Part shown: positions 1-64,000 of the stretch, piece after piece
Layout of the letters: every line of letters begins with the position of its first letter
How positions within the stretch are numbered: the stretch's first letter is position 1
Origin: Alloascoidea africana
Lineage: Eukaryota > Ascomycota > Alloascoideomycetes > Alloascoideales > Alloascoideaceae
Assembly (NCBI GenBank): GCA_030581615.1
Contig: JAKTTT010000001.1
Coordinates: 496,001-560,000 of the forward strand
Direction of reading: 5' to 3'
Length of the DNA: 64,000 bases
Translations under genes and position numbers: made by a program
The notes under the pieces: generated by a model
Told to the model about the DNA's origin: nothing
The model's input: only the letters and a program-made list of their open reading frames with translations
Database searches by the model: none

Positions 1-453
1 TTTTGAGCTTCTTGAATAGTTTCACAGGATTTGTGTACCAAGATTGCAAACCAGGCTTGGCAGTTCTTATTCAGTAACGTTATAACCACGAGAATCAACA
101 ATGTGAAAACTATGCCTTTGTGTTTCTCCTGTTGGTTCTGAAACCAAGATACCGTTCAATCCACCCCAGCGTTTTGCGAGATCTCTTTTTTATACGTGAA
201 CGATGACACCAGAACATTGGACCCTGACCTTATTCACTGGAATACCCACCATTTGAGCTCTGAAAGCTCTAGTTCAAGCTCAAAGTGCCTATTGTTTCGC
301 AAGCAACTGCGCTTGGCGCCCAAGAGCTGGGAGCTCTCTGGGGTCACGTGCGCAGATGAGTCGCCGCTAATTCGTGGCCGCAGTGCTGCTAAATGGGGTA
401 GCACACCAATATCGCCTTTCTTTTCAGTTCTCCCAGCCCATTTTGCCTCAAAC
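1..453. other. 5' flank of the MUK1-like gene
   Basis: No separate gene is supported here. The reading frame that continues into the MUK1-like gene is open from 196 upstream of the first ATG, but it starts on GTG, and the segment before 454 does not look like conserved protein. I read it as promoter and 5' leader, with a CACGTG box about 100 bp before the ATG. Confidence 0.6.
345..350. promoter_or_regulatory. CACGTG box (Cbf1-type E-box)
   Basis: A palindromic CACGTG in the context TCACGTG lies 104 bp upstream of the MUK1-like ATG. This is the core recognised by the bHLH factor Cbf1 in yeasts. The same hexamer lies 110-190 bp upstream of TAH18, MRPL16, RPL20 and BAS1 in this window. Binding is inferred from the motif only. 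Confidence 0.4.
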
Positions 454-2636
454 ATGTTCCACACTCCACCAATCAACCCGGAGAGGCCATGGTCTGAAGA
501 AGCTACGCAAGAGTCGTACTCATCAGAAAAAGGCAATCTAGACTCGTTGGAATTGTTGGCTATGAGGAGCGATACTGGCGATGAACGCCTATCCATCAAG
601 GACAAGGATAGTCCTGGCCGACCAAAAGACAAGCTGAGACCTAGAAATGACAAGCTTCCGAGAGAACTAGAAAAGCAGATTGACTTGTGAGCATTTCTTA
701 CTCTTCTTTTTTTTGGGGGATTGGCGATGTTCAGTCTAACCAGTGGGATAGATTCTTTGCCTCTTTGCAAGAGCCCAAGTACGAAAAGCCATTGATGCCC
801 GATGATATTGCCATCTTATACCAACGATTCTATGTTACATTTGATGACAAGTGTGCACATTATGTTAAAGGTAGCAATGTTCGGCAAGTAAGAGAAGTGC
901 CGTTAATGTCTACAGAAGAGATCAACAATAAGAGAAAGGAACGTAAAGAAATGAGGGACCGGATCCAGAGTTACAATGAGTTAGCCGAAAAGGAAGTCTG
1001 CAGTAGACTATACAACAAACTGTTCACACCGCTGTTAGGCATTGATGTCCAAAAAAATGATATGCTGATGGACAAGATTGCGATTCTGAAAAAGTGTGGA
1101 GTCACTTTAAAGCAATTGGAAGCATATGAGTTACAAGATGATATGGTCAAAGAGCAACTTGTAAATGTTAGCAGTCGGTTAAAAGAAATGAATGCTACCA
1201 CGAGTCCTCTTCGAAAACTAGAAAAATTGCTGGCGGCACATAAATCTATCATCGAGGATGTATTCAACAACTCTGGAGTCAAAGATGCAAACGCTGATTC
1301 GGTATTGCCAGTGTTAATCTTTGCGATAATTTATTTTGATATCCCAAACGTTTGGCTGAATTTTGTTTTTATTAGAAGATACCGCAAAGATTCGCTATTA
1401 CATGGGGAACATCTCTTCTGCCTTACGAATTACGAAGCAGTTAGCGCTTTTCTGGAATCAGTAACTTTAAAATCGTTGGAAATTGAGTATGATGAATCCG
1501 ATAAAAATCTGGAATTGGCTACTAAACCACTGGATTTCTTCTTGGCTACAGAAGCGCCTTTGGATGATTCAAATACCTCCATATCCACTTTAAAGCCGTT
1601 CCCTGTGAAACCCGAATCTACTCCAGATTCATTCAAAGCTTTCAACTTGCTCCACCCAAGCGAATTAGCTCTCAATGCAGCAAACACAGCAGATCAAGGG
1701 CTTCGGAACACTATAGAATCTTTCAACAAGCTAATCGGGCGATTTACATCGCCTATATCACAAGATAAGAGTCCAGCTGCCTATCCCAAGACTCTTGCCG
1801 AAGTGAAGAGAATAGTTGGCGCTGAAGATAAAACAGGTAAAGAGTCTGTGGTTGTGACTCCTGCGTCGCCTTCCGCTCCATCCTCTTCTTCAGGAACGAT
1901 TGAGTCTTTGAATCCGCTAAACAAGTTGTCAAATATTGGAGTCATTCGGAACTTGCGATCGGTTGGCAGCAGTGGCAACAGCGATAGCCATCCCAATAAT
2001 TCTAGCAGCGGCATACATGAACGTGGCATTGTGAAAAGCGCTTCCGGATCGTCGTTTCTGACGAGATCGAGGGATAATTCAACAAGCAGCCGCACCAACA
2101 TATTTGGAACTCGCAAGCTATCGTTCTCCCAGCTTTCGGATACTACGTCCATTGCAGATTCAAGCACAGACTCAACAAGCGGTGATCAAGATTCTCAAGC
2201 CTCTTCTGGAACCACGGGAGGTGGATTTCTAAGCGTCTTCACAAAGAACCACAGCGGTTCGCGTACAAGATCTCTATCGCAAACCATTGGAAGGAAGCTT
2301 CCCTCTATTCCTGACTCCTCGATCCCCACCAAGAGTCATAATCACCAGGGAAATGATGGTAGCAACTCTAATGATCATCATAATAACGGTGGTGAACAAT
2401 CATCGATAGCTTCTCTAAACTCCAACGCGGATAGCCTAGCTAGAGGAATACTCGAGCCAGTTCCCGTTCCTCTTGAGAAGTTTGAAAAATGTACAGATGT
2501 GGATGACTTGACAGTTCGAGATCTTCGAGAGTTGCTTGATGATTACAAAAGATTGTCTGGTTTCATTCGGTGTTTTGGACTGGAGCAACAACAAGGCACT
2601 ACTAGCAATGTAGCTTCAGAGAATAACAGCTCATAA
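454..2636 (+). CDS. MUK1: VPS9-domain Rab5 GEF, Muk1-like
   Basis: Two exons, about 454-686 and 752-2636, giving about 705 aa. The intron (687-751) has donor GTGAGC and branch CTAAC; 752 is the acceptor that keeps frame. The VPS9 core, which exchanges nucleotide on Rab5/Vps21-type GTPases at endosomes, is seen in the stretch with SVLPVLIFAIIYFDIPNVW, followed by RRYRKDSLLHGEHLFCLTNYEAV. After it comes a long Ser/Asn-rich, probably disordered tail ending in a short helix. The start MFHTPPINPERPW resembles, from memory, the N-terminus of yeast Muk1, which decides the ATG at 454 over the upstream GTG-initiated extension. The family is sure; Muk1 rather than another VPS9 protein is an inference. 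The exact acceptor is uncertain, because an AG at 743 sits directly on the branch site but would shift frame. Confidence 0.75.
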
Positions 2637-3065
2637 CGGGAATGCTTTGAATTTAGGGGGTTCAGTTTCTTTGAAGCGCTTAGTGATGACCTGACTGAGC
2701 TACGCTATGGTGACGACACAAAGGACTTTAATCTTGGATTTGTGCATTTATCATACTTGATTGTGAATTTTTTTTTCTCTTATTATTTTCTTTTTTCTTT
2801 TTTCTGGTTTCTTTGAATGTTTTTTCCTTGTTTTACCTCTAATTGCACTGGCACACTCCACTGGCATGGGCATTTCTTAGACACCAACGTACTTGTGACA
2901 AATGTGTAATGTGTTTGTTTTTCTCAGGCAAGTTAGTTGGATAGCACCCTCATTTTTACAGGTTGTAGGCTCTCGCCTCTATGCTTTTTAATACAATGGT
3001 TTCAACCCCACCAAAGAAAAAAAGAGGTCGTATGAAGCTAAGCCTAGGACTAATATGGTAACAGC
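2637..3065. other. Convergent intergenic region, MUK1-like / MET22
   Basis: T-rich 3' flank between two converging genes, with runs of T at 2768-2830. No gene is seen. Confidence 0.6.
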
Positions 3066-4109
3066 CTAAACCTTGGAACTCTTGTCATCAAGTTTTAGTA
3101 CCTTCTTCACGGCCTCTATAACCTTGGAGTGAATACCTTTAGGGGCCGCAATGATTCCTTGGCTGTTCAAGGTCCTTCCGTAGCCAAAGTCTAGTCTATT
3201 TCCAAACATATCAGAGACGATCCCACCAGCTTCCGAGACCAGAATTTGCCCACTTGCATGATCCCAAATCTTTTCACGGTATTCTGAATTTCTTGGCAAC
3301 CTGAGGTAGATATCACCGTCGCCACGGGAAATAGAACAATATTTTACCTGCGAGTCAAGACGTACAGAGGCCAAGTTAATCCCTAACTCCTGTTTAATCT
3401 GGGCTTGAACATCGTGGGCACTGTGAGCTTTTTCAACCCCTTCACAGACTCTCGAGTCAGATGGGGTTTTCACATCATTAAAATGAATTCGAGTGGCTTC
3501 TATCCCGCTGGTTGTGGTGAACAGAGGAACAGCAAATGAACCCTGGTTTTTCACAGCGTAGAAAAGTACTCCTTTGGGCGTTGAAGTATCCCCAAATTTC
3601 CAATGTAGGTTTGGGCATCCAATAGCACCAAGCTCAACCTCCCCGTTGATTATCAACGCCAAGCAGACCGCAAACTGGTCTCCCCTTAGAAAACCTTTGG
3701 TGCCATCGATTGGATCCAACGCCCAGATCCTGCCAGTCCGACCTCCCTTGGAATTGCCATGATCAATAGCCTCCAGCATCTGCTCAACACCTTCAATTGT
3801 GCCAATCTCTGGCGTAAAGCTATCCTGCTTTTCGGCCTGCTTCACCAGATCAAACACCTTTGATCTCAGTTCGGGATCGGATCTCAGCGCATCTGAGTCC
3901 TCCTCGCCCACAACTTCGTCATTGGGAAAAACGTGCCTGATCGCATTGATGATTGTGGCCTGAGCGCCAAAGTCTCCAGCGGTCACTGGACTATGGTCGT
4001 CTTTAGTGACGGTGGTCTTGAACTTGAGAGAATCGCTCACGTCCTTTGTCAGTCTCGACGCCCTTGTGACGGCCAACTTTGCTATTTGCAACTCCCTGAT
4101 TAAGCTCAT
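3066..4109 (-). CDS. MET22: 3'(2'),5'-bisphosphate nucleotidase (PAP phosphatase)
   Basis: 347 aa, intronless. It removes the 3'-phosphate from PAP and PAPS, the by-product of sulfate assimilation. It is the Li+/Na+-sensitive Hal2/Met22 enzyme of the inositol monophosphatase superfamily. Metal-site motifs are visible: VVGEED near the N-terminus, LDPIDGTKGF in the middle, and IWDHASG near the C-terminus. HSAHD and LDSQVKYC also match Met22. The ATG at 4109 (MSLIRELQIAKLAVTRAS) aligns with the yeast start. An upstream in-frame extension of 21 residues begins on a non-ATG codon and is rejected. It is divergent from BEM1, with a 272-bp shared promoter holding Reb1-like and ACGCGT motifs. Length equals the family norm. 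Confidence 0.95.
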   Translation of the reverse strand: MSLIRELQIAKLAVTRASRLTKDVSDSLKFKTTVTKDDHSPVTAGDFGAQATIINAIRHVFPNDEVVGEEDSDALRSDPELRSKVFDLVKQAEKQDSFTPEIGTIEGVEQMLEAIDHGNSKGGRTGRIWALDPIDGTKGFLRGDQFAVCLALIINGEVELGAIGCPNLHWKFGDTSTPKGVLFYAVKNQGSFAVPLFTTTSGIEATRIHFNDVKTPSDSRVCEGVEKAHSAHDVQAQIKQELGINLASVRLDSQVKYCSISRGDGDIYLRLPRNSEYREKIWDHASGQILVSEAGGIVSDMFGNRLDFGYGRTLNSQGIIAAPKGIHSKVIEAVKKVLKLDDKSSKV

Positions 4110-4175
4110 CCTGGTACTTTTTTTTTTGGTCTCCTTCCGGGGTCCAAAAAGATCTCGCTGATTATCCCCCACGGG

Positions 4176-4182
4176 TTACCCG
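4176..4182. promoter_or_regulatory. Reb1-like TTACCCG
   Basis: TTACCCG, in the context CGGGTTACCCG, lies in the MET22-BEM1 divergent promoter. It is the core bound by the general regulatory factor Reb1, which typically clears nucleosomes in shared promoters. A second copy lies in the promoter of KEL1 at 55715. Motif match only. Confidence 0.45.
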
Positions 4183-4191
4183 CCCGCAGAA

Positions 4192-4197
4192 ACGCGT
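4192..4197. promoter_or_regulatory. ACGCGT (MCB-like) in MET22-BEM1 promoter
   Basis: ACGCGT is the MluI cell-cycle box bound by MBF. It lies 185 bp upstream of the BEM1 ATG. A single hexamer in a GC-rich patch can occur by chance. Confidence 0.3.
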
Positions 4198-4381
4198 GCC
4201 CGGCTGCAGTCTCACCCTTTGGCTTCCGGATTAGGAAGGAGGGTGTCAGCCGTTAGTCAGCAGATCTATGCTTTATTTTTAAGCACGCACCTTCTCTTCT
4301 CCTTCCTTCCGGTAAGAACTCAAAGCTCGACAGCCAACAGGCCCCGTTCGCCAGGTATTCTTTCCGCCAGTAGTTTTTAAT

Positions 4382-6715
4382 ATGATCAAGGTAAGCTTGC
4401 AGTTTTTGCGGCGGCGGTGTTGCAGATAAGGCTATGTTGGGAGAAGCAAGGGGACTGGCAGCTAAAGCGTGGCAAGGGAAAGAGAGCGAAGAAAGAGCTG
4501 GCTTTGGTGAATCAAAAACTGCTCCTCCAGGTTCTTTTCCTGGCCGGAGAAGAGTCAAGTACCGTCAGGTTTTGGTCTTTGATCACCTGCGATGCGGCTT
4601 TGGTCTTCTGCCTCTGCTTCTGCTTCTTTAAGGCGTTCAGCTTTTCTTCCACATTGTTCTCCATTGAGTGGCTGGCAGCACCAAGAATTCATGTGAACTA
4701 ACAAGTGCAATTTTTGCTTGGTTTCTCAGGGCATCCGTCGGTCACTGAAGCACGAGAAGCACTCGTCTGAATCGAACAATTCCACATCCCATTCGCGTAC
4801 AACTTCTTCCTCCTCCTACCAATCTCCAACAACCCCAATCACTCCAAGCTATCACTCGATACTTCAAAAGTCTCCTCTTGCAGAGGCCCCAAACAAGGTA
4901 ATAAAGGCATTATTCGACTACACGGCGCAGGGTCCTGGAGAGCTTAGCTTCAAAAAAGGCGATTTTTTTCACGTAATCGTAGGAAAGGAGGAAGATCCTG
5001 AATGGTACGAAGCTGCGAACCCATCAACTAATTCCAGAGGCATGGTTCCTGTCAGCTATTTCGAAGCTTTTGGCCGTACTTCCAGAATATCCTCAAACTC
5101 TCAAAGTTCGCCTGGGTCTCAAGTTTTACCTGGGAAATCGGATAGTACGAAAAAACCATCACCAGCTTCTCACTCCAATACTGGTGCAGCATACTCAACA
5201 CTGTACGCTCTAGTTCTATACGATTTTTCTGCAGAGCGTCCAGACGAACTGGACGTAACCGAAGGTGAACGATTAATCATATGTGCACATTATGGATACG
5301 AATGGTTCATTGCAAAACCCATCGAAAGGCTAGGGGGACCCGGTCTTGTCCCCGTCTCATTCGTCCAAATTACAAACATGATCACTGGAGAACCTATTGA
5401 CGATATTGAGATGGCTATCAAAATGGGACATGTCCCAACAGTTGACGAGTGGAAAATGCGAATTGCAAAATATCAAGCCAGTACAATACAGCTGGTACAG
5501 TCAGACACTTCCAATCGTGGAGCCACTACCCCTACAAGTTTAAATGCTGCAAGAGTTACGAGCAGCGGATCATCGACTATGCCTAATGTTCAAAATTTAA
5601 GCCTTACAGACCACCCGTCCAAACTACCTCGGACAAGTTCAACAACCTCTCAGACTTTGACAGATTCGTTTAATGCGCATATAGTTCAGGCATCTGTTGA
5701 CAATTTCAGCTTTGATGGAGGTAGGTATTGGTATCTGGTAGCCTGTGAAACTAGCGATGGTCGATACCGTAAGCTCCGTCGATTCTATCAAGACTTTTAC
5801 GACTTTCAAATTAAACTTCTGGATGAGTTCCCAGAAGAAGCTGGGCGTCTTGGTAAACCTCGGCAACTTCCTTTCATTCCTGGTCCTCTTACATATGTCA
5901 ATGATTCTATTTCTGCGCAAAGGCGCATTGATTTGGACGTTTACGTGCGAAAGCTGATTGAAATGCCACCTCATATCTCAAGAAGTGTGATTGTCTTACA
6001 GTTATTCGCACTACGAGAAGATGATTTAGAGACATATGGAGAAGCGCCAGCGGGTACACCACGGAATCCCAGTGTGGCAATTGGAAGAAACCTAAGTCAA
6101 GGAAGCAATCGCAATTTACAGCAGCAACAGGTTAGTGCACAATCGAGTTACAACAATATTCAAGAGGGGTATGGCGAACAGGAAGCGTTTTATCATCATC
6201 CAAATGATACGGATATAACAGTGGATAGAAATAACTCAAGTCAACCCTCTTCCAACACTGATATCAACTTACAAGACCCGGGAGCAATTGGAAGAGCTAG
6301 TACAAGAATGGCTCAAGCTCAACCTGTGCAGCCGTTAAGTTTATCAAGAACAAATCTAATCGATATACCCCCAAGTGCTGTTCAAACCCCTCTATCAGCA
6401 ACTTCCGGACAATCAGTAAAGATCAAGTTTTCTTACGAGGACGACATATTTGCAATGATTGTGAATCCACAGATATCTCTCTCGGAGCTGATACACAAAG
6501 TTGGACAAAAACTGGCTCTGGGTCCCGAGTTAATTCATCTATCTCATTTAAATTTCCAAGAGGAGTTACAAAGAGTTGAAACTGGGAAAAGCGATGAAAA
6601 GAGTGAAACAGGTGAAGGGACAACAGTAATGGTTAAGAGTATTGCAAACGATGAAGAACTGAGGAAGATATTGTATGGCAAAAGAAAAGTTGTTTTGAGC
6701 ATTCGAACGTTATAA
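4382..6715 (+). CDS. BEM1: Bem1 polarity scaffold (SH3-SH3-PX-PB1)
   Basis: Exon 1 is only nine bases (4382-4390, M-I-K). A 339-nt intron (4391-4729, donor GTAAGC, branch AACTAAC, acceptor TCAG) follows, then exon 2 (4730-6715). Product 664 aa. Domains: SH3-1 about 59-120 (ALFDYTAQGPGELSFKKGD), SH3-2 about 158-217 (LYALVLYDFSAERPDELDV), PX about 322-440 (phosphoinositide binding, YRKLRRFYQDFYDFQIKL), and a C-terminal PB1 about 560-664 that should bind Cdc24. Bem1 gathers Cdc24, Cdc42 and PAK kinases at the bud site. The start is supported because splicing joins MIK to GIRRSLKHEK, the conserved N-terminus of the family. Open frames inside the long intron are not genes. Confidence 0.95.
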
Positions 6716-7331
6716 CGACTATGAGGCTCTACCGAATTTGGACAATCCCTAGAGGTTGAATGAATAAATAAGAGTGAAAAAAAATAAAAGAAGCTTAAGG
6801 ACTTATGTGTTAATTTTTTTTTTATGTTGCCCTTTTCTTCTGGCTCTTGGTTAATTTTTGATGAATACGGTGGAGTGCTCGTTGCACTTTAATCTCCAGG
6901 CATCTAATTTTTTAAGTGTTTGAGAAATGAAAAAGCTTGGAATCAGGTTGTTCCTTTTCTATGAGAATTTTTTTGGTTTACATCTTTGTGGATAACAATC
7001 AGTGTTTATATGTGATGACTATAAAAGAATAATGAGGCTTTAATGACAGCTATCGCTGTCTGAATTTTTTTTTTGTTGTTGTTTTATTCTTTTCCTTTCT
7101 GTAACTACGAATCAGCGACGGACGCTACATGGGTATTAGAATAAGTTTAGCTTTGGTTGTTCAATCTGATCTCATCTGATTTTGTATCTGGATGGATAAA
7201 GTGTAATGAATCTTTTTACAAACGTGTAGTTGTGTTAAGCAGATGGAGTTTTGTGGTAAAGGATTACACCAACTCGTTATACATACACACGTCACCAACT
7301 TTTCAACCATCATTCAGCACACCGCCAGAAG
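6716..7331. other. Intergenic BEM1-ALG6
   Basis: AT-rich 3' flank of BEM1 and promoter of ALG6, with T-runs at 6815-6825 and 7064-7084. A short open frame at 7157-7450 overlaps the ALG6 start in another frame and is not supported. Confidence 0.6.
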
Positions 7332-9041
7332 ATGGCAAAGCCCAAGTCCAAAAACCAAAAGTACGCTGCCCAAGTTTCTTCTTCAGAATTAACTGCTGTT
7401 GGTACTGGATCACCGAGACTCTCCCCGTTCATAAACTCCCCACTGTATGAGCTGCTCAGTCCTTTCCGGCCGGCTCCTAATCAATGGGTAGCGAGGTACG
7501 TGATTATATCATTCTCAATGATCATTCGCTGTGCAGTAGGGCTAGGCTCCTTTAGTGGCTTTTCTCAGCCGCCTATTAGAGGAGATTTTGAGGCACAGCG
7601 ACACTGGATGGAAATAACGACTGGCCTCCCTATATCAAAGTGGTACTTTTATGATTTGCAGTACTGGGGGTTGGACTACCCTCCATTAACAGCATTCCAC
7701 TCTTGGCTTTTGGGTATTATTGGTGGAGCTATTGATCCAAGTTGGTTCCAGTTGGACGAAAGCCGAGGATGCGAGGATTACGACTTGAAGTATTACATGA
7801 GGGCAACCGTTCTTATTGGAGATTTGATTTTGTACGTTCCAGCCGTGTTGGCTTACTGTCGATGGATGGGGAAGCATTTCAAGCAGAGCGCGCTGAATCA
7901 AACGGTTGTTGGAGCCATAATCCTGTTTCAACCAAGTTTGATACTAATTGATCATGGTCACTTTCAATATAATGGAATCATGCTTGGGTTTTTGCTGTTG
8001 AGCATCGTGAACCTTTTGCACAACAATTACGCCATATCCGCAGTTTTTTATATGCTAGCGCTTGGATTCAAAATCATGGCCTTGTATTTTGCTCCGTTTA
8101 TCTTTTGCTATCTTTTATCGGTCTGTGAGTTTCCATTTGTATTTGGATTCCTACGTGGTCGATTTGGATTGCCTGCTTTAAACAAACCTCCTCGATTCAA
8201 CTTTTTGAGGTTTATATCAATTGCAGTCTCTGTGATTATCACATTTGTGCTTCTCATTCTCCCGTTCATCGTTCTCGCGCCCTCCAAAAATGAGATTCCG
8301 GGTCAGTTGGTACAAATCTTGATACGTATTTTCCCATTCGAACGGGGTCTATGGGAAGATAAAGTGTCAAATCTATGGTGCACTTTGAACCTCGTTGTTA
8401 AACTAAGAGAAATTCTTACATTGAATCAACTAAAACTGCTCAGCTTATTCACTACACTGGTTGGACTTTTGCCTCCATGCGTGATAATTTTGAACTATCC
8501 AAGAAAGCATCTTTTACCGTGGGGCTTTTTAATTACGTCCTTATCGTTCTTCCTATTCTCATTCCAAGTGCATGAAAAATCCATATTACTGTCTTTATTG
8601 CCTATAACGTTACTTGTCTGTAATACGGATTCAAACATTTTGGCCATGGCAATATGGATACAAAACATTGCGTACTTTTCTCTCTGGCCTCTTTTGAAGA
8701 AAGACGGATTACAGCTACAGTATTTTGTGATTGGATTCCTATGGAATTGGCTTATTGGAAATTTTAACCTGATTGGAGACGGAGGTAGAAAGGGCCTCCC
8801 AAGGCACTGGTTTCAAAAGGTTGTTGTGGTGGCATCATACTTGGCAGCGGCTGTCTCGCTTTACGTGGATCTGTTTGTGGAGCCTCCAGCAAGATACCCT
8901 GACCTGTGGGTGATCTTGAACACAACTTTGTCTTTTGTTTGCTTTTCCTGGTTCTATCTTTGGTCCATTTACCAGATGTTTATTCTACGTGATTCCGATA
9001 CCACAAACAACAACACAGTATCGCCTAGGACAAAACAGTAA
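7332..9041 (+). CDS. ALG6: Alg6 dolichyl-P-Glc:Man9GlcNAc2-PP-dolichol alpha-1,3-glucosyltransferase
   Basis: 569 aa, intronless, GT57 family. It adds the first glucose to the lipid-linked oligosaccharide on the luminal side of the ER during N-glycan assembly, taking Dol-P-Glc as donor. The luminal catalytic loop after the first membrane segment reads RGDFEAQRHWMEITTGLP and then YWGLDYPPLTAFHSWLLG, both diagnostic of Alg6/Alg8. About a dozen hydrophobic segments follow (for example LRFISIAVSVIITFVLLILP). The length is close to yeast Alg6 (544 aa), with a slightly longer N-terminal cytosolic tail. I prefer Alg6 over Alg8 because of the EAQRHWMEIT motif. Confidence 0.93.
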   Translation: MAKPKSKNQKYAAQVSSSELTAVGTGSPRLSPFINSPLYELLSPFRPAPNQWVARYVIISFSMIIRCAVGLGSFSGFSQPPIRGDFEAQRHWMEITTGLPISKWYFYDLQYWGLDYPPLTAFHSWLLGIIGGAIDPSWFQLDESRGCEDYDLKYYMRATVLIGDLILYVPAVLAYCRWMGKHFKQSALNQTVVGAIILFQPSLILIDHGHFQYNGIMLGFLLLSIVNLLHNNYAISAVFYMLALGFKIMALYFAPFIFCYLLSVCEFPFVFGFLRGRFGLPALNKPPRFNFLRFISIAVSVIITFVLLILPFIVLAPSKNEIPGQLVQILIRIFPFERGLWEDKVSNLWCTLNLVVKLREILTLNQLKLLSLFTTLVGLLPPCVIILNYPRKHLLPWGFLITSLSFFLFSFQVHEKSILLSLLPITLLVCNTDSNILAMAIWIQNIAYFSLWPLLKKDGLQLQYFVIGFLWNWLIGNFNLIGDGGRKGLPRHWFQKVVVVASYLAAAVSLYVDLFVEPPARYPDLWVILNTTLSFVCFSWFYLWSIYQMFILRDSDTTNNNTVSPRTKQ

Positions 9042-12000
9042 TTTGTCATTATCTATACTTTATTTTTAAAGCTTTAATCGTGATCATATATAGACTTGGC
9101 TCATAGGTTGTAACCAGAAAAGCCAATGGTGTGCAATAAAAGACATCGAGAACTCTCTAAGTCCCATGGAAGTAAGATCAAGTTTATGGTACGACCCAAT
9201 TATATAGGTCAGACATGTATTCAAAAATGCGGAGATTCATATTCATGTAATTTTTCCAGTTCCTTAATAACCAATTGGATATTGATCAAAAAAGATCCTG
9301 TAAATTCAGGTTGGCAGGCTGCTGGGGTTTCATAGACGAGTACATATAAGAGTTCGTGGAAAACCATGGACTCGCCAATTTACCGACAGAGCTGCTGAAA
9401 TGGTGTAAAAAGATGGTCTATCCCCACATACATTTTACTTGATACTTCAATAGTAGATCCAGCCAAGCTGAATCCGAGTCCGGTGGAAGCTCGCAAACAG
9501 TAGAGCGAATAAAACTCAATCTCTACAAATCTGGTAAGTTGTTAGACAAGTTCAACTAAAGATGCTCACCATCAACGTGGGGATGCAACGGGAAACTTAT
9601 TGAATCGAAACTATGACCAGTAGCATGGCCAGTATGATCTCAGGCTTTCGGCGGGCCATTTTACTTGCATTTGTTTTAAATTTGTTTAGCATTAGTCCTA
9701 TGGTGCTAACGGCTTTCAAAATTACTAATATGGCAGCAGAATCCATGGATGCTAAGCATGCAAAGATAAAACAACAACCACTTTTAAGGCTACTCTCGAG
9801 ATTCATGTACTCTAGAAGTTATCTTCTATAGTCTGTGGTTAGGCTTTTTGTCAAGGTTTTCGATTGTCACCAGTTGAGAAAAAACTGGTCAACTTCTGAG
9901 ATTTTGAATTAGGTTTGGATTGTTGCCAGCTTTGAAATATACGAGTAACAGGTTATCAAATCATTCATGAAATTTTTGCGTGTAGACATCACTTGTTAAT
10001 CCATGTCGGGCAAGAGAAAATCAACAAACAAAAAACTGAGTGAACAATTCCAGTTATGATGGCGGTTTTTCCGAATTTCATAAATGTAGTTAAGAATGAC
10101 TTTACAGTAAAAGCAAAGGCCATATCAGGAAAAACATAAATACCGGTTCTTTTAATAATTTGATAGGTTTTAATCAACGTAATGATTTCTGACACAGTGT
10201 ACTAGTTAAAGAGAGCTCGATACATTCGTTTATTGTTCCTACAAAATCAAAAACATTAACTAATAAAAAAGTGTTACTCAACACTCTATCATCCATATGA
10301 GATTGATAGATTTAAAAATAACGGACCAAAAGTATTCCACACATGTTTAATACTGTCCAATGTTATAGCTGGAACATGTTGAAATGTTCCAAGTTGCTAT
10401 AATTTCACTTTGTATTTTAGCACAATAGTGAAAAGCAGAACTTGTATTTCTTGTTGATGAAAATCAGGGCCGACAGTCATTGAATGCCAGAACCATTTTA
10501 ACGGTTAAGGATAAATCACTTGTAACCAACCAAGACAAACCAAATTTAGACGCTCTAAAATCCCTTAGCTTGGAAGGAAAGTGTACGTGTGGAACTTGAG
10601 GGAGATCAAGAAAATGTAAGCGAACAGCCCAGCTTAGTAAAAGACAAGACATGGTAACTTTTGAAACTAAGGATAAGGCTTTCTCCAGCTTTTTATCCTC
10701 GTTTGGTTTATCAATTTACTCGTTTGAGTATAAACATAACAATTATTGAAATTTTGTGGCTTTTTTTCTCTAGGAATACAGGATTGGAAGACATGCAAAA
10801 CATCATCTCAAACATTTGAAGTTATTCCCAATGCCTACTAGTCGGCTGATCCTCTAGTATGCAATGATTCAGGTTCTCTTATCGTTCCAATTCAAGTGTA
10901 CTTCTACTACTCTATGTGTCAAGCATCGATAGCACAAACTTGACTCCCCACAAGTCTGACACCCCAATAACGCAAACTTTCTCCCACTTTTTTATGCTAG
11001 GACACAAATCATAGCATTTTGTTCTATGCGACATTTTATTTGACACTCATGCTAATGTCTATGAAATGAGATTGAACAGTTGGCGAGACTAAAAATTTGA
11101 CTACAACATGACGAGAAGGCATTTTCATTTCATAATCACTGTTGGTAAGTGCATACATAGTTAATGACTAGTCCCTGATTGAGGCTTCTACAATGTACTA
11201 TTTTGAATGATTTACTTTGCTTTGATTTTACAAATTTAAGAAGAAAATCACCATAATTGGAAACAATTGAAAAGCAATCTAATATAGATAACCCTTAACT
11301 TTGGTAACAATCTAATGTATCTTGATGATGGCAAATTAGTCGTGTTTGTCGAAGAAGCCAAAGCCTATAATTCCGTATTAGTTTTAGAGCGAGTCGCGTT
11401 TTTGTGGTGTAGAATTAAGGTTTCCAACACGCACACGCGTACTGGTTTAAATAGCAATATACTGCATACAAGCGTTGATAGAGAGGGTCATCATCATCAT
11501 CTCTCCTGGTCACAATAGAATAATAGCACTGATTGAGGCTAACCAAGGAGGGACATGAGATTAAAAAAGGGTCAATTGAATTTGCTTTAATAGCTTAATT
11601 ATATGAATACGAGTGTAGTGTGGCGATTATGAAGTGTTAGATCGTGCTGTATTTCCGATTGAACTTCAAAAGAGTAATGCCGCCGTCAGCAGGGTTTTGT
11701 GACTCCTGCTATCTGTTTCAAGACGTAAACACAAGATCAAACAAAAAAGGCATACATAAAAGGAGGAACAAATTTTGAAAATAATAAGCAATGAAAAAGA
11801 ATGGATATAGTCTAACAGGTACAATTTTAGTGGAGCTACTGGATTCTATCTTAATGAAGGAGTGCTTTTGTTTAGATGTAGGTGCACTTTCTAAAATGTT
11901 TATAGGGAAACTCAAATCAAATGGTAGGTAAAAGGGGAAGGAAAACAGAAAAATAAAACGTTATCATATCTGTAACCATTGTTTAACTGAATTGGTCTGC

Positions 12001-12522
12001 CTTGTCTCACAACTGCAATAGATCCTCGTCAACACCAGTTCCGATATGCATGGCAGTTAATTGAACCTGAAATTTCGGGTTTGAAGTTTGTGAATTGTTG
12101 TGGTTTATCACACCAGGTTTCAAGCGTAAAGGATTTGTTTATGAATTAGAAAGCTTTTCCCCAGACAAGCTTGATAGATCGGTAGTAATCATTCTGAGGG
12201 ACATAACTAGTAAATTGAATGAAAGAGATCGTACCGTAAGTGCAACTAGTGGTATAATAAATCGGTGTGACAGATAATAGAAGACACTGAAGGTACGTTG
12301 GCAGATAGAGTTTCACTCGAATACGAGAAGGAGGTTTACAATACACACCATCACTATTTCCCCGGCTAGACTAGACTCAAGGTACGACATACAAGGTCTA
12401 GGACTTGTCTCTATCAACTAACCAGTTTTTATGTTTTCTGAAGAGAGCAAAAAGAAAAAAACCGTTGTCGCGTCTTGCATTATAAGCAACCCGGAGATTT
12501 CTTCACTATCTTCTCCTTCAAA
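9042..12522. other. Gene-poor 3.5-kb region downstream of ALG6
   Basis: No open frame longer than about 75 codons and no recognisable exon, tRNA or transposon part. Composition is AT-rich and even. Several short opposed open frames (9597-9831, 11718-11915, 12146-12346) do not resemble known proteins. It may hold a noncoding RNA, a replication origin or long-dead sequence. The one structure I can point to is the hairpin at 10363-10402. Confidence 0.5.
10363..10402. repeat. Two-stage inverted repeat (hairpin)
   Basis: TTATAGC pairs with GCTATAA (outer, 7 bp) and, inside it, TGGAACAT pairs with ATGTTCCA (8 bp) around a short loop. Fifteen perfect base pairs in 40 nt form one interrupted hairpin in otherwise featureless sequence. 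Confidence 0.6.
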
Positions 12523-12651
12523 ATGTACCGTGGCATTAAGTATATTACCACTGGCAAGTATCTCTCTACTACAGGCTTTGGTGATATATTCGCTACGACA
12601 TCTTCCATCTGCTGTGCCTACGCTTATGCGTATGCATTTCCAGGTTTGTAA
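12523..12651 (+). CDS. Possible 42-codon small ORF upstream of PCL1
   Basis: An ATG frame of 42 codons begins MYRGIKYITTGKY and contains STTGFGD followed by an Ala/Tyr-rich end. The local stretch resembles the pore loop of potassium channels (T-x-G-F-G-D), but no membrane helices flank it. The frame stays open upstream of the ATG to about 12465 and ends beside a GT that could be a donor. It could be a microprotein, an orphan exon, or chance. I do not recognise a family. Confidence 0.2.
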   Translation: MYRGIKYITTGKYLSTTGFGDIFATTSSICCAYAYAYAFPGL

Positions 12652-12877
12652 CTGAAGAAGAAGAGGAGGAAGAATTCAACAGAGGAGAGTAGAGTAGCGG
12701 AATAGAGTACATAGTTATTCTCTGACTTGTGGTACTGAAATCAAAAGACATGCCCACTGACTCTTTTTCATTGCCTAGGTTTTGCACTCCGAGAACAAAA
12801 TAGGCCCGCAAACGCAGGACCTGGAGCCCGATAGCTGAAAAACGCAGAGGGCTGGGAATCAGAGAATCAGGCACTGG

Positions 12878-12883
12878 ACGCGT
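12878..12883. promoter_or_regulatory. ACGCGT (MCB-like) upstream of PCL1
   Basis: ACGCGT lies 333 bp before the PCL1 ATG in a GC-rich block (about 12780-13010) that also has CACGAAG and ACGAAAG, close to the SBF element CACGAAA. PCL1 and PCL2 are classical G1/S genes driven by SBF/MBF in S. cerevisiae, so this is plausible regulatory DNA. Inferred from motif and known regulon. Confidence 0.45.
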
Positions 12884-13065
12884 TGGAAGGATGGGGTTTC
12901 CGCTTTGGGCACGAAGCGCATGCGCCGGCATACGGGACACGCTCCACGCAGACCGCGCAGCAGGAAACGTTGTTGCTCCAACCGTGGTACGAAAGGGGTG
13001 CAAAACCATCTTCGCAGGGCAAAGGAGGATCTTAATATTTCAATCCGGAGCATGAGGTCTGTTTG

Positions 13066-13074
13066 ATATATAAG
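13066..13074 (+). promoter_or_regulatory. TATA element of PCL1
   Basis: ATATATAAG lies about 145 bp upstream of the PCL1 ATG and is followed by a C/T-rich stretch typical of yeast transcription start regions. Confidence 0.5.
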
Positions 13075-13215
13075 TACGCCTCATCTATCCGCTCCTCTGT
13101 TTTTTTCGTCTACCCCTTTCTTTCCAGAGCCTACCCACCTTCCTTTCTTACCTTCACTCCTTCATTAGCAAAACTCTCCTAGATTCTTTCTCGATTACAC
13201 AGATATATCGAAACA

Positions 13216-14451
13216 ATGTCGGATGTTATAGCCCTCAAAATATTCGTCAAGTCTCCCGTGAGCCAGGATATGATCCATTATCTAGTCAACCAGACTCTGA
13301 AGGTTCTAAAAGTACCCAAACAAGAGCCACAATCTTCCTACTCAACACCACCCACTTCTCCACAGGGAAAAGATGGCGCTTCACAGAAAACTGCCGAGAC
13401 CAGAACCCATTTGCCTTCATTGATGTCTTTTATTACAAGGCTTGTGAGGTATACGAATGTGTACACATCTACTTTGATGACTACCTTGGTCTACTTGGAT
13501 CGACTCAGACAAAAGCTGCCAGAAGGTGCTCAAGGGATGCCATGCACGCTGCACAGAATCTTTTTGGCCTGTCTCATCCTATCTGCAAAGTATCACAACG
13601 ACTTTTCGCCGAAGAACAAGCACTGGGCAGGATATACAGACGGTCTGTTCAGCGTCGAGGATGTCAATTTAATGGAAACCCAACTGTTGAACCTTTTGGA
13701 CTGGAATTTGAAAGTTGATGAATCCGATCTTTACAAACATTTTAGACCCTTTTTGGATACAATCAAGAGTGACATTCAGAAGACAAGCAGGATGCGAAAG
13801 GGTCTACAGAAGAGCCAACAGCACAATAGAATCTGCTCAGTTGCCTCAGGACCAGTGTCTCCTGTTCACATTAGGACCGGTTCCGGTACCCAAATCACAC
13901 AATACACAGATGACTACGAAACGTCTTTGGAAGCAATGGCTTCGAGCTCCAGTAGCGGCTCACTCAACTCGCTCAAAAGCAAATACTCCTACCGCAGACT
14001 TGCAAGAAGAAGAAGCAGTCAGTCATCAAGCTCAAGCACATCTCCTTCAAGCACCTCCTCCTCCATATCTCACTCCCCAGGATATCCAGCATCATTTTCA
14101 AAGAGCTTATCGAATGGTTCCATCTCTTCTGAAAATCCACCTTCCTTATATAATTCAAAGTCGGATTACTCTATAGCTACAAACTACTCTACTGACGATG
14201 AAGAGCACCTTCTGGAACTGCAGGACACTTTTAACAGAATGACTACTCTTGATCCACACGGCGTTACTGGTAACGGTCTCAGGAGAAGCAAAGCCACAAC
14301 GGGCCTGAACTCTTACATTACGAAGCCTTTTTCAAAAGGACCTTCTTCAATAGACTTGGAGAAAGACATTGATGAAATCATCAATAGATATGGTGCCCCA
14401 AGAGGCTACCCTTCTACGATACAACCTCCAGCTGTTGCCAGACTTTACTAG
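13216..14451 (+). CDS. PCL1: Pho85 cyclin, Pcl1/Pcl2 type
   Basis: 411 aa, intronless. The cyclin box lies at about 68-180. Blocks LPSLMSFITRLVRYTNVYT, HRIFLACLILSAKYHND and NKHWAGYTDGLFSVEDVNL are near-identical to yeast Pcl1/Pcl2, the G1 cyclins that activate Pho85 in polarised growth and cell-cycle entry. A Ser-rich middle (including SSSSTSPSSTSSS) separates it from a conserved C-terminal patch (EKDIDEIINRYGAPRGYP). It is longer than S. cerevisiae Pcl1 (279 aa) because of that insert. The promoter has an MCB-like site and a TATA box. A 153-codon frame inside it is a shadow. Confidence 0.92.
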   Translation: MSDVIALKIFVKSPVSQDMIHYLVNQTLKVLKVPKQEPQSSYSTPPTSPQGKDGASQKTAETRTHLPSLMSFITRLVRYTNVYTSTLMTTLVYLDRLRQKLPEGAQGMPCTLHRIFLACLILSAKYHNDFSPKNKHWAGYTDGLFSVEDVNLMETQLLNLLDWNLKVDESDLYKHFRPFLDTIKSDIQKTSRMRKGLQKSQQHNRICSVASGPVSPVHIRTGSGTQITQYTDDYETSLEAMASSSSSGSLNSLKSKYSYRRLARRRSSQSSSSSTSPSSTSSSISHSPGYPASFSKSLSNGSISSENPPSLYNSKSDYSIATNYSTDDEEHLLELQDTFNRMTTLDPHGVTGNGLRRSKATTGLNSYITKPFSKGPSSIDLEKDIDEIINRYGAPRGYPSTIQPPAVARLY

Positions 14452-14805
14452 AAGGCCATAATAAAACAAGCGCGCGTTAATGACATTCTCTTCCATTCTT
14501 ATCTGCTTTATTATCACTCTCAAAATTTCAATTCTTACTTTAATAATGAATTTGGGTTACATTTATATACGGCTGACTTTATGAACTTTAGTGTATACGT
14601 TCAAAATATATTTATTTTTGAAGATACAATCTTTTGTACTGGTGAGACATTGAGATTGTGGGTGGTTGCACAAATGGCCAGCTTAGGCAAAACTCCAGAT
14701 GGAAGGATGTATAAAGATGGCGATGATCTATCATCATGGAAGTGGCATCTTCACACACTTTTGACCCTCCTTTCTACAGGACTGGATTCTTAAGCACAAA
14801 TAAAC
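14452..14805. other. Intergenic PCL1-SFT2
   Basis: 3' flank of PCL1 and promoter of SFT2. A 70-codon open frame at 14581-14793 has no resemblance I know and sits in the SFT2 leader. Confidence 0.5.
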
Positions 14806-15402
14806 ATGGCAGCCAAGGACAGGATAAAGTCTTTCAAAGAGTCTTTTAAAAGAGTCAATCCCTTTTCATCTGACAATGGCGTTAGCCTTCCTACCCGGGA
14901 GTCCGACCAAGAACAAGGTCTGATAGCCAGAGACAACGAACTTCCCTCAGACATGGAGGAGCCAAGTTGGTTTACTCTCTCACGATGGGATCGATTACTG
15001 GTATTTGCCATATGTTTCGGTGGCAGTGTTGCGTGCTACATTATTACTTTTTTCTTGTTTCCTGTGATTTCGCTGAAGCCCAGAAAGTTTGGACTATTGT
15101 GGTCTCTCGGTTCCATTCTCTTTTTGGTTTCGTTTGGGGTTTTGCAAGGGCCAGTTGCATATCTTCATCATTTGACGACATCGACAAGAATTGTTTTCTC
15201 AATTACGTTTATCACTTCGATTGTGGCTACCTTGGTTTTCTCCTTGGTCGTTAAGTCAACCATCCTTTCTATCATTTCGGCAATTATCCAACTCGTTGCT
15301 GCCGTGTGGTATACGGTTAGTTACTTCCCAATGGGTACTGAATCTCTCAAATTTGCATCATCTGTTGCCACTAATCAGGTTAACAATTGGATAAATAATT
15401 GA
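14806..15402 (+). CDS. SFT2: Sft2 Golgi vesicle-traffic membrane protein
   Basis: 198 aa. Four hydrophobic segments follow a soluble N-terminal region. The first is preceded by SRWDRLLVFAICFGGS, then KPRKFGLLWSLGSILFLVSF, which is the Got1/Sft2 family pattern. The end has YFPMGTESLKF (compare the conserved Y-x-P-G). Sft2 helps endosome-derived vesicles fuse with the late Golgi and interacts genetically with Sed5. Length agrees with yeast Sft2 (215 aa). It converges with ERV14. Confidence 0.9.
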   Translation: MAAKDRIKSFKESFKRVNPFSSDNGVSLPTRESDQEQGLIARDNELPSDMEEPSWFTLSRWDRLLVFAICFGGSVACYIITFFLFPVISLKPRKFGLLWSLGSILFLVSFGVLQGPVAYLHHLTTSTRIVFSITFITSIVATLVFSLVVKSTILSIISAIIQLVAAVWYTVSYFPMGTESLKFASSVATNQVNNWINN

Positions 15403-15726
15403 CGGCGATCCAGCTTCTGGAAAGGGTCTGCTGTGGGGAGCAGAGATCCAGTTATAAGCTCGTCTATATACTTGACAAATAAATGAGACATGAAATCAAA
15501 ATGATTTTACATATGACTTTCTTCAAGATTTCTAAAACTTGAAGTTATCAATTGCTTATCCAGAATGTTTTAAAACCCCAGTTGGTCTCTTTGTATGTAA
15601 GATGAATTTATCTGTAAAATAATGATGCACCTTTTGATATGCATACACTTTACATTTGACATTATAAAAAAGAGGTTTGCCAATATTTTAAAACGTGTGC
15701 TTCTATCAATCAAGGGTCATTCACGA
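15403..15726. other. Convergent 3' region SFT2 / ERV14
   Basis: AT-rich 3' flanks; no gene seen. Confidence 0.6.
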
Positions 15727-16167
15727 TCAAGGTAGAATTGGGTCGCTAGATTCTCCCATGTAATCAATCCAATAGAACAGACCGAGAATGGCGTATATGA
15801 AAAATCCAATAAACCCATGAATCATTTTGATCAGGGCTTCCACTTTCAGATTCCCAACTGTTCGGGTTAGATCAATAGCGTGTAGTTTCAGTTGATCATT
15901 TTTAAATTGTGAAAAATTCCAGATCAATATCGGTAGGCCGTACAAGAATATACCCCAGTGGCCGGAAGTAAGAAGTACCACAGATAAAACCAGGTTTGAA
16001 AGCACTTCTGGAATCACAAACTTGTTCACATTACTGACTACCCGAATTGTATCTGCTAAATTTGCCGTAAAGTCGTTGAACTGGGAAAGCATAAAGAATT
16101 GAGCTATGGTGTTGGCCAAGCTTAAGAGTGCCGCCAGGATGAATGCTGAGTGTGATAAAAGGACCAT
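15727..16167 (-). CDS. ERV14: Erv14/cornichon-family ER cargo receptor
   Basis: 146 aa starting at ATG 16167; the extra upstream codons begin on TTG. It is a COPII-vesicle cargo receptor for membrane proteins leaving the ER. Cornichon signatures are VNKFVIPEVLSNLVLSVVLL, then GHWGIFLYGLPILIWN, then a stretch with DLTRTVGNLKVEALIKMIH, and a final hydrophobic helix. The usual acidic IFN(L/M)IL cargo motif region is not evident, and identity to Erv14 is lower than usual for this highly conserved family, so it could be the more divergent Erv15-like paralogue. Three to four membrane segments. It converges with SFT2, which acts in the same early secretory traffic. Confidence 0.85.
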   Translation of the reverse strand: MVLLSHSAFILAALLSLANTIAQFFMLSQFNDFTANLADTIRVVSNVNKFVIPEVLSNLVLSVVLLTSGHWGIFLYGLPILIWNFSQFKNDQLKLHAIDLTRTVGNLKVEALIKMIHGFIGFFIYAILGLFYWIDYMGESSDPILP

Positions 16168-17491
16168 GTTTTCTGCTCTTTGACACAATAGCTCCGACAA
16201 AAATTAAACAAGAGACACAAAATAGAATACAGGGATCTTTAGAGGAAATGCTAAATTAGAAGTGAGAGAATTGACTTGGACCATTTTTCCCGCACGGCAC
16301 CAGAAGGTTGGCGAAGATTGTTGCCATGGAAACCCCTCAAAGCATGTGACGATACTTGTTGGTTAAATCATCTCGACATTTTATCGAGGATTCCATCATA
16401 GTTGGCAAAGATCAAATCATATTTATAGGTGTTGAGGGTTTGTAAGCCCCGGGAAATTTATCGGAAACTGGTTCTGGTTGCACTTGTGGCATCTTACCAT
16501 ATGACTATGACTGGAGACAAATCAGTAGTATTTCAATGATTCAGCTTCTTTATACTACAAAAACTAAAGAATTCTGGTCAAGACCTAGGTTGGGAAACTA
16601 GTCCATTTGCAAACCTCAATTAGGCTTGCAAATGCAACAGTTTGTAGGCCCAATATTTTAACTTGTCCGCAAGTTGTTTCAGTGAAGTGAATATTGAGTC
16701 TTTGTATACCATAGAGCTATTATCTATATTTTTGTTTGAAATCTCCTCCCGATTTCACTGGCTTCCTAAGGGTCTTTTAATTATTGTAGAGTGGAGTTGG
16801 AGAGGACATAGAACGGGCGGAAACAGAACTTTTGAGGAGAAGATAGAAACTGAAGTTGGCAAACTAGTAGTAATAATGTTAAGAACCTCTTCAGTTTTCA
16901 TGCTTTAATCTGCCAAAACTTTTATGTCCTATAGCTATATCACTTGTACCACTCGTGCTGATGAGCTTGAAACTATCGTTTGTCTAAGTTGATCTCTCGG
17001 CGGTACATAAGCTGGCGAACCAGATAATGCTGGTGGGCATATGAAGGAAGCAATGAAGCCGGTAGGGATTATTGACTTCGATATACTGAGAGTAGGGATT
17101 TTATCTGTAAACTGTTCAAACGCCAGAGAAAAAGATTTAGATCGTGGTTTGCAGAAGCTGGGATTGGCATAAAGAATTAGACATTCAATTTAAAATCTTG
17201 TTGCAATGGATTAATACAGTGCTTCGTGCAAAAGCTCATTTCCAAGAGAGAAAAAAAAAGATGGTAACATCTTCTTTCCTTTCCTTTGCCATTTTCTTCA
17301 AAAGCTACAGAGCATGCTTCACACCCAGTAGTTGATCATTCTACAAATGTTGTCTTCGTTTTCAGCTAAGAGGCTCATGATAAACAACTATTCTTCACCA
17401 GTTTTAGTTAATGCCTTCATTAAATACATCAATCACAACTTTAGACTAGCAAATTACAATGCCAAATCTTTAAATACATGATCTAAACAAG
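16168..17491. other. Intergenic ERV14 promoter / DEG1 3' side
   Basis: 1.3 kb between two minus-strand genes. Beyond the ERV14 promoter it shows only short open frames (for example 16663-16908) that I do not recognise. No tRNA or repeat family seen. Confidence 0.5.
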
Positions 17492-19038
17492 CTATTGCTC
17501 CATATTCTTGCGCCTTCTCCATTTTGTATTCTGCACGTCTATATCCTCCATTAATGTTCTTGAACGAAGAGGAGGATAAGCTTTTAACGATTTTCCTTTC
17601 CCTTTACCGGAATAAACAACGACTTTTGTTGAAGGAATATCAATATCCATATTTGTATTATTTGGATTTGATTTGTAATTTTCAGAAAGCATATCTCTCA
17701 TAAGTGACGAAATTTCAGATTTTAGCATAAAATCATGCCATTCAACAAACCCATTATTCACATATTTTGTATTTTGAGAACTAATCCATTCCATATTTTC
17801 AAAAACACAATCGTAAAGTATTAGAGGGATATCGTATGCCGGTTCATAGGTGGGTTTTCTAGGGTTTGAATCAACGTCTAGCATGTAATCCACAATAGAA
17901 GGCTCTTCCAATCTTTGTCCAACCAAGAACAGTATAGTCATCATACATCTTACTTGATGCCATAGGAAAGCAGTACCTTTTAAATTGAAACAGTAAATTT
18001 TTCTAGCGCTTCGTTTCTCATCGCTAGACGTTGAAGCGGGGGAGATTGACGATATAGGAACAATCTCAGATTGTAATATTTTTCGTTTAAAATTTGCGAT
18101 TTGTTTGGAAGGATCTAACTTGCAAAAGTTTCGAAAATCGTGTTCTCCAAGAAACTTGGAAGCTGCTTCTTTCATCAACTCTATATCAAAAACTGTAGGG
18201 TCGGCTTCAAAAAGATACTTGTAATGGCGATATTTACAACTGAACCGGGCATCGAAACCTTCTGGTGGTCGAAGACACACCGAACTCACTCTAATATCGT
18301 TTGGTAATAATTGATTCAAAATATGGACATAATCCAGCTCACGGTCATCATTATCTGGATATTGTAGTTCCTCTGCAGTCAAGTTACTTCTAACAATCAA
18401 AGAGATAACTTGATTCAATGCACTGACACCTTTATCCGTTCTACCACATCTTGAAAAATTGACCTCTTTGAGATCATCAACCTCTGGTATCAGCTTGCAC
18501 CGTTGTAATGCTTTCACTATTGTGCCTTCCACTGTTGGTAATGGAGTTGGATCTTGCTGAATTGCCAATCCGTTATAGGGCCATCCCTTTTCGTACCGTT
18601 AGATCAATGCCACCCAACATGTGTGTCTTCAAGTGAAAAAAAAAAGGCATACCAAATATGCGAATCGCAAAGCAATGAACCTTGTATTGTGTTTTGAAAA
18701 ATCAAAAACTTTTCGTTTTTTCCGCGGCGCCTTCTCCGTATCGTTTACCTTAGCTTCTTCACTCGTGGCTGGAGTTGAGGCTCTTTAACAATTACACTGG
18801 TCAGAATGGTGTTATCGTGTGCGATATTGAAAAATTACCACACCTACTTTTCCAGCCTTTGGATATAGGCAATTAACTTTTGCTTATCCCAGTTCTCATA
18901 ATCATTCACACCCATCTCTTTCCCAAGTTTCGTGTTTGAAAATAACCTTTTTGATATCGTATCGCGTTTAACAATCGATAATACAGATTTCTGAACGATT
19001 AGAGCTCTTAACGAACTGGATCTTAATGTTGGGATCAT
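17492..19038 (-). CDS. DEG1: tRNA pseudouridine 38/39 synthase
   Basis: Three exons: 18848-19038, 18653-18782 and 17492-18586 (introns 65 and 66 nt, donors GTAGGT and GTATGC). Product 471 aa from ATG 19038, or 430 aa from ATG 18915. It makes pseudouridine at positions 38 and 39 of the tRNA anticodon loop. The catalytic Asp lies in SRCGRTDKGVSA. FDFSKHNTRFIALRFAYL joins GWPYNGLAIQQ exactly as in yeast Deg1, which fixes the second splice. LGEHDFRNFCKLD and GTAFLWHQVRCMM are also diagnostic. A basic stretch PRKKRKV before the core could be a nuclear signal. The first 41 residues are rich in Arg/Ser and lack acidic residues, as in a mitochondrial presequence. The C-terminal RSRTLMEDIDVQNTKWRRRK also matches. 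Confidence 0.93.
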
Positions 19039-20487
19039 TGGAAACACGCATTCTGAAAAGATTTTATCGATTTAAGGTTCCAGATATCCGGGTAACGCAG
19101 TTTTCCATCTTACAGTTTAACTTTTCTGATTGTGGGCAGTTGAGGAATAGCTTTGACACTTGAATCTCTTGCGAATGGTAGTAGTTTAGGAAGCATTTGG
19201 GAATTGCTACCAATAGTGCTAGGCTTTCCTCATTTGGAGTTTATACAGAGCTCTCACAAAATTGCTTTTACTTTAGAAGCATACACATTACAAGACAGGT
19301 AAAAGCCCATTGTCAGATCTTGCAAGCTTTTCCACAAAGGGGATAAGCGCTTGTGCGCTTATTGCCTCGAACTGTTTTCATCTGATACATGATCCAATTC
19401 TTGAACGGCTTACCCCAGACGAGATAGGAGTAAGTCGCTGCTTATGGAGGGTATCAAACTTTCTTGGCAAGCACCTATTGGCAATCAATTGGATCACCCA
19501 GGCCATTTTTTTACGATTGTAGAACTGATCAAGATTTTGCCACGCCTTCTCAGAAATTATTCATATGCCTTAGTTGATGTGAAGGAGTGTCACCTGTTAG
19601 TGATATCTTATTATGGGCATTCCGCCATTATATAAGTCTTTAGGAAGAAACATGCATTTTACACAAGGCTGTTGTTGATATTGCTGTTGCTCAATAAAGA
19701 TAAAGCCTGTGGTCTACGCCAGTCCCTTTCCCTTTTGAATTCCTGGCATGTCGACTTCTCTACATTGGTATTTAGCCCGGCCTCATGTGAAGATTGATTT
19801 TTTTCAGTTTCGCAATCCGGCTGTTGGAAAAAGCTCTCTCAAAGGCATGCATTGCAGAAACACATCTAGATTAAACTCTATCCATATTTATCACCACAGG
19901 GACTAAAAAAGAAGAAAACCCATGAAATTTAATACCTTTTGTACTATCGGAGGATGCTAAAGCGATGACACCACCGACAACTGTCGCCCGTTCTGGATGA
20001 TTGCTTAGACATGGCGATCATCATGCCTCATCTGTTAACCGTCGCCGCGCAAGTGTATTTCTGCCTGTTCGCTACAGCTTTTTTCCGGCATGGCCAGGGA
20101 TGTGTCCACACACTTTCCACAGGCACGGCCGCCAGCAACTCCACCATCATTCGGACGCTGGGCACTGAGACTGAGACCGAGCCCGGCATTGCTGGACCAG
20201 GCACGGAGTCTCCGATCCAGCACAAATGCTCTTTCCAGCAGAAAAGAGAAAGAGAAAGAGAAAGAAAATGCGCTGGCATGTGATTGCGCGGGCGTGTGGG
20301 TGTATTGCTTTCACATGCTACTGCAATCACATGGTATCGTTCAGATTTGCCATCTCATCCTTTCATATAAAGTAGCTCACTTGCTCACCTTCCGCTGGCT
20401 TTTCTTTCTCTTCCCACTCTGTCTCTTTCTCCGTTATTCGCCTGTCAACAGCCCCTGTCGTACCCTCCTCAATCAACTATAACCACA
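19039..20487. other. Intergenic DEG1-PLN1 (divergent promoters)
   Basis: 1.4 kb shared upstream region. A GC-richer block at about 20040-20300 precedes PLN1, with GAAAGAGAAAGAGAAAG at 20250-20266, a GGGTGTATTG patch and a TATAAA-like site near 20367. Short open frames at 19310-19635 are not recognised. No RNA gene seen. Confidence 0.5.
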
Positions 20488-21363
20488 ATGGATTCTCAAA
20501 AGCCAGCGGTCAAGACCGACTCTGACAGCCTTGAAGCCTTTAACTCAAAGGCCATCCCTCATTTGACCACCTATCCATTGCTCTCTGCCCTCATTACATT
20601 TCTGAAAACCCTGCCTCTTGTCCAGAAATTCCTCAACTTGGGCAATTACTTCTTTGTGTTATTATTGACCTATCTTAGCCCGTATCTCTCCCATGTTCAG
20701 CCGTACGTGAAGACTTTGGACTCTGCTGCAGATAACGCTTTGACAAGAGTGGACGCCAAAGTCCCATTACTTCAAACCACAACGCCAGAGGACATTACCG
20801 CCTTACCCAAGAGAGCGTTGGAAACCGCAAAACACACAGCCACAGCCTATTCTGAAGTTGCCAAGTCTAGAGTTAATGAAACCGTTGGATTGACCAAGGA
20901 TACCGTTAACGTGAGATTAAACCCAATCGTCAACTCGGTGAATGACAAACTTGAGTCCTTTATCGAGGCCTATTTACCACAGGCTGCAGAAGCCCCTGCT
21001 GCTAATTCGACAAAACAGTACGCTTCCGAGATTAACCGAACAATTGACTTGACACAGGATGCTATTCTTCGTGCGAAACCAGTTGTTGATGAGCGTGTAG
21101 AGCAAATTAAGAACCAGTTTGGTAATCAAAAGACGGAAATTAACGAAAAGACAATAAAACTTATCCAAACTGGGAAAAAGTTGCCATCTGAAATTGTGAC
21201 TAAGGCAAGAAAGAGCTTTACAAACTTGACGTTCATCAACTCACCGGCCGGTTCAGAAAGCAGCAGCAACGGAATTTTAGAGTCCTCTTCAGGGTCTCCG
21301 CAGATTGTGAATGGAACAGCGGCGCCCGTCACAGAGACTAACCAGGTTACGGTGTCTGTTTAA
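20488..21363 (+). CDS. PLN1: Perilipin-like lipid-droplet protein
   Basis: 291 aa. The N-terminal region has a hydrophobic-amphipathic stretch (LSALITFLKTLPLVQKFLNL) and SPYLSHVQPYVKTLDSAADN, followed by a VDAKVPLLQTTTPEDI element like the PAT-type proteins Pln1/Pet10 and fungal MPL1/CAP20. The rest is a chain of amphipathic 11-mer-like helices with many Lys/Thr (KRALETAKHTATAYSEVAKS, RTIDLTQDAILRAKPVVDER), as in perilipins. It would coat and stabilise lipid droplets. Its long, GC-rich promoter suggests strong regulation. Family assignment rests on architecture and short motifs; identity to any one protein is low. Confidence 0.72.
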   Translation: MDSQKPAVKTDSDSLEAFNSKAIPHLTTYPLLSALITFLKTLPLVQKFLNLGNYFFVLLLTYLSPYLSHVQPYVKTLDSAADNALTRVDAKVPLLQTTTPEDITALPKRALETAKHTATAYSEVAKSRVNETVGLTKDTVNVRLNPIVNSVNDKLESFIEAYLPQAAEAPAANSTKQYASEINRTIDLTQDAILRAKPVVDERVEQIKNQFGNQKTEINEKTIKLIQTGKKLPSEIVTKARKSFTNLTFINSPAGSESSSNGILESSSGSPQIVNGTAAPVTETNQVTVSV

Positions 21364-22804
21364 TTAACATTGCAAGCGAATTGCGTTTTCGAAGCTGTAC
21401 AAGCTCAGGTTTGTTTATGATTGCTTGTTGTTGGAAACACACATTGGAAATTGTGTGTGTGTTATCAACAAGACCATGTGAAGTTTAGGTTGGCATTTTT
21501 TTTTAACCTGCAGTTTACTATATATTACTTTACCTTATTATTGGGCTCAACTAAAGCTGCGAAAAAATCTCTCATCCGATATCCCTTTTCAAAAATACCA
21601 AGAGAAATAGATATACTTTATAGAAGCTTTTTTTTTGTGTTTGTTTATTGTTGTCATTGTGTTTATTCAGTATAGTAAATTGTGATAGTCATTTTTTAAT
21701 TTGGATTTCAGACTTTTCTTCACAATTCTTTGCACGATTTGAACATTTGGAAGCGGGGTTGAATTTCAAAGGGGCCTAGATTTGTCAAAACGGTTAATTT
21801 GTCAAGGATAATCAACAAAAAAAAATCAATCAAGAACGTGCCGAGAACCAAAACCACCAGGTCCACTCATCGCACAATACAGAACCGAAGAGAAATCTTG
21901 GTAGAACTGGACTTACTCTAGAGTTTAATTTGACCAAGGCGCAACCATCGGGGCTTCGCTATTTAGCAAAGAAGAGGGAGGGCCTTGAACCAGCTTTTTT
22001 TTTTTCCACTTCTGGTAGGTTGCAGATTGAACATGAGTAAACTGCTCTTTCATCGTCATGTTCATAAGCGGATAAATTGTACATAGTGGACGGGAACGTC
22101 AGCTGCTTATAGCATTCTCCATCCATTCGGTTAGAAGTCCAGACTACTAAAGCCTGGAAACCGCCGGGAAATTTCAACGCTTCGTATACCACCATACCAG
22201 AATACCAAGACGTCTTACAATAATACACAATGTCGCACCGGGTCCATGATACCGTGCATCACTTGTAGAAATTGACTCACCCTTAAAACACTGTAAATTC
22301 TCCAAAAGTCGTATCTTCAGGTGAAAACGTTCTGGTGCGCACATACATGGATTTGTGATTTCTTGCCCTCCAAACTTTATTCAGTTTGGTAGTTTCGTTC
22401 TAAGATTGCTTAATTTTGGTAACTATATAGCTTGTGAAAATCGAGAATGCGTATGATCGGATATTCTTCTCGTTTTCAAAAGAATAAACAAAATCGACAA
22501 TTTTTTCTTGAAAAAAAATGCCAATTTTCATCTCATCTCATCTCATCGCGATAAACATGTTCATCTTCACGTTCACAGTTACCCCGCCTCAAAACCTTCG
22601 GCCATATGCAAATCTATCCACGTGACATATAATAGGGCTTTTGTGAATGAGTTTTTCCATTCGTAGACTAATCTGTGCTCCACGCGTAAATTCCAGCACA
22701 AGCGCTGATAATCGGGAAGCAGAGGAGGAAGATTGGTAACATTTGTGTCGCACTATTTTCCACTCACTCCCCAACCAACAGTAGCGAAATTTGTATATTC
22801 AAGA
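21364..22804. other. Intergenic PLN1-RPL20
   Basis: 3' flank of PLN1 and the long RPL20 promoter. A minus-strand open frame at 21959-22228 (GTG-initiated) has no recognised match. Short repeats include four TCTCA units near 22530-22550. CACGTG and a TATA-like ATATAATA lie at 22619-22634. Confidence 0.5.
22619..22624. promoter_or_regulatory. CACGTG box in RPL20 promoter
   Basis: CCACGTGAC lies 186 bp upstream of the spliced RPL20 start and just before ATATAATA. In Candida-type yeasts, ribosomal-protein promoters often use Cbf1 boxes with Tbf1. I see no clear Tbf1 site (ACCCTAA) here. Confidence 0.4.
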
Positions 22805-23695
22805 AGTATGTATTTGATCCGTTTGGAGTTCAACAAAGATACTCTAGCCCGAAAATGCTGGAGGTTTTTTTTATTTTTTTTGATGCGAGACGATTGCCTT
22901 TTTCACTCCGGTTGAGTCTGTCATTTTTTTCTTTGACAAACCTCTTTGGAAGCTGTGACAATCGCAAGAAGGAATCGACACATGTGTATATGACAACAGA
23001 GTAGATCTTCCGGGGTAGAACTAGATCATGGAGAATGCGCTTTAAAGTGGTGTTGCAAACAAGAGGAGAATTGTATTAGAAGAGGAATTGTCTCGCGCCA
23101 ACAACTTGAATCTCAAACACACCAACAATCAACTCATGAATTCAGAATATACTAACCAGTACAACTTTTAAATATAGTGGGTCGCCTTAATGAGTATCAG
23201 GTTATTGGACGTCGTCTCCCAACCGAGTCCGTTCCAACCCCCAAACTCTTCAGAATGGTAATCTTTGCACCAAATGTTGTTGTTGCCAAGTCTCGTTACT
23301 GGTACTTCTTGCAAAAATTACACAAGGTTAAGAAGGCATCGGGTGAGATTGTTTCCATCAACCAACTTTACGAAGCCAAGCCTACAAAAGTCAAGAACTT
23401 TGGAATCTGGATCCGTTATGATTCTCGTTCAGGTACACATAACATGTACAAGGAATACCGTGATGTGACCCGTGTTGGTGCCGTTGAGAGCATGTATCAG
23501 GATCTGGCCGCCAGACATCGTGCCAGATTTAGGAGCATCCACATTTTGAAGGTTGTTGAGTTGGAAAAGACTGCGGATGTTAAGCGTCAATATATCAAAC
23601 AATTGTTGACGCCCAACTTGAAGTTCCCACTCCCACACCGTGTTAACAAGTCCACCAACTTGTTTGCACCAAAGAGACCAACTACTTTCTACTAG
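22805..23695 (+). CDS. RPL20: 60S ribosomal protein eL20 (L18a)
   Basis: 172 aa. The coding sequence is join(22805, 23178-23695). The 372-nt intron has donor GTATGT, a perfect TACTAAC branch site near 23153, and an ATAG acceptor. It splits the start codon: exon 1 ends with the A of ATG (context CAAGAA) and exon 2 starts with TG. The protein [20 protein letters not shown] is near-identical to yeast Rpl20, through [13 protein letters not shown] to the KRPTTFY end. It is a structural protein of the large subunit near the 5S RNP and expansion segments. Long first introns are usual in yeast ribosomal-protein genes and often take part in their control. Confidence 0.96.
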
Positions 23696-24063
23696 GCTGT
23701 TTTCATAATTTAACACAGAAAAATATAAAATAACTGGAAACATTTTTGGAACAAAATAAAAATACACACGAATGCTTGTTTGTGTGTTAACTTCCATTTT
23801 TTGGTTTTAGTTATTTACGTATTCGCATGATAATGGTATTTTGAATCAAACCCCCCTCATGTAAAGAGCGTAGGAGATGACAGTTTAGTTTACTGGTTTG
23901 AGATGATGGGGTGTGAACATTTCTCTATCAATACAGAAATGTACTATGTATATATGTGGTTGGGGCGGGTAGTACGAAACCAAACACTCTCACAAAAGCA
24001 ACACACATCACCATCCAGGTATATTGACTCCTACTCCTCTTCCATTCATCCCCCATCCGCAAA
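23696..24063. other. Intergenic RPL20-APM4
   Basis: AT-rich 3' flank followed by the APM4 promoter; no gene seen. Confidence 0.6.
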
Positions 24064-25627
24064 ATGATTACTGGTTTTTTCATTTTTAATCCAAAGGGGG
24101 AGGTCCTAATTAGCAAACTTATGAAAAATGGAGTTCGGCGGAGTATTTCGGATGTGTTTAGAATCCAGGTCATAACAAGTGCTGAGGTATGTTTTCAACA
24201 TTTCTCAACAATGTACAATCAACTAAATAGTTTCATCTCTGTCTCGAGTTTCTTTGCAATATTTTGAATTGTGCTAACACAAATGTTGCAAAAAGACACG
24301 ATCACCTGTATTGACCCTTGGTTCCACGACTTTTCTCCATGTTCGCAAGGACAATTTATACTATGTAGCCGTGACGAGATCCAACACAGATGCTGGATTA
24401 ATATTTGAATTTCTCTATAAATTCATCAAAACGTTGAGTCAATATTTCGGGGAAGTTTTGAATGAATACAAAATCAAGATGAATTTTTTCACAGTTTATG
24501 AGATTTTGGAAGAGGCATTGGATTTTGGATATCCTCAAAATACCGAATTTGATTCTTTAAAACAGCACGTTGTACCTCCATCTGGGTTTGCATCGACTTC
24601 ATCATCACAACAAAAGAAAAAGAAAGAGAAAACTTTGGAATTTACACAACAGGCTACAAGTGCGGTTAGTTGGAGACGACCTGGTATCAAGTATCGGAAA
24701 AACGAAGCATTTTTGGACGTTTTGGAAGAAGTTAATTTACTCATCAGTTCAAACGGTTCTGTGCTAAGCAGTTATGTCACTGGGCATATTCAAATGAAGA
24801 CACATCTTTCAGGAATGCCCGAATGTAAATTTGGACTTAATGATAGTTTATCTGTGGGGATGCATGATGAAAACACATTATCCCATTACGATGTTAAAAA
24901 CAGAAGAGCAATTCCTAAAGCTGCAGCAGGAGCAGTTAATTTGGAAGATTGTCAATTTCATCAATGTGTTCAATTAAGTCAATTTGATCAAGATCGTACA
25001 ATTAGTTTCATCCCACCAGATGGAGAATTTGAATTGATGAGATATAGAACAAGTGAAAACATCAGTTTACCATTTCGAATATTGCCTCAGGTTGTTGAAA
25101 TTGGTAAGACAAGAGTGGAATATAGCATTTCCATAAGGGCATTGTACAGTTCTAAATTGTACGCCACGGATGTTGTCATCAATATACCTGTCCCGACAAA
25201 CGCAATCAAAACGAATCATCAGGTTACAAGTGGGAAGGTCAAATATGATCCTTCTTCAAACCGGATGGTTTGGAAATTCGCAAGGTTTGTAGGGGGAGGA
25301 GAATACACTTTTAAAGCCGATGTAGAGCTTTCGCCAAGAACTGCCATCAATGCAGCCCCAAGTAGTAATACCAACACCACCAGTGGTGGTGGTGGTGGAG
25401 CTGGATCTGGGTTAAACGGCGGTAGCGGTAGCGGTAGCGGTGTTCTGGGCAATATTAATAACCAACAGTGGACAAGGCCGCCTATAGGGATTCAATTCAA
25501 CCTTTTAATGTTTAGTTGTTCAGGACTGGTTGTACGATTCCTAAAGATTTTTGAAGCCAGTGGGTACAATACTGTGAAATGGGTCCGATACATTGCAAAA
25601 GCGGGATCCTATGAGGTCAGGTATTGA
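24064..25627 (+). CDS. APM4: AP-2 complex medium subunit (mu2)
   Basis: Exons 24064-24186 and 24296-25627; the 109-nt intron has donor GTATGT and branch GCTAAC, phase 0. Product 484 aa. The N-terminal longin-like domain starts MITGFFIFNPKGEVLISKLM, and splicing joins VITSAE to TRSPVLTLG, as in animal mu2 (RSPV). The mu-homology domain begins after a Lys-rich linker (WRRPGIKYRKNEAFLDVLEE) and ends WVRYIAKAGSYEVRY. It recognises endocytic cargo at the plasma membrane within the AP-2 clathrin adaptor. An unusual Gly/Ser-rich insert (GGGGGAGSGLNGGSGSGSG) lies near the C-terminus inside the domain. The pattern GYPQN, DFGYPQ confirms mu2 rather than mu1. Confidence 0.93.
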
Positions 25628-26089
25628 GGATCGAAAGGTGACTTTACAAGTGATAAACTGTAAAGTGGTTTGAGTTTAAGAGCAAAAAGGAAGAAATAAA
25701 TTTAAGGGGGGGGAAGTGAGGGCTATGATCATAGAGAGATAGATAGAACAAATAAAACAAACGGCCAATTTCATAACCACTCTAAACACTTTTAAATGTA
25801 TTTTCAGGATTTTTGAGGATAGCTACGTAAGGAATAAACCGTGAGTTCGTGAAAAAAAAAAAAGGTGTAGAATAGAGATTTGACCTTTGGCTTATGCGGC
25901 AACTCTGATGATGGTGGAGATTGTTAAGATTTTGACAGTCGGAAAACTGCCAACACACCACACCCTGCCATCTTATTTCTATTTGTCTTGCACAATTTTT
26001 TTTTCTTCTCTTTCTCTCACTTTTTCTCACTTTTCTAGGACATAACCTCTTTCCTCCACTATTTTAAGCGGTCCAAAATAGTAACTACG
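25628..26089. other. Intergenic APM4 / lectin gene
   Basis: 3' flank of APM4 and promoter of the lectin gene; A-run at 25853-25863, T-rich start region. No gene seen. Confidence 0.6.
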
Positions 26090-27346
26090 ATGAAAGCGTT
26101 TTGGTACCAGGCGAAGCGCAACAAGAGGTTACAACTGGGTCTCTCAGGACTCGCGTTTATCTTTCTGTTTGGGTTTTACAAGCTTTTTCTAGCGTCACCT
26201 TCGAATGATACGGATCAGTACAGTTCCGTTGGTTTTGGCACAGATCCATCGACCATGTCGTCGTCATCTCAAGGTGAGATCAAGCGGGTGGATATGATAA
26301 CTCACGTTCTCAAGTCTCCTTACATCAGTGATCAACTTGTGAACAAGTGGTTTGATTTCGGAGGAGACACAATGGTCCGTAACAACAAGTTTGTGCGGCT
26401 GACGGCAGATAGAGCAGATCAACGCGGGTGGGTATATTCGAGACTCCCAATGACGGCGGCTAGTTTCATGGTGGAGTTTGAATTTCAAATCAGTGGGAAA
26501 CCCACGAGTTTGTATGGGGACGGCATGGCTTTTTGGCTTACTGAGCAAAAATCACCATCTGGAGAAGTTTTTGGACTGGCAGACCAATTCAAAGGGTTGG
26601 GCATTTTCTTCGATACCTATCGCAATGGCAAGAGTGGGACCGCATTCCCATATATCATGGCCATGATGGGTAATGGAGTTGACCGGTATGACAAGTGGCA
26701 GGATGGCAAGGCCAATGAACTTGCGGGATGTTCAGCACGAGGACTGTACAATTCGCATGTCAAGGCGAGTGCGCGAGTGACGTATGTAAAAGATGGGTTT
26801 CTTTCTCTTGATATTAGGTACAAGCCGGGGTCGGCATATAGGAATTGTTTCACGTTAGATGATATTCAGCTCCCTGCTATTCGCTACATGGGGTTTTCTG
26901 CCGAGACGGGCCAACTTTCGGAGAATGTGGATTTGTTCAACGTTGCGTCATATTCGCTGTATGGTGGAGATGGCAAGATGGTTGAGAATTCTGGGGATGT
27001 TGTAGCGTATCTTGATCTGGACATGGAGAAGGAGAAGCCCCAGCAGCGGAGGATTAATGGCAGGAGGAGGACGGAGCGAGTGATTCAGGCCGGACGACGT
27101 GCTGGGCGGACGGTCAAAGAGAACAAGCTCGGGTTGAAGGATCGGAAACGACGGGAAGCCGAGAAGCTCAAATGGGCACAGCAGAATAGTGAAAGGGAAG
27201 GAGGATCATGGCTGTGGTTTTTCGCCAAAGTTTTGCTATTTGTGCTGGTGGCATTTGGCGCTTACGTCGGTAGTATTGTTTTACGGGTTCAGAACAAGAA
27301 GAAGAAGAGTTCGTTGGAGTATCGATATGGAGAGCTGGGGTTCTAA
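26090..27346 (+). CDS. L-type (legume-like) lectin, VIP36/ERGIC-53 superfamily
   Basis: 418 aa, intronless. A signal-anchor helix lies at about 17-36 (LSGLAFIFLFGFYKLFL). The lectin domain spans about 65-300, with KWFDFGGDTMV, SLYGDGMAFWL (the conserved Asp-Gly of the sugar/Ca site), KGLGIFFDTYRNG and a C-terminal MGFSAETGQLSENVDLF. A basic stretch follows (RRINGRRRTERVIQAGRRAG), then a second membrane helix at about 375-398 and a tail ending in KKKKSSLEYRYGELGF. Such proteins select high-mannose glycoproteins in ER-Golgi traffic. It is not clearly Emp46/47 (no long coiled coil) and looks closer to the fungal VIP36/Uip5-like group. The two membrane segments suggest the lectin domain is luminal between them. 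Confidence 0.8.
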   Translation: MKAFWYQAKRNKRLQLGLSGLAFIFLFGFYKLFLASPSNDTDQYSSVGFGTDPSTMSSSSQGEIKRVDMITHVLKSPYISDQLVNKWFDFGGDTMVRNNKFVRLTADRADQRGWVYSRLPMTAASFMVEFEFQISGKPTSLYGDGMAFWLTEQKSPSGEVFGLADQFKGLGIFFDTYRNGKSGTAFPYIMAMMGNGVDRYDKWQDGKANELAGCSARGLYNSHVKASARVTYVKDGFLSLDIRYKPGSAYRNCFTLDDIQLPAIRYMGFSAETGQLSENVDLFNVASYSLYGGDGKMVENSGDVVAYLDLDMEKEKPQQRRINGRRRTERVIQAGRRAGRTVKENKLGLKDRKRREAEKLKWAQQNSEREGGSWLWFFAKVLLFVLVAFGAYVGSIVLRVQNKKKKSSLEYRYGELGF

Positions 27347-27850
27347 AAAAGCTGTATATTTTATTGCGTATATAGTATCAAAAGTAAAGACTGTTTTATG
27401 TTTATCTTGCAATGAATGAAATGAAATGAATGAATGAACGAAGTTTGTTATAAGCCACTTTCACAAGGTGTTGCCTATTTTTAGGTATCTGTGAAATTTG
27501 AATACTCAGCCACATTGTCTACAGATGAATAAATATGGGGGGCAGCAAAGGAGATGATAAATGACGTCTATATTCATTCGATAGATACAGTACGTATAGA
27601 TAGATATGAAACATGAGCGAATATACATAGGCAATAGAGTAGAGATCCGTATATATAGTTTATATCGACAATTTATAGTAGTAGTAGTAAACGTTCAAAA
27701 TGACAAAAAAAAAGAGTAAATGGTGGTCCTAATAATAATAATAAAAAGGGAACAAAAAATCAAAAATCAACAGCTGCATAACGTCACATAACATCAAAAT
27801 ACAAGTAAAAGGATGAGGCAATCCAAAAATGTGGGTGGGTACCACTATAG
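27347..27850. other. Convergent 3' region, lectin gene / DUF2406-like gene
   Basis: AT-rich, with several short GATA, AATA and TAG tandem stretches (27415-27740). No gene seen. Confidence 0.6.
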
Positions 27851-28504
27851 TTATTTCTTTTTCCTTCCGAAAAAGCCTCGTTTTTTCTTACCCTTTGATT
27901 GAGAGTTTGAAACCGGAGGAGGGGCTTGGTAGACAGGATGTGAAGAAGAAGACGGGCCCGAAGGGTTGCCAAAGGAAAGGATGGGACCACCAGGATTAGG
28001 ATTGGTACCATTGGTACCATTAGTACCCTCACCTCCATGATGAGCATAGGAGTTTGCATAAGGGTTTGAACCTTCAAAGCTGGGCATAAATGCGCTTCGG
28101 GGAGTGAATCCGTACTTATGGGATTCCAGTTGCTCGCGATAGGCGGGGTCTCCAGTGATGGCGTATTCAAAGGAACGGATGGTATCGAGAGGACGCTCGT
28201 TACGGGATCTGGTTGGGTTGTTCACGTCATGTTCGTGGATGGGCTGACCCCAGACATCTGTGAGGCCTGTGGATGTGGCAAACTGTTGCATTGAAAAGGC
28301 AGTTCCGCCGTTGGCGACGTTGACGCCGGCGAGCTCGAACGGTTGGGCCTCGTTGACGGCAGAGAGAATTGGATCGTGGACGTTGGCTGTGCGGTACTTG
28401 AGATGCTCCTGGTCCTCTTTGGTCAGCTTGACCTTGGAGGAGCTGGAGGAGCGGCGACGGGTTGCGTCATGCTTTTTGGAGGAGACTCTGCGTAGAAGGC
28501 CCAT
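27851..28504 (-). CDS. Small fungal protein, DUF2406-like, probably N-myristoylated
   Basis: 217 aa from ATG 28504. It starts MGLLRRVSSKKHDATRRRSSS, with Gly at position 2 and Ser at positions 8-9, so N-myristoylation is plausible. The conserved core runs VHDPILSAVNEAQPFE, DVWGQPIHEHDVNNPTR and ERPLDTIRSFEYAITGDP. This pattern I associate with the fungal DUF2406 family (yeast YMR295C and relatives), whose function is unknown. A low-complexity Gly/Asn/Pro/Ser tail ends in a polybasic KGKKKRGFFGRKKK. Both ends would favour the plasma membrane. The upstream continuation of the frame begins in GC-rich promoter and is rejected. Divergent from NHP6. Confidence 0.75.
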   Translation of the reverse strand: MGLLRRVSSKKHDATRRRSSSSSKVKLTKEDQEHLKYRTANVHDPILSAVNEAQPFELAGVNVANGGTAFSMQQFATSTGLTDVWGQPIHEHDVNNPTRSRNERPLDTIRSFEYAITGDPAYREQLESHKYGFTPRSAFMPSFEGSNPYANSYAHHGGEGTNGTNGTNPNPGGPILSFGNPSGPSSSSHPVYQAPPPVSNSQSKGKKKRGFFGRKKK

Positions 28505-29063
28505 TGCTTGAGTGTCTGTGCGGAACGAAGACGAAAGACAGGAGACAAGAGACAAGAGACAAGAGACAGAAAGACAGAAAGACAGAAAGCAGATCTCGAC
28601 TTGGGGAGAAGGAGAAAAAAAAAGAGGCCTCGATCCAGGATCTGGGCAAACCGGCTGGCGGCCTGCCGGGCTGCGAGCCCACAACATGTGTAACATGCAC
28701 AATATATATAACATCCGTGTAGCGCTGGGTCCGGGTGCACATCCCAGCACGGGCGGTGGAGCAGAGCAGCGAGCAGCGAGCAGAGAACCGACTCGTAGAA
28801 GCCTTCTGCTGCTGCTGACGGCTGCTCTGCTGGGCACTGTGTTCTCTGCTGGACACTTTGCACTTTGTGCCCTGCTCTCTGATCTCTGCCGTGCTGGCCG
28901 GCTGGCCGGCTGGCCGTGAGCAGCCCGTTCTGTGCTCACAGTGTGCTCACAGGGTGCTCCCAGACCCTCCACCTCCCTTTTCCCTCCTTCCTCCCTCTCT
29001 AACCTTCCTCCCCCCCTACATATATATTATAGTGTGTGTGTACCCTATACTCCCATCCCCATA
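28505..29063. other. Divergent promoter DUF2406-like / NHP6
   Basis: GC-rich block at about 28640-28930, unlike the AT-rich surroundings, with CTGGCCGG repeats at 28897-28917 and, near NHP6, a TATATATTATAG element at 29019-29030. Several overlapping open frames here are products of the base composition and are not genes. Confidence 0.55.
28542..28590. repeat. Tandem short repeats GAGACAA / GACAGAAA
   Basis: About three copies of the 7-mer GAGACAA run directly into three copies of the 8-mer GACAGAAA, just upstream of the DUF2406-like start. Confidence 0.75.
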
Positions 29064-29766
29064 ATGCCTAAAGACGCGTCCGAATCAACAAGAAGAAGAG
29101 CAAAGACCACCAGAAGAAAGAAGGGTATGTAAAAATTCCATTTTTTTTATTTCCATTTTTTATCTCCACCTGTCTTGTCTCTTGTTCCGTTCTTGTTCTT
29201 GCTTTCCTGCCTCCCCCTTCCCTTCCCACCGTCGTCGACAATACTCTCTATACACTTCTCTTCTACTACTGCTATACACGCTCGCAACGCGACCCTTTTT
29301 TTTTTGCTTCTTTATCGTTATCATCACTAGTTCCCGCATATCTTTTATCAAGACCACCACCACCCTTTTTTAAAAAAAATACAGTCATTTATTTATTTAT
29401 TCTGATCTGATTTGTTTTGTTTATTTCTTGTTCTTAATTCCTACTTCCATGACCCAATTTTCTTTTTTTTTTTCCTTTTTTAATCTGCTTTTTCTAATCA
29501 TCTCTTGTATACCTCTCTATTATTTAGATCCCGATGCTCCAAAGCGTTCTTTATCCGCTTACATGTTCTTTGCAAACGAGAATCGTGATTCCATAAGAAC
29601 CGATAACCCAGGAATCAGCTTTGGTCAGGTTGGTAAACTTCTTGGTGAAAAATGGAAAGCTCTATCCCCAGCTCAAAAAGTCCCCTATGAAACAAAAGCT
29701 GAAGATGATAAAAAAAGATATGAAGCTGAAAAAGCACAATATTTAGCAACTAAACATCAATACTAG
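29064..29766 (+). CDS. NHP6: Nhp6 HMG-box chromatin protein
   Basis: 99 aa from exons 29064-29124 and 29528-29766. The 403-nt intron has donor GTATGT and acceptor TTTAG, phase 1. A short Lys/Arg-rich arm ([14 protein letters not shown]) precedes a single HMG box at about 22-95: [51 protein letters not shown]. Nhp6 bends DNA without sequence preference and works with FACT, SWI/SNF and the Pol III machinery. Length and residues match yeast Nhp6A/B closely. The frame of exon 2 stays open upstream inside the intron to 29428, but the splice from exon 1 gives the conserved arm. Confidence 0.95.
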
Positions 29767-30486
29767 TTGTCCGCTTCTTGCCTCTTCTTTCCCACCTATG
29801 TGCTTTTCTTTTTTTTTTTGAAATGGTTTTGTTGTGTGACTTAACTTAACCCTGTGTTGTATTTTTCTTCTTCTTCTTCTTTCTTCTTTTATCGCTGAAG
29901 AACTGTTAATATGAAGTTTTATATTTGTGACTCTAGCTTGCCCTCTTTTGTTCTTTTATATACCTACTACTAGTTATCCGTTTATCTATCGCTATTGTTA
30001 CTACCCAGTATACTAATATTGCTACCTGTGCTATGCTGTGCCATGCTTTGCTATGCGTGTCGGTGATTCCCCTATATTTTTTTATTTTGATATTTTTCTA
30101 GTTTGTGTGGTAATTAATTACTTTTGCTCTTTTGTGATCCTTGATTAAATCCACTCTTCTCCTGTTCTGATTCTTGAACAAGACTTCTTTTCATAGAATA
30201 ACAAACACCCAATCGAGACCAAAATATACATACACACTTTATGCGTATTCTCTTTGATATAAAAATCTATTTACAATTATTATGTTTCAAATCCAACTGC
30301 TCTGGTGCTATCTATTATCTATATACTGTACGATACAAAGAGCCTTGAAAAATCAAACCCAATAAAAGGGAAAAACTATATAAACAGTGCTTGTAAAAAT
30401 CAATAATGATACCGATACTGATACTGATCCCGATGAAGAGAAGAAAAGCAACCAAAAATCAACGCAAATGATCAATCTATCCATTA
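29767..30486. other. Convergent 3' region NHP6 / TAH18
   Basis: T-rich 3' flanks with CTTCTT repeats around 29868-29888. No gene seen. Confidence 0.6.
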
Positions 30487-32325
30487 TCACCAAGTCTCTT
30501 GTAAATATCTATTCGAATTCTCCAATTCCAAAACATACCCTCTGGCTTTATCTTCATCCCATCCTTGAGACTCAGATAGCACCATTTCCAAAGTGACCCG
30601 TACCTGTCTTGGCATGGCTCCCGATGATCCACATACATAGATAACCGCTCCTTGATTCACAATCAAATCTCCAATCTTGAGAGTCTCCGAATTGTTATAA
30701 AGTTGATCTTGAACATATCCTCCTCCTTCTCGTGAAAATGCTGGAATAACCTTGAGCAATCCCTTGTTTTCAAATTGGACCCAGTCTTTTCCAAATAAAT
30801 AATCCTTATCCGAATATCGACATCCAAAGAAAAGAAGCTTTTGCGTTTGTGTCTTGGTTTCAGAGTTCATGGACTTTGCAAACATTGAAAAAACAAGACT
30901 ACGCACAGGAGCAATCCCAGTCCCCGGTGCAATAAGAATCAAATTCTTCTTCTCAGGCTCACTAATCTGTAACGGCGATTTCAAAATTCTAAAAGGAATT
31001 CGGTCCCCTTCTTGCAAAGTTGTTATCCATCTTGTACAAACACCTCTCCTTATCTTTCTAATGATTGTTCGATACTTGACAATTGCAATTGCAAGCTCCA
31101 CCACCACCGGCGCAGTTTCGGGATTCGGTGCAGATGCAATTGAAAACAAACGAGGTCGTAAAACAGGAATCAAATCAAATAAATATTCAACAGGGATCTT
31201 GGCAGAGAAAAACTCAGTTACAACTTCGAGAATCGATCGTCGTGGTCTATTACAATAATCATACAAATCTTCACTTCCTTCCATAGTTGAAAATTCTTTA
31301 AGTTTGTCCTGCTCCCTTTGATCACTGGCAAAATGCCAAAACACCGAGAAAAAAGATCGTCTTGGAATTGAACAAATGTCTAAATGATGGGTTATTAATG
31401 ATCGTAATGTTAATGGTCGAACAAACCCTCCTTCAATCCCGGGAATGTTGCCCGTGCCCCCAATCGTTATCCTTCGGTCCGCAATATCCTCCCATCCTTG
31501 ACTCTTAATAAGCTCTTCAACGTCTCCAGGATCGTTAGATGGCATAAGAGAAACTGTATCCCCCGGCGAATAACACAATGAGCTATTGCCATCGTCGGGT
31601 TCAATTACAAGGTGTCGCACATCTTGAAAATGACCTTGCTTTGTCATTCGATTGTTCTGTACGACTCTACCAACCCTAAACCCATCTTGATCATCGCGTG
31701 CGACACACCTTGAGATCGAAATCCCTCTCAAATCGTTCTCAGTACTTCTCTTCATCTTGTGCATGTCCACGATCACTGGGTTTTGTGGTGGCAGTAACTT
31801 ATCATCATGAATCGGCTCTATACCCACGGGTAAAGGCCAAAGCCCACACAAACTTTCCACAACCAACGACTCCCACTGTGAATAATGTGTATCCACGCCT
31901 TCGGAACTCTGCTCGTCTCCTTCTCCACGTCCACAGAACTGAGAGGCCCCCAGTTGAGCAAGCCGCTTGTGCAATTTCCTAACGGCCCAGTTGTATCGGG
32001 GGTAAGACGAATCCCCCAATCCAAAAGTTGAAAACCTGAGTGTTGAAAGTAAATCATTGGGTAATTTCCGCCTCAACATGAATTTCCAAAATTTGCGTCC
32101 ATTTCGTGGGAATTCTCCTTGTCCTGTGGTTGAAACCAAGAAAATCGCAACCTGTTCCGAAATAATCTCTTTTAAATTATATTCATCAAATGATGAAATT
32201 CTCACTGAAAATCGAAACCTTGACAATTTTTGTTGTAATGTATACGCATAATCTTGACTGTTGCCCGTCTCGGAAGCATACAAAATCACAACTGATACAG
32301 ACCGTGATGGGTCCGGGAAATCCAT
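30487..32325 (-). CDS. TAH18: Tah18 NADPH-dependent diflavin reductase
   Basis: 612 aa. A flavodoxin-like FMN domain lies at about 10-155 (ILYASETGNSQDYAYTL, STTGQGEFPRN, FGLGDSSYPRYNW). It is followed by a FAD domain (RPRLFSIASAP) and an NADPH domain (LIAPGTGIAPVRS, FFGCRYSDKDYLF, YVCGSSGAMPRQV), ending NRYLQETW. Tah18 passes electrons from NADPH to Dre2 in cytosolic Fe-S cluster assembly and is also needed for the ribonucleotide reductase cofactor. Length equals yeast Tah18 (623 aa). ATG 32325 gives the standard N-terminus. It lies directly downstream of MSF1 on the same strand, with a CACGTG box in between. Confidence 0.94.
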   Translation of the reverse strand: MDFPDPSRSVSVVILYASETGNSQDYAYTLQQKLSRFRFSVRISSFDEYNLKEIISEQVAIFLVSTTGQGEFPRNGRKFWKFMLRRKLPNDLLSTLRFSTFGLGDSSYPRYNWAVRKLHKRLAQLGASQFCGRGEGDEQSSEGVDTHYSQWESLVVESLCGLWPLPVGIEPIHDDKLLPPQNPVIVDMHKMKRSTENDLRGISISRCVARDDQDGFRVGRVVQNNRMTKQGHFQDVRHLVIEPDDGNSSLCYSPGDTVSLMPSNDPGDVEELIKSQGWEDIADRRITIGGTGNIPGIEGGFVRPLTLRSLITHHLDICSIPRRSFFSVFWHFASDQREQDKLKEFSTMEGSEDLYDYCNRPRRSILEVVTEFFSAKIPVEYLFDLIPVLRPRLFSIASAPNPETAPVVVELAIAIVKYRTIIRKIRRGVCTRWITTLQEGDRIPFRILKSPLQISEPEKKNLILIAPGTGIAPVRSLVFSMFAKSMNSETKTQTQKLLFFGCRYSDKDYLFGKDWVQFENKGLLKVIPAFSREGGGYVQDQLYNNSETLKIGDLIVNQGAVIYVCGSSGAMPRQVRVTLEMVLSESQGWDEDKARGYVLELENSNRYLQETW

Positions 32326-32437
32326 ACTCGTTTATCCAAGCACTATATGCCAACCAGTAATAGACTTGAAAAGTGAATGGTGGGACAAAAAAAACTACTA
32401 TCCCATCTGATAAAAAAATCATTACTCAGATTTTATG

Positions 32438-32443
32438 CACGTG
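32438..32443. promoter_or_regulatory. CACGTG box upstream of TAH18
   Basis: GCACGTGATG lies 113 bp before the TAH18 start; read on the minus strand it is ATCACGTGC, matching the Cbf1 consensus RTCACRTG. Motif match only. Confidence 0.45.
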
Positions 32444-32562
32444 ATGCACACCAATAACAAAGTTTAATCAATCAAGTTAATCTGGGGAACACACAAATTG
32501 TGAAAATTGAGATTTATTTACAAAAAAATTTTTTGGAATTTCATATTTACACATCCAGTAGT

Positions 32563-34053
32563 TTAGCGTAATTCAACGCCATAAATGTCAACCAGTTTCT
32601 GTCTGACTTGGTCCTGCAAGACGTTAATTTCATCATTTGTCACAGATCTATCCATGGACTGGTAATTCACTCGATAACACTGGCTAATGTTCCCAGTCTT
32701 TGGATGCGCATACTGATCAATCAAGTAAACACTTTCAACAAGATCTCCTGCTGTACTTCTTACAATTTCCATCAAGTCATTTTCATGAACCAGACCTGTA
32801 TCGTTATTAGGAAGCCAAAATGAAACATCCCGCACGGTTCCCGGATATTTCGAATAGGGTTTGAATGTGCTAACTGTCTTGTCTGTGAATTGTGAACAAA
32901 ACCTCTCGTCTTGTGTCCAGAACAAACGAATATCGGGGATTCCGAATAAAACCATCGCTAGGCGATCCAATCCCATGCCAAATGCCCATCCCATACGATC
33001 GGGAACACCAGAGTTTACAAGCACTTCCTCACGGACAAGCCCACATCCACAGACCTCGAGCCAATCGCCTTTCCACCATACTTCAATCTCCCAACTGGGC
33101 GCAGTCCAGGGGAAATAGGCCTCGATCCATCTCACTTTAAGCGGCTCGAATAAATCGGGATCCTTGCTGCCGCTCTTGATAGCGGATTCCTTTGCAGCGT
33201 TGAAAACGTCATTAACCATCACCTCAATTGTTCTCTTCAAGTGCTGTGAGATTATGTCAACCTCTTCTTCAGACATGTAATCCTGTTTCGGGTTTGTTTC
33301 GCGATTATAAGGTGGATCCTCAACAATCAAATCAGTCTTGGGGATTTTGGTCAAGTCTTGTGCAACCACTTTTGTAATGTTTTCTCCATATTTTTCTTTA
33401 GACCAAACGCGTGCTCCTTCCATTTGATGGAACGCAGGATAATGGGTTCTATCAATTGTATCTCTTCTATAAACATCCGCCGTGATAAAGTATCCCGGTG
33501 TATCACATTTGGTAAAACATTCATTTTCATGGGCAGAAGTATGTGTTCTTAACAAAGTCTCACTGTTGATGTAATAGGTATCCGTTTTACTACGTCCAGG
33601 ATGGTCCGCAGGGAATCCCAAAACGTCAAAGTTTTCGTATTTGCTTACAACAGGTTCAAAATCGTTATAGAATGTGTATTCGGAACCGTTGAATCGTTTC
33701 TCAATAAGAGACTTGAGAATCCCAATTGGATGGTTCGACCGCTGGTGCAACTTTCTCTCTGTCAGTGCAATGATGCTTGGGGTTGTGTTTGTCCATTCAT
33801 CAGTCGTATAATCTTTTCCCAGAATATGGAGACTTTTAGGCTTGTCATCTTTGTATGTGTGTTAAAATCATTAGGTTCCATCCATCCCTTGTGGTTTTCA
33901 AAGCATCGTTGTCTTACCTGAAAAAAAACGTAACCCTGGAAGAACCAAATGAGGGATTTGCAAGTGCGTCCGGGTCTTGAAACTCGGAATTACAAATAGC
34001 CCACTCCTCCTAGATATTGCCCTTGGACATGTCCTTGCTAAACTCCTCAACAT
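32563..34053 (-). CDS. MSF1: Mitochondrial phenylalanyl-tRNA synthetase
   Basis: 473 aa from exons 33918-34053 and 32563-33848 (69-nt intron, donor GTAAGA, phase 1). It is a monomeric class II synthetase charging mitochondrial tRNA-Phe. N-terminal presequence MLRSLARTCPRAISRRSGLF is Arg-rich without acids, with a likely RFF-S cleavage context near residue 45. Class II motifs: HPGRSKTDTYYIN with LLRTHTSAHE (motif 2 region), PVFHQMEGARVW-type block seen as YPAFHQMEGARVW, GWAFGMGLDRLAMVLF (motif 3), and the C-terminal anticodon-binding domain (YSKYPGTVRDVSFWLP through QSMDRSVTNDEINVLQD). Splicing restores KSLHILGKDYTTDEWTN ahead of LTERKLHQRSNHPIGILK, as in yeast Msf1. Length agrees (469 aa). 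Confidence 0.94.
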
Positions 34054-35100
34054 TTGGATAGTAAAGGTGGTCGATACAGTGGTGGATGGTTGAGAATTCG
34101 ATCGTTTCTCGGTTGATTGGCCCGGGTAAGATACCACCACCACCAAAAAATACGAACCTTCTCGGGATTCTTAATCTTTTATCAAGTTTGGTATTCTAGA
34201 GACATTTAAGAGCAGAAAAGGTCAACTTTTCACTGAGATGGTCGATACGCTCGGTCTGAGTGTAGCTATGGCACTCAAATCTAGATATTACTCGTTCGAC
34301 TCTGTAACCTAAGTGGATGTTTAAGATATGATTACTTGCACTGTATACAAGAGTTGGAGGAAGATCAAAAGAAATAGCCATACAATAATACAAATATTGG
34401 ATTTTTTTTCATCTTTGTTTCTAGGTTTTGGGTTCCATATAACCGTTTGTCCAATACAAAGTTGATCCAAAAAAAAGTGCCATATTTTCCATTTTGTTAA
34501 TCCGATTCTTCTTGAAAGGTTTATCTGATTAATATCAAATACCATCTTTTGAAATTGGATAGGCCTATTCTTATATCATTCTTTCTAATCTAAGCTCAAT
34601 TCTGTCTTCTGTTCTTCCAGACATGTATGTCTTTATCCAATCATCATGATTCCTATTCTTTATCCTGAAGTTATGGCATGATTCAGCTCTTAGATTGTGT
34701 GAGATTGGTTGCAACTAGTCATCTAGTTAATTGGAGAACTGGAGATATAACCATGCTTTCTCAAACAGCTGAAAGCAATCGTGTCCGTCTTTGTTCTGTA
34801 GACTATCAAAAGAGATTCCCAAAATTTAGCATTCGGAAAAGATACTCGGATCTAATTGGTAAATTGAACGATATTGAGAGCCAGACTTAATTCATCATTG
34901 ATGATTGACGGATGGACAGTATGAAAAGAACATCTGAAGAGGAAGAAGCGAAGTATACCGAGAGGGACAAAAGAATTCGGAAGAGTGAAACACACAGAGA
35001 ATATATAAAGCAAATAAAATCCATAAGGAATAGGAAGCATCTAATCTTGAACTTTTCACATGGAGGTCGTGCCACACTACAAACTGTCAAAAAAACCAAA
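34054..35100. other. Gene-free region between MSF1 and the retroelement fossil
   Basis: MSF1 promoter, then about 900 bp of AT-rich sequence with short open frames on both strands (34678-34890 is the longest on the plus strand) that I cannot assign. Part of it may be more of the decayed retroelement that is recognisable from about 35110. Confidence 0.45.
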
Positions 35101-35109
35101 GGACGTTGG

Positions 35110-35890
35110 TGACAGACCATCCCCAATCGAATGGGATTGTGGAACGACATGCCAGAGAGTATCTCAGGTTTTTTTACTGATCCAGAACAACTCAACTGAA
35201 TGCCATTGTTCTTCTTTGCCTAATTCTTCTTGAACTCCTTCCCCTCTATCTTTCTTCAAGGTAAATCGCCAATTTTTGGAATAGACTTTGGATACTTACC
35301 GTCCGCTTCTCAACAATATACATTCCCATCATTTACTCTTATAGAAGCTATAACATTATGTCTGAATTGGACTCAAGTGACAGAGCAGCAAAGGAGACAA
35401 TGAGTTCCATCACAAAAGGACGAAGTGAGAGAAGAAAAACATAAAACCATTGAATTTGCAGCTGGGGATGTCGTCTATGTTAAAACAGATCTACTGAAAA
35501 CTTTGGGAGATACGAGCAACTGCGTTTTAAGAGGTGCTCTGAGAGCAAAAATCCATAGGTCCCTACACTTACATGGAAAAGTTCTATCCAGTCAATTACA
35601 GATTAGAGCTTCCTTCAAAAGACCAAACATCAAGAACAAGTACCAAACAACTATGATGAGTCTCTACCATCAAAAGCAACGGCCTCAAATATATTCAACA
35701 AAATATAAGAACAGCGAAAAAATGGAAGTTGTGAGGATTCTTACCCATCACAAAGGAAAACTAGAAGATGTCTTCTTGAAGTAGAGTTTGAAGATGGATC
35801 AAGAGAGTGGAAAACCAAATCTGATTTACAAACACCCGCCAATGAAGTTGTCCAAGAATATCTCTTCTGCGTCGAAGGCTTGACACAACA
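35110..35890 (+). mobile_element. Broken Ty3/Gypsy (chromovirus-like) retroelement fossil, integrase end only
   Basis: A relic of the 3' part of pol. Recognisable pieces, in order: the end of the integrase core (HPQSNGIVERHAREYL type), a block corresponding to the host-range segment after it, the GDVVYVKTDLL element of the integrase C-terminal region, and a chromodomain-like stretch with EFEDGSREWKTKSDLQ. No gag, protease, reverse transcriptase, RNase H, primer-binding site or certain LTR was found. It is clearly dead, with several interruptions (at least three) and no long frame. It is old by the extent of decay. The outer limits are approximate and may reach further on either side. Confidence 0.7.
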
Positions 35891-36779
35891 ATTTTTTTTC
35901 TTATCTCGTTTTATTAGGTTCTTTATCTTTTCTCCGCTATGCGTAAGAACAGGGTGATGCTATAGACTGCTGCTGTATGTTAGCCTCGGGTGGGGGATCT
36001 CCTCACTCTCTAGTCGTGAGGGTTAGATAGGTCGATAGAAGTAGCCCATCTGCCCCCCTTATGGGGGTAGAACTAATGATTCTAGTGTTGTTTGTAGCCT
36101 CTCGCCTTCTCGAACCCTTACACTGTAGATAGACTGAACCATCTGGGAATCATGAAAAGGTTCAAGCTGTTACATTAAGTAGTCTATACATTATAAAAGA
36201 TCGACTTTCTGTGTTATTAGACTAGAATATTGGCTAACACAGAACTCGATTCACCTAAACCGTGTAACAATTATGATAAAGTATTCACCCCGCAATTGCG
36301 TTAATGAATGTTCAGAAGCAGCGGCTAATTAACAACTTGATCAATTATCTAGCTTAAACGGAATAGGAAATTCTATTCAAACTTTCATAACCATCAAAAA
36401 CAACTAGTATTGGATTTCAGAAGGTAGTTCTACCGACTCATCAAGCAATAGCGAAAGTTGACTTTCTCGATTTGTGTTTTGATGCTTTCCAGGGTAACCT
36501 GGAGGAAACCCCCCAAAATATTTATTTCATTCTATGTAATTTAGTTCTTTTCTTAGATAAAGACCTCAGTACACATTTTTCTAGACGAGCCTGAGCAAAT
36601 TCTGTAGAAAGTCAGATTAGCCGTTTATCTCTCGATACAAGGTTCGATTTTCCTAAACCGTAACACGTGCTTCTCACATGACCTTGGAACTTCCAACCAT
36701 CCACTCCCAGACCTTGTGATTTTTCGGTAGCATTTTTGGGTTACGGACTGGTTATAAAAGTCGCACAATTTCAATATCA
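35891..36779. other. Flank of the fossil and MRPL16 promoter
   Basis: No gene. A 102-bp segment (36168-36269) begins TGTTACA and ends TGTAACA, and a variant of its end (CGATTTTCCTAAACCGTAACA) recurs at 36647-36667. These could be decayed LTR ends, but I cannot confirm it. A CACGTG box lies at 36664. Confidence 0.45.
36664..36669. promoter_or_regulatory. CACGTG box upstream of MRPL16
   Basis: AACACGTGCTT lies 111 bp upstream of the MRPL16 ATG, a Cbf1-type core. Motif match only. Confidence 0.4.
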
Positions 36780-37524
36780 ATGTTCCGCTTTGGGTTGGGT
36801 CTTTCTGGGTTGACTCAGAACCTGAGGACTTTGGCGTTGCCATTTAGAGGTAGGATGTTTCCTTGTTTACTATATTTCATATTCTAACAAAAAACTCGAA
36901 CATTTAGAGGTATCAACCACTGTTAAGCAAATCAGTACACGTCGGTTCAAACATGAGTATGCCCCGCGGTATCGAGTAGTTAGAAAGATGCACAAGGGCC
37001 GAGTTCCTGTTCGAACGGGCGGTTCACTTAAAGGCTCAACAATCATCTCGGGGGACTATGGATTAAGGCTCAAATCTGAAGGAGTTCGATTAGCAGCGAT
37101 TCAACTCAAAGAGGCGGATAATTCTTTGATGCGGGACTTGAGACCTGTACAGGGAAAGCTTTATCGACGGCTTTGTACGAACATTGCGGTTTGTAGAAAG
37201 GGTAATGAAACCCGTATGGGGAAGGGGAAAGGACCCTTTGATTATTGGGCTGTTCGTGTTGCGACTGGTAAAATTGTTTTTGAAGTTGCCGGTGCAAATC
37301 TTCATGAAAAAGTTGCAAAAGATGCACTTCGAAAAGCCGCTGCTAAACTTCCTGGTGTTTACGAAATTGTGAAAAGAGATCAGTTACCAAAAGTGGGGTT
37401 TAAACCTGTTGAAAAACCAGCTCCAAGAAATTACTATGAGGAGAGGAAAGTTACACATCCAAAGGTTTCAAAGCATTTGGAATTGGCACAAAGTGGACTG
37501 GTTAAAGCGTTTAAAGGTCGATAG
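36780..37524 (+). CDS. MRPL16: Mitochondrial ribosomal protein uL16m
   Basis: 228 aa from exons 36780-36849 and 36908-37524 (58-nt intron, donor GTAGGA, branch TTCTAAC, phase 1). Exon 1 encodes a targeting-type N-terminus ([20 protein letters not shown]). After splicing, [20 protein letters not shown] leads into [15 protein letters not shown] and [20 protein letters not shown], then [20 protein letters not shown], diagnostic of bacterial-type L16 at the peptidyl-transferase side of the large subunit. C-terminal FKGR resembles yeast Mrpl16 (232 aa). The sequence CATTTAGAGGTA occurs at both splice sites, exactly 60 bp apart. Confidence 0.94.
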
Positions 37525-38088
37525 ATCCTGAACATGTGAAGAAAACCCCACCCAATTGATAAATGAAATGACAGATTAAAAACTGTAAATAGGTTTACAC
37601 TTGAAATATTACCAAAAGTGTTGTTGTTTAGTGTAATAGCGCTATTTTTAAACCCTTTTGGTTATTACTGAAACTTTCCAAAACCCCATTTTTCTGTTTG
37701 AATGTATAGTTATCTCCATTCGTAGTTCGGAAATGCTTTATTCTGTGGGGAATTGGGTCAAGGATAATACGGTCGGTGTAAGCAATATTTTGAAACAGAC
37801 AGATGTGGTGGTTCTTCCATTCAGATATCATTCGTAATTGCAAAAAAAAAAAAAAAATGGATAATTTCAAAAAGAATAAAGCCACAAAAAGAGTTATTAA
37901 TCATTTGAAAAAACAAACAACCACAAACAAACATTTGATTATTATCATCATTAACGAAAAAAAAACAAGTTGAAATTATGGGAATTGGAAACAATGGAAA
38001 ACGTATACTTTTCAAAAAGAAAAAGAAAAAAAATGCAAAATTCAACTCATACAAGCCGACATGAAGAGTATACATATAATGCTTATTA

Positions 38089-38325
38089 TTACATTTTTAT
38101 CTCTTCTTTTGTTTTAAAAAAAAAAAACCCCGGGGTTTCAGATTTTTGAAAGTGGGGGTGATAGATAGACACCGCCACCACACACAACATTCTGATTTTG
38201 ATGGTGCCAGTTAGTTTATTCTCAAGAAATGGTGAAAGTCGTAAAACGTTGGGGATCACCCGAGGTTCAACTCCATATTTTTCTCCATCTCGGAGATGTC
38301 CCCAATACATGGTGGCATCAGACAT
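38089..38325 (-). CDS. Doubtful small ORF in the MRPL16-KIN4 gap
   Basis: 78 codons from ATG 38325. The first 45 residues look protein-like (MSDATMYWGHLRDGEKYGVE, RVIPNVLRLSPFLENKL), while the rest runs through an A/T homopolymer and gives a Phe run. I do not recognise a family. It could be a real short gene whose end is elsewhere by splicing, or chance. Confidence 0.22.
   Translation of the reverse strand: MSDATMYWGHLRDGEKYGVEPRVIPNVLRLSPFLENKLTGTIKIRMLCVVAVSIYHPHFQKSETPGFFFFKTKEEIKM
38125..38138. repeat. 14-bp palindrome next to a homopolymer
   Basis: AAACCCCGGGGTTT, a perfect palindrome, abuts an A-run (T-run on the minus strand). A second perfect short hairpin, AAGGGTG-GA-CACCCTT, lies at 38337-38352. 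Confidence 0.7.
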
Positions 38326-39843
38326 CAAGTTTTAGAAAAGGGTGGACACCCTTCCCCCACGTAGATATTAATTAACACGCCAAAAAAAAAAAAAAAAAAT
38401 TTCAAAAGGAAGTGTTGTTATGCGTTGTATAACAAAGTCCTACTTTGTGCCTTTTTCTTTTTGTTCACACTACACATTAGTATACTGCAAAGAAATAATT
38501 TTTTTTTTGATAGATTTGTTTGTCAGATTTTGGAAAGGGGGAAGGGTTGAGGCTCATCATCACCATCATTATCAGTCTAGTATTATTTAAAATTAACGAT
38601 ATGATAAAATAAAAAAGGAAAAAGGAAAAAGAAAAAGAAAAAGATTGAAACATGACATTGCGTTTTTCCGTTTTTGTAAACAAGATTCCCATAGCATCAT
38701 CATCATCATCATCATCATCAACAATAGTACCAAAACATCAAACATCATCACCAGAGATTCTTTCTGTTTTTATCGTTTTGCTTTTGTTTTTTGGCTCAAA
38801 AGCGCTATATATATATTGTAAGAAAGTACAGTATATACAGAATAAAGAATTTCCCATTTTCATTTTCATTATTTTTTTTTCTTTCTTCCCCATGTTTTTT
38901 TTTCTTCTCTTAAACTGGTTGTTGTTGATGCTGATCCAACAAAGTAAAATCTCAAATGATGAAAAGGGATAGGCTATTACTCGTAAAACGTAAATGTAAA
39001 CATAAACGGAGAAAGAATTTGGTAAATCGTTTTTTGTTTTTGTTTTCTGGAGTCGCTCTTAGTTTTTGTTGTCCCCTCAAATCAATCATAAGCTCATACA
39101 TACATAAGCTCGAAAAAAGATCAACGAAAATGGATCAGAATTAAAAGCAATAACAACATTAGAGCTCAGAGCACAATTATGAAAAAAGAAAAAGAGCGAA
39201 ACATAAATTGAAAGTGCTGGTAATAATAGTTAGTAAATGATAATATAATAATAATGATAAGAAATAATAATATATAAATCAAACAAACATCTTCATAATT
39301 TTTCCTTTTTTTTTTATCTCTCTCTCTCTCTCTCTTCTTTCATTCGACATCTTGTGTGTGTTGGTATAAAAAAAAATTTCATTCTTCGGTTAAACTTTTT
39401 TCTTTAATAATTTTCTGGAAGGAGGAGCAGGAGGAGGGGGGGGAACAATTTTTGGATTTTGGATCCCTAATCCAGATAAGTTTCATGACATGTTTAAAAA
39501 GACAAAAAAAAAAATGGGGGGTAAACAGAGCAAAAAAAAGAATGGTTTATAGAAGACATATATGGAAAATAAAAAAGGAAACAAATAAAACACCATCTCC
39601 ATCTATTTATTGAAATAAGAACAGGAACAAGAACAAGACGAAAACAGAAAAGTCAAGAACAAAGATGGTAGAGAAAACATAAGAAAGAACCAGAAAAAAA
39701 AAATGAAAAATATAAAAACGATGCGTGAAAACAGAAATGAAAAATAATAATAAATAAAAAAAAAACAGATTTAGTTCAGTTTTTTATGGTGTAACTTTTC
39801 TTTTTCTTTTTCTTCTTCATTTTATTTATTTTTGGGTGTATGC

Positions 39844-42379
39844 TCATGCCATCCGCGAATTCCTTCTTTTGAAAAAATCTTTCACTTTTCGGGACGCACT
39901 GGTGGTGGTGTTGTTCCCATTCCCACTTTGCGTCATAAAGGAGAAAGAGTACCGGTTGCTATGGGGGTGGGATTGTTGAGTCTGGGGCTGGTTAATAGGA
40001 GCAGGATTCGTGGAGTTGGAGTTGGATACGGATCTAGACGATGCATTTCGTTCATGCCTCGTACTCGTCGTACCCATATTTGTTGTTGTTGTTGTTGTTA
40101 TTGATTTTCTATACGGATTGGAAGTAGAAACTGGAACTGGGACCTTGTTCAGAAAGCTGTTGTGTTGAGTATGTGGTGATACAATTGCTGATGTCGAGTA
40201 TCTATTATTATTATTATTAGGATTATTATTACTACTACTACTACTCGTTGCAGGTGTAGGGGTTAGAGTAGGGAGTGTGTCTTTGGGACGAGAAGAACGA
40301 TGTGATTTCGCCCTTGTGTGCTTTGAATCTGTATTGTTGGTTATTGGCGAAGGCACATTGTTGTTGTTGGTGGTGGTAGAGGAGGAAGAAGTGTTTGAAT
40401 TGGAGGTTGAAATGCCGAGGAAACTGAACCTCTTCCTTTCCTTTTGCTGTTGGTTCTGGGATTGTGCAGCCACTGGAGATACAACTGCAGACTGCTGTTG
40501 TTGTTGTTGTTGCTGGTGAGTTGTCGTATCATCATCGTCTTCTTCGTGAATTATACTATTTCGTGCACCTGGGGCTGCCGTTGTTAGTTCCAAGATTCCT
40601 TGAGTGTTGGAAGTAGCAGGAACCGTTGTAGGTTTATGTTGATGATGATGAAGAAAAGTGGGCTGAAAAGAGGTTGGTCTAGGTTTTCTTGATCCCGTGG
40701 CACCAGCAGGTCTTCGGAATTGAGACAGAGATTGAGACAAACTATCAATTCCAGATTCAGTTGGCGCGAGTTCTGTCATTTGAGTTTCTACTTGTGTAGG
40801 TCCAGTTAACGCGCTGAGAGCTGCAGCTCTGCCTCCATCATCGGCTGAAGACGAAGCCGGGATATTGGGATGAACCGAAACACTTCTTGTAAAAGTGAGA
40901 TTTGCACTTGTATGTTTATTCTTGTGGGAGGTGGTGGTACCGGTACCGATGGCCGCGGCGGCGGTTGCAGCGGTAGGGCCCAGTTGAAGGGGTCGCTGTT
41001 GGTCTTGCATTTGCATTTGCAATTGTTGGCGATGATGACCCAAAGCTGAGCCATTTCCGCCTGAAGCGGCACCAGGAGCTTGAGACGTTGGAATAATCAT
41101 ACTTTGAGCTCTTGTAGGTTTTTCGATAGATTCTTTGGAAGTTGTTGGGGCCAAGCCATTTTTGCTCCACTCATCCCATTCACTTGGACGGATTGCCAAA
41201 AATTTTGCATAAGGAGCAAGCCAGCGATGGGCGAAAACCTCACGCATTTTTGCCCTCTGTTTCGGGTCGGGCACGATCATTTTCCGCAGCAGGTCTCTGG
41301 GTACAGCGGAAATGTATTCGGGGAAAGTGAGAGGGGTTTTTGTGATGTAGGTATATAGTTGTGTAATGTTATCGCCGTCCGGGTTGGAAGGATCATCGTC
41401 ATAAGGGAGATAGCCGGCAAGCATAGCGTAGAGAATTACACCACAGCTCCAAATATCGACTTTACGGCCTGCGTATTTCTGGTTCGAAATGACGAGTTCG
41501 GGGGCTGCATAACAGGGCGATCCACAGCTTGTGGACATTAGTTCCGAATAGGTGTTGTCATAATTGCGAGTGAAAGTATTTGCAAAGCCAAAATCCGTGA
41601 TTAGGATGTTGTTATGTTTGTCGAGAAGCAAGTTTTCCAACTTTAGGTCGCGGTGCACGATTCCTTTTGAATGCATATAGTTTACAGCACTGATGAGTTG
41701 GGCAAACATTTTGCAAGCGACAGGTTCTTTGAGGAACTTTTGGTTAAGAATGTGGTCGAAAAGTTCGCCGCTTGAGGCGTATTGGATGACGATGCCAATG
41801 TACTTGTCGTTCTGGAGCACTTCATGAAGACGAACCACATTTGGATGAGAAAGGCGCTTTAAAGCCTGGATTTCACGGTGGACTTTGACCTCTCTGGAGG
41901 AACCCGCTGGGACGGAATCTCTTCTGATGAGTTTTATAGCAGCCTATGGGTGTGCATTGGTTAGATCGATTTGAACATTTCAAGTTCAAGTTGGTTATAG
42001 AGTAAATATATACCTGTTCTGGGTGGTGACCATCACGCCTCCAACCGAGCTTTACCTTTCCAAATTCGCCTTCGCCCAAGGTTGTGCCGATTATGTAAGG
42101 GCCGAATCTGATTTCTTTATGGTGGGGGGTTATTATGGAGGTTGGTCTGCTGCGATCTGGGGGCAACAGGGGGTCATTACGGTGGCGATGTTGTGGTGAC
42201 ACCTGGGGTTGGGGTTGGTTCTGAGCTTGAGCTTGAGCTTGGACTTGGGACTGGGACTGGGACTGGGACTGGCTTTGAGGTGGGATCTGGGACGGAAGCA
42301 TTGTTTGTTCAGGTTGTAGCTGCTGCTGGTATGGCGGGATCTGGCTGCGACGTCGAGTGTCTGAGACGACTAGACTCAT
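39844..42379 (-). CDS. KIN4: Kin4-type Ser/Thr kinase (spindle-position checkpoint family)
   Basis: 821 aa from exons 42014-42379 and 39844-41943 (70-nt intron, donor GTATAT, phase 0). A Gln-rich N-terminal arm precedes the kinase domain at about 92-370: GEGEFGKVKLG loop, AAIKLIRRDS with the catalytic Lys directly after the splice, HRDLKLENLL, DFGFA and CGSPCYAAPELV. The activation segment NTYSELMSTSCGS and the block ILYAMLAGYLPYDDDPSNP match yeast Kin4/Frk1. Kin4 holds mitotic exit while the spindle is misplaced, by acting on Bfa1. The long C-terminal half is low-complexity (poly-Gln, poly-Asn, poly-Thr/Ser) and ends RKVKDFFKRRNSRMA, a conserved Kin4-like basic tail. Orthology to Kin4 rather than another Snf1-group kinase is likely. 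Confidence 0.87.
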
Positions 42380-42570
42380 TGCTGGACAGAGGGATTAGAC
42401 AGGTTTGGGATGAGAGGGTTAGCAGGAATGTTGGGGCCAGCAGATGTGGACGGGGCTCTGGCAGGTGGTTCTGAGCGCGGCGAGGACGGCAAAAACGGGC
42501 AGTCGTCCAGCTGGGAGAGTGCTGGAGGTCGAGGGGAGGAGGAGGAGGAAGGACACGAGGCGAAGGAGAA

Positions 42571-43261
42571 GCGACAAGCGAAAAGCGAAAAGCGAAAAGC
42601 GAAGACGAAGGAGAAGGAGAAGGAGAAGGAGAAGATGGTGCAAAACAAAATGGAAACGCACCGGCTCGTTTCTACGTCAACGGCCCGGCCCAAAACGGCG
42701 ACGAACCCGCCGCTTTGGGACGCGCCCCCCTGGGCACGCGCCCCCTGCCGGCAAGAACAGCGGTGCCGGCGGGGGGCGGCACCGCCAGGGGCCGTGCACC
42801 CGTGCACCCGCGTCCTGCAGGCGGCCGCTTCGGGCTTCGCGGCTTCCGGAAGCGGCGAAAACGCGGTGGGCGCCTCGCATGAGCGGCCAGGATCGGTTTC
42901 GAGCAGGCAATTTTTAATCGGCGCGTCACCAGATTTTCCATTGCAATTGCAATTGCAATTGCAATTGGGATGTGCGAGAGCGAGAAACAGAGGTTCAGCT
43001 CTCAGCTCTCAGCTCTCAGCTCTCTCGCAAACAGCTGCAAACTGCAAACTGCAAACTGCAATCTGCCATCTCGACATCCTGGACCTCCTTCTCCTTCTCC
43101 TTCTCCTTCGTCTTCTCGCTCAAGCTCGCAGTGCGGGTATGGGCACAATAGACCCCTTCCTGGCACCCAACAATCTCTCCATCCCATCCCCGCCAATCTA
43201 CGCCCGTATCCCAAACAGAAACAAAAACAGAAACAAAAACTGGCTCTTGGCTCTTGGCTCT
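42571..43261. repeat. Cluster of unrelated heptamer and hexamer tandem repeats (KIN4-MSP1 promoter)
   Basis: Within 700 bp: GCGAAAA-type 7-mers x4 (42571-42605), GAAGGA 6-mers (42607-42632), a TTGCAA/CAATTG array (42940-42967), CTCAGCT x4 (42996-43023), GCAAACT x4 (43037-43060), CTTCTC x3-4 (43088-43110) and TGGCTCT x3 (43241-43261). The block 42660-42910 is strongly GC-rich. Open frames crossing this region are compositional artefacts. Confidence 0.8.
42796..42809. promoter_or_regulatory. Degenerate Rap1-core-like motif
   Basis: GCACCCGTGCACCC differs at two positions from ACACCCGTACACCC, the 14-mer found exactly at 43334, 47618 and 55757. It lies in the GC-rich part of the KIN4-MSP1 divergent promoter. 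Confidence 0.3.
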
Positions 43262-43333
43262 CGCACTTCCCCAGATTTCCTCTCACATGACTGGTATTAC
43301 GTAACAACAACGTCATCATCATCATCATCCTCA

Positions 43334-43347
43334 ACACCCGTACACCC
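43334..43347 (-). promoter_or_regulatory. Rap1-core-like site upstream of MSP1
   Basis: ACACCCGTACACCC (GGGTGTACGGGTGT on the minus strand) lies 84 bp before the MSP1 ATG. It fits the Rap1 consensus ACACCCRTACAYY and contains GGTGTACGG, the core conserved in budding-yeast telomere repeats. Exact copies precede the USP gene and KEL1 at a similar distance. Confidence 0.55.
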
Positions 43348-43430
43348 AGATGTCACACTCCTGCTTCCTGTGCTTCCTATTCCTCAACAAATCGGGCCTA
43401 AAGTGCAAAAATCAAATCTCCTCCCCCGAT

Positions 43431-44672
43431 ATGTTCAAGGATAGGATAGACTTTAAAGCAATCTCGGACTTTGCCTTTTTGGTCAGCGCCGGGGTCTCGG
43501 CTTATTATCTCATAAGCCATATCATGAGAATCGGTGAGACTGGAAACAGCTCTGCAGAGACCAAGAAAAAGGCAAAAACAACTCTTCAAAGATTAGAGGC
43601 AAATAATCCGGGTCTTGATCTTCAACTGAACGAATACGAGAGAACCGTCTTGGCCTCCGTTGTTACGCCTTCCGAGATCAAAGTCACTTTTCAAGGTAGG
43701 CAAACTCGAAAATGGTTTTCCCCCTTTCACTCCTCACAAATCCCCCGGCTTCCAACTCTAACTCGTTTTTCCACCCATGACTTAGACATTGGCGGTTTAG
43801 AAGACATTATAGAAGAGCTCCGAGAATCGGTTCTATACCCATTGACCGTGTAAGTATCGATAGATAATAGCCAAAACGGGAACCTATATAGACTAATCCT
43901 CCTAATCATTTTTAGTCCTCAGCTCTATTCACATCACTCATCATTGCTCCAGGCACCAAAGGGAGTACTATTGTACGGACCACCTGGTTGTGGCAAAACC
44001 ATGATAGCAAAAGCTTGTGCTGCTGAAAGCTCCGCAAATTTCATCAGCATCCGAATGTCCTCCATCATGGACAAGTGGTTTGGGGAATCCAACAAGATCG
44101 TCGCAGCCATATTCAGTCTGGCCGCAAAACTCCAGCCCTGTATCATTTTCATCGATGAAATCGACTCATTTCTTAGAGAACGCCAATCAATGGATCATGA
44201 GGTAACCTCAATGCTTAAAGCAGAGTTTATGACCCTATGGGACGGTCTCACCTCCGACGGACGAATCGTGGTCTTGGGCGCAACAAACAGACCAAACGAT
44301 ATCGATTCCGCTTTCCTCCGTCGTATGCCGAAACGATTCGCAGTAAAGCTTCCAAATGCCACTCAAAGAAGACAAATTCTCAACGTTTTATTGAAAGACG
44401 CAAGTCTTGATCCTACTTTCGACCTTGATCTGGTCGTTAGTCGTACCGCTGGAATGAGCGGTAGTGATTTGAAAGAGGTTTGTAGAAATGCCGCTATGAA
44501 TACAATGAGAGAATATATAAAGGAAAACTTTGCAGATGGTAAGAAAATCGATTCGGATTCAGAGGTCAATGTAAGACCATTGAAAACTACAGATTTCTTT
44601 GTGAAAATGGCAAGTGAGGCCACATCCGCTGGGAACAGAGTAAAAGATGTTCCACAAGTTGCAGTGGATTGA
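43431..44672 (+). CDS. MSP1: Msp1/ATAD1 outer-membrane AAA ATPase
   Basis: 361 aa from exons 43431-43695, 43786-43849 and 43916-44672 (introns 90 and 66 nt, donors GTAGGC and GTAAGT). It extracts mislocalised tail-anchored proteins from the mitochondrial outer membrane and peroxisomes. N-terminal membrane anchor at about 10-30 ([19 protein letters not shown]), linker, then AAA domain: [20 protein letters not shown], Walker A GPPGCGKT, Walker [12 protein letters not shown], sensor region [20 protein letters not shown] and second region [16 protein letters not shown]. Length is the same as yeast Msp1 (362 aa). ATG 43431 places the anchor at the N-terminus; the frame upstream of it is leader. 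Both splice junctions restore conserved residues. Confidence 0.95.
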
Positions 44673-45147
44673 TTTGATTGACCCATTACCACTCTTTGCA
44701 CAAACCAAACAAAAAAAAACAAATTTGTAAAAAAATTAAATGAACTGAAAAAAAAGAAAGGAAGAAAAACTTTGGCATAGATAATTTAGAGGTGCACTTT
44801 CCCATCATAATTTTTTTTTTTTTTTTTGATATTTGCTTGCTTTGTTTTACTCAACACCCGACCCAACTCATATAAATCTGTTTTTCATGGGTTTACAATG
44901 TACAATTTGCTTGTCCTTTTTTTTCTTTTTCCTCTTATTTTTGTAGTTCTTATGTCCTTAACGTTAGTTTTAATCATCATACCTCGTTCCAACACTTGTG
45001 GGCATTTTGGTGATGGTGGGAACAAAAACCGGGATTTGGTACATTTTACTATGTGGTCTGCTGCTACACCCACCACCATCTTCGATACTTTCCACTTGCT
45101 GATTCATCATCTGTCTCAATCTCAATCTCAATCTCCTTGGTGCCACG
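44673..45147. other. Intergenic MSP1-ERV1
   Basis: 3' flank of MSP1 with A-runs, a long T-run (44811-44827) and the ERV1 promoter. CTCAAT repeats lie at 45114-45132. No gene seen. Confidence 0.6.
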
Positions 45148-45812
45148 ATGCCTGCACCAATTGAAACTGCTCCCACAGAGACTCATACAGGCTCGGATAC
45201 AGAACAAGCACCCATAGCTGCTCCGAGTAGGAAAATAATCTACGGAAAGGATGGCAAACCGTAAGTCCCACCCCCAAAGCTTAACAATCCAGTGTCCATT
45301 ATTGCTAACCCATATACAGATGCCGTTCATGCAATTCCCTCCTCGATTTCAAATTCGCAAACAAAATGGGATCCGCAGCAACTGTGGCACAGACACCGTC
45401 CAGTTCAACCAAGACAGCAGCAGCAGCACCAGACTCACGACAACCCGAAAAGCAACAAGAAGACTTGACAAAAGTTTGTCCAGCAGATGTTGTAACACTG
45501 GGTCAGGGAACATGGACATTTCTCCATACATTGGCCGCAACGTATCCCGAGAATCCATCTATGGAACAACAAGCCGAAATGAAAACCTTTATGAAGATTT
45601 TTGCCAAAGTTTACCCCTGTTGGTTCTGTGCAAAAGATTTTCAAAAATGGATGGGTAAAAATGAAGTTGATGTATCCAGTCAAGATCGTTTTGGTTTATG
45701 GATGTGTTTGGCTCATAACCATGTGAATACAAAATTGGGAAAAGATGAGTTTGATTGTTCCAAATGGAAATATAGATGGAAAGATGGTTGGCCTGATGGT
45801 CGATGCGATTGA
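45148..45812 (+). CDS. ERV1: Erv1 mitochondrial sulfhydryl oxidase
   Basis: 201 aa from exons 45148-45260 and 45320-45812 (59-nt intron, donor GTAAGT, branch GCTAAC, phase 2). An FAD-linked oxidase of the intermembrane space, it reoxidises Mia40. The shuttle disulfide CRSC lies in KIIYGKDGKPCRSCNSLLDF, formed across the splice junction. The FAD-proximal pair is YPCWFCAKDF and the structural pair spans CLAHNHVNTKLGKDEFDC. GTWTFLHTLAATYPENPS and RWKDGWPDG are family signatures. Length matches yeast Erv1 (189 aa). The active-site CxxC reads Cys-Trp-Phe-Cys, where yeast has Cys-Asn-Trp-Cys. Confidence 0.95.
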
Positions 45813-46780
45813 TTCCTCCTCCTCCTCATATCGTGTGTGGATTGATAAAAAGGATTATAGAACCCCCTTTTTTTATTTTTTCTGTTTTGGTCTATCCATT
45901 TTATTGTAAATACTTATAGACGCATATACTTGGTGTATACTAAGGAAGAAAGTTGGAAATGAAACTTGACTCTTCAAACGAATCAACCTTAAAAGTCTTG
46001 TTCGCATCAAAAGAACAGTGACTTTACAAACATCTAGATCGGGAATTATGATGTCGTGTGCAAAATTCGTTTGGGGCTTTTTCGATCTTGTCATTGTTTA
46101 TGAAAATGCTTGTTTTCTCTAGTCTACCCAACATATTATAAGAATTTAGTAACTCTGACTGAAATAAATCACTTTCATGTATTAGTTTCCCCAGTGTGAA
46201 AGCCAAAAGATAGTCAGGGTCATATTGGTTTGCATAACAAAGTCTAGAGATGTTGATACAGTATAGCGGGCAAGGGTGGGAGGGTAGCGATAAATGAATC
46301 ATCAAGAAAAAGTATCTACATGTTTCAGTGGATATCTGTTTTCAAAAAAAAAAGTTGTATTCTCTTTTAATAATTCGATAGAGAGATAATGATGATCAGT
46401 CTAAACCAAAGTTATTCAGAGAAAGGAGAAAAATAGGTGTCAAGTAATTGACCAGATCACAAATCTTATTTGGATACTTCTCATTACAACACCAATGGTT
46501 TCTTTAACCCAATCAAAAATTTAAATCGCTAAGAAGGTTCTTTTCAATCATCATCATTTTTTTTAAACCCATAGAATGTATGATAGATCACTATAAAGTA
46601 TAGACATTCACATTTATTGGAACAATTTCTTTACATAGAATCACAACCAACTGAATCAAATGAATTCTCTTCTCTATTTATCAAGAAGATAAAAATGAAA
46701 CTATTAAAAGCAAAAAAACACCCTTCACATTGACAAACTACTGAAAGAACAATAAAATTAGAAACAAAAAGAAAAAGTTG
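45813..46780. other. Intergenic ERV1 - tRNA-Thr
   Basis: AT-rich; a 93-codon minus-strand frame (46024-46305) does not resemble known proteins. Nothing else seen. Confidence 0.5.
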
Positions 46781-46786
46781 AAAAAA
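46781..46786 (-). terminator. Pol III T-run terminator of tRNA-Thr
   Basis: Six T on the minus strand, 12 nt after the tRNA 3' end. Confidence 0.65.
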
Positions 46787-46797
46787 TGAATTCTTAT

Positions 46798-46910
46798 GCC
46801 ACCTAGCGGAATTGAACCGCCGACCTTTGCATTTCTTAATGATTTAACACTTAGCTTAAATCTAAAGTGAAAGATACAAGTGCAACGCTCTACCACTAAG
46901 CTAAGGAGGC
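46798..46910 (-). tRNA. tRNA-Thr(UGU) with a 42-nt intron
   Basis: Mature 5' end GCCTCCT, D arm GCTTAGTGGTAGAGC, anticodon stem TTGCA/TGCAA with loop CT-TGT-A giving anticodon UGU (Thr, ACA codons). The intron follows position 37, as in all nuclear tRNA introns, and contains a perfect hairpin GATTTAA/TTAAATC. The T arm GGCGGTTCAATTCCGCT carries the B box. The acceptor stem pairs except for one U-U at position 4-69, which is unusual. CCA is not encoded. It is the only tRNA I find in the window. Confidence 0.9.
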
Positions 46911-47617
46911 AAAAGTTATCAGAGAAAAAGTGGTAGCTTACCTATACATGTCGGAGGAATAATCAACTCATCGGTTTCAACGAATACCAAATTGTTTAAC
47001 ATTGTGTCTGTAGGAAGACCTTTTACTCAATCAAAATTCAAACATGAATTAATATTACAACCAGTTTTAGGAAAACTGCCTACCTAAAATTGTCTCATTT
47101 TGTTTTTCAATCTCCTTATACAAGCATTCTCAGAGATATTCCCTCATTCCTCGTTGCGTTCATCTCTCAGATTTGTTACTCAGTTCCCTGAGCTTCATTA
47201 ACATTTAGGAACCCCTGCTGGGCCAGAAAATGTTTGCTGTTTCAAGTTTATAGTTGACTTGGATACTATAGCGCTATTTCGTAGCATAGTTTTCCTAAGA
47301 AAAAGGAGACCAAGGGAGAAACATAACAATGAATATAATCAAAGAAAGAATTAAAAGAGGCAAACAAGGTTTTATTAACAACAACCGTTTAAACCCCAAC
47401 TCAAGTACAGACTAATATTATCAACCTTGTCTTGGTTGATTCCGTCTCCGCTCGTGCCTTCGTAGCCACGGCGAGCATCATGTATCTGCCAATTAACTTG
47501 ACCTCGGCCATAAACGTCTGCCTCGTCTTCCCTGGCGACTCCCATTCTCGCCGCGCAGTTCCCACGACCGAAGCTACCTTTCTCAAGTTTTTCACACAAG
47601 ATAATCAGACTTGCCTT
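46911..47617. other. Intergenic tRNA-Thr - USP gene
   Basis: AT-rich to about 47400, then a GC-richer block (47430-47640) that stays open on the minus strand in two frames (47375-47974; 47401-47595, beginning MKNLRKVASVVGTARREWES). I cannot assign either. It may be promoter, a noncoding RNA, or an exon of a decayed gene. Confidence 0.4.
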
Positions 47618-47631
47618 GGGTGTACGGGTGT
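47618..47631 (+). promoter_or_regulatory. Rap1-core-like site upstream of the USP gene
   Basis: GGGTGTACGGGTGT, 77 bp before the ATG at 47708, identical to the copies at 43334 (reverse) and 55757. Confidence 0.55.
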
Positions 47632-47707
47632 GGACTAGGTTGGAGGCTCCTGCTCTTTTGGGATTTGGGTTTGTGCTGAGTTTTAGCTCTCTTCTCCAGC
47701 AGCTAAT

Positions 47708-50700
47708 ATGGAAACCCAAGATCTGCCACCCATCCCACAACATCACAACCACCACCACCCGGGCCTGGACAAGTCTTCCTTTCCGTCTAGCAAGGAAAAT
47801 CAGAAAGATAGGCCTCACAGGAAATCGGTTTCTTTTGCCCCCGACCAGCATTCCAAGAACATGGCTTCTTCCCAAGACCTTGACCTCGCACCCCAGGATC
47901 ATCCAGGGGTGGTCAAGATTACTGAAAAAGCGACACGGTCCGCTATTAATTCCCACAGTTTGTCTGGCACCCAATCCACCATTCCAGAGCTTATCGAAGA
48001 GGCACGGTCCTCTTTGCGAGAGGTATATATGCTTACATTGTGTTATTTCTTTTGTAGCTTCAACTAGCTAACATACTCTTCATGTAGTACGAAAAATGCT
48101 TTGAAAAGAGCGACCACAAACAAGCCTACTTTGCATATGTATATGGAAACACCATAATCACACAGGTTATCCCCCGCCAGAGCAATTACTATAACTATTA
48201 TACAGAAAACAAATCTGGCTCACAGACTTTTAAAGATCTGAGAAATGTGGGTGTCTCCTATTTGTTTTTGTCTAAGCTCAGAAACAGCCAAGTTTCAAGT
48301 CCCTGATAAATGACGTTAATCAGTAACCAACCACCCTTTTTTTTTTTTATTAGATGTACAACAACGAAGTGAGAAACGGAAATGTAGATTTGTGCATGCT
48401 ACACATTACATTCAACAGTTCTTCAAACGCCAATGAGCCTTCTGCTTCCCGTTCTCCAAGAAAAGAGAGCAGTCGCCATGACCATCATCACCATCATCGC
48501 AACACCCAGCAAGATCCCGGCTCTTCCTCCTCGCCATCCAAGACAAAAACAAAAAGCCGTAATAAAGGAAAAGCAAAGTTGATGTCTACGGAGTCTTTAG
48601 ATCAACCAGATTCGGCGGAGGCGTTATTGGATGACATAAAACAGTTCGAACCAAAAAGATATACGAAATCACGACCAAAAAAATCATCATCATCAAGTCC
48701 ACTCAAAAAGAAAGTAAGGGATAAAGAAAAGGAAAAAGAGAAAGAGAAAGAGAAAGAAAAGGAGCCATTCTTTAACATCACAATTACTCCAAATGAAAAA
48801 CAACGGGAATCGTCTCCACTTAAAAAACGAAGCAGCCGTCAACCTGATGTCGATAAACCTCAACCCTCTAGATCATCCAAAACGAGCATTTCTCCCGCCC
48901 CACATGCCCCTCCTAGTTTGCGCTCAGAGCGTTCTGAGAATTTTTTTGCAAACAGCTCTGGTAGCATAATGCTGCACTTTGATGATACAAAACAGGATGT
49001 GAAACCTGTTGATACCAACTCCTTCACCTCTTCCATCAACAAGGGCGACTCGATATTGCCTGGGAAACATATCCTGGCAAAGGAAAAAGTGCGTAGGAAC
49101 TCTTTGACACGTTCTCAATCGAGATCCAGATCACCATCTGTGAGTAAATACAGAGCCGATAATCACATTTTTCCTGTCCCTATACCTCCTCTTCCTACAG
49201 CACCAGAAAGAAGAGATGTGGCAATTGGCACTTCTCCCATACCTTCACCTGTGCGGATCGATGCTTCAGCTGGTGCTTCATTTAGAGACTCGTTGCCTCG
49301 AGATATGGCAACTGCAACGGAACAAATTACCTTTGATGCTTCAGCTGGAGCTTCTACTAGGCCGTCCCCACCTAGGGATATGGCTGTATTAACCATGCCT
49401 AACACAGTTGATGCTTCCGCAGGGGCTTCTATAAGACCAGAGCATGATAGAGATGCTGCAGTGTTTACTGAACTGAATACGCTCGATACATCTGTTGGTT
49501 CTATTACTGGGCGTTCTAGATTTAAGGATATGGAAGCATTCACAGAACAACTCACTTTTGACAATTTCGCAGGTTCTTCAACTAGACTCGTTCCTCCAAA
49601 AGATGTTGGTGTAATAACTGAGTTGAATACTTTTGATGTTGCAGCTGGATCTTCAACAGCAATTCCACCTTCAAGAGACGCGATCGCATTCACAGAACAA
49701 CAAATACGTGATACTGCAGTTGGCTCATCCACAAGGTTATCGCCCCCAAAAGATGCTGGAGCCTTCACTGAGCTGAATACTTTTGATGTTGCAGCAGGAA
49801 TGTCCTTCGCGTCTCAACCTCCACAAGACAAGGTTGCATACACCGAACTAAACACTTTGGATGTGGCCATTGGGTCCTCTACACGACTTCCTCCACCTCG
49901 AGATATTGCCACAATTACAGAGTCCCGGGTGTTTGATGCATCAGCAGGTTCATGCACAAAACCACTATCAACAATGGATGCTTCGATGGAGACTTCATTT
50001 CTTACACGAGACAAATCTGTGGATGCTTTTAAAGCATCTACTAGAGATATGGCGGCTGGATTGTTTAAAAAGGACTCATTTGCAATGGGAACAAACGACC
50101 GCTCTACACAGGCACAACAGAACTTTCCTAAAATGATTTCGGCTGCTAATTCTCCTGTGTCAATGCCTTGGTCGCCATCTAGATATGCCTCTGTTGGCAC
50201 ATCGCCTAGAAACTCAACTCGATATAGAAATGTCAACGTTAATGCAACTCAACAGCTCAAGCCTGCAAGCACATCTCCAATATGGGAAGCTCCTCCATCC
50301 CTACCTTCGCCTTCCCCATCGCCATCGCCGCCTAGCTTGGATTCTCCAAAATCTCGATCAAGGTCAAGATCAAGATCTGTGACTAGCAAAAAAAGCATAT
50401 CGCCAAAAAGAAGAGTAGTATCTACACCATCTCCATCTTGGTTGGCATTTCAAAAAGACAAAGAGCTTCCTGAGCTACCAATGGCATCAAAGGTTAGAAG
50501 TCCATCCATTTCTTCCATATCCTTACTATCTCCAGCTGTTGAAAAAACGGCCCCTACAATTGCTTCAAACTTAAAAGTAGAAACTCCATTACCGCCATTA
50601 CCGCTATCTTCTCTGGGCACTTCAGCAAATTCATTTCAACAATCTATATCGTCCCTTGATCTCCCATCCATTCCTCCACTTGAACCAGAAAATGCATCCT

Positions 50701-53356
50701 CGCCTAGGCCGGGCTCTACAGATGGACCCCTGAAACAACAGCAACAGCAACAACCTTACGAGCCATTGTATATTGATGCTCAGACGCTGCAAAACTACAT
50801 TACAAGTGATGAACCAAACGTTTTGCTGCTTGACATACGACCTAGAGAAGAGTTTTTGCACTCGCATATACCTGCAGAAAACGTGGTCTGTATAGATCCA
50901 GTTTTACTCAATCTTCCGTAAGTGGTTAATTGCGAGTTTCCAATAGCCTATTGAGATGAATACTAACACTTGATCCTTCTTTTTTTTGTTGTCTTAGTTT
51001 GACAGATTCTCAATTAGAGGAAGCGCTGAAGCAAGACCTTAGAACCCCTAGAAATGAATATTTCTTGTTCTATCATCGTTTCGAATTCAATGTTCTCGTA
51101 TACTATTCTGGCGAAAGCATAAGGCGATACAATGAGGATACTTTGAAACATTTATATTGGGCAATTGTGTCGAAGGACTCCAAAAAACCTTTGAAACGAC
51201 CACCTCGTTTGCTTCTTGGAGGAATAGAATCATGGGAGAGAAACAATAGGAAACAGAATGCTATTGTTCCTGGTGCTATACCAGAGACACCTCTGACTGG
51301 CTCCAAACCTTCAACTCCAATTAGAGACTCTCCTATTGCCCCCTTTCCAGGACTATTGGGAAGCAAAATAAGTGCAGACTCACCAAAGAATCAAATCCCC
51401 TCAATACCATTACAGTATACTCCCCCATCGCCTTCTTCCAACAGGTCAAGTCCGCTAGCTTTACATATACAACCCGATCCAATTCTAGAATCCCCATTGC
51501 CATATCCAACTTCAAAGTTGCTTGAAGAGCATAACAATAACTCTCCAACTCGCAAAGTCCCGAGGATTAATGTTGTGAACCCCTCAATTCCCAAAACGCC
51601 TCCTCTGTCTGAACCGGCACTAACAGAGAGAAGCCCTGTGAAACAAGGCAAGAAGTCACCCCCAAAAAGGAGGCCACCGCCTCCATCTCCTCTTCTCCCA
51701 CAAGATCCACGCTTTCAAACTCCGCCTCATTTATCTCCAATAGCAGAAGCAAGACCTCCTTCTGTCCATGCCTTACAAAACTCCCCGGACTCGCCTTCCA
51801 CCTATGACAGCCCCAGCCTAGATTACGAGCAGGAAGAAACACCCCAACTAGTCTTTAATGAAAATTTTGAAACCATTGTGGGGCTGAGAAATTTCTACCA
51901 TAGTACGAGTTTCGTCAATTGTATTATTCAATGTCTTGCAGGATCCAAAGAATTCTCCATGTTTTTCCTTGACGGCACTTTTCTCCAATTTTTAAACGCC
52001 AAATCAAAGATTGCATTATTTCCTGGGAATCAACAAGTTACGCGGAAAACCTTGGAAAATGGCATCGTGTATGATTTTGCTTCGTTGATTGTCACAATGT
52101 ATACGAATTCGGGAAGGTGTATTTCTCCCGATCCTTTTCTACAAAAATGTAGGCAATTGAAACCCAAACTTTTCTCAAAAGCGTTTATTCCAAATTCTAG
52201 CAAAAATTCCAAAAAAAGCAGAGGTGAGCGCGATTGCAAAGATTTTCTCACGTTCATGTTGTATAGACTGCATATCGAGATGAATGAGCAAGAAAAGATT
52301 AGTGCATTTTTTGAGTTTCCAGATAACGATGATTATATCGATGAACGCAGGCAATCCAAGACTAGCTTAGATTCAAACTCGCAAATGATGACTGCTTCTT
52401 TACACTCTTGGAAACAATACGTTACAAGCCAAGGGTCAGTTGTTACGTATTTTTTTGAAGGACAGGTACAGACATATCAAAAATGTCTTATATGTGGTTT
52501 TGAAGAAAGCTCGTTTTCAACGTTTTCAACCTTGAGCTTACCCATTTCCTCTTCATTATCTTCGGGGAAAGATTTGAAAAGTTCAGAATCTAATAAAAGA
52601 TTAATGCTGGATTCCTGTTTTGGTGCAATTTTTGGCGAGCAACACTTGTATGGTGACCATGCCTGGGATTGCCCCAGGTGTAAAGAACTGGCTATCAGAC
52701 AAGCCCAATCCCAAGTACAGGATCCAGCTTTACTTGGTAATGGGGTACCAGAAGATGACACCGGAGCGGAAAGCAAAAAGAATTATTTATTTAAAGCGAA
52801 AAAGTTTTCAATTTTCACGACAAAGAAGGAGAGGCCACAGCATAATTCTTCGCAATCTTCTTCCCCATCGTCACCTATCCCCAATGCTAGGATAGGTAAA
52901 AGATCTATTAGAAACATGGCGATCTCAATCTTTCCAGAAACGTTGATTCTACATATTGACCGGTTTGGGAAAGTCTTCCCTCCTTCTGGAATTAATCTGC
53001 CTTCTCCTTCAAAATTGGAAACCACAATTTGTTATCCATTACTCCTAAATCTTTCCAAGTATTCTTCAAACTTTAACCCAAGGGCAAGTGACAACGAAGA
53101 GATTATATACTCGTTGTTTGCAGTGGCTAATCATGTCGGTACCAATGATGAGGGACATTATACAGCTCTTGTCAAGAAAAGGGTTGTTTATGATGATTCG
53201 GACGCAAATAATTCAGAACTTGCTTGGTGCTATTTTGACGACGAGCAAGTTAAAATTGATATTAAGCATGGCAATCCAGATGCTGGATTGGGGAAAAAGA
53301 ATAGTTTTATTAATAACGCGTTTGCTTATGTTTTGTTTTATGAGAGGATTAATTGA
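47708..53356 (+). CDS. Rhodanese-USP family protein (Doa4/Ubp5/Ubp7 group) lacking the catalytic Cys
   Basis: 1,798 aa from four exons: 47708-48022, 48088-48246, 48354-50917, 50998-53356 (introns 65, 107 and 80 nt). The N-terminal helical part (EEARSSLREYEKCFEKSDHK) resembles the MIT/USP8-dimerisation region of Doa4-type proteins. A low-complexity linker holds ten 25-residue repeats (about 460-709). A rhodanese domain lies at about 963-1090 (VLLLDIRPREEFLHSHIP). The USP fold starts at about 1308 and ends at 1798, with zinc pairs CLIC and CPRC and the His box DEGHYTALV, then WCYFDDEQV. The Cys box reads GLRNFYHSTSFVNCIIQCL: Ser 1317 (AGT, 51908-51910) stands where Cys is needed. The rhodanese domain also has no Cys in its active loop (YHRFEFN). 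The protein is probably an inactive ubiquitin-binding scaffold. Everything else in the gene looks intact. Confidence 0.88.
49257..50006 (+). repeat. Ten 75-bp coding tandem repeats in the USP gene
   Basis: Ten in-frame units of exactly 75 bp. Consensus per unit: hydrophobic-D-x-x-A-G-S-S-T-R-x-x-P-P-(K/R)-D-x-x-x-(F/I)-T-E-x-N-T. Unit starts are 49257, 49332, 49407 and so on to 49932. Copies have diverged in DNA sequence but none has gained or lost a residue until the tenth, which degenerates. Confidence 0.9.
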
Positions 53357-53980
53357 AATGTTTTTTTTTTTTCTGTTTTCACGAAATGTCTATTTTCAAA
53401 TGGATAAACATTGTATAACCTTTAGAATTAGATTTTTGGGGCCATTTTTACTGTGCATTCTTCTTGTATTGTCTTAAATCTGATTATAATCTACAGCTAT
53501 TTTTCGTGTCAATTTCAGACGCTGTTTCACTTGCCATTCCAAAAGTTAGTTCTATAATGGGGAACCTTGACAACTATCGAACGGCTTACCCGAAATCTCT
53601 TACGCTGGATCAAATCGCACAGGAACCCAATGTACATTTCTTTTTCTATGTAAAACTTGTGTTATTGTATTCAAGTATGTATGTACTCACATAAAAGCCA
53701 AGGAAGAACTGAATGCACTGCATTCATTTCATTCTCCAGGCCGATTGGAATCTGAAAACTAAAGACAAAGGTATTAGCCAGCTAACCCATAGAAAAGCAA
53801 CACAATCTTGCAGTGCCATCTCTTGCTAATGTACCCTTCTCCTAAATTTAATAGTCTTTAAACTGTATAGTTTTTGTAAAAAAAAGCAAAGTGCCCACAT
53901 AAACCACATTCTTTACCCCCTATTTTTGAAATTCTTTTTATAACTTTATGTTTTTGTATCGTTCATATAGCAGATTCTAT
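53357..53980. other. Convergent 3' region USP gene / 54-kb gene
   Basis: AT-rich 3' flanks. A 76-codon frame at 53464-53694 is not recognised. No other feature. Confidence 0.55.
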
Positions 53981-55606
53981 TCAAATGAAACTGGGATCCA
54001 GTGAGAGATAGCCTTGTTGGGAGCCACTGGACCCGGGCCTGGAACCTCTTGTGGATCGTGATGAAATTGACGCATTACTGCGGTGACCAGAAGCGCCAGG
54101 TTCTCGAGGAGTGTCGCCACTCGTTATGTTTTTCAAATCCGAATATATTGACCACAATTGGGTCTTGAACTCATTCATGATAGATTTATCTTCCTCGACA
54201 TTTTGCCATTTACTTCTCTTTTCAGATGACCGACTTGGGTTTCTCTCTATCTTTGATTCGAGTTGAACCAGATGATTTGCGTCTGTTTCGTCTTCTTTTG
54301 GTCGAATCATATCGCTAGATTCACGAGAGTTTGAATGTGCAGGCGGAACGTTTGCATGCTTTTGAATTTCCTGCGTGATGATTGTATCTAAATCAGCAAT
54401 TATATTCAACGGTTTAGAAAGGACGGTCTCCCAGAATGGCTTGTCTGTATCCGATGTAGTTGAAACAGGAGTCAGGAATTCTGCATTCCACTGATCTATA
54501 ACTTCAGTGGTCTCGCTCGTAGAGGATTGGGTATCAAAGTCGTGTGATAAATCGTTCGCATCAGTTCCCAAGTCAATCAACTTTGGATTTCCATGATCTT
54601 CTAATCCTGGGGTAGACGCAGGTAATTTAGCAGGTTGTCGATTTGACTTGACCTTGGATTTTTTACCCTTTGCCTTTACTACTTCATTCCGAAGATTCGT
54701 AAACAGGGACCTTTCTACCAGCTTTTTCAGAGCAAGCATTTCTTTTTCTTCCGACTGAAGTAAAGTGTTCAGTCGATTGATCTCTTCTTTAATCTCAAGT
54801 ATATGCATTTCTTTCACTGCAAGCTTTCTGATGTTGTCTTCTGCACAGCTTACTGAAGAGCTAAACAGGTCCGAACTAGACTCTCCATTCGTTAGAGGGT
54901 CACGAGCAGGGCTGTCGAGGAATGAGCCTGGCTCAGTGCGAGAAGGAGGCGTCGCTGCAGTAGAATTTGTGTTGTTTGATACATTTGAGGACGATGTCGA
55001 AGAATTTGAGGAGGCTGATAAAGAAGGTTGTGTTCTACGATGAGATCTGCTGCCCGTTGTGTTGGATCTACTAAGCGAAGAGCCCTGTATCTGTGTAGGC
55101 GCCCGAGCTTTCAGTGGAGAGTCTACCCCACTAGCCCCAAACGAAGGGCCACTAATTTTGATCGGACTTATTAGACTTGCAGCACCAGTCAGAGAGCTCG
55201 AATGTGCGTGTACATGTTGAGTGTTTACAGTGGGACTGTTTGGACCACGAGAATTCTGAGGTGTCAAGTTCAAAGCACGCGCTGTAATGCTACCCGTTGC
55301 GATGGAAAAAGACCGGCCATGCTCTGGACCTCTCGATGATGCCTTGTAGCGAGGAGACGAAGGCAATTTATGAGACGTAGCTGCTGTAGTTGTCGTTGAT
55401 GAGCTGGACATCGAGCTGGTTGGAGAAGCAATAACAGGCGTCGCTAGGTTCAGATTCAGACCTTTCTTCCCCTGACGATGTGTAGAGCCAAACTGCTGGG
55501 ACTGGCTGGAACGGCTCGTCAGGGCAGAGCAATCGTGGTCTTCGGCGTCCTCCTCAAGAGGCAGCTTTGTTACCAGAGTATTGGGATCGGTCTCGGGGGA
55601 AGGCAT
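53981..55606 (-). CDS. Ser-rich coiled-coil protein of unknown function (Tda11-like?)
   Basis: 541 aa from ATG 55606; the extra upstream codons start on GTG and are rejected. A long Ser/Thr-rich disordered N-terminal half contains SP/TP sites. Then comes a helix NIRKLAVKEMHILEIKEEIN continuing as a coiled coil to about residue 310. A conserved-looking C-terminal block follows (KPFWETVLSKPLNIIADLDT, MNEFKTQLWSIYSDLKNI), and the end is Ser/Gly-rich. The order, a NLR-LA-KE-x-EILELK-type coiled coil plus a C-terminal helix, is reminiscent of yeast Tda11 and the fungal DUF4048 group, but I am not certain. It shares a 234-bp divergent promoter with KEL1, carrying Reb1- and Rap1-like sites. Confidence 0.7.
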   Translation of the reverse strand: MPSPETDPNTLVTKLPLEEDAEDHDCSALTSRSSQSQQFGSTHRQGKKGLNLNLATPVIASPTSSMSSSSTTTTAATSHKLPSSPRYKASSRGPEHGRSFSIATGSITARALNLTPQNSRGPNSPTVNTQHVHAHSSSLTGAASLISPIKISGPSFGASGVDSPLKARAPTQIQGSSLSRSNTTGSRSHRRTQPSLSASSNSSTSSSNVSNNTNSTAATPPSRTEPGSFLDSPARDPLTNGESSSDLFSSSVSCAEDNIRKLAVKEMHILEIKEEINRLNTLLQSEEKEMLALKKLVERSLFTNLRNEVVKAKGKKSKVKSNRQPAKLPASTPGLEDHGNPKLIDLGTDANDLSHDFDTQSSTSETTEVIDQWNAEFLTPVSTTSDTDKPFWETVLSKPLNIIADLDTIITQEIQKHANVPPAHSNSRESSDMIRPKEDETDANHLVQLESKIERNPSRSSEKRSKWQNVEEDKSIMNEFKTQLWSIYSDLKNITSGDTPREPGASGHRSNASISSRSTRGSRPGSSGSQQGYLSLDPSFI

Positions 55607-55714
55607 TGAGTGGCGTGGGTCCAAGGCGAGCAGAGAAGAGAGAGTCTGGGGTCCAGGACTATATATTTTTGTGTGAGTTGGCTGCTCGCCGGAGAGGTTG
55701 AAAACCACTTGAGG

Positions 55715-55721
55715 TTACCCG
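55715..55721. promoter_or_regulatory. Reb1-like TTACCCG in the KEL1 promoter
   Basis: TTACCCG, 126 bp before the KEL1 ATG and 109 bp before the divergent gene. Same motif as at 4176. Confidence 0.4.
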
Positions 55722-55756
55722 GCCGATGGACGCAGGCGTGTCTGAAAGGGGCTGGC

Positions 55757-55770
55757 GGGTGTACGGGTGT
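55757..55770 (+). promoter_or_regulatory. Rap1-core-like site upstream of KEL1
   Basis: GGGTGTACGGGTGT, 71 bp before the KEL1 ATG; third exact copy of the 14-mer in this window, 36 bp from the Reb1-like site. Confidence 0.55.
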
Positions 55771-55840
55771 AGATCCAGGGCCAGGGCTTATTTTTATCCC
55801 TCTCCTTCTCTTTTTCCAGTGGCACAACATCCCCTTTGCC

Positions 55841-58800
55841 ATGTTTTCAAAGTACAGGAAGCACAAGAAAGACCGCGAGCGAGAGCGGGACAAGGACAGA
55901 GACAAGGACCGCGATAGAGACCGCGAGAAGGAGAGCATTGATACCGCGTCTTCCCACTCGATTTCCTCCGACCTTCTTGCCAATCGCCAGCTTCAGCAGC
56001 AGTCTTCCGGTTTAGCAGAAGAGTCTCCCAAAGTCGCTCCTGCTCACAGATATGCTGATCTCGCGCCTGAACATCTCCCCGACAGAGCTCCTGGAAAGCT
56101 GGGCCCAAACCAGCGAGCGTCCAGCGTGCCAAGTTCAAACGTAGCCGTCAACCCAAGAGCCGACAAAAGCTATGGCCCGCCAAGGGAATCACCAGACAAT
56201 GTGCGGACCCATTCAGCACCCTTGGTCCATGGTCTAGGTCAGGGGCCCTCCCCTAGTCTCTCAACCACGTCTGCAGCAGATAACAGCGTTCTTAGCACCT
56301 ATCCTTGGTCGAAAGTCCCCCTAAAGAACAGCCCTCTTCCCAGGTATAGACACGGTGCCTCGTCTGTGGCTACTGGCGATGGGGAAGTCTATCTGATGGG
56401 CGGTCTTCAAGATGGCTCCGTTTACGGGGACACATGGTGTGTTGACACTGGCGAGTTTTCCGCAGAGCTAATCGAGACACTGGAAGGAAGCCCTGCCCCA
56501 AGGGTTGGTCACAGTTGTGTTCTACTTGGTAATGCATTCATAGGTATGGATCTTTTTTTTTTTTTTGAACCCTGCTAGTTTTACGACTGTTTCATTAACT
56601 GAAAAATTTCTCCTGTTGCAGTGTTCGGTGGAGATACGATCAAGACCTCTCCTACTGGGGATCTCGATAACGACCTGTACCTTCTCAATACCAACACACA
56701 TAGATGGACGGTTCCACAGCCCATCGGCCCACGTCCTGCGGGCAGATATGGCCATACTCTGGGAGTGATTTCTCTTTCAAACATAGACTCTAAGTTATAC
56801 GTTTACGGTGGACAATTGGATCAACAGATTTTTGATGATCTTGTTGTATTTGACCTCTCTACCTTTAGACGTCCAGATTCACATTGGGAGGTTATTGAAA
56901 CCACAAACGGGAATAAGCCACCAGCAAGGACCAACCACTCTATGGTCACGTTTAACAATAAACTATACATCTATGGAGGCTCAGATGGTTGGAAATTGCT
57001 TGATGATACATGGTGTTATGACTCAAGGTTGAATGTGTGGACAAAATTGGAAGTCAATGGAGCAATTCCTCCACCCACAGAAGAACACGCTGCAGCTGTT
57101 TTGGGTGAGTTTATGTTCATCTATGGAGGCAAAACTCAAAATGGCCAAAAGACCGCTTTAGTCTCTGCTCTGAATTTGGTTACTGGAGCATGGCACCAGT
57201 TTCCAAATGCAAGTTCTCTAAGTGGAGCAGGTTCCAGACATGGCCCTGGACCAAGGTGTGGCCACTCGATGACAGCGATGGGTAGTAACAAACTGGTTGT
57301 CCTGGGTGGAGATTTCTTCACAGAGGACTATATCAACGATGGTCAAAGCATGTTTATTTTGGATACCACTCTACTTGAGTTCCCACCTGAGAAACAGAAA
57401 ACACCTGAGATTGTGCAGGAAAAGGCACAGCAGCAGACTCAAGTACATCCTCAAGTGGGGACTGTACCGGTTAATGGCGTCTCGGTTGGCGTGGAAGATA
57501 CTCATTACAAGGCCAGAAGTGTCAGCAGTCGAACCTCTCAACCTACTAGTACAAACTCTGTCGACAGCTCTTTTGCCCCTAACCCAGCAACAAGAGACTT
57601 GAGTGGTGCTTATGAATATCACGACGATGCTCCATCTGTTCCCGGAAGCAAACATACCTTGGAGGAGACACATGAAAATGAGAATCATGATTCGAGTCCA
57701 GCTACTGAGACCGCCAACGCAACCAAATTACTCCAGTCCTCCTCAAGAGGAACCAGTGTTTCGTCAGTCGAAGCTGATTATGCCACTCCAAAAACATCGA
57801 TTGCAACTCGTGAAGCTGCTCTCACCCCCTTATCAAACGTTTCCACGCCCGCTGATGGAATGAAACGTATTTCAGATGCAACAGCTTTGGTGGCTTCGTA
57901 CGGTGAAGAAGACGTGAAATCACACGATGAAGAAAACAAAACATCCAGAGGAATTGATCATGATGAGGTCAACCAAGCTAAAGAACCAAAAAAGGATGTT
58001 TCTACCAGAGGCAGTGTCGATTCACAAGAGCTTTATGTTGTTTTACAATCGATGAAGGGACAGCTGGATGAAGTTCGCTCGTCTAGCCAGTCTCAAGCTG
58101 TTGCTGCTTCCAAGTTAATCAGAGAGATTGAAGAAGAGCGGGATGCATTGAGAATCAAATCAAAAGAACTCGAAGGACAACTTGCTGCAAAAGAAAACTT
58201 AACACGCGATCTCTCACAACAATCTGAGAAGGAAAAGGCACATATTCAGCAAGAGTTGTTGGATTCTCAAAGCGAGATCGAAAGATTGCATGCAATCTTG
58301 AAGGAACAAAATGAAAAGGAAGAAGAAACGCTTGTTTCATACCGGAAATCAAAGGAGGAGCACGCATCTGTCCAGAGTGAATTAGAACAAGCAAACGAAC
58401 AAATCGGTTCATTAAAGGCTACATTAGCGGAACAGACTGAACTGCAAAAGACTCGTTCTTTGGATGTTGAGCATGATAAAGAAGAACTTGTCAATCTTCA
58501 GAGTCAGTTAGATAACCTCAGACTAGAACTCGTCGAGAAGGCTAACGAAGCTAATCAAGTTGAAATTCTTAAGGAAGAGGTTGCCGGGTTGACCGAGAAG
58601 TTGAATGATAAAGAGGATATTGAGGATCTTAAGAGAAAGCACGAAGAGGAACTCGAAGATCTTAGGAAAGAGCTAGAAGATGCAAAAGCGGAGGCGGCGA
58701 ATCTTGCTGCCGCTCCACCAACAAGCAGGTCATTAGAAGATGATGGCTCTGCGACTAGGAATATGAAACACGAGTTGGATGGTGCAAAGGAGAATATCGA

Positions 58801-60034
58801 ACGAGAAATGCTAACTCGAATAGCTGCTGAGGCCCAAGTCGCAGAACTTATTCAGAAGAATAGATCCTTACAAAAGAGACTTCGTGAAATTGAACCGCTT
58901 GTTGACGACAAGCTTAGTGGGTTGGAGCAAGCCTCTATTGCTTTGGATTCCTTGACAAAACGAACTGCAGAGTTGGAGGAGGAGCTCGACCAAGAACACA
59001 AGCTAAGTGAAAATCAGAAGCAGACAATTGCAACCTTGCAAAACGAGCTGGAAGAATATAGAAATGTTAGCACTCAGAGGGAAGCTTTGTCACAATCTAG
59101 ATCGTTGACAAGTGAGGCTAAGGAATCAGCATCCAGCGCCGCACAGAGCATTGCTTCAATCATGCAATTATGGTCAAAGAAGAAACGTAGAGTTCGTTCA
59201 TTGTTGAATGATGGAGAAGATTCAGCTTCAGGAGAGAGGGACATTGGAGATGTGGAAGGCGAAGAGAGAGATATCGCTGAAAGCCTTAGTGACAGTGATG
59301 ACGATGATGATGAACGCAGCAGAGAAACCTTCAAGTCGTTACAGAAGCAAATCAACGAACTGATGGCTTTAACCTCGTCACAAAGAGAACAATTCCAGGA
59401 AGCTCAGAATGATCTCACAGAAACCTTTGAACAAATTAGCGCTTTAAGAAAGGAAAATGCAGACTTGCTAGAACGTCTCAGTGGAAAAGATCAGGAGCAA
59501 TCTCAAGCTCAAAAGAAATTCCAAGAGCTTGTATCTACAAACGAAACTCTGCAAGAAAATTATCGCGATGCCATTCAATCTGTCAGAAACACGAGTCGTG
59601 CCCTAAGTATAACCAGAGATGAGCTTGGAAAGTACAAAGAACAAAATTCACAGATCGAGAAAGAGCTTGAAGAGCTTCGTTTCTATAAAGCTTCAAATAG
59701 AATCAAACACCCCAAGAATCTGTCTATATCCTCGTTAGAGGGTGGAGCTGGTTCTAGAAGTGTCAGTGGAGAGGATGGAGTCAGTGGTGGAGCAGGAGAA
59801 AATGGTGGCACAGTTGGTGAAGGCGATGACGATGACGACGACGATGAGATTAACATCTCTGCTCATTACGACTTAAGAATTCAGGACTTGCAAGCCCAGT
59901 TGATAATATCTCAGGACGAAAGGGAAGAACTACAAAAGACAGTAACTGTTTTGAAAAAGAAGCTTTTGCAGAGCGGGTTGCTCACTTCGGGTATTGGAAC
60001 ACCTCCTACAGAACATGTTTCAGCGTTCAGTTAA
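55841..60034 (+). CDS. KEL1: Kel1/Tea1-type kelch-repeat polarity protein
   Basis: 1,371 aa from exons 55841-56543 and 56622-60034 (78-nt intron, donor GTATGG, acceptor TTGCAG, phase 1). The N-terminus is strongly charged (MFSKYRKHKKDRERERDKDR). Six or so kelch repeats lie at about 165-480: PRYRHGASSVATGDGEVYLMG, VFGGDTIKT across the splice, LYVYGGQLDQQIFDDLVVFD, LYIYGGSDGWKLLDDTW, FMFIYGGKTQNGQ and LVVLGGDFF. After a disordered linker, a coiled coil runs from about 690 to 1325, broken by an acidic patch (SDSDDDDDERS) and, later, EGDDDDDDDEINIS. The protein should sit at growing tips and link polarity to mitotic exit, as Kel1 does with Bud14/Lte1, or Tea1 at microtubule ends. Length matches Kel1 (1,164) and Tea1 (1,147) with a longer coiled coil. 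Confidence 0.92.
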
Positions 60035-60584
60035 GCTTTGAAAAGATCCGTTACGTTCCATTTTTGTATTAAATTTTGGGCTGTCCTTTATTTCGGTGCA
60101 TCATTTGTCCATGTTATACTGGCGTTATTATCTAAAAGGCTTTTACCTTTTGGAGGGATGAACTTTTGGCTCACTGTCTAATCTATGTTATTTAGTTGAG
60201 CCCTTTTTTTTTTTATTTTGTGCACTTTTCCCGCCTGGAAGTGTTTCATGTCTTTTAGAATAGGGGTTCGTTAGTAGAGACTCTATTTTCAATTGCCCAG
60301 CCATGCTATTTTCCACCAAAATTCGTGTTTCTCGAACCATTTGTTTTTGTTTTTCTGTCTAAGATAATAATGATATTAGTTGTTTTGGTGCTCGTATTCT
60401 TTATGCAGAAGATAACAAATATTATGACGACTTAAAAAATGTTGCCTTTATCCTTTGCTTGCAGTTGAAGTTTTTAGTAGAAACATTGTACATCAGCTTG
60501 CCTATCTCGACAATTGAAATCTTCTTTATCTTTCAAATGTGTTCAAGACAAGTGAATTAATCTAATTGCTAGTATAAATATTTT
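60035..60584. other. Convergent 3' region KEL1 / PCD1
   Basis: T-rich 3' flank; no gene seen. Confidence 0.6.
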
Positions 60585-60752
60585 CTAAATGAAAAACAAA
60601 GCGATTGCCAATCCAACTGCTGCGAGCAATGCCGTGATAGAAAATTGCGGATACAATTTCCTAGGAACCAAGAGTGGTCTCAAAATTCTCGAAGAGAACT
60701 TGATAACCGCTCTCGTAGCTGGACTTGACTCAAGCTATTGACTCTAGGCTGT

Positions 60753-61910
60753 TCAGTCTCCCGCTCTCACAATGTTAGCTCCCAGAATCTCCATAACCTC
60801 GTGGCTTACTACTTGACTCCATTCGCTCTCTCCCGTATCCATTCCTAGTTCCCATATGCTTTTTTCTGGTCCCATTTCGCCTTGCTTTATAAGGTCTTGA
60901 ATCAGTAGTTCGTCCCCAATGATTTTTCTGTATAGAGTTCCATCATCGGGATCACATCCAAAGGCAACACGGCCAATATCCACCAAAATGTTTGCAGTTA
61001 GACCCCAAACGCTCTTCACTACAGGGGCCCTAGGGAGAATCTCTCCATTTGAATCAAGCTCCTCTGAAGACAGATCGTCAACAGAGATGAGCCAGTCTGC
61101 TTCCTCCTCCTGTCGGGTTTGAACGCCAACGTCGTGAATCACGTATCCCAGATCTCCCCATAAAACTTTTTTGCTCGTATGTTTTGTTATGCTTGGACCG
61201 TTAACCTGGCCTTTACTCGCCATTGATCTCGTTATCCGTGTATCTGCTAAGCTTTCGTTCTTCAGCATGGACGGATCTATTTTGCCTTTGAGAAATTGTA
61301 ACAAAGGAGCAGAAAAGACGCTACTCACTTCTCCGGGATTCAGATTAATCTTTATCGTATCTGAAAGATTATTAATAATTTCACCCTCATCCTCATCTGT
61401 ACACTTTTCATCAAACTTGAGAAATCCAACACATGGATAAGTGCCCAAAAAGTTCCTTGAAATATATGGCGGGAATATAGTCAATTTCTCAATTGTGACG
61501 CCCTTTGGCAATTGGTTGTCAAACTGAGGTAGGCCAATCTCTTCAAATGCTTCTCTTCGTGAAATGTCCCATGGCGATTCATCAACGTGATCCGATTTGC
61601 CTTTCTTCCTCGGTTAGTAAAGCCAAAACTGTCTGGGTAGAACCATTGAATGATGCTCACCTCCAGGAAAAGCAACATGGCCTGGGAAGCTCCTCAGACT
61701 ACGGGACCGAACGGAGAGAAGAACCCTTAGTTCTCCTGATTTACCAAAGAATAGCAGCACCAATACTGATGATCTTCGCCTGACGATCAGCTGGTCCCAT
61801 GTACTCTCTTGATCGTTTACGAGACCTCCTGCATTGCGCGAATCATGATGGAAGTTGCGGAGTCTCTCCAGACACTGGAACGAAGAGGAAGACGCTGTCG
61901 CCATGTCCAT
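60753..61910 (-). CDS. PCD1: Pcd1-type Nudix coenzyme A diphosphatase
   Basis: 365 aa from exons 61661-61910 and 60753-61600 (60-nt intron, donor GTGAGC, branch TACTAAC, phase 1). It hydrolyses CoA and oxidised CoA to phosphopantetheine and 3',5'-ADP, usually in peroxisomes. The splice rebuilds the Nudix region: SLRSFPGHVAFPGG joins KSDHVDESPWDISRREAFEE, giving RREAFEEIGLP as the metal-binding core. SVWGLTANILVDIGRV is the conserved C-terminal block of the CoA-type subfamily. ATG 61904 (MATASSSSF) is an alternative start. A further open stretch (60585-60734, minus strand) downstream would add a Ser/Arg segment and a membrane helix if a 36-nt intron were removed; this is doubtful. It is divergent from BAS1. 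Confidence 0.9.
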
Positions 61911-62231
61911 ATCTTAGTTTCTTCCTCCTGGGACTCCGTTCCAGCTTGGGATTTGGCACTTTATCCCCATCCTGCGGTTCATTCAACTTTCGAGTAGTGT
62001 TACCCTGCCTCCCTTCAGCTTTGGGTTTTCTGTCTCGAACTGTTACTCACGTGACTCTTTTCTCGGTGTCGTTTTTGGTGTGTGGAGACAGAGGCTAGAA
62101 AAAAGCGGTAGGTCTTATGTGAGAGAACTGGTCATAGACTCTTTCTGGAGACACTGAACCTCCAACTTGAATGAATCATACCCCACACGATCTAACCCCC
62201 GGATTCTGTGCCACATCGTCTGTCTATATAC
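61911..62231. other. Divergent promoter PCD1 / BAS1
   Basis: 321 bp holding the fused CACGTG-TGACTC element at 62048-62057. The open frame at 61799-62098 runs through it and is not a gene. Confidence 0.6.
62048..62057 (+). promoter_or_regulatory. BAS1: Overlapping Cbf1 (CACGTG) and Gcn4/Bas1 (TGACTC) sites
   Basis: CACGTGACTC, 175 bp upstream of the BAS1 ATG. CACGTG is the Cbf1 core. TGACTC is the element bound by Gcn4 and by Bas1 itself, in purine and histidine gene promoters. This suggests starvation control or autoregulation of BAS1. Motif evidence only. Confidence 0.5.
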
Positions 62232-64000
62232 ATGTCACACATACCCTCTACGAAGCCCACTTCTTCTTCTAGCCTATCGACCACTGATCTCACAAAATCA
62301 CTAGGAATTACAACCTATGTCAATACGAAACGCAAGCCGTGGACTCCCCAAGAAGACGAACTTTTGAGAAAGTTGATTGATGTGTATGGCGATGCGAGAG
62401 GTAAGAATGGCCGATGGGACAAAATCGCGGCCCATTTTGAAGATCGTAAGGCCAAGGATTGCCGGAAACGGTGGATTAACTCGCTGGACCCGAACTTGAA
62501 AAAGGGGAAATGGACGACTGAAGAGGACCAGGCTTTGAAAACAGCATATGAAGAATTGGGGCCTGCTTGGAACAAGATATGTCTCAGAATACCAGGTCGA
62601 ACAGATGACCAATGTGCGAAAAGATATAACGAAGTGCTGGACCCTTCGACCCAAACTCGATTACGTCCGTGGACCGAAGAGGAAGATCAATTTCTTATTG
62701 AGAGTGTTAAGGTCCATGGAACGAAATGGAAGAATATATCCTTGGAGATGGAAGGCCGAACTGCATTAACGTGTAGAAACAGATGGAGAAGAATTGTAGC
62801 TGATGTTGTCAAGGGAAGACGTGATGTTCTGACGAATGCAAAAGTCAACCTTATCACCAGCCAAAACGGAGAACCTGCTATTGGAGAAAGCTCAAATTCA
62901 AAGAAACAAATGTCCCCACTTAGTGAGGACATTTCAATGACTGATGATCAAAGTGTGCAACCATCGCCAACCCTTTCAAAGCCCAGTACTGGTTTCCCTG
63001 GCTCTCGACACTCATCGTCTTTTGTAAGTAGTTTACCGGCCAAAACTTCATCATCCAGAGCCAAAAGTACCAGTCCTGCGGCTCAACAAAAGACCCTCTC
63101 AGGTAAGCCTTCTCCGGCAAGAGCTTCATCGGTGCGCTCGTCTTCTTCATCATCATCTTCTCCTTCTTCCATGAGTGGAGTTGGTCTACACAATCTTCAA
63201 TATCAGGAGCATCTCGGCCCGATAAGGCAACTCTCGGAACGAACAGTGGATGTCAAATGGCGATATTCCGTGGAAAGCACAGAGTCGGACTCGGTGTTGA
63301 ACTGGATCTCGAGCTCGGTACCGCAGGCAATTTCCGAAGCCGATATAGAGGCCCTTGTGAAGCAGGTCAAGCTCCATAATCTCAATCTTGTAGTTCACCA
63401 GCACGTCCATCATCACCATCATCATCACCCTAATTACTATGATAATAACAATAGCTCCACAACAGTACAGAAAACCAATGACACAGCAAACGGGACGTTT
63501 CCGTATGAGTCCCTTCTCATGGAATATGACTCTTATGGCCAAGAGCACCAGACACAGGTGCCCCGTACCCACTCTCCCTCACCCGACACTCCTATGAATG
63601 ACAGGATGGATATAGACAACATAATAAACAGCTTCACGCCGTTGTTCAGCTCTGCAGAGGTGGAAAACACCATGCCCCACGACAATAGGACTGCTTCATC
63701 GGGACATAATCATCAGACACAATCGATGCAAGCGCCAGTTCAAGCAAAGGCACCCGATACAGGAACCACGATCAATAGAATCATAGCAAGTACAGATTCC
63801 TCTATGAAATCGTCTACAAAGAAATTTAGTCCGGACTCTTTACTGTCTGGAGTAGGCACAGAGTTTGAAGATTTTGATGAAGCTGACTTTTGGGAGCAGA
63901 TGACAATGTTAATGAGTTATCCTGCTCCCACTCCTCATATGCTTCAAGAACAGCAGCATATTCAAGAGAGCATGGCACCGACGCTGAGTCCTTCTCTACA
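62232..64000 (+). CDS. BAS1: Bas1 Myb-family transcription factor (3' end outside window)
   Basis: Open from ATG 62232 to the window edge, at least 589 codons with no stop; the C-terminus is missing. Three Myb repeats lie at about 37-205: KPWTPQEDELLRKLIDVYG, KGKWTTEEDQALKTAYEELG with RIPGRTDDQCAKRYNEVLDP, and RPWTEEEDQFLIESVKVHG with EGRTALTCRNRWRRIV. These match yeast Bas1 block by block. Further on, VDVKWRYSVES and EALVKQVKLHNLNLVVHQHV correspond to the BIRD region through which Bas1 meets Bas2/Pho2. A late EADFWEQMTML motif also recalls Bas1. It activates purine, histidine and one-carbon genes. CTG codons at SLDP and EVLDP sit on conserved Leu. The promoter holds a TGACTC box. Confidence 0.93.
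   Translation, partial: MSHIPSTKPTSSSSLSTTDLTKSLGITTYVNTKRKPWTPQEDELLRKLIDVYGDARGKNGRWDKIAAHFEDRKAKDCRKRWINSLDPNLKKGKWTTEEDQALKTAYEELGPAWNKICLRIPGRTDDQCAKRYNEVLDPSTQTRLRPWTEEEDQFLIESVKVHGTKWKNISLEMEGRTALTCRNRWRRIVADVVKGRRDVLTNAKVNLITSQNGEPAIGESSNSKKQMSPLSEDISMTDDQSVQPSPTLSKPSTGFPGSRHSSSFVSSLPAKTSSSRAKSTSPAAQQKTLSGKPSPARASSVRSSSSSSSSPSSMSGVGLHNLQYQEHLGPIRQLSERTVDVKWRYSVESTESDSVLNWISSSVPQAISEADIEALVKQVKLHNLNLVVHQHVHHHHHHHPNYYDNNNSSTTVQKTNDTANGTFPYESLLMEYDSYGQEHQTQVPRTHSPSPDTPMNDRMDIDNIINSFTPLFSSAEVENTMPHDNRTASSGHNHQTQSMQAPVQAKAPDTGTTINRIIASTDSSMKSSTKKFSPDSLLSGVGTEFEDFDEADFWEQMTMLMSYPAPTPHMLQEQQHIQESMAPTLSPSL

Follow-up and report, generated by a model that had tools for sequence, protein, structure and literature searches.

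The window analysed here, a stretch of 64,000 nucleotides from Alloascoidea africana, contains a spliced gene for a long protein with a rhodanese-like domain and a USP domain in which Ser occupies the site of the catalytic Cys. The gene and its features are as follows:

47708..53356, plus strand: whole gene of four exons (47708-48022, 48088-48246, 48354-50917 and 50998-53356), joined in frame into 1,798 amino acids with one terminal stop
47978..48417, plus strand: N-terminal helical-looking region (PELIEEARSSLREYEKCFEKSDHKQAYFAYVYGN...), recognised from sequence only
49260..50009, plus strand: ten tandem 25-residue repeats (residues 461-710), in exon 3, with an exact 25-codon period and without indels
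50808..51235, plus strand: rhodanese-like domain without an active-site Cys (residues about 977-1093), with the third intron inside its span
51878..53341, plus strand: USP catalytic-type domain (residues 1307-1794), matching positions 1-254 of 254 of Pfam PF00443 (UCH) at E = 6e-38
51881..51934, plus strand: altered Cys box GLRNFYHSTSFVNCIIQC, reading GLRN-FYHSTSFVN-CIIQC
51908..51910, plus strand: codon AGT, Ser1317 at the nucleophilic Cys site, from alignments with USPs
52223..52246, plus strand: GERDCKDF, counterpart of the QQDAQEF motif, from alignment with USPs
52484..52681, plus strand: zinc-ribbon Cys pairs CLIC (C1509/C1512) and CPRC (C1571/C1574), from alignment with USPs
53153..53167, plus strand: His box GHYTA (His1733), from alignment with USPs
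53231..53242, plus strand: YFDD, third and fourth critical residues Asp1760/Asp1761, from alignment with the bacterial USP motif WYKFND

The original prediction described the frame as open for 1,798 codons. This figure is correct for the product, but it applies only once three introns (48023-48087, 48247-48353 and 50918-50997, all GT..AG) have been spliced out; without splicing, the longest unbroken open stretches are 855 and 798 codons. An in-frame stop upstream of the gene lies at 47684. Since the USP domain is located wholly within the last exon, the identification of Ser1317 is independent of the splice model. In the codon usage recorded for window positions 48354-50918, CTG stands at conserved Leu (GLRN box; repeat position 22), which makes the standard code, rather than a CTG-Ser/Ala code, likely for this yeast.

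In its apparent architecture, the protein resembles S. cerevisiae Doa4/Ubp5 and human USP8, in which a long disordered N-terminal part is followed by a rhodanese-like domain and then by a C-terminal USP domain; the presence of a rhodanese-like domain before the USP domain is a trait of the Doa4/Ubp7-USP8 type that the protein shares. Proteins of this type normally detach ubiquitin from other proteins. Unlike these proteins, the window protein has a very long, repeat-bearing N-terminal part. The N-terminal region gave no significant match in Pfam or PDB and is possibly a targeting region of the MIT/USP8-dimer-like kind. The repeats that follow share the pattern D-x-x-x-G-S-S-T-R...D...F-T-E-L-N-T-F, with D, G, D and T fixed. 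Comparison of the copies gave a pS of 0.75 against a pN of 0.39, with synonymous sites near saturation, and shows a long-lived coding constraint that is undated relative to the loss of the Cys. The rhodanese-like region matches Pfam PF00581 at E = 2e-4 in the whole protein and at 2e-6 when isolated, and its match to the USP8 rhodanese domain (PDB 1whb) is full-length but weak. For the USP domain, the nearest PDB chains are USP21, USP2 and USP8. An AlphaFold prediction run without an alignment reached a pLDDT of 32. The USP domain of Doa4 carries a Bro1-binding YPxL motif; the window protein has YPLL at residues 1692-1695, and the same residues align with the generic FPL strand of USPs.

The missing Cys of the rhodanese domain had been listed beside the altered USP site when a non-catalytic role was proposed. 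The absence is real, but it carries no weight as evidence for a pseudo-enzyme, because USP8, the nearest member of the family whose rhodanese domain has been solved, lacks this Cys as well (1whb, weak alignment). This argument was therefore rejected.

The central feature of the gene is the Cys box. Alignment with USP2, USP21 and bacterial USPs places codon 1317 (AGT, 51908-51910) at the position of the nucleophile, so that Ser stands where the catalytic Cys is expected. The box is also one residue longer, reading GLRNFYHSTSFVN against GLRNLG-NTCFMN in USP2, GLRNLG-NTCFLN in USP21 and GLNNIG-STCYMN in a bacterial USP. The extra residue sits between the nucleophile position and the conserved oxyanion Asn (N1311, aligned with USP2 N271), increasing the distance between them to six residues from the normal five, and the loop that bears Ser1317 has lost its conserved Gly (the G1314 column). 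A role in oxyanion stabilisation has been ascribed to this Asn (USP7 N218, USP2 N271; PMC10867860). Other key residues are preserved: both zinc pairs (C1509/C1512 and C1571/C1574) and the His box (H1733) are present, as the original prediction had it for the Ser, the longer box and these motifs alike, and Asp1760/1761 are retained too. The QQDxQE motif reads ERDxKD, a change whose KxD for QxE is also found in one Cys-bearing bacterial USP. With respect to USP/UBP membership (MEROPS C19, Pfam UCH), the protein has a complete UCH domain together with the His and Asp, and lacks the catalytic Cys; a DUB fold minus an essential catalytic residue, which defines a pseudo-DUB, is present here. For the N-terminal 142 residues of the domain, the nearest PDB chain is USP2 entry 5xve, at 28.7 bits versus 26.5 for Cys-bearing chains, and the 5xve sequence itself bears Ser at the nucleophile.

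Other cysteines in the vicinity were considered as substitutes. C1325 corresponds to an invariant helix Cys of ordinary USPs, and C1321, one helical turn on, has a counterpart in Doa4, so neither looks compensatory.

Of 46 columns identical in a bacterial USP and in the human proteins USP2 and USP21, 35 are kept in the window protein. Among the 11 that are lost, seven show conservative replacements and four are drastic: G1314 and C1317, non-conservative changes within the catalytic loop, and R1339G and C1738V outside it. Loss of invariant columns is not significantly concentrated in the catalytic loop (2/4 versus 9/42; Fisher p = 0.24). A background for the Cys box was provided by one bacterial MAG, in which about 11 distinct USP Cys boxes all contain Cys. 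The bacterial and archaeal genomes, viral contigs and plasmids searched contained no close relative of the window protein.

The Cys box differs from every canonical one by an inserted codon and no fewer than four substitutions. None of the other reading frames of the region contains a canonical box. A single base-call error therefore cannot explain it, and a frameshift or hidden intron was likewise rejected, since no frame encodes a canonical box; the Ser has thus passed the base-call check, in that neither a single miscall nor a frameshift can be its sole cause. Although just one assembly was examined, a sequencing or assembly error behind the Ser is the least probable of the explanations considered, given that the Gly, the Asn and the length of the box deviate as well and that neighbouring genes are intact. 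Decay also fits poorly. When neutral evolution of the coding sequence was simulated, copies free of stops fell to 13% at 0.01 substitutions per site, to 1.5% at 0.02 and to 0/400 at 0.05. Taken with the repeat pS/pN values and the retained columns, the stop-free frame gives good support to an intact, constrained gene and makes decay improbable, as the original prediction suggested. Redundancy is plausible, as S. cerevisiae possesses several related USPs (DOA4, UBP5, UBP7 and UBP11; PMC7653365), and it would suit an early pseudogene, in which a single strain or a redundant paralogue had recently lost catalysis. This account is improbable, however, as it would need at least four substitutions and an inserted codon rather than one hit, in a gene whose 1,798 codons, three introns and metal, His and Asp residues are all intact.

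Among readings that grant the protein a function, a serine-type USP with Ser1317 as the working nucleophile of a remodelled loop would account for the retention of His1733 and Asp1760/1761 and for a loop altered by more than a point mutation. It is nevertheless very unlikely, for the Cys-to-Ser USPs that have been tested are dead (Ubp8 C146S, and the inactive control C236S of S. pombe Ubp4), and N1311 is out of its normal spacing to the nucleophile. Deubiquitinases are not known to include a serine-type catalytic class. A less remote alternative, although still an unlikely one, is that the USP domain neither cleaves nor binds ubiquitin and survives only as a folded module for protein interactions, the role proposed for USP39/Sad1; those proteins, which lack the catalytic Cys and His, act in splicing (PMC10919355). 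The extra residue and the lost Gly next to the ubiquitin tail point in this direction, as does the replacement of QQDxQE by ERDxKD; but KxD for QxE also occurs in a USP that has its Cys, and the His, Asp and zinc sites are still there.

The reading that best accommodates these observations, with a probability of roughly 0.6, is that of a natural pseudo-deubiquitinase that belongs to the Doa4/Ubp7-USP8 type and is retained for a role other than catalysis, probably as a scaffold or a ubiquitin/ESCRT binder. Loss of canonical catalysis is well supported by Ser1317, the longer loop and the missing Gly, and we infer that isopeptide bonds would not be hydrolysed at a useful rate. This role would most likely be played at endosomes or ESCRT-III, to which its N-terminal and rhodanese regions may direct the protein, and the uncut USP domain could serve as a scaffold or hold ubiquitin. 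The protein could also compete with an active paralogue or, alternatively, supply only the ESCRT-III-stabilising role of S. cerevisiae Doa4. According to a review, Bro1 recruits Doa4, which stabilises ESCRT-III non-catalytically (PMC6925526). Binding of ubiquitin by the USP domain is favoured because of an engineered precedent: Ubp8 C146S shows no activity towards Ub-AMC but retains binding to K48-diUb, with a Kd of 4.6 uM (PMC6172466). In S. pombe Ubp4, the Doa4 counterpart, C236S was used as an inactive control (PMC2935449). The residue inserted beside the ubiquitin C-terminus, together with ERDxKD, could reduce such binding.

Several known systems help to situate this probable pseudo-deubiquitinase. 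Like the pseudo-USPs USP39/Sad1, S. pombe Ubp10 and USP50, it has a USP fold from which a catalytic residue is absent, and like Ubp10 it has no catalytic Cys and an intact His box (PMC2935449). It differs from USP39/Sad1, a splicing factor, and from USP50, a USP8 paralogue that lacks other residues, in being a Cys-to-Ser change within a rhodanese-USP protein; it differs from Doa4, Ubp5 and USP8 in the Ser at the nucleophile site and in the loop that is one residue longer. The residue exchange is identical to that of the engineered Cys-to-Ser traps Ubp8 C146S and the USP2 chain 5xve, whereas here it is natural and is accompanied by an insertion and the loss of the loop Gly. Pseudo-DUBs are already known, and this gene would add a new variant to them; no report of a natural Cys-to-Ser change in a rhodanese-USP was found in the literature searched, the coverage of which was incomplete. 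The Cys-to-Ser exchange is the substrate-trap mutation used in laboratories. Should the Ser prove to be fixed in the lineage, the same mutation would have arisen naturally, the catalytic and structural roles of Doa4-type proteins at endosomes would be separated, and the non-catalytic ESCRT-III role would become directly testable.

The MAG that served only as the Cys-box background, the Cytophagales genome CAMNOX01 (0.7 Mb), contains 13 clustered USP-family matches that resemble the eukaryote-like proteins of amoeba symbionts, and the Cys boxes read were all canonical. Within the window, a 541-codon Ser-rich ORF without a Pfam match (53984-55606, minus strand) is convergent with the USP gene. 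Just upstream of this gene, at 46797-46910 on the minus strand, an intron-containing tRNA with the apparent anticodon TGT (Thr), not detected by ARAGORN with a bacterial setting, was identified through an Rfam match.
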